The notes under the pieces: model-generated
What the model was told of the DNA's origin: nothing
Databases searched by the model: none
What the model saw: the letters and a program-made list of their open reading frames with translations, nothing else
From: Medicago truncatula
Taxonomy: Eukaryota; Streptophyta; Magnoliopsida; Fabales; Fabaceae
Assembly: GCF_003473485.1 (NCBI RefSeq)
Contig: NC_053045.1
Location: 36,244,494-36,308,493 of the forward strand
Direction: 5' to 3'
Length of the DNA: 64,000 nt
In this document: positions 1-64,000 of the stretch, in pieces
How positions within the stretch are numbered: position 1 is the first letter of the stretch
Layout of the letters: every line of letters begins with the position of its first letter
Made by a program: the position numbers and the translations under genes

Positions 1-1141
1 GAACTTGGTTCATGAACCAAACGAGAATCTGAGTTTAAAATTAAGTTCGTCAAACAAATGAGTTGAACTTGAGCCAAGTGTAGTTCGACTCGTTTGGTTC
101 ATGAGCCAGCTCGATACCAGTCAGCGACCAGAAAGCGTGCAATGTGGTTTGCTACTGTAACTCATTCGCTTAAGCGAACCAGGTGTTCGCTTAAGCGAAC
201 AAACTCAGTTTTTAGCCACTTTGATCTTTGTTCCGGGTCTTTGGGGGCCAATCCGAGCTTTGTAAAATGATTCTTTAAACATGTTTAACTATTGTTTAAG
301 CCTTTAAATATTTGAGTCTTAACTTGGAACTTAAAGGTTGAATTCTTGAGGACCAAGAAGGAGGTTGAGTTTCTGAATCTGAAACAAGGGATCATGTCTG
401 TAGCCGAGTATGCGACTGTTGAAGTTTATATACATGTTCATTGGTTTTGAATTTTTGAATGTGATGTAGCCTTTATTTCTTGAATAAATGTATTATTCGC
501 ATGTTTAATTGCTTTAATAGAAAGAGGAGTGTTACATATAATATTTATCAGTTTTTTGTTGCTATTTTATTAACAACTGTAAAGTAAAAAAGAATTAAAT
601 CCAATAGAGAAAGAAATGGCCACTTGAGTCAAAGGAAAATAAAATGATAATGTATTATGGTAATGCCCACTTAAAAATGTTGACAGCAAAATAAGGTTAT
701 TCAAGAACCAGCAACTATTAAGCTTGCAGTTTACAAGTCCCACATTGGAAGTTTACATAAGGGTGTTGAGCAACTTATCTTATAAAATAACAGCGCCTCC
801 TTTCCTTACTTACTACGGGAATTTGTCCATAGTGTTATCAATTAGTTAATTTCTTAATTGGTTTTTAGACCAATTTAAAGGTTTATGAGTTATTTTTTCT
901 CATTTAAACCATAGTTTATTCTTTTTTCTCTTTCTTGATTCATTTGATTCAAGCTATTGAGCCGAACCGAGTTGTTTGTGAACCTAACGAGTCGAACCGA
1001 ACTGTTCGTGAACTTTAAACGAGTCGAACTCGAGCTAAAAAAAGAGTTCGTGTCGAACTCGAGTCGAGTTTCGAGCCGAGCAAATTCTTATCCAGTCGAG
1101 CTCAGACATGTTCAATTCGACTCGACTCATTTTCAGCCCTA
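1..1141. repeat. degenerate repeat rich in GAACTCGAGCC-like motifs
   Basis: The first 115 bases and the stretch 957-1141 share runs related to gaaccaaacgag and gagtcgaactcgag, and the right end reads ttttcagcccta, like the ends of small non-autonomous DNA transposons in plants. Between them, at about 166-200, two copies of the palindrome ttcgcttaagcgaa lie side by side. No coding potential is credible; the 61-residue open frame at 957 is only this repeat read in one frame. The element class is an inference, and the left boundary lies outside the window. Confidence 0.4.
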
Positions 1142-2330
1142 AGGGTGAGATATAATGTGGCAGTTGGCACCCATCAAAAGAGAGTCTACCTATTTGGTGC
1201 GTGAAAGATTTACCCCTTTTAGTCTTAACTACCAGACAAATTTCTTCTATGGTTAAGTGTAATGCAAGATTCAGAGTCTTTCATCTCCATGTACGAGAAA
1301 AAAATTGTTGGTATTTGCTCGTATTGGTATGACATCCAACCATATGTTGACAATTCATTTCTAAGACTTGGAGAGTGTTGAATTTAGTGACAGTCCCTAT
1401 AAGTCTTTTACTCAATATATGATACCATCAAAATGAGTTATTTTCGTGCTTTTAAGCAAACACATAGACTAACTCAAGGCAACTAAAAATAACAACAAAA
1501 GACAAGCAAATAAGATAACAAGAAAAACATAAAAACACTAATAAATACATTAGATGTTAAACGAGTATCGGTGGTGATGGAATGACAAACACAAACTTGC
1601 TATGCTAACTTTGTAAGGGGGCGCTTTGTGATCCATGCAATTGGGGTTGCATCCCTAGGGGTCAGATTTAGATGTGATGAATGATATGTGGATCGATCAA
1701 TCAATCAAATAGAGTTGTTATGGTACGCAGTTGGGATGCAATACCGTAGGGAATTGTTCTTTCCTTTTTTAAAATTTTAAAAGATACACGCGAGTCGATT
1801 GAAAATCAAACCATTGAGATGCAATATGGTAGAAAATTGATTTGAATTGAATTGCTTCCTTAAAATATTTGATATGATTAAATACATTTTTTATTAGACG
1901 AGTTTATTTGATTTTAAACATTTTTTTTTTTTTTGACAGAGCATAATTTTTTTTTTTACACTGTCAAATAATTTATTACAAATAGCATAACATATATTCC
2001 TTAACTAAAAAAATCATATTTTTTTTTACATAAAAAAAATCATAATATGTAATGACGAAAACTTTTAAAAAATTATTGTCAAAAAAATATGACCGTTAAA
2101 AAATTAAAAAGGAAACTGCAACTGAAAGAGATTCTTGAGGAAAAGTGATTATAATTTAACTTTTTATATAAAAAAATTAAAATATTATTTAGTTATTTTT
2201 TAAGAAAAGGCAAGTAAATAAAAAAATGATGAAAAATAGAAAACACGTGCAAAACAAAGACAGTAAGATACGTGGAAGCACGCGTGTGCAGAGAAACTAG
2301 AGACAACACGAGGTCGGTTATCATTTAGTC
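1142..2330. other. AT-rich intergenic DNA, nothing recognised
   Basis: I see no open frame with family resemblance, no RNA gene and no clear repeat here, only AT-rich sequence with poly-T runs near 1920-1970. Confidence 0.5.
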
Positions 2331-2339
2331 TGAATCGAA

Positions 2340-3177
2340 CCTCGTACAGTTTCCCCCGACCCGGACCGACCCGACCCGACCCATCTTCTATCTCCTTCAC
2401 ATTTTATTACAAATATTTTTTTCATTCTTCCATTTTCTCCTTTTTTTTTTTTTTTTGCCTCCGTCTTTCATTAAGATCTATATAATTCCTTCGTATTACA
2501 CAATCCTTTCCTCTTCCGTTCAGATTATTATATTAACCTTTTCGCTCTCACAATTTCTTCTTCTTCTTCACACCCCTCAACGATTTCGCCACAGGTACTT
2601 ACTTTTTCCCCCTTTTATGCTTTTCTGACTCATTTTAGGGTTTCGCTTTTTCATCAATCGGTAACAATCGATTCAATCACCGACTCTACACTGATTATTA
2701 GTTCATTTGAGTTCGTGTTTATGGATTCTCACTCGATTTTCAACCTGTATCTGTAGTTTTGATTTTTTGTGCTTCAATTTTTTTTATTTTGTTTGTGATT
2801 GTGCTAGGTTATTTTTTTCAAAGATTTATGCATAAAATAGTGGAAATACTTTTTTTTTTCTTCATATTTTTTCTGGTGCTAAAATATAGTTTTTTGAGTT
2901 TTCGGTATAATTTCTATCACTGTTTATGTTGAGTACATGAAAATTTATTATTATATGAGAAATATAAGTAGTTGTTTTACTCTAATTTTCTGTTGTACTG
3001 TATGTTATCATTTTGTGAATGTGTACAGGTTCAAATTCAAATGCTGGCATGTTGTTTTGATTTTTCAGATTTTTTTTAGTTTGAGTTTTTGTTATGATAT
3101 TCTTGGCTAAGATGATGTTTTGGGTTTTTTTCTTCTTCAGGTTTTGAGTTTGGATTAAGCAAAGTATTGGTTGGAAT
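2340..3177 (+). promoter_or_regulatory. leader region and 5' UTR intron of the RING gene
   Basis: A short GC-rich tract of repeated gacccgac units (about 2357-2383) is followed by a CT-rich leader. The leader probably ends at 2594 (cacag before gtactt). A 5' UTR intron would then run from 2595 to 3140, ending in cttcttcag, and the start codon lies 37 bases further on. The intron is inferred from splice consensus only. Confidence 0.5.
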
Positions 3178-5395
3178 ATGAGCACTCGGACAAGCAGGGT
3201 GCCTGTTGGTATCAGAACTAACCGGCGGAGGAAGGCAGCTATTGATCTTGACCTTAACCGAGTACCGGCTGCTGAACATTCAACTGCTCGGAATCCGATT
3301 GCTGAGAATCCATCTGGTGAGAATCGTGAGCAGGAGAGGCGTTTGACTCAGTTGGGGCCTCAAGAAGTTGAAGTTCAAGCTAACCAGCAACAGGAAGTAG
3401 AAGTTCAAGCTAATCAGCTACAGCTAGTTGCGCAACCTGAACCTACTTTGATTGATGTGGAAGCCATTGATGACGACGATGTTGTTTTATCTTCCCCGAG
3501 GGCTTTTGCTGAGGTTTGTCTCCTTTTTTCTATATTCCTTGTTTCTATTGTCTTCTAGTTGTTACTAGATTTCCTTGTTGGAAATTGATCTCATTTTTTT
3601 GTGTCTATCTCATCTTAGGCCAAAAACAATTCTCGAAGAAATCGTGGAAGGACTGTAGTTGATGTCGATTTAGGTAAACATGAAACTCCTTTATTCTCAC
3701 AAGCAAACATCATGTTTTTTAAAGTTGACAATTATTGTCAGATAGTTTTAATTTTATAGCCTGTACATTTATCTCAGCCAAAGTAATCAAAGGAAATAAT
3801 AGAACTCAAGTGGCATATATCCTAAAAGTTTATTTGTAGCCCATTATTTGTTTCCCTATAGTTATGTAAGGGTTAGGGAGTGTACTATTCCTGCTAGCTA
3901 TGGAATTAAGTCATGTTTTTCCCAGTGCTTGCATTTATATTTTTCAGCATCGCTTCCCCTAACTTTCCCCAATCCATTTCTATGCTGATTAGGTTAGAAT
4001 GCCTTGTACTGATGTTGTTGTATTGTATCCCATCACATGATTTTTGTTGTGTAATAAAATAGTTTGTATCTTTTTGCTGATATAGCCTGTCAGTCATGTT
4101 TTTTGCAGAAGAGCAGATTAGGTTAAGCAACAATAATCGCAACAAACGCAGACGAGAATCTCCAAAACGATCAATTTTCAACTGTGATCTTTATATAAAT
4201 TTGGACGCCAGCAGCAGCAATACGGTAAAATTTCTTTCGGACATGTCATACTGCTTTATGTTCAGTGCTTTTTCAGCCTTCATTGTCTGAATAAATTAGC
4301 TGTCAGATTGTACTAATTAACTTTCAACGTGTGACAAATATTTAGCTTTTGAATTAGTAATAGTTAGTTTTCAACCTTGTGGCATAGAATTTGGTACTGC
4401 TTTATGATTTGTCGTGGCATAGAATTTGGTACTACTTCTTTATGATTTGTTTCTAGCAATGATCTTTAGGCAATTGTTTACAGTACCCTTTAGTTTATTT
4501 GTTATAGTTGATCTAGAATTGCATTTAGTTTAATAAACAGATCCTTATAATATATTGTCTAAATATAGACCACTTATTGCACAATTATATATATTTACTT
4601 CTCAAGACTATGTCCTTCTATGGTTCTTTCGGGGACCCGAGGAGTTAGTCAATTTCAGTTGTAGGACAGGGAAAATTCCTTCTGTGGGGACAGGCTACCA
4701 CTGAGCAAAAGGAGGGCTGGCATGGATATTTTAAAATCAGAGATAGTAGATTTATGGTGTTTGTAATTGAAATATTTTTACTTGCAAGTGTCGCTTGCAA
4801 TCGCTGCTTGCTTTTGCAGATGATGTGTTGTTAGAGCTGTTCATTACATCAAACATAATTTGACTCTACCTTTTATAGAGCCGTTACCAATACTTTTTCG
4901 ATGCACTAGTTTTTTTTCCTGCTTTTTTTAAATCTCTTTAGTACTGCACTGCTTTAAATCACATTATTTTCAATATATAAGTTTTGCCTCATGCTTGGTA
5001 AAAAAAAAAAGGTGTTGCTTCATCCTTGGAGATTTGTTTTAGTTTTTATAATACATTTCTTTATCGTCTATTGTTATTTAATCACCACCTCCAACAAACA
5101 AAAACTTATATAAATGCTATGAAGGTTTACTGGAGTTCTAATTTTTGACTTGATTTGGATGTCCCTTCTGTAGATGGAAAGTGTCAAAAAGCCACCTGAG
5201 CCTCCAAAGGAACCTGTCTTCACCTGTCCTATATGCATGGGCCCTATGGTTGAAGAAATGTCAACAAGGTGTGGTCATATTTTTTGCAAGTCGTGTATCA
5301 AGGCTGCTATAAGTGCTCAGGCAAAATGTCCCACCTGTAGAAAAAAGATTACTGTGAAAGAGCTTATAAGGGTGTTTCTGCCAACAACTGCTTGA
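3178..5395 (+). CDS. RING-finger E3 ubiquitin ligase, RNF4/STUbL-like
   Basis: Four coding exons (3178-3513, 3619-3673, 4109-4224, 5174-5395) join in frame to 242 residues. The C-terminal C3HC4 RING starts at about residue 187 with CPIC and continues through CGHIFCKSC to CPTC; all eight zinc ligands and the proline after the seventh cysteine are present. The N-terminal half is disordered and carries IDLDLNRVP near residue 22, a phrase I associate with plant RNF4-like proteins. At about residues 100-107 an acidic run leads into VVLSS (DDDDVVLSSP), which fits a SUMO-interacting motif. It should therefore transfer ubiquitin from an E2 and may target SUMO-modified nuclear proteins; the SUMO link is inference. 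The 3' UTR probably contains another intron, with acceptor near 6304. The short open frames between 5420 and 6196 are UTR or intron noise. Confidence 0.85.
4377..4450. repeat. short tandem duplication in the RING gene intron
   Basis: Two adjacent copies of a unit of about 36-40 bases containing gtggcatagaatttggtact lie in the third coding intron. They differ by a few bases, so the duplication is not brand new. Confidence 0.7.
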
Positions 5396-6439
5396 GGTAT
5401 GGCCAAAATTGCCGATGATTATTGACATTGGTTGATATCTTGTCACAGATGAAGTTAGTAGTTGGTCTAGAAAGGGAACACGTAACTTACATCATTGATT
5501 TTTTTTTTTTTTTTATGCCAACTTTATTCGAAAATTTCTTTTTATTACTTCCAGAAAAAGGTATATATAAGAATAGGTGCCCGTGCATATATCACAAAAA
5601 TGCATAAATACTTGTGCGTGCAGAAATTAAAGAGGTATGGGGAGGAAATGATATATGTTGAGACAGTAAAAAGAATAGGTGCTTGGAGATATCAGTGGAT
5701 ATCGTCAATATTATTGATGATAACGATATACTCGTGTCTGAGTATAGTTTGCGGCCAAATGAAAAACTGCTACTCCAATCAAAACAAAACTTGAGAGCTC
5801 TCTTTAGTTTGTTTTTGCATATAGCTCCCCTTTTTATCTTTTGAGGTGTTCTCAAGCAAGATTTTAGTGCAAGTGAGAAAAGCTTCCATTGATAAAAAGT
5901 AAATCTATTAGCGTTTTTTCATGTTTCACTTGAATCTAAAACAAACTGACTTGTGAAATTATGATTTTTTTTACTCAGTGAAACAGTGTTTATCTTTTGA
6001 TTTTATCACTTGTTGTATTTTATATTTCTATACGAAATATCATGTCATACCCTACTGTATAACTCATACCTGTGTCTGTACGGCTAACAGCTTTGTTTTT
6101 AAACTTCGATTAGGTAGATGTATCTTATTCTTTTTTATTTCACTGTATTCTGCTAATGTGTGTTTGGCTCATGCAATAAACCCAATTCTTTCCTAATTGT
6201 TTAATTAGAAGGCCATCAATTTTTTTTCCCGTCAATCTGTCACTGTAATTGTAAATTATCCGTAGTTCCTTACGTTGATTGATTGCCTTTTTGCCTTACA
6301 ACAGGGTTTCAATGCAAGCTGAGCTGGTTATGGGGATTGGAAGAAAGTTGTAGTTTCAGAGATTACTGGGTGGTTTTGTTGTTTTAAGTAGCTATTTATC
6401 TTTGTTTAATTTATCATTTATCATTCACATATATGAAGA

Positions 6440-8340
6440 TCTTTGGTGGATACAATTCCTTGCTCAGTTTTTTTTTTTTGAGCTTTCATGTTCTGAAATC
6501 TGAACCTTTCGTCTATCTTTTTTTTGGTGGATGATACACTGCTAGAAAAGCCAGTTGTGATCTAATATCGATTCCAGGGATTTATGTATGTATATTAAAT
6601 CCTTGAGTTTATTGGTAGAATTCCTTTGATTCCCCGTTAATGCAACATTTTGCCAGTATGAATTGCTATCTGCTTTAGTTATCAGCTTACTTTCCTGCGT
6701 TGTTTGCTACTCGATGGTCAAGATTCGAAAACAAATTGATAGTTTTTACTTAAAACATTTTAACAAAAATACTTATACTAGTATTGTTTTTTTAATGCTT
6801 GTGCCGTTTTTTTTTTGTAAATAAGTATAATCATTGTAATTTTTTTGACATGTTCTTTTAACTTGTACATAAATTATTGAAAACACTAAAATAAATGTGG
6901 CATAAATTAGTGTTTAGTTGTTCTGTATATAAATCTTGCGCGCTTCTCTCCAAAATATGAGAGACGTCCTCTTTCTAAAGGAGGTTCTTTTGATTACTAA
7001 AATTTCTATCTAAAAGCTTTAGTGGTGCTAAAGTGAGTATTATATGATTCAACTATTTTACTTGTGGTTTTGATATGACTCGTGAGAAAGGTTGCAGAGC
7101 TAACTTGGGGGATTTGATTTGGACAACTGAAAGGTTCCCTCAATTTGATTGGAGTCGAGGATTTGCTTTCCCTTTTAATGACACCTTGGTCCTTAACAAA
7201 GATCTCAAGTACTCTACGACATCTTGGGGGCCATGGGTTACAGGTTTAAAGGGACGTTGATGATTGTTTGATGAATCATCGTTCAATTTCTTTGATTCAA
7301 TGTCCCTTCAGTTTCTATCCTTACTCCATTCCTATTCACCATCTTCTTCGAATATGAAATGTTCTTTTGAGGTTTCAAAAGTTCTTGCCCTCGTCTCTAT
7401 AGTAGCTCTTCGATCCTCTTATGTGTATTTCATCTTTTTCCTCCAATAGTATTCATGCTACCCCGATTTATCCATCTTCATCCTATCATGTTTACTATCT
7501 TTCCTTAGGTTGTGTTTTTATGGAGGTTTTTTTGCAATCTTTAGACATGATTGTACAAGCATTTGATACGGTTGCTATCACGGGTCTTGCCCCACAGTAC
7601 CACTATATGTAGAGGTGGCACCTTCCTATCAATAAGGGCCTTGACGGTGTTTGGTGGCGGTGGTGTCTTGTTTCCACCGTAGTGGTTTTATCCTTCTCGT
7701 TTATGTGAGAGTTTTTTTCTTAAGAAAAAAAAAAAACACAATGGTGGAAAGATGAGCTGTGGAAATTTGTTTATGATTCACACTTCCACGTTTATTTGAA
7801 CAAGAATTTGCAATGATGACGATAAGGGAGCCAAAGTCCCATGCCCTGAACAACACCTCTTGCATTATGACCCAAAACCTCATAAATAGTGATGGTAGTC
7901 CTCAATTATTTGGACGTGGTGCTCTTGCAATCACACCTGAACTAATGGGCGATACGCTTTCCAAGTTGTATGCCAATATTGGAAAACTAGAGCAAACCAT
8001 CTCGGTCTTCTTTAAATCTTTTGATTGTTATGAAGTTCAAAGAAGAGCTTTTAAGCATTTAATATTCTCCCTTAAAAACTTCAAGCATAAAAAAGATTGA
8101 AACTAACTTTGTCCCATTATCACATACAACATGCAAATACACTCAAAAGTGTGTTTGTTTCAAGGTGTATAATGTTGTTAATTTTGAAAGTGTTGGATTG
8201 AGCATGTTTCTTTAGTTTTGAAAAATTGTTGGGATATTTTTTATTCTCACAGATATTATTTACATATTTCTCCACTTGTTATTAGTCTCATAGAAATAAA
8301 GCTCAATTAACTATAACATCTTCCTACATTCACATTTATT
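6440..8340. other. intergenic DNA with unassigned open frames
   Basis: Open frames of 60-95 codons occur at 7075-7260 and 7813-8100. The latter ends in a lysine-rich tail and contains ALAITPELMGDTLSKLYANI. Their composition is less AT-rich than the surroundings, so this could be an old gene or LINE fragment, but I recognise no family and see no matching exons. A poly-A run near 7724 may mark a retroposed end. Confidence 0.3.
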
Positions 8341-8392
8341 AAATATTCTTAGAAAATAAAAAATATTTTTTTGGTAACGAAAAAGTAAAAAA

Positions 8393-8465
8393 TGGGCTGG
8401 ACCGGTAGTAAACAGGCCCAAGTTTAGACATATAAAATCGGACTCCAACTAGGGTTTTTCTTCGG
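8393..8465 (+). promoter_or_regulatory. site II and telo-box promoter elements of RPL7A
   Basis: A TGGGCT element at 8393-8398 and a GGCCCA element at 8415-8420 are followed by AACTAGGGTTTTTC at 8447-8460, a telo-box-like motif. Site II (TGGGCY) plus telo-box is the known signature of plant ribosomal protein promoters, bound by TCP and Pur-alpha/TRB-type factors, and couples expression to growing cells. The spacing to the start codon at 8522 fits a promoter and 5' UTR. Confidence 0.75.
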
Positions 8466-8521
8466 AGAGTTTTCGTCACCGCACAGCACAGCACAGACAC
8501 AGAGCATTAGCACCAGCAGCA

Positions 8522-10629
<2,108 letters not shown>

Positions 10630-11640
10630 GAGTTGTGTGTTATATTCTGTTGTTTCTTTATGCCAATTTTGTGTTATTTACTCAAATTGAAGTTTTTTTT
10701 GTAGTCTTGATTTCCTAACAAAAACGTTTGTTATTTACAATAGCCGGAGTATTATTTTTTCTTCAAGTTATCCTGGATTCATCATAAACAATATTACCTC
10801 TGGCAACAGAATTTTGGTATAATCATATGATCAAATGTTTTTATTAAAATTTAAATTGTAGAATCAAATAGTCATAGATCTAACGTCTCATTTCAATCCA
10901 ATCACACTTGCCCATACTGGGCAAGTATCATTTGCATTTGTTACATTGTGGTATATGGTTATGTCAGTTGAAGCTAGGAAAATGAAGAAAAAAGTTAGTT
11001 ATCATTCTATATTAGAACATCAAAGCGCAATGAGAATGTTCAAACCAGAGTTTTACCTTTGTATTGTGATGTTTAGTAGTAAGATGCTGAGGTTTAATAG
11101 CTGTTCATGAAGAAATCTTAATAGATTTAGAAAAATGGGAGATCTGAGAAGTTACAAGTGAAATTGGGAACAATATTACCTATCAGTGAACTTTGTAGAG
11201 GAGATATGACATTCCTTTGTTGTCTATAAAGGTCAACTCTACTATTAGTGCGTCTGGCAAACACGTCAACATTATACATACAACGAGCAAGATGTAACTT
11301 CACGCAAAGATGGTCAACTCTACCATTCAAAATTCATCTTACTTTTACGTTGTTTTCTTCATGCAAAGAAGTTTAATGCATTCGTTTATAACAATGTGGC
11401 AATTAGTTTAAATGGAGCCACCTTAATTTGTTAAAGATTATGGGTAATTTCATTTACTTGTCTTCTAATAATGAGAAAGTTCACAAGATTAATATATAAT
11501 ACAACCGAATTCACTGATAATGGAGACTAATTTGGAGTCCAATTCAAAATCCATTTTGTGCAAGGGTAAGTCGTTCAGCCGGTTTAGAGCAATTAAAAGC
11601 CTTTATCTGTATCCCAGCTCAAGTAATTTAACATGTTGAG
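10630..11640. other. RPL7A 3' UTR and intergenic DNA
   Basis: The first 100 or so bases are T-rich and fit the RPL7A 3' UTR. Beyond that I recognise nothing. Confidence 0.5.
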
Positions 11641-12170
11641 AGTAAAAGTCTAATAAATTCAATAACTATTCCTTTAAAAAAAATTAAAATCATACATGTC
11701 AACTACATGAATCAAATTTTACTATAATGTTTTATCATAAACCATATTTCAACATAACTCAATAGTCTATATGTCTTTCTTAACAGTTTTCTAGTTTTAT
11801 AGGTGTTTTTCATGTCTTTGGTGATCGATATGATTATCCTCCATTAACTTCTTGCTACAAAAGCTCCCACATATCCTAAATCATATATTCTATTTTTCAC
11901 CACATTTTCTATTGTAGGTGCAACCCCAACTCTTTTTTTAATGAGGCCGTTTCTAATCGTATCTCATGTAGTCATACCACATATCCAAAACAAAATCCTC
12001 ATCTTCGATACACTTATTCTATTCTTGTGTTGGTTCTTCACTGTCCAACATTCTATTTCATACAACATCGTCGATCTTACTATTATTTGATAAAATTTCC
12101 GCTTCAATTTGAATGCTACATTCATATCACATAAAACACCCGAGACTCTTCTTCATGTCAACCACCAAAC
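11640..12170 (-). mobile_element. RTE-type LINE 3' fragment upstream of UNG copy 1
   Basis: On the minus strand the translation contains ECWTVKNQHKNR, SVSKMRILFWICG and VGVAPTIENVVKNRI, the C-terminal reverse-transcriptase tail of plant RTE-like non-LTR elements. Stops and frameshifts show it is dead. A related fragment lies at 14360-14790, at a similar position relative to the next UNG copy. Confidence 0.6.
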
Positions 12171-12231
12171 TTGTGCAAATATTTTCTGAAAAAAGTTATA
12201 TTGACTGTTTTAAATTTACCATCTTCTATTA

Positions 12232-12271
12232 TTGGCGCGCTTATATAAAGCTGCTTTACTTACTTTCCCGC
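12232..12271 (+). promoter_or_regulatory. TATA box and E2F-like site of broken UNG copy 1
   Basis: TTATATAAAG at 12241-12250 is preceded by TTGGCGCGC (12232-12240) and followed by TTTCCCGC at 12264-12271, which matches the E2F consensus TTTSSCGC. The same arrangement is found at the canonical UNG gene (33848-33879), so this promoter was inherited by duplication. Confidence 0.6.
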
Positions 12272-12329
12272 TACAGCTTACACAGACTCACTCAGCATTT
12301 CAAAGTTTCTTCTGTGAAAATACCAGAGA

Positions 12330-12849
12330 ATGGCTTCTGAATCCGATCAAGCATTCTCAGAAACCCCAAAAGTGCTTGAAAACTGATGGCATTTCTGAAA
12401 CTGATCGAGCTTCCAAGCACTTGAAAAACTGCGAAATACGCCTTGAAAGGATATCTAAATTACACAATGGTATAATCATTGTTAATGTATGCAGCTTAGC
12501 TATAAATTATAATATAACAGGTTCTTTCGTTTCTAATGATATTTCTTTATCATAATCTTTAGCTACGGGTCGCATTAAACTAATGGATATGCTTGTGGAG
12601 CAATCTTGGTTGGAAGGTTTACCTGGTGAATTCCAGATTTTTGATTTCAAAGGCTCTGCATCTTCTGCTGTAAATCCTCCTCAGCATTTGATTTTCAATG
12701 CTCTTAATACTACTCCTTTTCATCCTGTTAAGGTTGTGATTCTTGGCCAGGTTTGTGGATTTTGAGTTTTCTACCTGGCCAAGAATCCATATTCTGAAAG
12801 CTGCACATCCCTCCAGGTTGACTGTGGAAAGAGGTTTCTTTAGCTGCAA
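12330..12849 (+). pseudogene. UNG copy 1, broken uracil-DNA glycosylase
   Basis: The start (MASESDQAFSETPKVLEN) is followed at once by an in-frame TGA. An exon 2 equivalent (about 12565-12750) keeps [19 protein letters not shown] and [20 protein letters not shown] but has lost about a dozen residues in its middle. Just after its GGCCAG donor context the sequence jumps to the exon 6 remnant (about 12789-12849, [19 protein letters not shown]). Exons 3-5, which carry the DPYH, LLLN and WG motifs, are absent, and no last exon follows. The gene cannot make an active glycosylase. It is the first member of the UNG array in this window. Confidence 0.85.
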
Positions 12850-14030
12850 GTAAGTTGGTTTTTGCATTCTATTTATTGTGTTAATATAGCAGTGTTATAA
12901 AGTATGTTTGAACTTTCTTCTTAGTGTATGTATATGAACCTGTTTTAGTTGATTGTTTGCACGATACTTTGATTTTTGTAACTTACCTTCCATTTCTGCA
13001 TTGATCAAAGGCTTCTTGTCACAAGATAACTCTTGTTGGAGTCTGCAAGGTTCAAAATGGAGAAGCTGCAGTTGTTAAGCATTTAGGGTCTGATTGGTTT
13101 AATAGAGATATCGGTGAGAGTGAGTAGTTTATAAGTGGGTTTAAAGAATTTGCAAGTGAAGCTGTGAAGAATAGTACCTAACAATGAACTATGGAAGAGG
13201 AGCTATGACATTTCATTGTTTTATGCACTTCATATCAATGGAGCGACTAAACACGAGAGAGTTCACAAATTTCAGTTTTTACAAGCATAAAACGCCATTG
13301 ATTATCCCTTATACAAATTTCACTGCCTGCTTTGTTCAGTAAGATAGACAAAGATGCATCAACATTGCGATTTTAGCGATTATACTAAATTTTTGAATAC
13401 TTGGTCTTTAATCTATTTTATATCAATTTTTTGGCAATGGTTTTTCAATTTCTGCTATATATTTTGTCAAGTAGAATATATATATTTTTTAGTATAACAC
13501 AAGTTTTTTTTAAGCAAATGAGCAATCATCTGCATGCCCTAAATAAATTAAAATAAAAAAGGAAAGTGACAAGAGAGCTCGTAATTGTTATAACAAGAGA
13601 CTCTCAATCAAGTTTTAGAAAAATGTTCAGCTAGAGAGAATATAAGTAAAGATGGTTTGAGATTCTTGAGATTGAACATGAAATTTATTAAACCTAGTTC
13701 ATAATATCACATAAAAATGAAGTACATTCTACTTTAAATCTCTTAATACTTTTTTTTTTTTGAAGGAAAATCTCTTAATACTTAAAATGTTTTTGTTGAG
13801 AAATTTTTAAGAATTATGTGTTTAATTAAAACTGATGGATTTTTTTAAACCGGAGTTAGGTTCAAATATGTTTATGATTATAATTATATAAACATAAATC
13901 TGAAATTTGACAAAAGAATAAAAACAGGATAAAAGACCAAAGTGAAAATGAAAATTAAGGTGGAAAATCATAATTGTTAATATTACAAGGAAAATCGAAA
14001 AATATTAATTATGTACTAAGCCATTTGTAA
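12850..14030. other. UNG copy 1 downstream sequence and AT-rich spacer
   Basis: About 12850-13100 still resembles intron 6 of the other UNG copies (for example ttcaaaatggagaagctg). The rest is AT-rich with no recognised feature. Confidence 0.5.
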
Positions 14031-14033
14031 CAA

Positions 14034-14292
14034 AATATTGTCCCAAGAATCTTGACTCATTTCACTTTTCAATACAACATTAATTACTTTTTTTCAATTA
14101 TAACTCTAATTAATACTATTTTCACTGCTTCCAATTAAATATATTCTACTTTATATTTATGATAAAGAAAAATGCACCAATACTTAACAAAGACACTCAA
14201 AACTATTTCTCTTTCTCTTTTCTTTATACATTTTTCTTAATCTCTGTGAAATGGAAAATTGGCTCAGTTAAACTGGGACGGAGGAAGTACTA
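14034..14292. mobile_element. Stowaway-like MITE
   Basis: The right end reads actgggacggaggaagta, the inverted Stowaway terminus. The left end is degenerate (tgtcccaagaatcttgactc) and pairs with the subterminal gagccaa region on the right. It has no coding capacity. Confidence 0.5.
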
Positions 14293-14359
14293 ATTTTATG
14301 GATTCATCTAGTTCAAGTTTTTTTTTTTTGTTGCAACACTAGTTCAAGTAAGGTATCAT

Positions 14360-14790
14360 GTTAAAAGTAAAGGTCTTATAAATTTAATAACTATTCCTTT
14401 AAAAAATAATAATAATTATGTATGCTTCAAATTACACTATAATATTCTATCATAAACTATATTTCTAGATCTTCATCTATTTTAATGATCCGACTATCCT
14501 CCATTTTATCTATTTTTTTTACTACATGATCTAAGTCTTTTGTTTACATAACCAAACCACTAAAGTCTAATTTGTACTATCTTTTCTACTAATAATCCAA
14601 CTTTCTCTAATGTTGACATTTCTAATTTTGTTTTCCTTACTACATGTGTTGGTTCTTTGTCCATACAACATCCTTGGTCTTACAATTGTCGGATAAATAT
14701 TTTGCTTTAACTTGAACAGTACTCTTATATCAGATAAAATCCTCGATGTTCTCCTCCATATCAACCATCCAACTTGATAATTTAAATTTC
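14360..14790 (-). mobile_element. RTE-type LINE 3' fragment upstream of UNG copy 2
   Basis: Minus-strand frames hold WRRTSRILSDIRVLFKLKQN and PTIVRPRMLYGQRTNTC, matching the RTE-LINE segment that precedes the ECW motif. The flank (tttaataactattcctttaaa) matches about 11655-11675, so this and the fragment upstream of UNG copy 1 belong to one duplicated unit. Confidence 0.6.
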
Positions 14791-15003
14791 GTTAGACAAA
14801 ATTTCAGTAATACCGTTTTTGCACTAAATTTAATTTGATTCATCATCAAAGGAAACATGCTCTCATTCATTTTCTAACTAAAAAAATAATCACAATACTA
14901 TAAGTAATTTAATCACACAGCTGTCAACTGTCAAGTAACTAACTTTGACAGCTGTCACAAAACCTCTAACAGAAACGGTTATGAGTAAGTTACTACTCAC
15001 TTA

Positions 15004-15035
15004 TTTATATATAGATGCTTTACATACATTCCCGC
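15004..15035 (+). promoter_or_regulatory. promoter of UNG copy 2 with weakened E2F site
   Basis: A TATA-like stretch (about 15004-15013) is followed by ATTCCCGC at 15028-15035. This is the position of the E2F-like site in copies 1 and 4, with the first base changed. Confidence 0.5.
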
Positions 15036-15098
15036 TACACATACATTCTCACTCACCATTTCAAATCAAGCTTTGTTTTGTGAATAACAGTAAAGAAA

Positions 15099-17403
15099 AT
15101 GGCTTCTTCATCTTCCAAACCTGATCATGCTTCCAAGGACATGAAAACCGATGGCTCCTCCACCCTCTCTGCTGCAAAAAAATCGAAGAGAAACCGCAAA
15201 ATCTGCCTCAAAAGGCTTCCTAAACACAATGACAGTATGTATGATATTGATACTTACTTAGCTATAATATAACAGGTTCTCTTGTTTCTAATCATATTTT
15301 CTTTATCAGAATCTATGGTTACGGGTCGCATTAAACTACCTGATATGCTTGTGGAACAATCTTGGTTGGAAGCTTTACCTGATGAATTTCAGAAATCGTA
15401 CGCCCTGGCTCTTTGCATGTTCGTTGGAAATGAGTATTTTGCTTTCAAAGATTCTGTATATCCTCCTCCGCATTTGATTTTCGATGCTTTTAACACTACT
15501 CCTTTTCATTCTGTTAAGGCTGTGATCCTTGGCCAGGTTTGTGGATTTCTGTTTGAATTTCAGTTTTCATTCTCTATCTTTTTGTTCACTGATTTTGATT
15601 TTGGTTCTTTTAGGAACCTTATTCTGGACCTGGTCAAGCAATGGGGCTATCATTCTCGGTTCCTCGAGGAGTCCAATTTCCATCCACTTTGAAGAATGTA
15701 CTTAAGGAGGTTAAGAATGATCTTGATTGTAAGGTTCTACGTCATGGCAATCTTGAAAAATGGGCTCTGCAGGTAACCATTCATTAAAGCTTCTATAGAA
15801 ATTGGTTATTTTGATATTGTGATCATTCTTTAAAGAATCTTGTCCATAACATTTCACATTTGTTTTATGCAAAAAGAGTGATTTCCTAATAAAATATACT
15901 AAAATGACGGATTTCAGATTTGTGGATTAGTCATTCGTAATTAAAGCATACAGGGTTAGTGAATACATTGTGGACCAATATGTATTTTTCTGTTATTCAC
16001 AAATTTGTGTAGATGGTTTAACATAGTATTAGTAGATTTTGTTTTTCAAAAACTATTCTCTGACCACAACTTTAACTTAATTTCAGGGCGTTCTCTTGCT
16101 GAATGCTGTTCTCACAGGTTAGATATTTTACATTTTTGTGAACTTTTAATCAATAGTATTGGTGACTTAAAGTCATAAACTATTTGTGCATGATGATCTA
16201 GTATGAAAATTACCCTTACTATGTTTGGTGTATTATGTTTGTATACTAGTATTTTGTAACTAGCTTTCAATTCAGGTAGGATAAATGAAAATAATGCAAA
16301 TGCACATGCAAACATAGGCTGGGAACAATTTACGGATGCTGTTATCAAAACGATCTCAGAGAAGAAGGAAGGACTTGTGTTTCTGCTGTGGGGAGAGTAT
16401 GCTCAGGAGAAAATTCGGTACTGCCATTAGTTGATTCTATAAATTTGGCGTAATTGTTTATTTTAGCGGAATGGGCGACAAGCAAGTTATTCTTCTCACT
16501 TTGGGTGTCTTATATTCAGCTTAATTGATCAAACCAAGCATCATATTCTGAAAGCTGAACATCCTTCTGGAGCTACTGTGAAAGGAGGTTTCTTCGGCTG
16601 CAAGTAAGTTAGTTTTTGCATTATTTTTATTGTGTTAATATAACAGTGTTGTAAAGTATGTTTGAACTTTCTGCTTAATGTATATATAAAATAGGCATTC
16701 ACGACGAGGCTTAAGTTTGTCTGAAATATAAGGGCACATGAGACAGTTGTTATGAAGAAATAGTAAATTAGAAAAAATGTGCGCAGCAAAGTGATATATA
16801 TGAACCTTCTTTGTGCATATACAGTTGTTTGATATAATTTATCTTCCATTTCTGCATTTATCAAAGCTTTTTTTTGTCCCAAGATAATTCTTGTTGGAGC
16901 CTGAAAGGTTCAAAATCTAGAAATTGAGGAAGTGAAAATAACTAGTTCATGTGATATGGTTTTGTCAAAAAAAAAAGTTCCTGTGATATGAAAAATGAGA
17001 GAAGAAAAAGGAAATTGTGATATAATCTGTACAACATTCAAAATTTACATTTTGCTTATATTCTGTTTCAAAGAATACCAAAAGCAAAGACGGTGGTAGC
17101 CTCGCCCTTTGGTCAGAGATGTCATTGCATCTCTTTATCACTAATACTGTTCCACTAGTATATTGAATTCTAATATCTTGCTTAGCTTTATTAAGGACTC
17201 TTGAAGCAAGTTGAAACTTAGATCTTATACATTATAAGATCTAAATGTATATTCACCTGATCAGTTTTAATTTTATCAATCTAAGCAGTTTTTCATTCTT
17301 ACTTTTTGTTGTGTTTGTTTGATTTTCTCTGAACAGGCACTTCTCTAAAACTAACCAATATCTGGAGCAAAATGGGATTGGTCCCATAGATTGGAAATTT
17401 TAA
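15099..17403 (+). CDS. UNG copy 2: intact uracil-DNA glycosylase paralogue with altered catalytic motif
   Basis: Seven exons (15099-15234, 15310-15536, 15614-15772, 16087-16117, 16276-16417, 16520-16603, 17337-17403) join in frame to 281 residues of family-1 UDG. Exon phases equal those of the canonical copy at 33.9 kb. Motif A, normally GQDPYHGP, reads GQ-EPYS-GP: the water-activating Asp is Glu122 and the His is Ser125, while Tyr124 and the uracil-stacking Phe135 remain. GVLLLN (Asn180, uracil recognition) and the HPS histidine (His246) are kept, but LS after HPSG has become AT. The family removes uracil from DNA at the start of base-excision repair. From family knowledge, loss of the Asp should strongly reduce catalysis, so a binding, regulatory or decaying role is possible. 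There is no stop or frameshift; expression is unknown. Confidence 0.85.
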
Positions 17404-17859
17404 TTTTCATGTAGAGTTCAAGTGCTTTTTTGAGCATGTTTTCCTTGATGTATAAATGGTTCTGTCGATAGTTTTGCCCTGAAGTGTGTTCTTATTTCTA
17501 AATTTCACAATAGCGACCAATACTATATACTAGTAGCAATTTGGCATAACATTGTTCTCGGATTCTGAATTGATTTCGTCTATTATCCATGCGTTGTCTT
17601 CTTAATATCAACAAACATTTTACTTTTGGTGGAGATTATGAAATGGTATTATGAATGTGTTGTCTTCAACAAACTGTATATTGGATATATTGCCATGTCG
17701 TCTCTTAAACAATCAACATAGTTTTTAAAACATAACAACGTACAATAAGAAAAGGGATCCATTGACTCTAGGAATAATTCTCGAGTTACTCCAAATCCCT
17801 ACAACCAGTTTTGTTTTAATCTAATGGTCTTCATTAGTTACAAATTAATCTAACTAGTT

Positions 17860-18136
17860 GTTTGGATCAAAATCTCCCTGTTCCTTGGCGCCTAAGAAAT
17901 AGGTGGATGAATTGCAAGACTACTCTAAGAAGTATTGAGTGGGTGGTACCCATATACATAGAGAAGGAAATGTTGTTGTAGATGCTTTAGCTAATAATGG
18001 CCAAAGCTTAATGATATTAGCTAATAATGTTGTTGGAGAAACACAAGAAGAAAATGTTGTTGGAGATGATTCTACAGATTCACCACTCACTAAAATGCGG
18101 GGTGCACGACAAAACTCTTCAAGCCACATTAATTAG
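17860..18136 (+). pseudogene. RNase H-like retroelement fragment
   Basis: The translation around 17862-17930 gives NQNLPVPWRLRNRWMNC and then, in another frame, HIHREGNVVVDALANNGQSL. These are consecutive pieces of the C-terminal RNase H-like (RVT_3) domain of plant non-LTR retrotransposons. A frameshift separates them. It is a dead fragment next to the 3' end of the pectinesterase gene. Confidence 0.65.
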
Positions 18137-19610
18137 ACTTTTGGAGGAGGAAGGAGCCATTTAGATCCTTGAATCATTCCAAGCGTAATGAAAGGTTTAA
18201 CCTCTGCTGCACTTAGTTGTTTTCCGACAGTTGCACGTCCTTTGGGATCTGACTTTGGTCCTGTGTTCTGATATTCTCCAAAGTATGAAGTTCTGTGAAT
18301 AACATAATGTATTAATGTTAAAAATATATTTAACCTAAAATGATATATATACACACTAACATATTCTAATGGATGAATATATATCATAAAAATGCAGAAC
18401 TGCAAAGTTGAATTAAGGAATTTACTTGTCAAATTCAGGGTGCATGGTGTTATCCCACCCTTTAGGATCAACAACATTACTCATAGTTGAGTAAGCAAAG
18501 ATAATTTTAGGATAAGTCATCCATGCTCTGGCTAAGAAAGTGGTAGATCCAGTTCCAGTAACATCACAATGCACAAATGAGTATAAATCAGCATCTGATA
18601 CACTTTTTCTTGCCTGTGCTACTATCACTGTTGGCCCAGCGTCACCAAGCGCTCTCAATTCACTTTTCTGCATCATCATATTTTTTTTTTGTTGTATTAA
18701 ACCAGATGCATTGCAGCAATTCTTGAATTCCGGATAATTGCTCGTAGTTGTGTTATGACTTTAAAACCATGAATACAACACATGTTAATACCATGAAAGT
18801 ATGTTGTTTACTTACAAAATATAGTGACGTCCCACTTCCAAAAATGAAATCCACAGTGCCTTGAATTAAGCAATCTTTAAAAAAATGATTATGCCTGTCA
18901 TCACAAATTGTGTCCTGGAACCCTAAAAACTTGCAATTATAAAATGCTGCTTTGTCACCAGAAATTCTCAATGCTACTGCTTGAGCACCTGCGCTCTTTC
19001 CATCTGGTCTTGGTGCAGAATTCTGTACTACCAAAAAATTAATTCAATTGACATTTTTTACTTTGGTTGATGTTATAGCAAAGATTTCGTCAAGGACAGA
19101 TTTTAGTATACAAACCGATATGAGCATGTTAGCAGCTACAAAATAATCTGATTCAACAATCAATGTAGCACTATCAACCGTGCCATATTGTTTTGCAGTT
19201 CCACCATATGTCAAATTTGGCATATTTGCTGGTGTCCCATACAATGTAACAAAAGGTTTTGTCCTTTCAATTTTGATTTTCTCGTTATAATTTCCACCAC
19301 CAATGCTCACAATTACACGTTTGGTGTTCCCGGTAGGTATGCTATTAATCGCATCAGTGATGGTTTTGAAATCACCACTACCATCTTGCATTACTTTAAT
19401 AACTTTAGCACCAGCCTCTGCAGTCACTAATGCAGGGTCAAGGGCACTTTTTCTTTGTTCTAATGGACCAACATTGCTATTAAACCATGAATCTAATTGA
19501 GTTTTTTCAGCAGGAATCGGAATTGTGTCATCTGATAATACACCTTTGACCGTAAATAATAATACTATGATAGCAATATTAATAGCATAGGTTCTTGTTT
19601 TTGAGACCAT
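18133..19610 (-). CDS. pectin methylesterase, PPME1-like, secreted
   Basis: Minus-strand exons 19116-19610, 18816-19022, 18426-18667 and 18133-18292 join in frame to 367 residues. Residues 1-26 form a signal peptide, and there is no inhibitor-like PRO domain. The catalytic beta-helix keeps GFQDT (Asp202), VDFIFG (Asp223), AGAQAVA with Gln179 and the arginine of LARAW (Arg281), where most family members have LGRPW. The enzyme demethylates cell-wall homogalacturonan, releasing methanol. Length and the RAW motif point to the PPME1 subgroup, known in Arabidopsis from pollen tubes; pollen expression here is inference. It lies on the opposite strand inside the UNG array, so it is a bystander of the UNG duplications. 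TATA-like AT-rich sequence lies beyond 19650. Confidence 0.92.
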
Positions 19611-19649
19611 TTTTTCTTGTTTTTGAAAGTTTTTATTTACTTGTGTGAA

Positions 19650-20151
19650 TATGTGTAATTGGTGCTGGAATTTATATGATATTTCTGAGACTTAATTTGG
19701 AGAGTATTCAATTTGATTCAACCATTTTTGTGTGAAGAGAGCTAAAATTAAACATGGGGTTTATAGGTCATTGATTTCAAGTTCATAGAGTATATTTTAG
19801 TTTATTATTAAGTACGTAGTTAAGGATTGTGGTTTCTTTGTCACACAAAAAATAGATTGTGGTTGCTAACCATACAAAATGTCTAAATTGTAGAGTTTGG
19901 GAGAGTGATTCTAGGCCTTGAATCTTAAGAGAAAATTTAGCGTAAGTTTTTTTTATTTTTTTGAATCGAATCTAAGTTAAGAACACATCTTATAAAATAA
20001 AATAAAAATGCGCTAGATCCTATATGGTTTTAAATTGTACCAAATACATCACAATTTTTTTTTTTGAACAAATATACATCCACAGTTTTTAACATTATTA
20101 TTATTTTTTGTTTCAAAAGAAAAAACATTATTATTATTTTTAGTAAAAAAA

Positions 20152-20203
<52 letters not shown>

Positions 20204-20494
20204 CCAAAGTATTATACTGAAATATATCATAAATATTTTTTGTAAATTTGAATTCAAATAAAAAAATTGAAAAAAAAAATAGCAATATAAAGGTTTATTT
20301 CTAAGCACGATCATACTTATAATATAGAATAAATTTAGATATAGTACTAACAGAAATATCACCTTAAAAAAAATAAACAAATATTAAAACTAGGGTTGTT
20401 TGTCGTGCGTCTTGGATTGGTTTTGAGACAAAAATTCATCCAATGCAAAGATAATTTTTTTTTTTTTTTTTTTTTATGAATGAATTTTGTTTAG
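19650..20494. other. pectinesterase upstream region with an (ATT)n microsatellite
   Basis: A run of about 17 ATT units occupies roughly 20152-20203. The polyasparagine and polyleucine open frames there are translations of this repeat, not genes. A long poly-T lies near 20456-20475. No other feature is recognised. Confidence 0.7.
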
Positions 20495-20825
20495 TAGTCA
20501 CAATAGTTCTTCAGTGAAACAAAATTCCAAAATAGTCTCTGATTATGCACTTCATTAGTCAAAGTAGTCGTTAAAATAATTCTTCAATGTTGACAATAAC
20601 TCTTTTCTTATAGGGACATATATGGCAGTAAACAGGTATTTATAGAGACTTATATGAAAGTAAGTAATTATATTGAGGACTGATATGACAGTATTAACGA
20701 AAGATTTTAACGTCAAAGACTATTTTAACTAACAAAGTATACAATCAAAACTATTTTGGAATTTTGATAGATTGAAGTACTACTATAACAACTTGTTAAG
20801 ATTCAAGGACGAAAATGACTATTTT
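20495..20825. mobile_element. foldback MITE of the 'reacting to agtcct / aaaattccaaaatagt' kind
   Basis: The left arm includes aaaattccaaaatagtct and the right arm its inverted match actattttggaattttg at about 20750. The outer parts also pair loosely. The interior has no coding capacity. Such long-armed elements are common in legume genomes; class unassigned. Confidence 0.5.
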
Positions 20826-23201
20826 CCTCGTATATAATAGAAATAAATTAGGTGAAGAGTAAATATATTGTTTTTAGGGTACACCTTTGTAAAAGTTTGA
20901 ATGTATAAAATGCTGAACGAAAATGGATTTTGTACAAGTGTTTGAAGTTTTGATTATTACAAAGTATGAAAGAACAATTAAATATGCTAACATGTGTTAC
21001 ATTTTCAGCCCATAAATTTACTTCTTTTGTCACTTCAACAACCTTTGAAACCATATCAAGTACAAAAATCAGTTATGGAAATATGTTTCATCAATTATTT
21101 TCATAGAAGTTGATACTTGATGCTCTAAAATTATTTAGGTGAATAGTCGTATGCTAAAGGATTAAAATTTATTTCTCTTTAGTACTATAAAAATTTGAAG
21201 AGGCATTTGAATAAAAAAGGTACATCACATGCATAGAATTTATTTGATATCAATTTAGAATACGTATTTACCTAAGTCATGAAGCTAGACTATCAAAATA
21301 TAAACCAATTCATACCTCCAAATATGCTACAGCTTTCAATTCAAATAAATTAAAAAACAACATAACTATTAACCTTCTTTGTGCTGAAACAAACAATAAG
21401 TATTTTTTTATTAAAAGGAGGAATAAATGATGTTAATGGTTATGATGTTAACAGTTGCAAACACATCCATGAATAGCACAAAGGTTAATTACTTATTTAT
21501 TAGTGAAGACCAACACAGGTTATTTATGCTTCAAATGTAAAGTAAAATAACACGTGCTCTGACTTAGCTACTAACTCCACTCAAAAAAAGATATATGCAA
21601 ACTGGCTGCACGTATTGAAGATGAAGTTGCGCGCAAGAAATGTTCAATGAAAATGGTGCAGATTTGATATCTGGTGTCTGATTGATTCGAATTATACATT
21701 TTCGGAAAGAGAATTTGCTCACAAGCATATCTCAAGGTTTCTCCATGATGTAGGGTGAATTTAGTCATTCCAAGTTATAAAACCATATTTTTATTTTTTC
21801 AGCACAACTTATTATTTTTTTGTTTTTGTTTAAGTTTGTTATTTTCGGTCCATTAGGATTTGTTATTTCCCTAGTATTTAAACTAAACATTCGTAGCCTA
21901 AGAGACTGGCTTTCATTCAAAATAAAATTATAAGGAATTTTTCTCAATTCTGGTGGATTCCGGAAAATCCTTTTGACAAGTTTGTTGCTTGCAACTTATC
22001 TGTTTATCTTTTAAATTTAGCGTTTGTTAATTCTTGCTTCCGTTCTGCGTCAAATCTTTAGGATATATGGCATGGACTTATACCATAAAAGAGAGATGAA
22101 GGAAGAAGAGTGGAGAACTGACTTTAGAGAGATTTTAGGTTTAATTTAAACCAATATTTTATTTTAATTTTTTTTTGAAAGATATTTTAATTTTTAGAAC
22201 ATAAAAAGATTGAGTTTATTTTTAATTTTGGAAATTTTTTATTTGGAGAGAGACTACATAGACAAATTTTGCTTTTATTTTTGTGGCTCTCTAATTTTTA
22301 TTTTTTTTGGTAGTGAGTGGCTCTCTAATGATTGTTAGATGGATTAAATTTAGTGCCCTTTTTCGTATGATTCTTAACTAAGGAAATTTTTTATTTGGAG
22401 AGAGATTATAGGGACAAATTTTACTTTTCTTTTTGTGGCTCTCTAAAGATTGTTAGAAGGATAAAATTTAGTGCACTTTTTTCATATGATTTTTAACTAA
22501 AAATACACATTTTATGTACATAACATGCTTTGAACCATATAAAAAGGAAATGCACGTATTTTCCTTGTTAGAATCTCAATTTTTCAGTATATTGTTATAT
22601 TTGAATAAATAAATTATATATTTTTTATATGAAGAAATAAATTATTTTTCAGATTATCACATAAAAAAATTATTATTCATGTTTATTTTGGTTGTGTTCC
22701 CAATCACGACTTATTTGTAATCATAAAAACTTATAATTTCTGTCTAACGTGCACAACTAAAATAGTCCTGCATCATACACACTCTTAATTTTTATTTTTA
22801 TCAACAAAAGAGTGAGCAATAATAACTAATATGAAACCTGCAAAGCAAACTAATAAACCAACCATTACAGAGGTATGTCATTAAGGATTTATCTGTCTCA
22901 TAAGTTGTTGGAAGAGGAAGCGGTTTTGTTGTGCGTATCTATTTTCCTCTACTGGAATTGGGTTACTTATATATATCATACACGTGAAAAATTTAGCTTT
23001 TGAATGAGTGACTCAGAGCATAAATATAGTGAGCACTTGCATAAAACCGTTTTTCTGGTGAGAAAAATGAGGCAAAGCTTGACTAACCGATTCAAGGGCT
23101 TCTTCAAGCTTTTGCGTACAAGATTCATTTTTGGATATAGCCCTAATTTTTTTCATTAACTTCTGAAATAAATAAACTAACATCTAAAATTACAACAGAA
23201 A
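20826..23201. other. AT-rich spacer with one direct repeat
   Basis: At 22229-22501 a unit beginning ggaaattttttatttggaga occurs twice in direct order (second copy from about 22381), the first copy carrying a small insertion. Elsewhere I see no genes. The region just upstream of UNG copy 3 does not resemble the promoters of the other copies. Confidence 0.5.
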
Positions 23202-25043
23202 ATGGCTTCTTCATACTCCGAGGGCTTGAAAACCTATGGCTCCTCCGCCCTCTCTGCCGAAGAAAAATACAATCAGAACCTCACATTGTCCAAGAGAAAC
23301 CGCAGAATCTGCCTCGAAAGGCTTCCTAAACACAATGACAGTATGTATGATATTGATACTTTACTTAGCTATAATATAATAGCTTCTTTCGTTTCTAATC
23401 ATATTTTCTTTATCAGAATCTATGGCTACAGGTCGCATTAAACTACCGGATATGCTTGTAGAGCAATCTTGGTTGGAAGCATTACCTGGTGAATTTCAGA
23501 AACCTTACGCCCCGGCTCTTTGCATGTTCGTCCAAAATGAGATTTTCGCTTTCAAAGATTCCGTATATCCTCCTTCGCATTTGATTTTCAATGCTCTTAA
23601 TACTACTCCTTTTCATTCCGTTAAGGCTGTGATTCTTGGCCAGGTTTGTGGATTTCAATTTGAATTTGAGTTTATCTCTTTCTTTTACTTTACAGATTCT
23701 GATTTTGGTTATTTTAGGAACCTTATGATGGACCTGGTCAAGCAATGGGGCTTTCATATTCGGTTCCGGAGGGAGTTAAAGTTCCATCCATTTTGAAGAA
23801 TGTATTTAAGGAGCTTAAGAAAGATATTGGTTGTTCCATTCCATCTCACGGCAATCTTGAAAAATGGGCTTTGCAGGTAACCATTGATTATTTTGATTCT
23901 ATAGAATTGTTGGAAATTGGTTATTTTAATCTTGTCCAAACATTTCATTCTTACAAATATTTATTTTCTGCAAAAAGTGTGATTTCCTTGAATGGCCTCT
24001 CAATTTTCTGTAAAACATACAGATTTGTGGACTAGTTTACATTGCACAATTAAAGCATACATTGTGGACATGTTCTTACAAAATAACAATAAAAATAATT
24101 GTGACCAAATATATATTTTCAGCTTGTAGATAACATATTTTTCAATGATAAAGACAAGAATTTATGTCAATAACTAAAATTCAAAGATTTAAGTGACAAT
24201 TAATTTTATTGAACGCAGAGGGGGTTTCCTTTTCTTCTATTCACTCATTTGTGCAGATGTTTTAACATGGTATTAAAACATGACTTTAATTCGTAAATTT
24301 TGTTTTTCAAAAACTATTCTCTGATCACAGCTTTGATTAATTTCAGGGCGTTCTCTTGCTGAATGCTGTTCTCACAGGTTAGATATTTTACATTTTTGTG
24401 AACTTCTAATCAAGAGTGTTGGTGACTTAAAGGTCATGATATGTTTGTACTTCGCTACGTGCATGGTGATCTAGTATGTATGACCCTCACCATGTTTGGT
24501 GTATTATGTTTGTATACTAGTATTTTGTAACTAGCTTTCAATTCAGGTAGGAAGAATGAAGATAATTTAAATTCACATGCAAATATAGGCTGGGAACAAT
24601 TCACAGATGTTGTTATCAAGACGATCTCTGAGAAGAAGGAAGGGGTCGTGTTTCTGATGTGGGGAGAGTCTGCTCAGGAGAAAATTCGGTACTGCCATTA
24701 GTTGATTTATAAATTTGGCGTAATTGTTTATTTTAGCGGAATGGGTGACAAGCAAGTTATTCTGCTTACTTTTGGTATGTCTTATATGCAGCTTAATTGA
24801 TCAAACCAAGCATCACATTCTAAAAGCTGAACATCCCTCCGTGTTGACTGTGAAAAGAGGTTTCTTTGGCTGCAAGTAAGTTCATTTTCCTTTTATATTG
24901 AATTGTGTTTATTTGATTTTCACCGATCAGTTTTCCTTTTATATTGAATTGTGTTAATTTGATTTTCTCTGAACAGGCACTTCTCTAAAACTAACCAACT
25001 TCTGGAGCAAAAGGGGTTTGATCCCATAGATTGGCAACTATAA
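23202..25043 (+). CDS. UNG copy 3: intact uracil-DNA glycosylase paralogue with altered catalytic motif
   Basis: Seven exons (23202-23340, 23417-23643, 23718-23876, 24347-24377, 24547-24688, 24792-24875, 24977-25043) join in frame to 282 residues. Motif A reads GQ-EPYD-GP instead of GQDPYHGP, so Asp becomes Glu123 and His becomes Asp126. The uracil-stacking Phe is Tyr136 (GLSYSV). Tyr125, Asn181 of GVLLLN and His247 of HPS are kept. It is closest to copy 2 in exon 1 and intron 1, and it shares Glu in motif A, so the two probably descend from one already altered ancestor. The upstream region lacks the TATA plus E2F arrangement of copies 1, 2 and 4. Role if any is unknown; canonical activity looks doubtful, yet the frame is undamaged. 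Confidence 0.85.
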
Positions 25044-25428
25044 TTTGTATGTGGAGTTCCGGTGATTTTTTGAACTTGTTTCCCTCGATGTATTGACGGT
25101 TATGTAGATTCGAAAAGGAGGAAAAGTGGTGCTTTTGTTGATAGTTTGACCTTGCAGTGTTGTTTCTTACCTTGAATATTTTGCAGTACCGACCAATACT
25201 AGTAGCAATTTGGCATAACGATGTTCTCGGATCCTGAATTTATTTCGTCTATTATCCATTTTTTATGTCTGAATTAGTGAAACCACAAATAATGATGGAC
25301 ACAAAATCTAGAATCAAAGCGTGGAGTCATTCTTTAAATATAGCAAAGAGAAACTACTGAGATCTTATACATAAGATACTCCTTAAGAATCTTTGCCTTA
25401 GCAGTAGCTGAAAAGCACAATGTAACAC

Positions 25429-25716
25429 TCACGCACGCCCACAAAATAGAAAAGTTGGAAGAGCTGAAGAAGGTTGATTGTGAGATGAAGATGAATACAA
25501 CTCTGGAGTTTGCTGCAAGTTATACAGACGTTGTTGCCCAAGTAAAGTTTCCATGTCAGGGTAGGGTTCCGACGTAAGACATGGACTTATATGAATTGTC
25601 ACGTCAGGGTGTTGACGCTGTGCATCCGAATTAATGGTCACCAGTGTATACACATCGAGAAATGAAGAGGTAGAGAGAGTGAGTGATATATATAATAAAT
25701 TTTTGATGTAATACAA
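25429..25716 (-). other. unassigned 95-codon open frame
   Basis: The minus-strand frame includes SDAQRQHPDVTIHISPCLTS and TLLGQQRLYNLQQTPELYSS, with a less biased composition than its surroundings. I recognise no family, and no neighbouring exon extends it. It may be a small gene, a terminal exon or chance. A foldback element lies just beyond its start. Confidence 0.25.
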
Positions 25717-25825
25717 AGAGAGATAGAGATAAAATGAGATAGAGATACATAACCAAATTTTTTTTACAATAAGCTTCTAGTTTATTGCTCTATTTAGTTT
25801 CATAACATTACTATTATTATTATTA

Positions 25826-26220
25826 TTTTGGCCCTCTGTCTTTTCAAAAGTTGCGATTTTGGCCTCCTAACTACTTAAAATACAAAACAGTCCCCCTATT
25901 TATTGGATCTTTGGTAGTTTTGACCCCCAAAGTCAATTTTGACTTGGTCAACGTACACGTGTATTTTTTATTTTTGTAATTAAAATAAATTATTTTATTT
26001 TATTTTTTATATTTTAATTATTTAAAAAAGTATATTTTTTAATAAAAAAGAAAAAAATATTTTTTATTTTAAATTGCCACATCAGCGAAGACCAAGTCAA
26101 AATTGACCTTGGGGGCCAAAACTGTCAAATATCCAATACATAGGGGGCTATTTTGTATTTTAATTAGTTAGAGGACCAAAATCGCAACTTTTGGAAAGAT
26201 AGGGGGCTAAAAGTGCAATT
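25826..26220. mobile_element. long foldback element with gccccct-type arms
   Basis: Arms of about 150 bases are inverted copies: the left carries aaaagttgcgattttggcc and caattttgacttggtc, and the right the complements gaccaagtcaaaattg and accaaaatcgcaacttt. The centre is pure AT. There is no coding capacity. It sits next to a second, unrelated foldback. Confidence 0.75.
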
Positions 26221-26310
26221 AAACCTTAATTTTTCTATTTCTTTCAATCTAATTATCCTTGTATAATCATAAGAGTTTGCAAGTGCACATTATTCCTTCT
26301 ATTGAGACTA

Positions 26311-26598
26311 GGGTTAATGGTGTTTTACCCCCTGTAATATAGGTCATTTTTTGTTTTCCCCCTGTAAAATATTTTTTTTGATTTACCCCCTGTAAAAAAA
26401 TTTTTTTTTGGAATACCCCCTAATAGGTCATAAAAAAACGAAAAAATTCTGCAAAAAAAAAAAAATAAAGTCGTTTTTTTATGACCTATTAGGGGGTATT
26501 CCAAAAAAAATAATTACAGGGGGTAAATCAAAAAAAATATTTTACAGGGGGAAAATAAAAAATGACCTATATTACAAGGGGTAAAGCACCGTTAACCC
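26311..26598. mobile_element. near-perfect palindromic MITE with 9-bp target duplication
   Basis: The element starts gggttaatggtg and ends caccgttaaccc; almost its whole length is a palindrome (accccctgtaat, ggaataccccctaataggtc and complements). It is flanked on both sides by TTGAGACTA (26302-26310 and 26599-26607), a 9-bp target duplication as made by Mutator-superfamily transposases. It has no coding capacity. Confidence 0.85.
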
Positions 26599-26607
26599 TT
26601 GAGACTA

Positions 26608-28070
26608 TTATGCAACAGGAGCTTCTACAGTGCAGTCAAGAACCTGACTTTTTTAAAAAAGTTATTTTATTTAGCCAATAGTATAACACCACTCTAAGAC
26701 TAAACTTTACCTTATTACAAATCAATAATCATACAAAATATTAATTACTTTTGATTTATTAACTTTATTTTAATTAGAATTAAATCATTTATTAATTATG
26801 CACAAATTAATTCATTTTTAATCATCCTCTTTCTTCGGTTTCTCCATCTTCATCCGCAGAAGGGGAAAATTAAGGATGTGCATGTTCCAAAACAAAAAAT
26901 CACATGCATGTGTCATGTGTCACTCTCCATTTTCCAAAACCCTAAATAACAACAAAGACAACATGGTTGATTCTAACGATGACCCATCAAAGATTTCATC
27001 GATCTCAATCGATTCACCTAATGGTAATCTTCCTAATTCATGTTTCTGTATTGAAATCTTTTCTTGAATATTTAATTTTCTGGGTGTTGTTGATTGAATA
27101 TATTTCAATTGATTTTTTCAAATTTTTGTTTGATTTAGGATAATTCAATAAATCTGCAGAAGGGGTTTCTCTAACCTAAAATGAAGATGATAAGATTTTG
27201 GAGTGAAAGGAATGAAATAATGACAAAATAAGATGATAAGATTTTGGAGTGAAAGAAATTGATGAAGATGAACATATTCAAACAAATGAAGATGAAAGGG
27301 ATTCAAAGTTGATGTTTTACCCAATTTTGATTTATGATTACAAAATAAAATAATAATAATAAAAATGTTTAATTTTGATTTAATTGCAATAAGTAAAGAT
27401 ATAATAACACATCTTATAGGTAAATGTGCAATACATCATATAATTTGATGTAGCATGGATTAAATACATTGATACTCAATGATTGACCATATGGTTAACT
27501 TCACCGAAAAAGTCATTCTCATGACTTCAGCGTAGAATTTTCCACCACCTCCTCATTCGTTACTATATTTTCTATGTATTCCTACGATGCTTGGTTTTAA
27601 GCCCATATTTTTCAAAACTTATTTACACATTGTTAGTCATTGCTATTTGAAAAATGGGTACCGGTGTGTTTTCCACTAGTGTTATTGGCCCCTGCTTACA
27701 AATGTTAGGATTTCGTTGTGTTTTTTGAAATTTGTAAAAAAATCCTGAAACGTTTTATACGGGTCTTTCATAAATATAAATACGAGTATTTAAAAAATTT
27801 ATTCAAATCGAGAAACATTTTATAGACCTTTCCTAGGAAAAAATATACACATAAAAAATGTTTTAGGTGGTTTTACTGGAAATAAATATCTGACATGTTA
27901 TGTGAGAGTGAATTCATAATGGATTAGAAAATGTTGAAAGCGATGGTGAAAAATCAATGTATAGAAACTTAAATTGTAAAAGGGTAAACTTGGATTTTTT
28001 TTTTTTATGGTGATTTGTAGGGGTATATCGTAAAATTTCAACTATACAACATACTTTTTTTTTAACTTCG
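26608..28070. other. AT-rich spacer, nothing recognised
   Basis: A short direct repeat of aagatgataagattttggagtgaaag occurs at about 27183-27260 (the unit is given here only in outline: gatgataagattttggagtg). No gene is recognised. Confidence 0.45.
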
Positions 28071-28077
28071 GTTAATC

Positions 28078-28651
28078 TAAGCCCATACAGTGGGCCCAAA
28101 TAGCCTATGTTGTTTCTGTAACCCTAAATAAATACATTCCTGCCGCACCACATCTTTCTTCATCAATCTCTCTTCCATTGTTCTCTTCTTTCTCTCTGCA
28201 TCATTTATTATGTCGATCCTTCACACCTCCATTGTTTTCTTCTTTCTTTGCATCCTATCTTCTCTCGACCCTCTCTCATGCTTCTTCTATTTGTATCATA
28301 CACCTCTTCTTCTTTTTTGAACTAGCAAGTTGTAGCGGCTGCCTTTACCCAAATTGACACCGCACTGGCCCCTTTCCACTTTCGTACCACATCGACGCGA
28401 TTGTGCATGATGTAGGCGTTTCGGCCGCACCATCCACTTTTTATAACAGAGGTTGATAAATCCATCTTGATTTAATCTTAATAGCAAGTTTTGCATGATT
28501 CAATTTTATAGATTTACTGTTTGCCTAGATTTTAGATCTTCTAACAATCAAAGTAATCAAATTTAATTTATGCGACTCTTTGATGATTTTTTTTTAGGGT
28601 TTTGAAGAGTTTTGCTTCGCAATGGACGAGAACAATGATTCGATATTGGAG
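28078..28651 (+). promoter_or_regulatory. promoter-like segment and possible orphan first exon
   Basis: AGCCCAT (about 28079), TGGGCCC (about 28091) and AACCCTAAAT (about 28120) form the site II plus telo-box set seen in plant housekeeping promoters. A CT-rich leader follows. At 28622-28651 a start codon opens a ten-codon exon (MDENNDSILE) ending at a good donor, ggaggtaaat. No downstream exon is recognised before the inverted repeat at 29381, so this may be the 5' end of a gene cut off by rearrangement. Function unknown. Confidence 0.35.
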
Positions 28652-29380
28652 GTAAATCATTTTCTATCCCTTAATGTATAATATTTAATCTTGCTTTGTA
28701 CATTCATTTAATCTTTTTTAATCTTTATACTTGCACACAATCAACATCAAAAGTAACTAGAAAATTTGTTTGATCTTTTTTAATTTTTATACTTGTGAAT
28801 CAAACTTCTGTTCTGTGAGTTAACAATAACCATACTTGTCATTTAGTTGATCCACACTTTTGGTGTATTGATTCACAAATATCACCTTATACGCATTTAC
28901 ATATTGAGAGATCAAAATCCTCAATTCTACTTTGAAAGAAAAAAATTAAGACACAAAAATTGTTTGATTGAAGAATCTTTTGGCTCTTCAACACAAATCA
29001 ATTAAAATTGAATTTTTATATTAAGGGATGCACTAATGTTGATTGAGTTTTTAAGCAATCCTCCAGGGATGCACTACTGTTGAATTCTTCAGGAATTCAT
29101 TAGAAAAATATTGAGTTTTTATAAGCAATCCTTCAGGGATGCATTCCTTTTTTAATATAATATAGTTCTTCATGAATTATATTATAGATGTGATCAATCT
29201 CTTATGCAATCCTCTAGGGATGCATGAATGTTGAATTAGAAATAAACACTAATTTGCATAATAACGATAATGTGTATCTATAAGGTACTGATTCCAATTA
29301 ATGGAATTATAACACTAGCCAATAATCATCGATACAAAAAAAAAAAACTTTTTTTTTTGCAAAGAAAATTTATACGAGAG
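28652..29380. repeat. dispersed short repeats gcaatcctycagggatgca
   Basis: The phrase occurs at about 29053-29073, 29123-29143 and 29205-29224, with a partial copy at about 29023. Spacing is about 70-80 bases, so this is a degenerate tandem array. No gene is seen in the rest of the stretch. Confidence 0.6.
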
Positions 29381-29423
29381 TTAGTATACATTCTCTGTTG
29401 GTTAGAGCATCGTGCTGGGAACG

Positions 29424-29643
29424 TGTTATACAACTCATAGAATAATAACAAGAATAGAGGGAAGAAGAGAGAAGGAAGAGAGAATAGTGCAATCTATTAT
29501 TCTCATGTGTGTACAAGTATGTTACATGTGAGCTCTATTTATAGAGAAAGACAATAACTTATAGAACAACCCCAGTAGTTAGTATGACTCGTTAAGCTAT
29601 TTGTTATATCATATATGGACATCCGCTTATAATATTCATAACA
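29424..29643 (-). mobile_element. copia-type solo LTR in the left arm
   Basis: Read on the minus strand it starts TGTTATGAATATTATAAG and ends TTGTATAACA, giving TGTTA...TAACA termini over 220 bases. It contains a TATA-like CTATAAATAG and a CT-rich tract. The sequence outside its 3' end (cgttcccagcacgatgctct) resembles a primer-binding site. No internal retrotransposon domain follows. Confidence 0.65.
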
Positions 29644-29789
29644 AATTGTCTATTTGTTCAAATTTTTGAAAGAAAAAATTAAAATTATATTTGTAATAAA
29701 AAAAAATGTTTTTAAATGTCTTATCATAAATAAATAAATAGATTAGGTATGCCGAAACTCATTTTATCATAAATAACGAATTGTCGACA

Positions 29790-30615
29790 CCAATAAAGAA
29801 TGGTCAAAAACAATCCGTAATTTGAATAATTTTGAGAAAAACCCTATCCATAAACCTGTTTCATCCTCACATACTTTTTATGCAACATCGCTAAATTCAT
29901 CTCCTTCATCTATTGTTTCACCTGCTTATGAGTTTTCCAAACAATCGTTAATGGATGTTGCCACCACGATTTCTGGAGGAAAAATGGAATATGCGAAGGA
30001 GATCCTTTCTCCTTTCTCTCAAACACAAAACCCAAAACTGAATTTTGATCGTTGGTTATTAGATTGCATGGCTTTAGCGCTTAAATCGCGTATGGATAAC
30101 ATTGAAAATCCACCTCCAATAATGGAATTGTTTAGCAAAGAACATGTTGAGTCGACTCACCTTCTCCTTGATCACTCTCTTTGCTTCAAGCTCTCTTTCA
30201 TGGCTGCCAATATTGCAATCCTCGAAGTTGCATTTGAAGATACAACAAAGAGAGTGAAGAATGTTTGTGTTGTGGATTTTGATATTGGTAATGGAAAATA
30301 ATACATAAACCTTCTCCAAAAATTCCATGTGCGTCTCAACGGTTAACTAGCAATGTTAAAGATCACGACTTTGACGGTGAACGTCGACGACGAGAATCTG
30401 AAAACCATCGGAGAACTTTTGGGTCGAGAAGTTGAGTTTAGGAATCGGGTTGAATTCAAACCGGTGAATTGGGACTCAGAAGATATTATCGGTGTGAATT
30501 TCGCATTCAACCTATACAAAATGCCAGATGAGAGCATGTCAACAGAGAATCCACGCGACACGCTTCTTCGTCACGTGAAATCCACGCGACTGGCTTTGGT
30601 TGGATGGGAAGAACT
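29790..30615 (+). pseudogene. GRAS (SCL8-like) fragment, left arm
   Basis: The frame 29822-30301 includes FDRWLLDCMALALKSR, LLLDHSLCFKLSFMAANIAI and VCVVDFDIGNGK, the LHRI and VHIID region of SCARECROW-LIKE 8 proteins. A stop after GNGK and a further stop after the HVRLNG phrase break it. The continuation at 30353-30600 (MLKITTLTVN, ENPRDTLLRHVKS) has lost part of the FEFK region and ends at the centre of the inverted repeat. GRAS proteins are transcription regulators; this piece lacks the C-terminal PFYRE/SAW part and is dead as a protein gene. Confidence 0.8.
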
Positions 30616-30633
30616 CCCCCCAATCAACAGTGA

Positions 30634-31494
30634 GAGTTCTTCCCATCCAACCAAAGTCAGTCGTGTGGATTTCACGTGACGAAGAAGCGTGTCGCGTGGA
30701 TTCTCCGTTGACACGCTCTCATCTGGAATTTTGTATAGGTTGAATGCGAAATTCACATCGAGAATATCCTCTGAGTCACAATTCAGTGACTCGCGGGTTA
30801 ATTTCGTGAGTTTTATGTTCACCGGTTTGAATTCAAACCCGATTCCTAAACTCTCAGCTTCTCGACGCAAAAGTTCTCCGTTGGTTTTCAGATTCATCGT
30901 CACAGTCGTGATCTTCAACATTGCTAGTTAACCATTGAGACGTGCATGGAGTTTTTGGAGAAGGTTTATGTATTGTTTTCCATTACCAATATTAAAATCC
31001 ACAACACAAAGATTCTTCACGCTCTTTGTTGTATCTTCGAATGCAGCTTCGAGAATTGCAATATTGGCAGCCATGAAAGAGAGCTTGAAGCAAAGAGAGT
31101 GATCAAGGAGAAGGTGAGTCGACTCAGCATGTTCTTTGCTGAACAATTCCACTACAGGAGGTGGATTTTCAATGTTATTCACACGCGATTTCAGCGTTGA
31201 AGCCATGCAATCCAATAACCAACGATCAAATTTCAGTTTTGAGTTTTGTGTTTGAGAGAAACGAGAGAGGATCTCCTTCGCATATTTCATTTTGCCTTCA
31301 GAAATCGCAATGGCAGTTTCCATTAACAATTGTTTGGAAAACTCAGAAGCAGGTGAAACAATAGATGAAGGAGATGAATATAGCAATGTGGCTAAAAAGG
31401 TAGGTGAAAATGAAACAGGTTTCTGGATAGGATTTTGCTCGAAACTATTCAAATTACGGATTGTTTCTAACCATTCGTTGTTGGTGTTGACCAT
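30634..31494 (-). pseudogene. GRAS (SCL8-like) fragment, right arm
   Basis: This minus-strand partner of the left-arm fragment is better preserved. An open frame of 188 codons starts at 31494 (MVNTNNEWLETIRNLNSFEQ) and runs through VVDFNIGNGKQYINLLQKL. One stop separates it from a second frame, 30921 down to 30634 (GIGFEFKPVN, RESLNCDSEDILDVNFAFN, PDESVSTENPRDTLLRHVKS). It ends at the palindrome centre, before the domain is complete. Confidence 0.8.
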
Positions 31495-31634
31495 TCGTTA
31501 TTTATGATAAAATGAGTTTCGACTTACCTAATCTATTTATTTATTTATTTATTATAAGACATTTAAAAACAAATCTTTTTATTACAAATATAATTTTATT
31601 TTTTTCTTTCAAAAATTTGAACAAATAGACAATT

Positions 31635-31852
31635 TATTATAAATATTATAAGTGATGTCCATGTAGTAAATAAGTTAATGAAACATACTAGTAGATTATT
31701 GGTGTTGTTCCATAAGTTATTATCTTTCTCTATAAATAATAAAGCTCACATGTAAATACTTGTACACACATGAGAATAATAGATTGCACTATTCTCTCTT
31801 CCTTCTCTCTTCTTCTCTCTATTCTTGTTATTGTTCTATGAGTTTTATAACA
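31635..31852 (+). mobile_element. copia-type solo LTR in the right arm
   Basis: This is the inverted partner of the left-arm LTR, starting tattataaatattataag (TG end mutated to TA) and ending ttttataaca. It is followed by cgttatcaacacaatgctct (31853 on), a primer-binding-site-like stretch. Confidence 0.65.
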
Positions 31853-32024
31853 CGTTATCAACACAATGCTCTAACCAACAGAGAAGGTATACTAACTTGG
31901 ATCTTACACATTATAATATCTAAAGCACTAAATGTGAAAACCACCTGATCTATTTTCCTTTTATTGTTCTAAGCAATTTTGTATTCTTACTCTTTACTGT
32001 GTTTATTTGAATTTGTTTGAGCAG

Positions 32025-32091
32025 GCACTTCTCTCAAACTAACCAATATCTTGTGCAAACGGGGATTGATCCCATAGATTGGCAACTATAA
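32025..32091 (+). pseudogene. orphan last exon of a fifth UNG copy
   Basis: After a good acceptor (tttgagcag) the exon reads HFSQTNQYLVQTGIDPIDWQL and stops, with the same 67-base length and phase as exon 7 of the other UNG copies. The preceding 130 bases match intron 6 (cacctgatctattttcctttt), and the following 300 match the UNG 3' flank (gatgttctcggatcctgaa). Nothing else of the copy remains: at 31895 it is cut by the inverted repeat. Confidence 0.9.
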
Positions 32092-32370
32092 TATCTATTG
32101 TAGAGTTCAAGTGCACTTTTGAGCCTGTTTTCCTTGATGCATAAATGGTTCTGTAGATTCCAAATCACCAAGAAAAGTGGTGCTTTTGGCCTGATGTGTT
32201 GTAACCTCGTATATTTTGTAGTACTGACCACTACCATATACTACTGTATACTGGTGGCACTTTTGCATAATGATGTTCTCGGATCCTGAACTGATTTCGT
32301 GTATTATCCATGTACTGTCTTAATATCAACAAATATTTTTACTTATAGTGGATATTATAAAAAAGTCCTA

Positions 32371-32660
32371 CCTCCGTCCCTAATTATAAGGCTCTTTTAA
32401 AAAAATAACGAGAATTAAGATAGTGAATATTTGTATTAAATATGTTTGTAATTATTATTGTTTTTACAATTTTATCCTTTAAGAAAGAGGGTTGGCTTAT
32501 GTTTTCAACATTCTATTTATTGTCGATTGAAAAAAAAAGATGTATAATAAATAGAGGCATGTATGTAAAGAAATAATTAATGTAGTTGGAAATAGAAAAG
32601 AGGTCTTATAAAAAGGGACAAAAAAAATTCTCAAAAGGATCTTATAATTAGGGACGGAGG
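32371..32660. mobile_element. Stowaway MITE
   Basis: Terminal inverted repeats CCTCCGTCCCTAATTATAAG and its complement are flanked by TA on both sides (32369-32370, 32661-32662), the Tc1/mariner target duplication. Length is 290 bases, with no coding capacity. Confidence 0.9.
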
Positions 32661-32662
32661 TA

Positions 32663-33840
32663 GTATTATCAATGGTTCAACAAACATTTCCTTTTGATAT
32701 ATTCTTCAACTTGGTTGTATTACTGATGCTCTCTCTGATGATGTTTTGAATTTATAATATTTATTATTGGATACGTTTTTCATGAGTTGAAATCTTCTCC
32801 ATTTATAAAAATAAATTAAGGAAAATAAATTGAAGATATCATTTAAAAATAGATAGACACAAAAAATAGGTTGTAGTTTACACTATTATTAATTATTTTT
32901 TACTTTTAGCAAAATTATGTATGTATTTATCTCTTAAAATAGAAGAAATGAAAAATGTCATAAATAAAGAGAATCTTAAGTCGTTTTTTTATAGTTATGT
33001 CATTCACCGTGTTAAAACCTTAGCCTCTTTTTCCATCTTCTATCATGTGATCTCTATCGTTAACACATCCCAAGATCAGTCTCCTATTGTGACATGACTA
33101 TAAAAAAAATGTTAGATGATACACATGTTTCAATATATTGAATAACATAAATATAAATAAGGGTCTTGCTATCTGATATCATTTGAAACTAGCTACAATG
33201 ATACACATGTTTATAATAAACAATAAATATAAATTACAAACTTGACAGCAAAATACTTCAATTTTCGATAATAAATTTGGATGATTAACTTAGTTTAATA
33301 AATATAATAAAGTGTTATAACTTATCAATCATGTATATCACAAGTAACTACGATTTTACGTTGTTAATATTTTGGGGATGTTTTGTCCATATACGACATC
33401 ACCTTACTTTGTTTTCCATTGTTTTTAGGTAACTAGGCGCTTCTTGTGTTATTATGCTTTAATAATATTGGTTGTATTAAAAAAACTAAGATTTTTATTT
33501 AAGTATTTAAGCATGGTTCTTTCTAACCGGTGTTCTTATGACAATGGTTAAGGAAATTATAAATAGAAAATTTATATTGAAAATATAAGTTTTGTCTTTT
33601 GATTAAATAATAATTACATCACATTTTATAAAAAGTTACTTGCTTTGGTAGCTTAACTAATATCTAAAGACATTGTTTAGTGTTCTTTTAAGTATTAATC
33701 ATCAACTTCTTTTAAAAAATTAATAATTTTAAAAAACGTTAACCACAAATTGAATTGTGTTAACCACATAAAAATTTATTGTTGAATTTAATCTCAAAAT
33801 TTTGTGTGAAAATATCATTTTAGAATCCATTATTGTTTGT
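32663..33840. other. AT-rich spacer upstream of UNG copy 4
   Basis: No gene, RNA or clear element is recognised. A pair of related phrases, tgatacacatgttt, recurs at about 33117 and 33198. Confidence 0.5.
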
Positions 33841-33847
33841 TTGGGAC

Positions 33848-33879
33848 TTATATAAAGCTACTTTACATAGTTTCCCGCC
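33848..33879 (+). promoter_or_regulatory. TATA box and E2F site of canonical UNG
   Basis: TTATATAAAG at 33848-33857 is followed by TTTCCCGCC at 33871-33879, a perfect E2F consensus, about 30 bases before the start codon. E2F control would tie expression to S phase, which fits a replication-associated repair enzyme. No experiment is implied. Confidence 0.7.
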
Positions 33880-33907
33880 ATTTCAAAGCTTCTCTCGGGA
33901 ATCGAAA

Positions 33908-36900
33908 ATGGCCTCTGCATCCTCCAAAACCCTAATCGACATTTTCGGTCGAGCTTCAAAGCGCTTGAAACCCACTCTCTGCAAATCCGAAGATAACATC
34001 AATTCCTCCTCCACCCTCACCGTCGACCAAAAATCACGAATCGAACACAACAAAAATCTCGCTTTGTCCAGAAAGAACCGCAAAATCTGCATCGAAAGGG
34101 TTTCCAAACACAAAGGTATGTTCATTTGTTTAAAAAACGTAGCTTTACAGTAAAAACACGTTCTTTAGTTTCTTCTAATGTTATTGATTTATCAGAATCT
34201 TTAGCTTCGGGTTGTGTGAAACTAGAGGAGTTGCTAGTCGAGGAATCGTGGTTGGAAGCTTTACCTGGTGAATTTCAGAAAGATTATGCTGTTAATCTCT
34301 CTAAGTTCGTCGAAACTGAGATTTGTAAGGATGATTATGTATATCCTCCTGCGCATTTGATTTTCAATGCTCTTAATACTACCCCTTTTCAATCTGCTAA
34401 GGTTGTGATCCTTGGCCAGGTTTGTGGATTTCGATTTCGATTTTGATTTGAAATTTATCTCCCTAATTTGGGCATGTTTGGATTAACTTTTTTGAACTTA
34501 TCTACTTGCATTGGAATTTGTGTGACTGATTGAGAGAATTTATGAAAACAGCCTATGACATGTTCTTAAGTTGTTTTCAACTTATTTTCATAAGCTCTTC
34601 AAGATAGCCTATGAAAATAGTTTATAGCTTATACAAAAACAATTTAACTTTATTTTTTCTTTGATTATAGAACTTGCAAGCACATATGCTATAAGCTGAA
34701 AATAAGTTGGTTATCCAAACAAGTCTAAATCTCTTTCTTTTACTTCACTGATTTTGGTTTTGGTTTTGGTTTATTTAGGACCCTTATCATGGACCTGGTC
34801 AAGCAATGGGGCTTTCATTCTCGGTTCCTGAAGGAGTCAAAGTTCCATCTAGTTTGGTTAATATATTTAAGGAGCTTAAGCAAGACCTTGGTTGTTCGAT
34901 TCCGTCTCATGGTAATCTTGAAAAATGGGCTGTGCAGGTAAGTGTTGATATGCTACCCTTAGGACTTCAATTTTGTTTTCTGTTTCTTTTTTAAGTTTTA
35001 ATGTTGTATTGTTCTTTTTTTTAATGTGTTTTTCCATAAGGCACTTATTAGGTTTGTTGGCAAACATTATTTGTTTTAAACATTTCAACTTAGACCTGAG
35101 TCGAAACACATTTCAACATTATTTGTTTTGATGAACCAAGTGGAAAAACGTTTCTTTTATTTATATTTACAAAGACTGCAATATGGTACCAAAATGGAGG
35201 TTTTCTAAGATTGCAATTAGATTTAGCCGTCTACTCTGTCTATTTTGTGATAAGTTGAGCAAACTAGGAGAGGTTTTTGGTGTGGCAGAGGGATTGAGGA
35301 GGTGGGATTTGAGATGGCGTAGGGGGTTATATCAAAGGGGAGAAGGAATTTTGTGTGAATTGAGGAGGTTGCTAGAAAATGTGGGATTGAAAGATAATGA
35401 TGAGGAAGATAAATGGATTTGGATGGATGGATCAACAAACTTTTATTCGGTGAGTAGCTCATATAAGGTGCTAATGTCGGGAAGCTCAAATATGGCTAAT
35501 GCAAAGTATGCAAGAGCTTTGCATAAGACTATTCCCTCCAATGTCTTCTTACTTGCTTGGAGATTGTTTGAAAACAAAGTTGCTACAAAGGGCAATATTT
35601 GCAAGAGAGGAGTTGATCAAAATATGATTCATTGTGTTGTTGGTTGTGGTGGAGGGCAATCTGTAGCTCATCTTTTCTCTTGAGTGTCAGATGTTTGCTA
35701 CTGTTTGGCATGCAATATGTAAGTGGATGGGAGTTTGCTCGGCCATGCATCATGAAGGGATTGAGCGCTTTGACTAATTTGCCGGGTTGATCAGTAGACG
35801 GATAGCGTTTGATTATCGTGCCAAGGTTGTTTGGTTCGCTTGTATTTGGGTTATTTGGAATGCGAGAAATGACAATATCTTTCACAATAATGATGTGATA
35901 TTGGAAAACTTAGTGGATGAAATACAAAAATTATCTTAGAATCGGTTGAAATTTAAATTGAATAGTATCAATTACTCTATCTCTAAATGGTGCTTGAATC
36001 TGAGGCCTTGTCTTGGCCTGATTGAATAAACTAGTTGAGTCGAATGTAAGGGCAGTCCGATTTTGTTTTGAGAAGCGTGGTTCCAATGTGTTTTGCTGCA
36101 TCAGTTTTGACTTCATTTGAGTCTCAGGTTTTATTGTCTGGATGGATAGAATAGATTCTTAAGGTGGACTGGTTTTTGTTGACTTGCTGGTATTTTTTGT
36201 AGGGATCTTCAGGCTGTGTTTTTACTTTGATTTGGTCTCAGGTGCCTAATTTATTATGGTGGTGTGGTTTTTTAGAGGTTTAGTTGTGTGGTTATATAAT
36301 GGGCGCTGGTTTGTTGCTTGAAGTGGTTTTGGTGTCAGGTTGTGGTGGGCTTAGACAAGGGGTCATAGTTTGGTTGTCTGCATAATTTTGCAGGTGGGGT
36401 GGTGGCTTCAGTTAGGTGGGTGGGTTACAAGGATTTGATGGGCTCATGTCTTGGAATTGCGGTCTTCTTTGGATATTTGAATCTTGTTTCAGTGATGTTA
36501 TTTTTGCTGTATTGTGGCTGGGGTATATAGTTTTTTGATTTTACTCTTCCATCGTGTTATAGTTTAATAAAATTCCTGTCTTTGCAAAAAAATGAGTACT
36601 ATACTCAGTGCACGGATGGTTAAGTTAAAAAAGTGTAATTTTTTAGATTGTTTAGAAGCTACTAAAAAACTTTTGGAGATTGAATATTTTGATTATTTGA
36701 TATTGCGGTTCTTGAAAGTTGAAAGAAGCTTATCCAAACATTTCATGCTATGTCTTTTTGCAATAAACATGATTTCACTGAATGGCCTCAATCTGCTGTA
36801 AGAAATAATCCATAACCAGATGTACTAAAATGACGAATTTGTGATTTATAGACTTGTTTACATTGAACAATTAAAGCATACAGGCTAAGTGAACATATTT

Positions 36901-39250
36901 ATTTTTTACCACTGTCTACCAGATACTCTCTATCATGGAAGACTATCATGTTAACAATTGTGACCAGTATATATTCTCACTTTTTATTGAACAGTAATAT
37001 AGGCTTCTTATGAAGTTAGGCTAGTTTCTGTCCTAAATATAAAAGGATTTTCCTCTAGCTCATTGTAGCAGATTATTTAACATGTTAGTGGATGACTTTA
37101 ATTAGTAGTTGTTTTTATAAAATATTCCCTGACCAAAGTTTTAACTTTAATTTCAGGGCGTTCTCTTACTGAATGCTGTTCTCACAGGTTAGATATTTAC
37201 ATTTTTTCATTACGTACATCAGCTAGTATGGAGGTGACCCTGACTATGTTTGGTGTATTATGCTTGTATACTAGTATTTTGTAACTAGCTTTCAATTCAG
37301 TCAGGAAGCACCAAGCAAATTCTCATTCAAAAAAAGGCTGGGAACAATTTACTGATACTGTTATCAAGACAATCTCACAGAAGAAGGAAGGAGTTGTGTT
37401 TCTGCTGTGGGGAAAGTCTGCTCAGGAGAAACTTAGGTACTACCATTGTATAACACTATAACGAGCCTTAAAAAACAAATATGGAATCACTGATGTGGTC
37501 TTACTTACAATAGTCACCTTGATTGAAAAATTATATAAATTTTAATAAATTTGCATTTTTGAGAAATAGATGACAAGCATCTCATTCTGCAAGAGTAAGC
37601 ATGCATCTCATTAATTCCAATCTGCTGTTCAAAATGGTTTTCTTAAACTAAATAGGGTTATTTTCTTTTCTTGCCTGATAAGAAAGATTTTGAAACTTTT
37701 ATATGAGCGAGCTTGTGCATACACAGGTTAATTGATGCAACCAAACATCACATTCTAAAAGCTGCACATCCTTCCGGTTTGTCTGCGAATAGAGGCTTCT
37801 TTGGTTGCAGGTAAGATGGTTTTAGCACTATAATTTATTATGCTGGTATAGGTAAAAGCATTTTGAACTTTCTGCTTTGTGTATATATCAAGTAGGCAGG
37901 CATTCATGACCGAGGCTTAAGTTTGCCTGAAAAATAAGGGTCGGGTCAGTTGTTATGAAGAAATACTCAGTTGTTTGTTTGCATGATACTTCGATTTCAT
38001 AATTTATCTTCCATTTCTGCATTTATCAAGGCTTTTTGTCACATGATAATTCTTAATGGAGCCTTCCTGGTTCAAAATAGAAGCTGTGATTGTTAAGCAT
38101 TTATATTTTGGCCTGCAAGGTTGAGCAAGTGAAAATATGTTGAGTAAGCTTTTGCAAAAAAAAAAGGTTGGGTAAATCATATTTTTCTCTCTTGAGAGAT
38201 GCATACATTACAATTTACACACTCTTTACCTACTTTTAAAATTTGCTCTCCTTTTGTTAAAAGGTTAATATAAGTACACTGAGTAGTGCTAGCAACACTC
38301 TCTCTAACACCCACTTTTTTATTGACTTAAATCAAGGTGGATCACACACTTTGAAAATGGACCCCACTAAAAGTGGTGGGACATGCATTGATTTCATCCA
38401 AAGAAAGTGAGTGTTGACAAGAGTGTCCGCAACATTACTCTAAATACAATTTAGTGTATTTTGATGCGAATGAGCATCTTGATGTGCTTTTTTCATCTGT
38501 ATTTCAGATTTAATCTTATTATATTTTAGTAATGTCACATGGGCCCCGACAGTCCACATTGAGGTTCTTATTATCTGTCCATAATAATATATTGGTTGAC
38601 TTCATATAATTAGTTCATGTGATATGGGGAAGAGAGAAGAAAACAATTGTTATATGGCCCAATTGTTGCATAATTTGTGCAAAGATTCAAGTCCAATAGT
38701 AACACCCCAGTCGGAATGAAATATAAGCAAAAATAAGTACATGTATTTGGTCTAACATTTAGATCTAATACATGATTGTTGCTTAGTTTTCATTTTAGTG
38801 GGAGACCCAGAGCAAATGTTTTAGCAGCCTCATCCGGGTCAGAGTTAGCACCAAATCACCTTATCGCTCATGATTTTTAGCAAAACTCGACTGTTGGGGC
38901 TTGATGGTGCTTTTGGGGAATATTTCGTGAGTTCTATAATATGAACATCATTTATATATATGTTAGCCTCACTACTCAAAATTTATGGATTCGTCTCTGT
39001 TTGTTCCACCTGTGTATTGAATTTTATTTTGTTTAGCTTTATTAATGACTCTTGAAGCGAGTTGAAACTCATATCTTACACATCATAAGGTGTAAATGTA
39101 AAAACCACTTGATCAGTTTTCCTTTTATCAAGCTAAGCAATTTTTCATTCTTACATTGTGTCTATTTGCTTTTCTCTGAACAGGCACTTCTCTCAGACTA
39201 ACAAATATCTGGAGCAAATGGGCATTGGTCCCATAGATTGGCAACTATAA
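33908..39250 (+). CDS. UNG: uracil-DNA glycosylase, canonical family-1 enzyme (UNG copy 4)
   Basis: Seven exons (33908-34115, 34196-34419, 34779-34937, 37157-37187, 37301-37436, 37727-37810, 39184-39250) join in frame to 302 residues. All family-1 motifs are intact: GQDPYHGP with Asp145, Tyr147 and His148, Phe158 for uracil stacking, GVLLLN with Asn203, and [14 protein letters not shown] with His267. The first 70 residues are basic and variable, as expected for a targeting region (nucleus or organelles not decidable). The enzyme cleaves the glycosidic bond of uracil in DNA, starting base-excision repair after cytosine deamination or dUMP incorporation. Introns are swollen by a MITE in intron 2 and a LINE in intron 3, but splice sites look sound. 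It is the only copy here expected to be fully active. The ATG at 33908 matches the starts of the paralogues; an upstream in-frame ATG at 33833 overlaps the promoter and is unlikely. Confidence 0.95.
34470..34724. mobile_element. MITE in intron 2 of UNG copy 4
   Basis: The left end reads gggcatgtttggattaac and the right end gttatccaaacaagtc, which are inverted and imperfect. Inner arms also pair (gcttatac, aagctgaaaataag). The ends resemble the hAT-like tgtttggataa family also seen at 41475. Confidence 0.65.
35160..36592 (+). mobile_element. 5'-truncated L1-type LINE in intron 3 of UNG copy 4
   Basis: The open frame 35183-35683 contains [40 protein letters not shown] and CVVGCGG, the zf-RVT tail of plant L1-type reverse transcriptase proteins. 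After one frameshift it continues with the usual [20 protein letters not shown] segment (about 35825-35885). A 3' UTR of about 600 bases follows, ending in gcaaaaaaa at 36592. The upstream reverse transcriptase is missing, so it is a dead truncated insertion in the same orientation as the host gene. Confidence 0.85.
38280..38441. mobile_element. MITE in intron 6 of UNG copy 4
   Basis: Ends gagtagtgctagcaacactc and gagtgtccgcaacattactc are inverted copies. The interior includes the paired phrases ctaacacccactttttta and gaaagtgagtgttgac. It has no coding capacity. Confidence 0.7.
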
Positions 39251-41470
39251 TGATGGAAAAAAGGTGTCCGAATTTATACGTAGAGTCCAAGTGCTTTTTT
39301 TGGCCAGCTTTCCTTGATGTATAGATTAATTATTCTGTGGATTCCAAATCTACCAAGAAAATAGATGCTTTTGCAGTACTGACCTACTATATACTGTACT
39401 AGTAGCATTTTGGCATAACGATATTCTAGGATCCTAAATTAATTTCCTGCATTATCCATGTGCTGTCTTAATATCAACAAACAATATATTTATGGTGTTG
39501 GTGGAGATTAAAAAAGACATTTTCAATGTGATATCTTCTACCATCTGTATACTAGTTGGGTATATTCTTCAAAGGTAGGCCCGTGTGGCTGTCTTAAACA
39601 AACAACATTATTATTTTTTATGTTATTTTTTGGGAGCTTCTCAAACATCAAACAGATTAAAGGTTTTGGTATTGTTGTTTTCTTTAACCAACTACCGAAT
39701 AATTTTTTCCAAAAACAAACTATTTCGATTTTCTTTTTAAAGAATACATGTATGGAAAAAACCCAAAAAAATATTTAACATTTGCATATAATTTTTCCAT
39801 TGCATCATTTTCAACATTTACTTAAATAATTTTAAAAATAGCATATTCAGGACTTGCCCCGATCCAATCCAAAATAGAATTTGCCTAGAGACACGCTAAA
39901 ATGTTGCACCGTCAATTCATACAAATGTACTTTCCCAGCAATCAATAAATATTGATGAATTACGTAGATAAATCTCTGGAGAAACACACCATAAAAAAGT
40001 ACACATTTTATTTTAATATGACTCATTCTACTCAATCAAATACTGATTTGAGCATCAGATTGTTTGTAGGTACATTATTACATCCTTTATAGAGCATCGT
40101 TGTTTCCTTTCATGGGAGATAGTTTATCCTTTGTAAAGTACAAACTCAAGGTGCAAAGACGAACAGAGACCGATAAAGTACAAACACAAGACGCCGTTAT
40201 ATTATATAATGTAATATGTGGATTAGTGAGTCTAGAATGTTGCAAACATGATTAATGTAGGGTTTTTAGGTAGTCTAAGTCTAAATATTAGATTTAAAGA
40301 TTTTCTCAACTTGCTCATCAATCAAACAAATTTTTACTTATCCTTATAGCATCGGTTTATTGCTTTTATCCTTTGTTTGTCATGCAATATTAGTTAGTAT
40401 GTAGTTCAATGTCACCTTGCATAACCCTTATTGTTAGAAATGCTAGTTAGCCGTATACCATCTTATGCGTTGAACAAACAAACAACAAATCAACCAAATA
40501 AATGAAAAGACAACTATGCAAAGGAGCAAATTTCACACGAAAACAACATAAACAAACTTGGTAGGGATGGTCACAGTGAAAAGGACAGACGAGTAGAAGG
40601 CCTGCAAAAAGGAGTTGTGGGGATGAATAATTGTCTGTAAAGGACTAAAGGGTGTAGAATAAAAATTGTGAGAATGAGATGAAAAAAATGCTTAAAATAG
40701 TGTATAATTATTGGCCTTTTCATAAATATACTCACAAACACTAACGAGATGAGTAGGAAAATGAGAAACTCAAAAAAAGGAAATTTGCTAATTTGATAGA
40801 CATCAAATAAAATCCATCATGTTCTATGGGTGGTCAATTTATCATGGATTGAGTGGCCTCATGTCCATTACTCATTGGCAATATCCAGTGACAGGCACAT
40901 GTCTTTGCTTATGTCTATTGGTTGGCTGGTAAAGGGAATGGTCTTTTTCAAGTTTTCAATTAAGAGTTCATTGATCCTTAAAAAAATAAATGTAAGAGTT
41001 CATTGATAAAATAAATTTAAATATGCAAATGATACATGCAAAAATCAAGTGTCTAAGTTTTAGATCTATAAAAATAGTTTTTACCCTTGTAAATATAGAA
41101 TCTTTTTGTTTTAGCTTTTCATGTTTTGTTTTGATCCTTTTAAAATCTATTTATATTCAAATGTGTCTCTCTAACATTCATTTTAGTCCTTATTTTGAGG
41201 GGTTAAAATCAAATATTCTGCATATTATAAAGAACTAAATCCAATGTAAATCAAGTTTGCAAAGACTAAACAAAACAACAAAGATCATAAGTAAAAATTA
41301 GGTATTTGTGAGGACCAAAACAAAAAAAAACAAAAAAAAAAAATTTCACAAAGACTAAAACTAAAACGTTTGATATTTGCAGAGACCATTTATATATTTA
41401 AGTCATAAAAAAATTAAGACATTCAGAAAAATTCAAAGGTACTAATTGCAATCGTGTGTATAAAAAAATA
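39251..41470. other. UNG 3' flank and spacer
   Basis: The first 250 bases are the 3' UTR and flank shared by UNG copies (taacgatattctaggatcct). Beyond this I recognise no genes; 41100-41400 contains degenerate pieces of the ggactaaaa foldback type common in this window. Confidence 0.5.
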
Positions 41471-41474
41471 TTAT

Positions 41475-42296
41475 GGGTCTGTTTGGGAAACCCAAAAAAA
41501 GAGCTTTTAGCTTTTAGCTTATAGCTTATAAGCTCGTTTGACAAAAAAAGCTCGGTTTGATAACACTTTTTCACCATGAGCTTATAGCTTATTTCACGAG
41601 CTTATAAGCTATTTTTCAGAAGCTATTCCAAGTAGCGTTTGAGCTTATAGCTTATAGCTTCTCACTTTTTCTTCCAATTTTACCCTTATTATTTCATTTA
41701 AATTGTATTTTTATCCATTATAATTTTTATAATAAGCTACGTAATAAAGACTACTATCCCTTTATTCCAATTTTTGTATATATATCAGCTGGCCTTTTTT
41801 TTTTTTTTGAAAAAATATATACCTTCGTTTTTTTTTTACGAAACAAAATACTATTATTCTATTAGTGTTACTTTATTTTTTATTTTTTTGAGGTAAGTGT
41901 TATTTTCTTTATTCTCTGTTATTAGTATTACTCTATTAGTGCTACCTTTTTTTTTGTTTTTGAGGTAAATGTTATTTTCTTTATAAATTAGAAACACTTA
42001 AATGATAATAAATATAAGATAAAATTTTAGTGAATAAAATTTAATTTAATTTATAATACATAGGATATATTAAATTAATAAATTTATAGTATTTTTTTAA
42101 AGAAAAATTAGTTTACAAAATTACAAATACTTAAATTAATGATATAATTTTTATTATGAATTAAGAATACCCTTTATGTCATTTTTTGAACCGTTATTTT
42201 TACCAAACACTTCAGTTAACTTATCAGCTAAAAGTTATCAGCTAAAAGCTACCAGCTACCTTATCAGCTATCCGCTATTTTTACCAAACAGAGTCT
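41475..42296. mobile_element. hAT-like MITE, about 0.8 kb
   Basis: The left end gggtctgtttgggaaa and right end tttaccaaacagagtc are inverted. Subterminal agcttttagcttatagctta repeats on the left match ttatcagctaaaagttatca on the right. No coding capacity is seen; the target duplication is unclear. Confidence 0.65.
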
Positions 42297-43790
42297 ATGA
42301 GTATTTTTTTCTTTACTGAAAGGAGACGTTAATTAAGGAGTTAATGAGAGAAATTATGTAAAATTTATAGACCATTGTTAACAAGTCCTACGAGAACATT
42401 GTTTAAGAAACATATAAAATAAAATTTTATTTGCAAATGCAAGTTAATTACAAGTAGTAAATACACAATTTTTTTGTGTAGTTGTGTATGATATTTAGAA
42501 AGATCGGAATAAATTTGATTTTTCTAGATGTTCTTCCATACACGAGTCCTTGCTCTTACAATTCAAGAATATGTTTATTAGTCATAGTCTCGCTTGGCCT
42601 CTACTGATATTTCACATGTTATTTTCTAGATTGATCACATTTCAGTAAAGGCCAAGTCACGAAAGTGTTATTTTAATTTCCTCCGATCACATTTCACATG
42701 ACTTGGATTTAAATTCCACATTATATGGCTGATAGAATAAACAAAACTTTTTTTGTAAATTTTAATGAGATTGATATTTGTCATTTGATTCTAAGATGCA
42801 TATTTAAATATAATTTTTTTATAGTATATTTAAGAAAACAACAATGCCAGAGTGCTCATACTCATAGTCTGCAAATCAGTAGCACATGCGAATGGGGCAC
42901 TTTCCACGTGATCCATTCAAATGGAATCTATTATATATCCGGGCCATGCTATGCTATGTTCACATTGGGATTCTAATCCTTTTTATCTGTCTTTGATCTC
43001 CTTCATTTCCTTGTCTTCTTTCAATTTAAATTGTTAATTTCCTCCGTTTTAAAATAATAACTTTTTCTTTTTAATTGTACATTTCAATTAATATTCTGCA
43101 CACTACTTCCAAAATATTAATATTTTTAAAATTAACCAATACTAATTAATAAGAATAATTTGATAAAATAATATTTATCTTTCTTTTAATCATTGCATTT
43201 CTTAATATATGTGTAAACACCTAAAACAACACTTGATTATTCAACCTTTTAAATAACTTGATCTAAAGTTACGTTCGATTCAGAAAATAACAATCGGTTA
43301 TCAACTTTATGTAAATTTTGTGCGACAGAAAATTACGACCCCATAAAGTATGACAAGCAGAATCAAATGTGTATCAAAAATAATGTCCCACGTCCATATT
43401 TTTTATATTCAAAAGTTATAATAGTCGAGTTGTGAATAGCTCACATGGTGAAGGACCACCTACCAATGAACAATTAGATTTAAATTGAATTTTTTTTCTA
43501 AATCAAACTGCTATACAACTTGTTGCACCACATCCCTTAAAAAAAAAACTTGTTGCACCACAAAATAGAGTATCAAATATATTCAAGTATTTATAAAGTG
43601 AAAGTTATGGTGGTGGTTACAAGTTAAGAATTCGAGAGCTTGTCTTTTGAATAGAATTTTTAGTGGTTATTTCACCGCTTAATCCTTATTGTTTTAGGTA
43701 TCGTTTGACTTGTCTTTTTTTCTTCTTCTAATTCTCTACATTTTTAGTTGTTTTGTTTGTTTGTTCCTTTTTGTATCTTAACATTTAATG
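42297..43790. other. AT-rich spacer, nothing recognised
   Basis: A Stowaway-like left end (tttcctccgttttaaaataa) occurs near 43038 without a clear right end. The 83-codon frame at 42725 has no family resemblance. Confidence 0.4.
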
Positions 43791-43986
43791 AGTGTAAATA
43801 ACACTTTTTCAACATTCTTTATAACATTAACTTTTTTATTGAAAATTAATATAAATCTTATTCTTTGAAAAGAAATCTCATATAATATAGTAGGATCCAA
43901 ATTGATCTCATCTAATAAAAAAAAAAAAGTGAATGTTAAAAAAAATATTGAAATAAAAGTGTTGCTGACATTCTTTCTTTACACTT
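43791..43986. mobile_element. small MITE
   Basis: The left end agtgtaaataacactttt and right end aaagtgttgctgacattc...tttacact are inverted and imperfect; the interior is AT-rich. Confidence 0.55.
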
Positions 43987-44239
43987 TGTTACTTCAATTT
44001 TATGTTTTATGTCTGAATGACTTTATAATTTAATTATTTTGGTTTCTTAAATAACATGTATAGCTAAGTACTGGTAAAAGAAAGAAGAAGAAAAAACATG
44101 TATAGCTAAAAATGTGTCATTCGGATTACTTACATTAAGAAACCGGCACACCAATAAATACATGTATAGACTGTAGTAACTTATTGTGATTGTTGAGTTT
44201 TACTTTTACCACCTATACTTTTCCTTGTGCATCGTATTT

Positions 44240-45640
44240 TTTCTCAATTTTATCCCTGGTTCGGATTTCGTTTTCTAGATTGTATTTTTAGAATTTTGCA
44301 GATGTTTCCGGATTTAAATATCCTGAATAATGTTTTATCAGAACTTTTGCAATTTTAAACTTTACAATTCGTAAAATAAAATGCGAATAAAATAAAAAAC
44401 ATAAATAAAAAGACACAAACATAAAAATAACTCATTTTATTAATATATGAACAATACATTACAATAATTTTCAAGCTTTTTAAGCTTATTACAATATATG
44501 AACAATACATTTCTAATCTCCTAAGAGCATAATTCTAATCTCATAAGATCTTAACCACTGCTATGTGATAGGACATAGCAGTAGGTTCCCTATTGAAGGA
44601 AAACTTGAGGAGGAGGGAATAGGAGGGCGGGAAGAAGAAAACAATGTCCCTGAGGGAGGTGGGGGGTGCTCGAACTTACGCTCAGACAGGCTAAGCTAAG
44701 AACCACACTGATCCACATGACCCTCAAATGAACCACACTTCTTTGCAGCGCGGTACCATCCTCATTGACCGTTCATACAAACCCTGAAAGTTTTCAACGA
44801 TGCCCTTATCTATGAAAGGCCAACGATTGAAAACCATGGTTGTAGAAGGAAGAGGAGGATGAGAGGGTGGGAGAGGATGGTGTGTGAGCAATGGTGGAGT
44901 TTGGAAAACTATTTATAGGGAGGGGTGGGTCAAAAACGGTTGGGAGGCCATAAATGCAGTCAAAAATGTGGTAAAACGCATTTTTTGACTTGATCACCGA
45001 CAAAAACGTGTGGTACAGACCACCGACCATGACTGATGCATTATGGAATATAAAATCCGGAATGCACTTCTGTTTTCCGGATTAATACGATAATGGTGAA
45101 CGAGAGAAAAGTTGGCACTTCTTGTAGGGCTAAGGACGTTCTGGAATGTATAATCCGGAAAGCTTCAGCATTGGATTCTTTTGAAAGAGAGTCATTAATG
45201 TGGGTTTGAACGGTTACAACCACTAACACGTTTTCATTGACCGTATTAATGACCTAAGACTTTGTTTTATACTATAAATAGGCTTCCATCTTCAACAAAT
45301 ACCTTCATTCTTCATTTCACCTCTTTTATTCCATTTTCTTGAAATGTTTTTAGTTTTTTAGGGGTGTCGGTGGTGTCATGGTCATTGTTGACCGTTCATG
45401 TGAGCCCTGCAATAACATTGCAGCTTGTGTGGGGTTCATATAACGGTCAACAGAGACCCTTGGCATTAAAGAAAGACACAAAAAAACGCATAACATCTGG
45501 TCCGGATTAAATTTTCCAAAAATCACTAACAATCTGGTCCGGATTATATTATCCGAACCAGGGGTAATTTTTGAAATTTTGCAGGACGCGCGAGAAGGCA
45601 GCAGGGTGGGAAAAGTAATAGTCGTGATTGTTGCCAAATT
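44240..45640. mobile_element. unclassified repeat with divergent TATA cassettes
   Basis: The outer parts share inverted ccctggttcggat (44253) and atccgaaccaggg (45550). Six copies of TCCGGA are scattered through it. A minus-strand TATA box (CTATAAATAG, 44909-44920) precedes a CT-rich leader and a 37-codon frame (44837 down to 44724: MVFNRWPFIDKGIVENFQGL...). A plus-strand TATA box (ACTATAAATAGG, 45271-45282) precedes a similar leader and the phrase gttgaccgttcat, which also occurs inverted near 44767. It looks like an old transposon with two promoters; no transposase is recognised. Confidence 0.4.
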
Positions 45641-45771
45641 TGTTTATCATGTGTTAATTTTTTGTTTGCTATACATTTTCCTAGTTTTGTCTATGCTCTC
45701 ATTACACAATTAATACATTTTAAAAAATAATAATACTTTTATCTTTTTTAGAATAAAATTATTATTTATCT

Positions 45772-45859
45772 CCGTGAGCTTTGCTCAATTAGTAAGGATA
45801 ATGCATAATATATGTAAGGTGTGAGGTTCGAACTCCAGACTTTGCAAAAAAAAAGAATA

Positions 45860-45894
<35 letters not shown>

Positions 45895-45897
45895 TTG
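45772..45897 (+). repeat. tRNA-derived SINE-like piece and (ATT)n tract
   Basis: gtgagctttgctcaattagt resembles a tRNA A box, and ggttcgaactcc at about 45826 is a B box. A poly-A follows at about 45846. This is the layout of a tRNA-derived SINE, not an intact tRNA gene, since no cloverleaf acceptor stem is found. An ATT microsatellite occupies about 45866-45897. Confidence 0.6.
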
Positions 45898-45899
45898 GT

Positions 45900-46553
45900 C
45901 TAGTTATTATTATTATTAAAATACTACCTTGTTTATCATGGTAACGAAAAGGCTTTTAAGTTCCACTAGTGGTGACTAAAACTAAGCGACTTTTGAATGA
46001 GGAAATCAATTTCGCGAGTGAGTGAAAAGAAGTGACTAAAATTTTAATTAAGTCTATTTTTTTACATTCTTAAAAATGATTTAATAAAAATCAATTATTA
46101 ATTAGAAATGAAAGAGAATATAAATAAAGTTAAGATAAAATTCCTTTAATAAAGTTAAGATAAAAAGGAACAAAATATGCATAAATTATGTAAAAATTGA
46201 AAGTAATCCTTTAATAAATATTCAAAACACCAATATTTATTTTTGCAAAAGTCATAAATTCAAATCAATGATATATATCTTTTAAAATAAAGATAAATTC
46301 AACCCAAGAAAATATTTTTATTGTCAAGAAAATAAATTTTCAAAACACCTTTTTTCCCTCTAAATTAATAAAGAAATATGATCACTTAAATTATTTAGAA
46401 TATAAAAAAAAATTAAGGAATATCAAAATAATTATTGAAAAATTGTTACTATCTTTTCAAAAATTATTTTTAAGGAAAGATAATTTTAAATCAACAATTT
46501 ACTTTCCAAGAAAAGATAAATTTTAAAATGAATTTAAAAAATATAGACATATC

Positions 46554-46610
<57 letters not shown>

Positions 46611-46664
46611 AAAAACAAGTTAAAAAAAATTAAAGAAGACAAATTAAATAAAATGAATGATTAG
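45900..46664. other. AT-rich spacer with (TA)n microsatellite
   Basis: A pure TA run of more than 20 units lies at about 46557-46603. Nothing else is recognised. Confidence 0.7.
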
Positions 46665-47072
46665 TTCCAACTTAGTCCCCGTAGTTTCACCTGCTCACGA
46701 AATTGGTTCCTATATTTTAAAATTCTTCATTTTTGGTTTTTCCCGCATATTTTAGAACTAAAACAAATTAAGATGTGACATATTTTAAATAATGCGACAT
46801 ACGGACTTATGATATGAAATGATTAACATTCGTGAAATTACAGGAAAAATTCCTAAAAAGTTCAAATTTAACTTTAGAATTTATTTATCTTGCTATTTAA
46901 TTAGTAACATGCAAATACTTTATCCGTCAAGAAAATGCTATGTCATCGTATCATATATTACGTAATTTAAAATATTAAATATTATCATTTTTTTAGTCTA
47001 AAAATTTGCGGAAGGGGCTAAAACTAATGGAATTTGTGAGCAAATAAAAATAGAGACCAAAATTTCTACCAA
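46665..47072. mobile_element. foldback element of the ggactaaa type
   Basis: The left arm includes cctgctcacgaaattggttc and the right arm ccaaatttcgtg-like inverted matches (aatttgtgagcaaataaa, agagaccaaa). Central atgtgacat phrases also pair. Arms are strongly diverged. Confidence 0.45.
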
Positions 47073-47444
47073 GTCAAAAATAATATGAAAATAAATAAAT
47101 GAAACAATGAAATAAAAAAGAATAATAACCTTTAAGTGCAATTTAAAAAAACAATTATCAAAATTTGGTTGATTCGTGTTAAAGATTTAAATAGTAATAT
47201 TATAAAAATAGTAAAATAAGTATTATAAAAAACATTTTAATTGATGGGTGCTAATTGTGAAAAATAGTCTGACTATCTCATCCAAAAATATTCGGTTTTC
47301 AATTTTAATCTATGCTTATTTATAAAATGTCACGTTTCATGCTGCAAATTGGACTGGTATGATTCGATCGAATAAAGAATAAACATTTACGCCTTAACAT
47401 ATTTGACGCTTGATGGACTATGGAGTGACATAGACGAACCGTAC

Positions 47445-48168
47445 ATTGTGACACCTAATATTTGACTTGACCAACTAGCAAGATCTCACTCAACATTGTT
47501 TTGATTGTTCGAGTAATGCTAGCTCAGCTCGTCCTCATTCAACACTGGTTTGATTGTTCAAGCCATGATAGCTTAGCTCGTCCTCGCTAAACATTGGTTT
47601 GACTGTTCAACTCATGCCAACTTAACTTGTCCTCACTCGACTCTGGTTTGGCCAACTCAGCTCGTCCTCGCTCAACATTGGTTTGACTGTTCAAGTCATG
47701 CCAGCTCAGCTCATCCTCAGTGAACAATGGTTTAGTTATTCAAGTGGCGTGAACCATGCCAAGCTCGCGCCAAGTTAAGCAGCAAATAAACTTGTCGTGG
47801 TCATAGCTCAAGTTATGCATGCTCTGAGTTCACGTGTCTTGTACGAATGATTAATGTATCTGAAAGAGCGTGTCAACTTCACGCGCCCTGTACAATCAAG
47901 TTGCAACCTAGTTTACACGCGACCATACTCGAACCAGACAACCAATGCGAGGCTCTGGATCGCAACATAATGGGCTTGAGTAACCAAAGAAAGATCCTTT
48001 AAGTCAACAAATTAAGGACTATAAAAGGGAACACTTGATAGGCATTAGGATAGGGAGATTTCTAGTTCGAACAATGTATTTTCATTTAATTCTTAGGATT
48101 CTTGGAGCACCACCTAGGCACCTCCTTTGAACAACTCGCTTGTTTGTAATTTGTGTTTACATACGTGA
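47445..48168 (+). mobile_element. probable solo LTR with an internal minisatellite
   Basis: From tgtgacacctaatatttgac the sequence runs through a tandem array (about 47484-47745, roughly five degenerate 50-base units around ctcgtcctcgctcaacattg) to a TATA-like ggactataaaaggga (about 48009) and a leader-like region, ending near gtgaacaca. Promoter plus TG...CA-like ends fit a gypsy-type LTR, but no partner LTR or internal domain is in the window. Confidence 0.45.
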
Positions 48169-48955
48169 ACACATTTTTTTTTTTTTTATGATATGTAATT
48201 GATAAAACCTTAAAACAACGTTAGGTTGATAATTTAATTATTTAATATTTATCTTTAATTAATTTATCTACAATTTCAAATTAAAGATTAAATTCGTTTA
48301 GGAACACAAAACATAAACAGAAACTAAAATTGAAAAAAGATACTTAGAGGGGGAAAAATCAAAGAAAAATTTTAATGACTAAAATGAAAGTTTTCTTTAT
48401 TTAGAGGGATTAAAATCATATTTAACCCCTTTATAAAAAAAATTCACGTTTATATTTTTGTGAAGCTCAGTTTGTTGGTTTCGTCGTTGAGGGTTCGTGA
48501 TCGCTAAATGTTCGCCACCATCACCACCACCTTACATGGAGATTATTTGTTAGGGGGGTTTCGTGACTTGTGAGATCTACAATTGTCTCCAGCAAGGGTT
48601 TCCTCCATCGTGACTTTTGCCAACAAATGCTTCAGACACTCATTAAACATTCTAAATTAAGAAAAATTATGTATTTCTTAAAAAGTCAAATATTTTAATC
48701 TTCAATACATTGAATACTTCTTTAAAAAAGAAAATACAGTGAATACACAAATTTTTATATAAATAAAAACTTACCATTCATTTTTATTTCAATACATTGA
48801 ATATTTCTCTAAAAAAAAAAATACACTGAATGCTCAAATTTTTATATAAACCTACCATTTATTTTCCTTCAAAAAAATTACATTGTTTTAGTGAGAAAAA
48901 GACAAAAGAAGGCACGGAGGGAATCGAATCAATGAATGACCACTGTACTCACATT
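48169..48955. other. spacer, nothing recognised
   Basis: AT-rich DNA with two related phrases (atacattgaatayttctyta) at about 48703 and 48791, a short direct duplication of about 85 bases. No gene is seen. Confidence 0.5.
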
Positions 48956-49052
48956 ATTGATTGATTAAATATAAACCCCAGCAGCAGCTCACTATCACTG
49001 CAACTCCCTCGTCGTCTTCACTCTCTCGCTCTCTCACTCAGGTACACTCACA

Positions 49053-49093
<41 letters not shown>

Positions 49094-49965
49094 AATTGTT
49101 TTGAATTTGAATACTCTTAAAACGTGCATTTGACCTTCTCGATTCAGCTTCCCACATAGATCTATCTCTAAACACACAGCACAACGCCAATTTCTGATAG
49201 TGTTATTAGATTTGGGGTTTTCTCTTTTATCGTACAAAAACCCTACCCTTAGTTAGCTTCTTTACTTAATGTGACTTCGTTAGTTTCTTTCTTTATTTCA
49301 GATCTTGATTAATCTCTCTGCTTCATTTCATGCACATGCAATCATTTTCAAATCTCAAACTGTTACAACTAATTCATCTCTGTTTACAAGTTTTAGTTAA
49401 GTGATTTTGACATTCTATAATTTAGATATTTTTAAAATAAGTTAGTTTGGATTGAATTGTATAAAAGCTATTTTGTTGTTACAAAATCATCTCATTATTT
49501 TCTCTCTCTCTTAAAAAGAATCTTTTTTTTTTTTTTTTTTTAAAAGTTGCTCTTTAGATTATGATATTTTTTATTTTATACAAAAAGCTATAACAAACTG
49601 ATGTAATTTGGTTAAGTCCAAAATCATCTATTGATTATTGCTTTGTGAAATAGTTAGTTATTGTTGTTTTGAATATTCTCTTTCACTGCTTTCTGACTCA
49701 CTGTGTTTTTGTTTAACTAAATTGATTGGCTTTGTTGTTTTAGAAGTGTGTTGTGTAGCCAAGGTTTAAATAAAACTGTTGGGTCAGTTAGAGATATCAA
49801 TGCTTATAATTTATACATGTCTCTGCAAGCAATTTTCTGCAATTTCATGAACTGTAACCACTAGTGTGAATAATTAACTCTTTAAGAGCTGTAGTTGTGA
49901 ATTCTCAAAGGATTTACATTTGTTTTTCTTTGTTGCAGTAAGAGAAGAGTGTTATAATCTGAGCA
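48956..49965 (+). promoter_or_regulatory. DWF1 leader exon and 5' UTR intron
   Basis: A CT-rich leader (about 48990-49041) ends at ctcactcag before gtacac. The intron 49042-49938 starts with a pure CT run (about 49055-49093) and ends in tttgttgcag; the start codon is 27 bases downstream. CT-rich leaders with a leader intron are common in strongly expressed plant genes. No clear TATA box is seen. Confidence 0.6.
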
Positions 49966-52033
49966 ATGTCAGATCTTGAGGCTCCCCTGCGCCCTAAGAG
50001 GAAGAAGATTTGGGTTGACTATTTTGTTCAGTTTCGATGGATCCTTGTTATTTTTGTGGTTCTTCCCATTTCCTTCACACTTTATTTTCTTACATACCTT
50101 GGTGATGTGAGATCTGAGTGGAAGTCCTTCAAGACGCGGCAGAAGGAACACGATGCCAATGTCGAGAAGGTCGTCAAACGTCTCAAACAGAGGAATCCCT
50201 CAAAGGACGGCCTTGTCTGCACCGCTCGTAAGCCGTGGATCGCTGTTGGGATGAGAAATGTTGACTATAAGAGGGCTCGTCATTTTGAAGTTGATCTTTC
50301 TGCTTTCAGGAACGTTCTCAATATCGACAAAGAGAGAATGGTTGCTAGGGTAGAGCCCCTTGTCAATATGGGGCAGATTACCAGGGTCACTGTGCCTATG
50401 AATCTTGCACTTGCTGTGGTTGCTGAGCTGGACGATCTTACCGTTGGTGGCCTCATAAATGGTTACGGGATAGAAGGAAGTTCCCACAAATATGGCCTCT
50501 TTTCCGATACTGTTGTGGCCTTCGAAATTGTTCTGGCAGATGGATCTCTTGTTAGAGCCACCAAGGATAATGAGTACTCTGATCTATTTTACGCTATTCC
50601 GTGGTCTCAGGGAACACTTGGGCTTCTTGTTGCTGCAGAGATCAAGCTTATACCCATTAAGGAGTACATGAAGTTAACCTATAAACCGGTTGTTGGCACC
50701 CTGAAAGATATTGCACAGGCATATGCTGATTCTTTTGCTCCCAGAGATGGGGACCAGGATAATGATGAGAAGGTTCCCGACTTCGTTGAAACTATGATTT
50801 ATTCGCCAACACGAGCTGTGTGCATGACAGGGAGGTATGCTTCGAAAGAAGAGGCCAAGAAGAAGGGGAATAAGATAAACAGTGTAGGATGGTGGTACAA
50901 AACCTGGTTCTACCAACATGCAGAGACAGCACTCAAAAAGGGGCTGTTTGTAGAATACATTCCCACCAGAGAATATTATCATAGGCACACAAGGTGTTTG
51001 TATTGGGAGGGAAAGCTTATCCTCCCATTTGCTGATCAATGGTGGTTTAGGTTTCTGTTTGGCTGGTTGATGCCCCCCAAGGTTTCTCTGCTCAAGGCAA
51101 CTCAAGGTGAAGCTATTAGAAACTATTACCATGAAATGCATGTTATCCAGGACATACTTGTTCCTCTGTACAAGGTGGGAGATGCACTAGAATGGGTTGA
51201 CCGCGAAATGGAGGTACACTTTTCCATTCACTAACCTTGATAATGTTTTAGTTGGTTTAATTTTTTCAGACTGTTAAATTCAGGGTGCGGCGGTAAGCCA
51301 TTTAAAGTTCCAGTTTCAATCACAAGAAACTAAAGTTGGGGCTGAGCTTTCATGTGGTTATTATATTTCACAAACAAAGCCCATTTCCTTTCTCAACATG
51401 TTTTTCACCTTTGAAGTTTACCGCTTTTTCAAAAAACCTGTCTTGAGTAAATCTATTTTTTTGAAAACATTGCTCTGTTTAATATCAATTCAAGCTGATA
51501 TGTCAGGAAGTTGTCTTGTATGATTCAGTTGCTGCTATCATATGTTTTCTTCTTTACATTATTGATTTTCATAACAGATCTACCCCCTTTGGCTCTGTCC
51601 ACACAAACTGTACAAGCTGCCAGTCAAAACTATGGTTTACCCGGAAGCAGGCTTTGAGCTGCAACGCAGGCAGGGAGACACTCAAGATGCTCAAATGTTC
51701 ACAGACGTTGGAGTTTACTATGCACCAGGTCCTGTGTTAAGGGGTGAGGTGTTTGATGGTGCAGATGCTGTGCGTAGATTGGAGAACTGGATGATTGAAA
51801 ATCATTGTTTTCAGCCACAGTACGCTGTGTCTGAACTGAATGAGAAAAGCTTCTGGAGGATGTTTGATGCTGGTCTATATGAGCATTGTAGGAAGAAGTA
51901 TGGAGCTGTTGGGACCTTCATGAGTGTGTACTACAAATCAAAGAAGGGCAGGAAAACTGAGAAGGAGGTGCGTGAAGCTGAGCAAGCACACCTTGAAACT
52001 GCATATGCAGAAGTTGATCAACCGGCAGACTGA
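49966..52033 (+). CDS. DWF1: DWARF1/DIMINUTO, delta-24 sterol reductase
   Basis: Two coding exons (49966-51213, 51578-52033) join in frame to 567 residues, the length of plant DWF1. Residues 26-46 form a membrane anchor after a basic N-terminus. The FAD-binding PCMH-type domain covers about residues 85-240 and includes DDLTVGGLINGYGIEGSSHK and YSDLFYAIPWSQGTLGLL. The long C-terminal part carries RNYYHEMHVIQDILVPLYK and RMFDAGLYEHCRKKYGAVGT, hallmarks of the DHCR24/DIM family. The enzyme converts 24-methylenecholesterol to campesterol in the ER, feeding brassinosteroid synthesis; plant members have a calmodulin-binding segment near the C-terminus. The gene is intact and well conserved. Antisense open frames inside it are shadows. 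Confidence 0.97.
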
Positions 52034-53039
52034 TTTGAAATTCTGATTTATCTGATGGTAGAATTTGTTGTACCTTGTTGTTTCTGAATTTATTGTTTTG
52101 TCTTTGAATTTTCAGATCTTTAGCTTCAGATTGGCCTAGTTGCTGATACTGTTTTTGAGTTTCCAGTGTCTTTTATTAATTATGTGAACCTAACATGGTG
52201 ATTTTAACCGTTTGAGACTGATATGGCTATGTCTACTGAACAAGTTATTTGCCTTAAACCTCAAAAACGTTTTTTGCCTTAAAATACAATGCACATCCCC
52301 ATGTTTGGGTGGACGCAGGTTTAGGTTTGGTTCCAAACGATCCTTTGTCAGAAAGGAACTTTATAGATGCATTGGGTTCAGCTAAACATGCACAGATGAA
52401 CCTGGAACACTTGGAGCTGTAATAACGTGCGTCAAATGATTCTACTCCCTAAAACGTATGTATTGATTGCCTAAAGGATTTATTTCATACACTTTCAGTA
52501 CAAAGTTTTTTTACACTTCTGAGTCAATACCGTATGCCCGTAAGATCAGTTGAAACATTTGATCTTAATCACAATCACTTTTAAACTTTTTTACACACGG
52601 ATAGTGGATGAAAATTAAATTTTATGTAAATTGTGTTTACTATCATTGGCCAAGCTGAATTGTGTGACCTGTACTCCCTCCTTCCCATATTATAAGAAAG
52701 AAAAAAAATCACACTTATTAACAAAACTAAAACATAGTTTGTAACATAGTTTTTTGTGTTATCTTTGAAATAATTTATAGGAAGATGTAAAAACAATTTT
52801 CATTGGTAGTTGATTATAGAGAAAATGAAAAAGCTAGTAAATTGAATGCATTTTACATTTAATTTTCCTTTGGAAAAGATAATTTTTTGAAAAAACATAA
52901 TTAAATATGATAAAAGTTAGTTTTTTTTGCTTACAATTTGGGACAAAGAAAATGAGTTTTTCTAGTAGTTTCTGCATAAAATTTAATTCTAGTAGTTTCT
53001 GAATTGAAATTATAACGTGATTTGTGTGTGTAATGTTGG
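52034..53039. other. DWF1 3' UTR and spacer with a Stowaway-like MITE
   Basis: T-rich 3' UTR follows the stop. At about 52674-52953 lies a degenerate Stowaway-like element: left end ctccctccttcccatattat, right end ttacaatttgggacaaagaa, with TA at the left boundary. Nothing else is recognised. Confidence 0.55.
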
Positions 53040-53047
53040 GTCAAAAG

Positions 53048-53777
53048 TAGGGGTGTAACGGTTTGGATTGGTTTTCAGTCAAAAAAATGTCCGAATCGAT
53101 AAAACCTTCATCGGTTTGGATTGGTTCGGTTTTCATTGTTTTTCAAAAAAGAAACCAAACCAAACTAATCGGTTGGGTTCGGTTTGGATGGTTCGGTTGA
53201 TCAGTTTATTTAAAAATACAATTAAAAAAAAGCATATTCTAACAAAATATTTCATAGAACTTTGTATAATTGTATTTCATATTTTTGTTTTTTCATGTTC
53301 TCTATTTTTCAAACAACATTTTTATTACTAACCTTACTCAATATTTCATACATATGATTAAAGATTCATTCATCCATCATTTTTCAAAAACAACTTCATC
53401 AAACTCAAATATTTCAAAAGCATTTTATGGCTAGGGTTTCTCTTTTAGTAGAAAAGAAAGAGTCTGACTGATGAGATGAGATGAAAATGAGAGAAAGTGA
53501 ATTGATTAAAAAATATTTTATGTTTAATTTTGGGCCTAACCATAAGTTTGTGTGAGGTAGGATAATATTAGTAAAATAAGGAGTGTGGTTATCATCAGAT
53601 TGATTCATCAGGTTCACGAATCTCGAAATGAAAAACCATGAACCAAACCAAATTAAATCGATTTTGATTGGTTCGGAACGGTTTCAAACCGAACCAAACA
53701 ATGTCAGATATTTTTTCGGTTTGGTTCGATTTAGACTTTCGATTTCGTTGGTTTTGCCCGAATCACTTACGCCCCTG
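53048..53777. mobile_element. hAT-like non-autonomous element with 8-bp target duplication
   Basis: Ends taggggtgtaacggtttgg and cacttacgcccctg are inverted and imperfect, flanked by GTCAAAAG on both sides (53040-53047, 53778-53785). Subterminal cggtttggattggttcggtt on the left pairs with aaccgaaccaaac-type sequence on the right. No transposase is encoded in the 730 bases. The 8-bp duplication and ends place it in the hAT superfamily. Confidence 0.85.
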
Positions 53778-53785
53778 GTCAAAAG

Positions 53786-54784
53786 ATCCCCCCTCCTCGG
53801 ATTGCACTCAGGCCACCTCAACTCATTCAAATTCTTCTCTTAAAAAAACTCATTTAAAATCAATTTAAAACCAACCACACACTAATGTAACAAGTATCCA
53901 AAAGACAAACATATTCATAAATCATAATAGGCTTTATCTAACATACACTGCTAAATTGGTCTTGCACCACGTGTTTATTTTTCACCATTCGGTTAACAAG
54001 TCTATTCATATTTCAGTTAGTTTAATAGTGAGCTTTATTAATCTAATGGTTAAAATGACATTATGCAGCCTTGTCTTTTTTATGCACCGTAGAGTTGGTA
54101 GTCATAATATTAAGGCAAAAGGCTAAGCATTTGTGAGGTTTTCATAGCCATTGTGTGTTTTGAATTAGCTTATTTTATATTAAAACAATTTATAGTTGCA
54201 CCGACAGGCTACATGGCCTAAAAGGGTCATATACGTATTAACAAAACAAAATGACGGTTTCTTTTTCCACTTTATGAGTTTTTCGCACTTAATACAATTT
54301 GAATTATAGAATTTAAACGACATGAATATCCTATAAAAACCTTCAAAAATATGTGGAAACATTTCGAATTTTGAAATCTAAATAAGGCGTGCAAGAAACT
54401 TATAGGATGAGAAAAATAATGGCAAAACAAAATTGTTTTCATCCTGAGTCAGTGACTAGGTTCTTAAAAGGTTTTGAACCACTCTAAAAAGGATACCTTT
54501 CATGAAGATCGGCATGAAGAATAGATTGTGTATTATAAGAATGTGTTTGAATGGTGGAGAATAGAATGGAAAACTTATTTTATTTTATATTTTGAAATTA
54601 CCAACATTGTAAAAAAATTCTTACCATCTCGATCTTGTCTCTTTGTGACATGATGACCGACAACGCAACCTCATCCTTTAGAGCTTCTGCACAATTTTAT
54701 TGAATCGATATTGCTTGCATTTTTACCTTGTACAACTTGAAAACCATTGTCTTTGGTAAATTTTTGGATATCTCACTTGGTACA
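53786..54784. other. spacer, nothing recognised
   Basis: AT-rich sequence without credible open frames or clear repeats. Confidence 0.5.
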
Positions 54785-55051
54785 CATAATGTTGAGAATT
54801 GTTGTTGACACATTGCATAAGGTTGTGTCACACGAGTAATTTATCGAAATGCCGCTCGACAGTTAACTCCCAAGGAAAACTGAAAACTTCGGCAGTTAAC
54901 TGCCGAGGAAACCTCAAACCTGTTTTTTTTTTTTTTTTGACAAAAACCATAAATTGTCATTAATAATATTTATTGATTTTGAATGTTTCCATCATTATTT
55001 TGGTACGTTTCAAACAATTGCAGTATTATACTTATGCATATATATCTTAAT

Positions 55052-55350
55052 AAGAATAACATTTAAATCAATGTAAAAATTAAGCATTTGAATATTATTT
55101 TTCACATTACTTAAATAAAAATAATAATAAAAAAATCGTTAAAATAATTGGGCGCAATGATTTTTTTAAAGGTATAATATGTTGTTATATTTTCTACATT
55201 AAAATAATTGTGCACAAAGATTTTTTATTTATTTAAGTAATTTGCAAAACAATATTCAAATGCTTAATTTTTACACTTATTGAAATATTTTTTGAGGACT
55301 TAAATGCTCTTTATTTTTTTGGTCAAGATTTAAATGATATTCTTATATAT
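55052..55350. repeat. inner palindrome inside the foldback
   Basis: aaaattaagcatttgaatat (about 55076) pairs with atattcaaatgcttaatttt (about 55251), and the flanking agaataacatttaaat and atttaaatgatattct pair too, around a centre near 55185. Confidence 0.75.
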
Positions 55351-55364
55351 ATATATAGTGAGAG

Positions 55365-56220
55365 AGAGGATTCGTTGACACCAGGTGTCAACGAATTCGC
55401 TGACACCAAATTTGATCCGTCCATTTAATTAATCTAATGGTGTTTAATTATTCCCTAAATTGCTAATGTGAGGTGACTCTCATACTAGTTGTAACCGTTT
55501 TTAATCTCTGCCTAATTATTCCCTAAAATTTCTACAGCATCTCTTTGGAGACACACCAACGTCCATGAGATATTTCTCTTTCGAAAGAATTACTCAATTC
55601 TACTTTGTAAGAATTAACTTTGGAGGCCAACAATAATTCAAATTCTTCTTTATCGGTGGTGTGGTGTAGCAGCCAGGATCAATTCAATATTTGATTGCAA
55701 AAAAGTTATATAATTTGTATTATTATTGACATGTGATTCCACCATCGATTCAATTAAATAATTAAATTTAATTAAGGAACATGGGATCTATGAGATTGGG
55801 ATCAAATTTAGGAATTGAATTTGAGTAGGCAATAAAGACAATAAAATTATGGTAGCAGATTCATGTTTTATTGCTATAGAAAACAACGTATTCAATTTAT
55901 ATTTTATTGCCATGATTGTGTTTATATTGATTCCGTTTGTATGCTATGATCAATTGGTATTTGGTTGTGTGGAAGTACATAGATGCAGACATAGGGAGGA
56001 AGAAGAAGAGAGTGTGGTATGTTTTTCTTTGAAGAGTCCCCGCCTTAACAATCAAGTGAATAAATGTAAGTCATTAAGATCAAAACAAAGAATGGTTAGG
56101 ATTTGGAGTCAACGAATTCGTTAAATTAGAAACTATTGTGAGCCTTTGATTAAATATAATGTACGGTTGAGATTTGGTGTCAACGAATCCGTCGACACCT
56201 GGTGTCAACGGATCCTGACT
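55365..56220. mobile_element. nested element with ggtgtcaacgaattcg termini
   Basis: The left end aggattcgttgacaccaggt and right end acctggtgtcaacggatcct are inverted, and each contains a second inverted copy of the gacacc motif. It is flanked by TA repeats on both sides and lies inside the larger foldback. A 91-codon frame at 55849 is not recognised as a known protein. Confidence 0.75.

Positions 56221-56282
<62 letters not shown>
56221..56282. repeat. (TA)n microsatellite
   Basis: About 30 TA units in a row, at the junction of the nested and outer foldback elements. Confidence 0.95.
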
Positions 56283-56285
<3 letters not shown>

Positions 56286-56578
56286 CTGCAATTGTTTGAA
56301 ACGTACAAAATAATGATTGAAACATTCAAAATCAATAAATATTATTAATGACGATTTATGGTTTTTGTAAAAAAAAAAAAAAACACAGGTTTGAGGTTTT
56401 CTCGACAGTTAACTGCCGAAGATTTTAGTTTTCCTCGGTAGTATACTGCCGAAGTTTTCTTCGGTAGTTAACTGCAGCTGGTTCCATAATTCGGCAGTTA
56501 ACTACCGAGGGACATTTGAGTAAATTACTCGTGTTTCTCAGCCAATGCATATGTGTCAACAACAATTCTCCATGATGT

Positions 56579-57209
56579 TTGCCTAATGTGTGGTAAAATT
56601 AGCAACGACCATTAACCAAAATGACCAAACAAACCATGGGGGGGATATCTATAATATACTTCAACAAATTCTCTAAAAACAAACTCTAATATTTACCCTT
56701 TACCTAGTCTTTTTCCTTGAACAATAAACACAATGTTTTAACCACCTAAGGTGTTTTACAACCCTATCATTTATCCCAAAAGATCTCAATCATTAGCCTT
56801 TGATTTCTTAAGCACCACACACACACATATATAGAGAGAACTCAAACACGTGCATATAGTCTTGGTCTCCCTTTTTCTTTACAAGACTTCTCAAATACAT
56901 ATATTTTCACCTAACACTAACATCATCAAAAAAATAAAGTATCTTAAGATTTTGAATTGCGATCCTCTCAATATATCATGTTGGAATCCTTATGGTGTCA
57001 ATTTTTGTGTACTAATCTATCTAAACTTTTGATGTGATTTCAAATGAGTGATCCGCTAGTAAATGATGTGATTGATATTTCAAATTAGTTGATATTTTGT
57101 ATACCGAATTTAAAAGAACATTGTCATAAATCATTGTAAATTGTACTCTATTCTTTTCACGAGTCTTTTGTTAATACGCACTTAAATCTTCACACGGTTC
57201 AGGTAGGCG
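56579..57209. other. spacer, nothing recognised
   Basis: A promoter-like cacacacacatatatagaga stretch near 56817-56838 has no gene after it. No other feature is seen. Confidence 0.4.
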
Positions 57210-58294
57210 CTGTTCTATTTTCTATGTCGGTTTTCTGGTGGACGTGGAGACACAAGAATTTAACGTGTCTAAATCATGAAACCTGGTCCATTCATCGGCT
57301 TAGTTATCATGTTCATGTCACGGGTGAAACTACCGACACCCGTTTCCAATCAGTACCGGCTACTCCTTTAGATGTCATGGTCCGCTGCAGGGGCGGATTC
57401 ACCTTGAAACATGGTGTGGCACTTGCCACACCAGATTATTCCCTATATTTTTTTTTTTTCATATAATAAACCTAAACAATTCTTTATATATAATATATGT
57501 TGCTACTTTGACATGATTATTTACATGGCCTAGTGGTTTGAGTTTGCGTTGTTGATTGGCTTGTACAGTGTTCAACACTCTGCTGTACCTTTTTAATAAT
57601 GTTTTTTTTTTTAAAATATTAACATAAAATAGTAATAACAAAATGTTGATTGCAGGGAATCGAACATTTAACCATTCAAATGAAACAGACATGCTTAAAC
57701 CAATTTACTAAAGACTTTTAGATGTCAAAATCTCATCTTTTTAGTATATAAAGTAATATATTTTGCTTCATAGTTTTTTTTTGCCACACTGATATCGAAT
57801 GTCTGGATCCGCCCCTGGTCCGCTGGAACAATAATGACTTTAATTGCATTGTTCTAAATGTGGATGGTAGCTGTTTAGGACCCTATTTGCGCAGGCTATG
57901 GAGGTGTCATCCGAAACTCTGCTGGTCTCTACCTCTCGGGGTTCTCTGGTTTCATCGATTCAACAACAAATATTTTGTTTGCCGAGCTTACTGCTATTCA
58001 TCGCGGTCTTCTCCTGGCTGTGCAATTGGGCTTTGAGGAAATGGTTCGCTATTTTGATTCTATGCTATCCGTCAAACTCCTCACTGAGCATGTTTCCATC
58101 TATCATGCCTACGCTGTTTTACTCCATGATATCAAAGACATTTTGTACACTTCAAATTTCTCCATTCATCATTGTCTTCGTGAAGGGAACCAATGTACTG
58201 ACTACATGGCGAAGTTAGGAGCAAACTCATGCCTCTCCTCCATCAGACCTGCCCCCTTTGATCAGGAACGACGCCATGGGAACCTATTTTCCTA
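57210..58294 (+). pseudogene. RNase H-like (RVT_3) retroelement remnant
   Basis: Downstream of the inserted element the translation gives WNNNDFNCIVLNVDGSC and, after a frameshift, CAGYGGVIRNSAGLYLSG, then LFAELTAIHRGLLLAVQLGF and FSIHHCLREGNQCTDYMAKL. These are the DG, ELxA and HxxREgN..D segments of the RNase H-like domain found at the end of plant L1-type elements. A MITE interrupts it at 57388-57817, and a frameshift lies at about 57878. It is not a functional gene. Confidence 0.75.
57388..57817. mobile_element. hAT-like MITE inserted in the RNase H remnant, 8-bp target duplication
   Basis: Inverted ends CAGGGGCGGATTCACC and TGGATCCGCCCCTG are flanked by GTCCGCTG on both sides (57380-57387, 57818-57825). 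Internally the minus strand contains gttcgattccctgc, a B-box-like phrase, so part of the element may derive from a tRNA-type SINE. No protein is encoded. Confidence 0.9.
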
Positions 58295-59013
58295 GAGCTT
58301 AGTTGTTTTATTTTTGTGTCTTTTTGTTGTCTTTTCCTTTAGCTTTGTAACAAAAAAAAAAATCTTCACATGGTCAATATCATAATAAATAGTGTTTTGA
58401 AGAAAACGGAAAAGCATGAAGAGGCTGACTACCAAAAGCATGTAAGAAAATTAGAGAAGACCATCATTATCAAGTGAACCGTGTTGGCTCCCATGTTCTA
58501 AACCTCCGACCCACGTGCGCAAAATAACAACAAAGTTTAATGCATGGCTTTAAACAAGAATTAAAATAACGTTCCGTCATAGTATTGTTGGAGAATTTTG
58601 ATGCACAACCATTTTTATGCTCTAGGAAAAAAAATCTTTTACCAAATTATTTTATAATTTTTTACTATATTTGAGTTGAACTTAGTTGACAATCTAATTT
58701 ATATTCTTTATCTATCTATTTTTTGAGTTCATTTTGATGGTGTGACAAACAAGTTATTTATGTGAAAAGGGAGTTGATAATGTGACTCTATCTTGGCAAA
58801 CTTTCATTTACCAAATCATTTTCATTTTTTTTGACCTTCTTTGAATTTCAAGATGTTAATAATCACAAAATTTTACAATTTTGGACTGTGTTTCCCCCGT
58901 TTACTCAAAGATGATGATGTGGAGTGGAGGTCTACATGCATACATACATACATAGATCTTTGAGTCACAAATGATAATCCACGTAGTCAAAATTCTGAGG
59001 CCAAAAATCTAGG
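58295..59013. other. retroelement tail and spacer
   Basis: T-rich sequence ending in a poly-A run (58352-58361) is the probable 3' end of the retroelement. The remainder to about 58980 has nothing recognised except catacatacatacata near 58937. Confidence 0.5.
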
Positions 59014-59263
59014 TTGAAATTCCCACTTAAACCGTGTCCAATCTTTCTTCATTCCAATTCAATTTCAATTTCTCTCATTTTTCATAACATTCCCTTCCAT
59101 TCCTCTTCCCACTTTCCCAAGCTTTCAAGTTTACATTTTTCAATTAATACCACAAATCCCCAATTTCAAAGTATTAATTCAATTCATTCATGTTGTTTAA
59201 GCTTAATCATATCCATTGTAATGACCCTTTGTTCATTCTCTTCTCTTCTATCCATATCCATTC

Positions 59264-62200
59264 ATGATTCTTCAACAAGCTTCTCCTACTTTTCACTTCT
59301 CTCTTTGTCCCTGCAACAACAATTATGCTTCCAATTCTCTTCTTTCCTTTCCCCTTTCCAAAACCATGAAAAAGCGCTTATTTTCAAATCACTACTCATA
59401 TCGCAAATTCCGTAGAAAAAAATGGACCCTTTATTCCTCTTCTATTCAAAAACAATCTGCAACTACTTCCAATCCCAAATTCGCTAATTCTTCTAAAAGG
59501 GGTGCGAAAAGTTTTGTTTTTGATGGCAGAATTTCAAATTCAAATGATGAACTTGAAGTTGAAGGTGGTGAAGTTGAATTAAGGGATTCGCAGGTTCAAT
59601 TGGGTTCAAATTTTACTACTTTTCAAGAGGATCCAATTGTGGATAAGCTTAGAACTCAGTTGGGTGTGATTCACCCGATTCCATCGCCTCCTATTAACCG
59701 ACACGTTGCTGGTTTGTTTGTGTTTTTTTTCTTTGTTGGTGTTGTTTTTGATAAATTATGGACTTTTAGAAGAAGGAGGAACAAAGTTAGTAGTGAAGAT
59801 AGTTTTCGCGGTGTGTGGCCGCAGGTTCCTACTAGTTTTTCGTTGTTTTTGGAGAAGGATTTGCAGAGGAAAGAGTCAGTTGAATGGGTGAACATGGTGT
59901 TAGGGAAGTTGTGGAAGGTTTATAGAGGTGGACTTGAGAATTGGATTATTGGGTTACTTCAACCTGTTATTGATGATTTGAAGAAGCCTGATTATGTTGA
60001 AAGAGTTGAGATTAAGCAATTCTCATTAGGGGATGAACCTTTGTCTGTTAGGAATGTTGAACGTAGGACTTCCCGCCGTGTCAATGATTTACAGTATGTT
60101 TTGCTTCTCTCTTGTGCTTTGTTGAATTGTATATTATTGTATGTGTAACTGTTGACTTGATTGATTGCTATATGTTATGCTTTTCTTCTTTGTTTAATGT
60201 TGTCTGCTGAAAAGGGTTCTTTTTTTCAATGAAGTCATTTTCAAACTGAGGTTTTTCATTTTTATATATGCTCCTTGGAACAGTACTCATCAAATTCTCA
60301 TCCAGGGCTGTTTTAGTTAATGTAATGAAAATTTTACAATGATGAGAAGACAATGACATGGTGTTTCCCGCTTGGTATTTCACTTTTTTGTGGCACAAGG
60401 CAAGGGAATAGACTCGCTGTTGGTGTGTTTTGGTGGACATATCATAGCTTAAGTTAAATGTTTTGTTGGCTATAAAATATTGAAAGAAAAAAAGATCTTT
60501 TTGCTTAGTATGCTTCATTTGCACAATTGATATCTTCTTAACTTTTTTTTATCATATCTTTTGTAGAAAGGGTCAGTTTTGGATTTTGGACCATTTTTAG
60601 TAATTGTATTTCTGGATTTATATTCCTGAGGTCCAAGGCTATTATGTTATTTAGGTTTTTATTATCATATGCTTAATATAAGAAATTTATTTCCCTTGGT
60701 TTTATCTAGGTACCAGATAGGCCTTAGGTATACTGGAGGTGCTCGCATGCTGTTAAGTCTTTCTCTTAAATTTGGCATTATTCCGATTGTTGTACCTGTT
60801 GGTGTTCGAGATTTTGACATTGATGGTGAACTTTGGGTAAAATTGAGATTAATACCAACAGCTCCTTGGGTCGGAGCTGCTTCATGGGCTTTTGTTTCAC
60901 TTCCAAAGATCAAGTTTGAACTGTCTCCATTTCGTTTGTTCAACTTAATGGGTATGTCAAATGTTTTTAAATCTTAGAAATTCTATTCCTCTTTTACTTA
61001 GATCTGAGTGCTTCTGTAAGCAATTCAACTATGTTGCATTTAAATTTATCTAGTTTTTTTAATTTTAGTGGAGTGGTTGTGGAAATGGTAACACTCTTGA
61101 TCACTTAGTTGTAGAAGCTCTAATACAATATGATGAAACAACTCTCCCAAAATATTGGGTCAAGACTTGTGGATTGTTTCGTATTTAATATAGTGTATTT
61201 TCCATCTGGTATTTTAATTTTGATAATAGAGTTTTTTTTTTTTATAGGTCAAAGAAACATATGTTACATATCATTGCCTTGCATTTAAAATACATATTTT
61301 TGAAGAATATCGAATTTATTGTTGCTGACATTTCTGTTTGTTTCTTCTTTTGTGCATCATTGGGCATGGTCAGCAATTCCAGTTCTCTCGATGTAAGTTT
61401 CATTTTTCTTTTTTACTATTATTGCATTTGATGCTTGTGAATCCGTATGTATGTGTGCACTTATGTAAATGCATATTTAAAATGGTACTAGTATTATTTA
61501 TAATGTATTATTAGAACATGCATTCGATGCTAATGCTACTAATTATATAAATTAGAAAGTAACTGCACTTTGGAAACTTTTGTTACTCCAGATTAAATAT
61601 TTATTGTGTTAATCGTAAATGGCTATACACTATTTTAAATTTTAGAAGTTGAGTTTTCCTTGTTTCTCTTCATCGTTATGGATTATCTCTAGATTGGCTG
61701 TGGAAATTGGTTCTTTTCCTGCACTAACTGTAATGTAATTATTCTGGCCTTTCTCTTGTAGGTTTTTGACCAAACTTCTTACAGTAGATTTACCTAGACT
61801 ATTTGTACGGCCAAACAAAATTGTTTTGGATTTTGAGAAGGGAAAAGCTGTTGGTCCCGTCACTGTTGGTCCTGTCGTTGATGGTGTTAAATCTGGAGAA
61901 ATGCAAGAAGGAAACATGGATTCTGTTGGTGAACTCTCCGTCACTCTTGTGGATGCTCGAAAGCTTCCTTATTTTTTTGGTAAAATCTATTGTCTTGTAT
62001 TTGCTTTTAAGTAAATTACTGCTTTTTTTTTTGTTGGATTATTAGTACTAGATTGGGACTTTCTTTGCTATTTAATAGATTTTCTTTTTGTAGTACTCTA
62101 ATATTATTTGGTTCACAAGAACTTCTTTTTCTTCTTTATATATCAGTATCGATAAACATGGTAGACTCCAAGGTAGTCAGTCTTCAGATGTTAGACTAAA

Positions 62201-62877
62201 GTTGTATGATTTAATCGTGATTGATTTTTTCTTTTGTACATTATTAATTCATGTGAAGATAAAAGTGTAGCATGAATATTCTCTATAGAAGAGGCAGGAG
62301 AAAGGAAAAAGGGGAAAAAGTCTAAACTTATAGTTGCATGCTTAGAAGAACTGCTACCTTGAGTAATTTCTCTTCGTTTTGTAATGATTTGTTTGTTTTT
62401 ATTGGATTCTAAATCATAAATAAAACATAGTTTTGGTCTTATCTTTGTTTTGTACCCCATTTCGTCTTATATTTGTTTTCTTTGATGACCAGTTTCAGTA
62501 TTCACAAGAATACCAGTTAGGAAATAATGTGAAATGTGTTGCATTATCTGCCCTACTCAATTTTTTTAATTTGCTGTTTTTCCAGGCAAGACAGATCCAT
62601 ATGTTATTCTTAGCCTTGGAGATCAAACCATACGCAGCAAAAAGAACAGTCAAACTACTGTCATTGGCGCCCCTGGAATGCCAATTTGGAATCAGGTGTT
62701 GTTTTTGAATTTCCTGATTCATCTTTGTATATACTATTTCCATATTTTTCGTTGTATTCACATGTTCTAGCACCACAGGATTTCCATATGCTTGTTTCCA
62801 ACCCTAAAAAGCAGAAGTTAAGTATCCAAGTTAAGGACGCTCTGGGATTTGCAGATTTGACCATTGGTACTGGAGAG
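59264..62877 (+). CDS. NTMC2T5: SMP- and C2-domain membrane protein, NTMC2T5-like (3' part beyond recognised exons)
   Basis: Six exons (59264-60093, 60710-60951, 61374-61392, 61762-61979, 62586-62695, 62779-62877) join in frame to 506 residues and the gene runs on, probably past the window end. A membrane segment lies at about residues 147-166 (HVAGLFVFFFFVGVVFDKLW). The lipid-binding SMP domain begins near 205 (ESVEWVNMVLGKLWKVY) and runs through YQIGLRYTGGARMLLSLSLK and FDIDGELWVKLRLIPTAPW. A C2 domain starts near 419 (GELSVTLVDARKLPYF, KTDPYVILSLGD). Such proteins tether membranes at contact sites and move lipids; NTMC2T5 members have been linked to ER-chloroplast contacts. Exon 3 is a 19-base microexon. 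The start at 59264 gives a basic, serine-rich N-terminus; a start at 59366 (MKKRLFSNH) is an alternative. It lies downstream of DWF1 on the same strand. Confidence 0.9.
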
Positions 62878-64000
62878 GTATGTATTATGCGTGCAATATC
62901 AAAAGTATTTGGGTTTCGGTGATGTTTTATTTCTTGTGTTCTCTACTTGTTAGTTAATACTTCATTCACAGTCTACGTGCATAGATAATACACTTAGTTT
63001 TTCTCTCCTTTTCTTTTGCTGCTTAGTGTCTTGTCTGTGTATGGTCCATAATGCTGCATTCTAATTGCTTAATTTTAATATCTATAACATGTATTTTTTG
63101 GCCAATTTTTCAAATATTTTCTCATTAAAAGTCTGGTTTGATGTCTTGTGTCTGACTCATTATTATTGCATGTGGAATCCTTGTCTTAAGCAAAGATGTG
63201 CTCAGCAGGTTCTCCCTTCCTCCTCTGTTGCTGATTAGCTGTGTTTTCCTTATGAATTGAACAGTGTTAAGCAGAATGAGCCTCACCAGAATTGGTGATC
63301 TTAGATGAGTTATATTATTGGTGGTTTTTAAAAATATAGATGCTTAAATTATTTAATCTTATGGAGAATTCTTTGAAGATTTATTGTATGCCACTAAACT
63401 GAATGCTTTGGAGTGTATCGGGCATGGTTTTGGACTGTATCGAGTATGAATACGGCTTCTTCTAATTTTTTCTTTTGCTTAGTCGCTGAAAGAACTGTAG
63501 CCTTTAAAAATAAGAAGCCCAAAGGTAGAATCGTTAGGCCTCAAACTGAGATTTGTTCTAGAAGAATTAAGGGATGGAGCATGCCTGTGGGGAAGGAAGA
63601 TATATGAGAGAATATTTTCTGGCGCGTGCTGGGAACAACGGTATAGACAGCTTTCAATGTGTAAATAAAGGGGTCCTAGTAGGGAAAAGGTTGGATGTTC
63701 ATGGGAAGGGTGCAGGGGTTTCGGTAGGGAAGAGAGTGGAAGAGAGTTTTGTGGTGATGTTGGTGGGCCATTGGCTTGGGTGGAGATTGCTTGTTGCAGT
63801 CTGAGTATCATTCCTTCTTTTATCCTTTTGCCATTAAATTTGTGTTCTTCTGTTATAAGGAGTTGAGCTCCCTTTTTGCTGCATAACTTTTCGAGAGATT
63901 TTTAGTTCCCATCAAAGAGAGTAGTTGACAATAACATGCTGGGATTTTTAGCAACCATGTTAACTTTTTTCATGCCATTTAGATGCAGTGTAGTCTTAAA
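62878..64000 (+). other. intron of the SMP/C2 gene, to window end
   Basis: After the donor gaggtatgt at 62878 I find no further exon with C2 similarity. The frames at 63413-63607 and 63574-63804 are less AT-rich and could be a retroelement scrap (MEHACGEGRYMREYF), but no family is recognised. Confidence 0.5.

Follow-up and report, generated by a model that had tools for sequence, protein, structure and literature searches.

The window analysed here is a 64,000-nucleotide stretch of the Medicago truncatula genome (C4:36244494-36308493), and it contains a large inverted repeat at 29379-31897, recovered as one self-alignment of 2593 columns with 85.8% identity (E 0.0) when the sequence was compared with its own reverse complement. 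The left arm occupies 29379-30616, with its GRAS homology in sense on the plus strand, and the right arm 30634-31897, with the GRAS sense on the minus strand. Gapless pieces of the two arms are 90-94% complementary, and 17 bases separate 30616 and 30634. This spacer (30617-30633) is asymmetric in that the GRAS homology of the right arm enters it to about 30625, so that approximately 9 GRAS-derived bases at the centre are absent from the left arm, and the remainder consists of a few filler bases. The original prediction of a 2.5-kb inverted repeat at 29381-31895, with arms of about 1.24 kb and an 18-base spacer, was thereby borne out to within a few bases. Between the arms 1111 matches, 105 substitutions and 11 indel events were counted, corresponding to 8.7% substitutions and a K2P distance of 0.093, and the repeat is, as proposed, old enough for its arms to have diverged by both kinds of change. 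At substitution rates of 0.5-1.1 x 10^-8 per site and year the arm divergence would correspond to some 4-9 million years.

From the outside inwards each arm is made up of a retroelement long terminal repeat (LTR) piece, a stretch of about 140 bp and a GRAS fragment. The GRAS part makes up the inner two thirds only, and the LTR and intervening sequence the outer third. The AT-rich stretch between LTR and GRAS lies at 29644-29786 in the left arm and has its mate at 31489-31634 in the right arm. The genome that was searched comprises 429.9 Mb in 42 contigs, and C1-C8 (43-65 Mb each) are among the contigs with matches. The AT-rich stretch gave two matches, namely the two arms, in a search that passes over simple repeats and words of very high frequency.

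Homology to the Pfam GRAS model is present in both arms, as had been claimed for the facing gene pieces. The E-values were 2.6e-18 and 1.8e-14 for the right arm and 2.8e-11 and 6.7e-6 for the left arm, the last of these at 25.7 bits being just below the 27-bit cut-off, so that three of the four arm pieces score above it; the whole nearest gene reaches 296.6 bits. The left pseudogene fragment (29787-30616, plus strand) carries an internal deletion of about 360 nt and a stop codon at 30344-30346, both of which are common to the right fragment (30625-31488, minus strand). Private to the left arm are a stop codon at 30299-30301, a 36-nt gap and small frameshifts, and private to the right arm is a 15-nt gap. 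The deletion and stop common to both arms indicate that the doubling affected a fragment that was already dead, unless a later exchange between the arms spread these lesions.

The closest relative of the fragments was found at C7:27021758-27022593, 88% identical to the right arm and placed within an uninterrupted frame of 658 codons. The fragment corresponds to bases 3408-4243 of this locus in reversed orientation (L044) and resumes at about 4612-4644, 369 bases on, and a second alignment of the deletion region gave a gap of 358 columns; the deletion is therefore put at about 360 nt, its exact edges being ambiguous. When the genome was searched with the GRAS part, five matches were returned, all of them in the two arms, in the gene on chromosome 7 or, more weakly, in one on chromosome 6. 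In PMC5612761, 59 Medicago GRAS genes are given, one of which, MtGRAS53 of the PAT1 group, is on chromosome 6, and the sole complete chromosome 6 GRAS match in the genome should be this gene. By interpolation of gene numbers the chromosome 7 parent gene may be MtGRAS55/Medtr7g057230, also of the PAT1 group; this identity is uncertain because MtGRAS55 is given as 1155 aa in the same paper against the 658 codons of the frame. The name SCL8, under which the fragments had first been described, does not occur in the main text of that paper. The first match in a PDB search was the rice GRAS protein 5hyz, PDB matches not separating the GRAS subgroups, and one right-arm piece gave no match in PDB.

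The LTR of a degenerate LTR retroelement lies at 29424-29643 on the minus strand in the left arm, and its copy at 31635-31852 on the plus strand in the right arm; the ends of both were placed by eye, and in both a TATA-like motif is directed outward. On the left side the retroelement extends outside the repeat and, having lost a large internal part, reaches leftward as far as about 28801. Besides the two arms, the LTR piece matches 38 places at 70-75% identity among the best 40 of 184 candidates. One genomic copy (L053) has paired LTRs that are 99% alike over 214 bp, TGTTAT...ATAACA ends and, as judged by eye, a GTTTT duplication at either flank; a search of this copy for open frames of 150 codons found none. 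Of 28 genomic copies of the retroelement that were compared (L011-L038), 23 give a single alignment that crosses position 29379 unbroken, mostly from about 29650 to 29155 of the window, and in the other five the alignment ends short or is fragmented. On the right side the retroelement is cut off at 31894-31897 and is followed by an intron of a uracil-DNA glycosylase gene, with an AACTT overlap of 4-5 bases at the junction. Since the retroelement runs through the left end and the right arm stops inside the retroelement, the repeat is without transposon-like ends. With the left retroelement continuing outside and the right arm joined to a glycosylase intron, it looks like an inverted duplication made by end joining and not like a transposon.

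The glycosylase sequence at the junction (31894-32362, plus strand) is an orphan last intron and exon. The window region 11616-39566 holds a tandem array of about four uracil-DNA glycosylase copies or fragments together with this orphan last exon. The enzyme was named from the copy at 23.4-24.0 kb by a PDB search, and searches of three glycosylase open frames against Pfam returned no family. Uracil-DNA glycosylase being a repair gene, its amplification in a plant may merit a look. Further Pfam matches in the window, at 19047-19691, 49963-51231, 35135-35680 and 57879-58292, are a pectinesterase piece, a FAD-binding domain protein and two reverse-transcriptase-related pieces (zf-RVT and RVT_3). 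Two short spacer-free palindromes are present at 26310-26599 and 25826-26212, the former of which is 91% like one in locus L061 and 72-73% like one in L020 and belongs to a dispersed palindromic element.

A long and almost spacer-free inverted repeat that contains a gene fragment together with element sequence is what would be expected of a Pack-type or foldback transposon which had captured a gene piece between long terminal inverted repeats, and the dispersed palindromic element at 26310-26599 lies nearby. However, a single pair was found in the genome, no target-site duplication was seen by eye in the flanks, and the left end is no true end, being crossed by the retroelement in most of the copies compared. 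The element piece is moreover an LTR, which elsewhere has a terminus of its own and, by eye, a 5-base duplication. The genome search and the inspection of the borders thus yielded neither defined ends, nor a target-site duplication, nor a second copy. The single pair and the restriction of the AT-rich stretch to the two arms speak against a multi-copy element, and transposon capture, which we consider very unlikely, was rejected on the grounds of the one pair and the lack of true ends. An error of assembly, conceivable in principle because large inverted repeats are hard to assemble, is very unlikely here: the arms differ by more than a hundred substitutions and several indels, they carry private lesions beside the shared ones, their outer neighbours are different, and the genome search showed no other copy that could have been misjoined.

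The divergence of the arms was compared at 781 sites, at which 43 changes are private to the left arm and 19 to the right arm (p 0.003). Such a difference is not predicted by one duplication followed by equal drift. An excess of C-to-T and G-to-A changes was rejected as the cause of the faster left arm, as these make up 23 of 43 changes on the left against 13 of 19 on the right. By codon positions 1, 2 and 3 the private changes number 13, 12 and 18 in the left arm and 8, 5 and 6 in the right arm, and third positions hold 24 of the 62, a share that does not differ from one third (p 0.42). Divergence is 9.7% in the LTR, 6.4% in the AT-rich stretch and 8.7% in the GRAS part (p 0.53). Perfect runs at least 21 bases long add up to 437 bases, the mean of shuffled alignments being 433. 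Thus neither codon positions, nor the divergence of the parts, nor the comparison with shuffled runs gave a sign of purifying selection on a duplex or on a reading frame. The longest perfect run, 72 bases at 30148-30219 in the GRAS part, was matched in only 7% of shuffles and is suggestive at most. A coding past of the arm progenitor was considered because 15 of the 19 changes on the common branch seemed to be at third positions; no claim is made, since the chromosome 6 paralogue does not allow changes at third positions to be polarised. Among the 24 private third-position changes this outgroup has the ancestral base in 8, the derived base in 7 and neither in 9. The usable positions 1 and 2 hold 16 changes, of which 10 fall on the chromosome 7 branch, 4 on the common branch and 2 are unplaced.

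To the left of the repeat a truncated gene 5' end (27564-28758, plus strand) points into it. This flank segment carries GGCCCA and AACCCTAAA motifs, which we take to be promoter-like, and a short exon with acceptor-like and donor-like sites. Most of its length is 86% like C5:43626716-43627839, and its part 28043-28705 is 72% like C3:8898394-8899090. GGCCCA-like and AACCCTAAA motifs and the splice-bordered short exon are common to all three segments, the frame of the exon not being kept in C3 and C5. In the window the segment is followed by the retroelement piece and then by the GRAS palindrome, the relative at C5:43.6 Mb runs into a 3.3-kb palindrome whose arms hold a high-copy repeat (1386 candidates), and the relative at C3:8.9 Mb runs into a palindrome of 1.7 kb. 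At C5:44.17 Mb there is a fourth relative, of smaller extent, with one palindrome that is homologous to the C3 palindrome and another one upstream, the ends of which are presumably those of a legume transposable element. No similarity of the C3 palindrome to the C5:43.6 Mb and window palindromes was detected with nhmmer. Five pieces of the C3 and C5 palindromes gave no Pfam match over the cut-off, and loci L047, L051 and L057 gave no Rfam match at the gathering score.

As a control, 49 loci were used, being 75 loci minus 26, namely those bearing the arms, those related to the flank segment or to the C3 or C5 palindrome, and the neighbouring stretch L052. These 49 loci amount to 185 kb with overlaps kept and are mostly GRAS genes and LTR elements, so they are not a random sample. 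A spacer-free palindrome of 770 bases or more was found in none of the 49; two spacer-free palindromes of 267 and 303 bp were present, and one locus had facing arms of 0.65 kb about 1 kb apart. The excluded L052 held no inverted repeat of 300 columns or more. Five remoter relatives of the segment that were inspected (L061, L062, L063, L065 and L066) have no such palindrome within 1.5 kb; L061 holds one of 296 bp, and a palindrome of 433 bp is present in the wider locus of L062. These arrangements could be read as a small family of promoter modules placed before long palindromes at four loci (C4, C5:43.6, C3:8.9 and C5:44.17 Mb) with three unrelated palindromes, in which hairpin-RNA genes would keep the promoter and exchange the hairpin, the window carrying the GRAS version. 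The palindromes behind the three relatives of the flank segment are not explained by a one-off relic. Nevertheless we regard such a family as very improbable, as two of the four loci share ancestry and the window was the starting point of the search, and the association may be due to chance and repeat insertion. If the recurrence were upheld against a random control, it would raise the question of whether such hairpins gather behind particular promoters.

The predicted fold of a 2519-nt RNA of the repeat is one hairpin of -1800 kcal/mol with 1162 pairs, 1141 of which are arm to arm and all no more than 60 nt from register, as had been anticipated for a transcript of the region. The arms have 177 perfect 21-mers in common. 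The 21-mer comparison with other genes covered the chromosome 7 gene, the chromosome 6 paralogue and eight other GRAS loci (L001-L008), 79 GRAS matches being listed genome-wide. The expected 21-nt matches to an intact GRAS gene were found in the chromosome 7 gene (C7:27.02 Mb), with which the right arm has 100 perfect 21-mers in common and the left arm 40, and 25 are common to all three sequences. The perfect tracts of the right arm lie between 30695 and 31379, and aligned 21-nt windows with no more than two mismatches to the chromosome 7 gene number 469 of 804 in the right arm and 298 of 741 in the left. Three perfect 21-mers are common with the chromosome 6 paralogue, and none with the eight other GRAS loci.

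The proposed capacity for siRNAs against the parent gene is consistent with this identity to one intact GRAS gene, which would suffice for siRNAs to reach it, and on sequence grounds the locus might produce small RNAs and silence the chromosome 7 gene in trans. The locus could on this basis be an active long-hairpin siRNA locus, in which transcription would start at the promoter-like 5' end (28.0-28.7 kb) and perhaps terminate at the 3' end of the glycosylase sequence, and the hairpin transcript would give rise to siRNAs that lower the expression of the chromosome 7 GRAS gene. The strongly paired predicted hairpin, the many perfect 21-mers to a single gene and the direction of the promoter-like 5' end into the repeat all speak for it, and a precedent is given in PMC2708354 by two rice pseudogene pairs in inverted arrangement, with small RNAs from the hairpin. 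We nonetheless find it unlikely. The arms bear no sign of selection, the TATA-like motifs of the LTRs are directed away from the hairpin, and about 600 bp of broken retroelement separate the promoter-like segment from it. Most antisense small RNAs of 145 rice pseudogenes are, furthermore, 24 nt long and were linked by the authors to action in cis, according to PMC2708354. Main-text passages of PMC4212123 on Medicago root small RNAs do not name the locus. Regulation of SCL8-type genes in trans, which had been suggested, is left unsupported by the even divergence of the arms without codon bias and by the outward direction of the LTR motifs.

It had also been supposed that the inverted duplication might be a young MIRNA locus, and its origin and relation to a target do match the inverted-duplication model set out in PMC3237417. 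This reading is extremely unlikely given that the arms exceed 1.2 kb, that a scan of the whole window gave no Rfam family at the gathering score in the repeat, and that no short duplex is clearly better kept than in shuffles. The sub-threshold Rfam matches at 30568-30683 are to six different miRNA families and reflect the centre of the palindrome; a short, precise foldback of a recognisable family was thus not found in the repeat. A GRAS gene is a target of poplar miR473 according to passages of PMC3630063, and MIR473 was considered at 30167-30261 in the left GRAS fragment. It was rejected as probably a chance match, with 26.9 bits against a cut-off of 52 and no match in the chromosome 7 gene. 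Elsewhere in the window the Rfam gathering score was reached by MIR2587 at 45373-45466 and MIR2629 at 56447-56515, which we assume to be families of Medicago miRNAs. The MIR2629 match adjoins an inverted repeat pair at 54856-55045 and 56264-56452 and may therefore be derived from an element.

Of the candidate hairpin locus first put forward, the inverted duplication of a GRAS fragment is thus real and can fold, and neither the MIRNA reading nor the regulation in trans is supported. The locus is probably a non-mobile, decaying inverted duplication of a GRAS fragment that was already dead. In a fragment of a GRAS paralogue about 360 bp would have been deleted and a stop codon would have arisen, and an LTR retroelement would have come to sit upstream of the fragment at a distance of about 140 bp. 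Two copies of the resulting LTR-spacer-GRAS unit may then have been fused head to head, with the GRAS ends inward and a few filler bases between them, and the second copy would have broken within the retroelement and joined a glycosylase intron of the tandem array through the 4-5 base overlap. Both arms would have drifted afterwards. We infer this order of events, and the end joining, from the structure of the borders and the lesions. Fusion of two broken copies and a second break in the right retroelement would account for the longer right GRAS homology at the centre and for the continuous retroelement outside the left arm. RNA transcribed from either side would form a stem of 1.2 kb that could be cut by Dicer-like enzymes, and some siRNAs, acting mostly at the locus itself, are plausible.

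If silent, the repeat is a well-preserved case in which end joining next to a retroelement has made a long inverted repeat out of a dead gene piece. If small RNAs are made from it, it is a clean natural experiment for asking when an inverted duplication that arose by accident starts to act on its relative, with one clear target, many sequence differences that separate the arms and the target from each other, and arms that are unequal in their match to the target.

Some known systems are similar in part. The MIRNA model of PMC3237417 likewise starts from a segment that is related to a possible target and has been duplicated in inverted orientation, although the Medicago repeat is without a short precise precursor and its arms are far longer. 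The inverted rice pseudogene pairs of PMC2708354 consist, like the repeat described here, of two facing fragments of one parent gene, the transcript of which would fold back; their stems are about 155-185 bp and are accompanied by small-RNA reads, whereas the Medicago arms are 1.24 kb. The chalcone synthase repeats of the soybean I locus are, according to PMC6710647, a legume locus of repeated gene copies too, and a source of siRNAs and of a change in seed-coat colour. There gene copies, a phenotype and siRNAs come together, whereas the Medicago repeat holds only an old pseudogene fragment.
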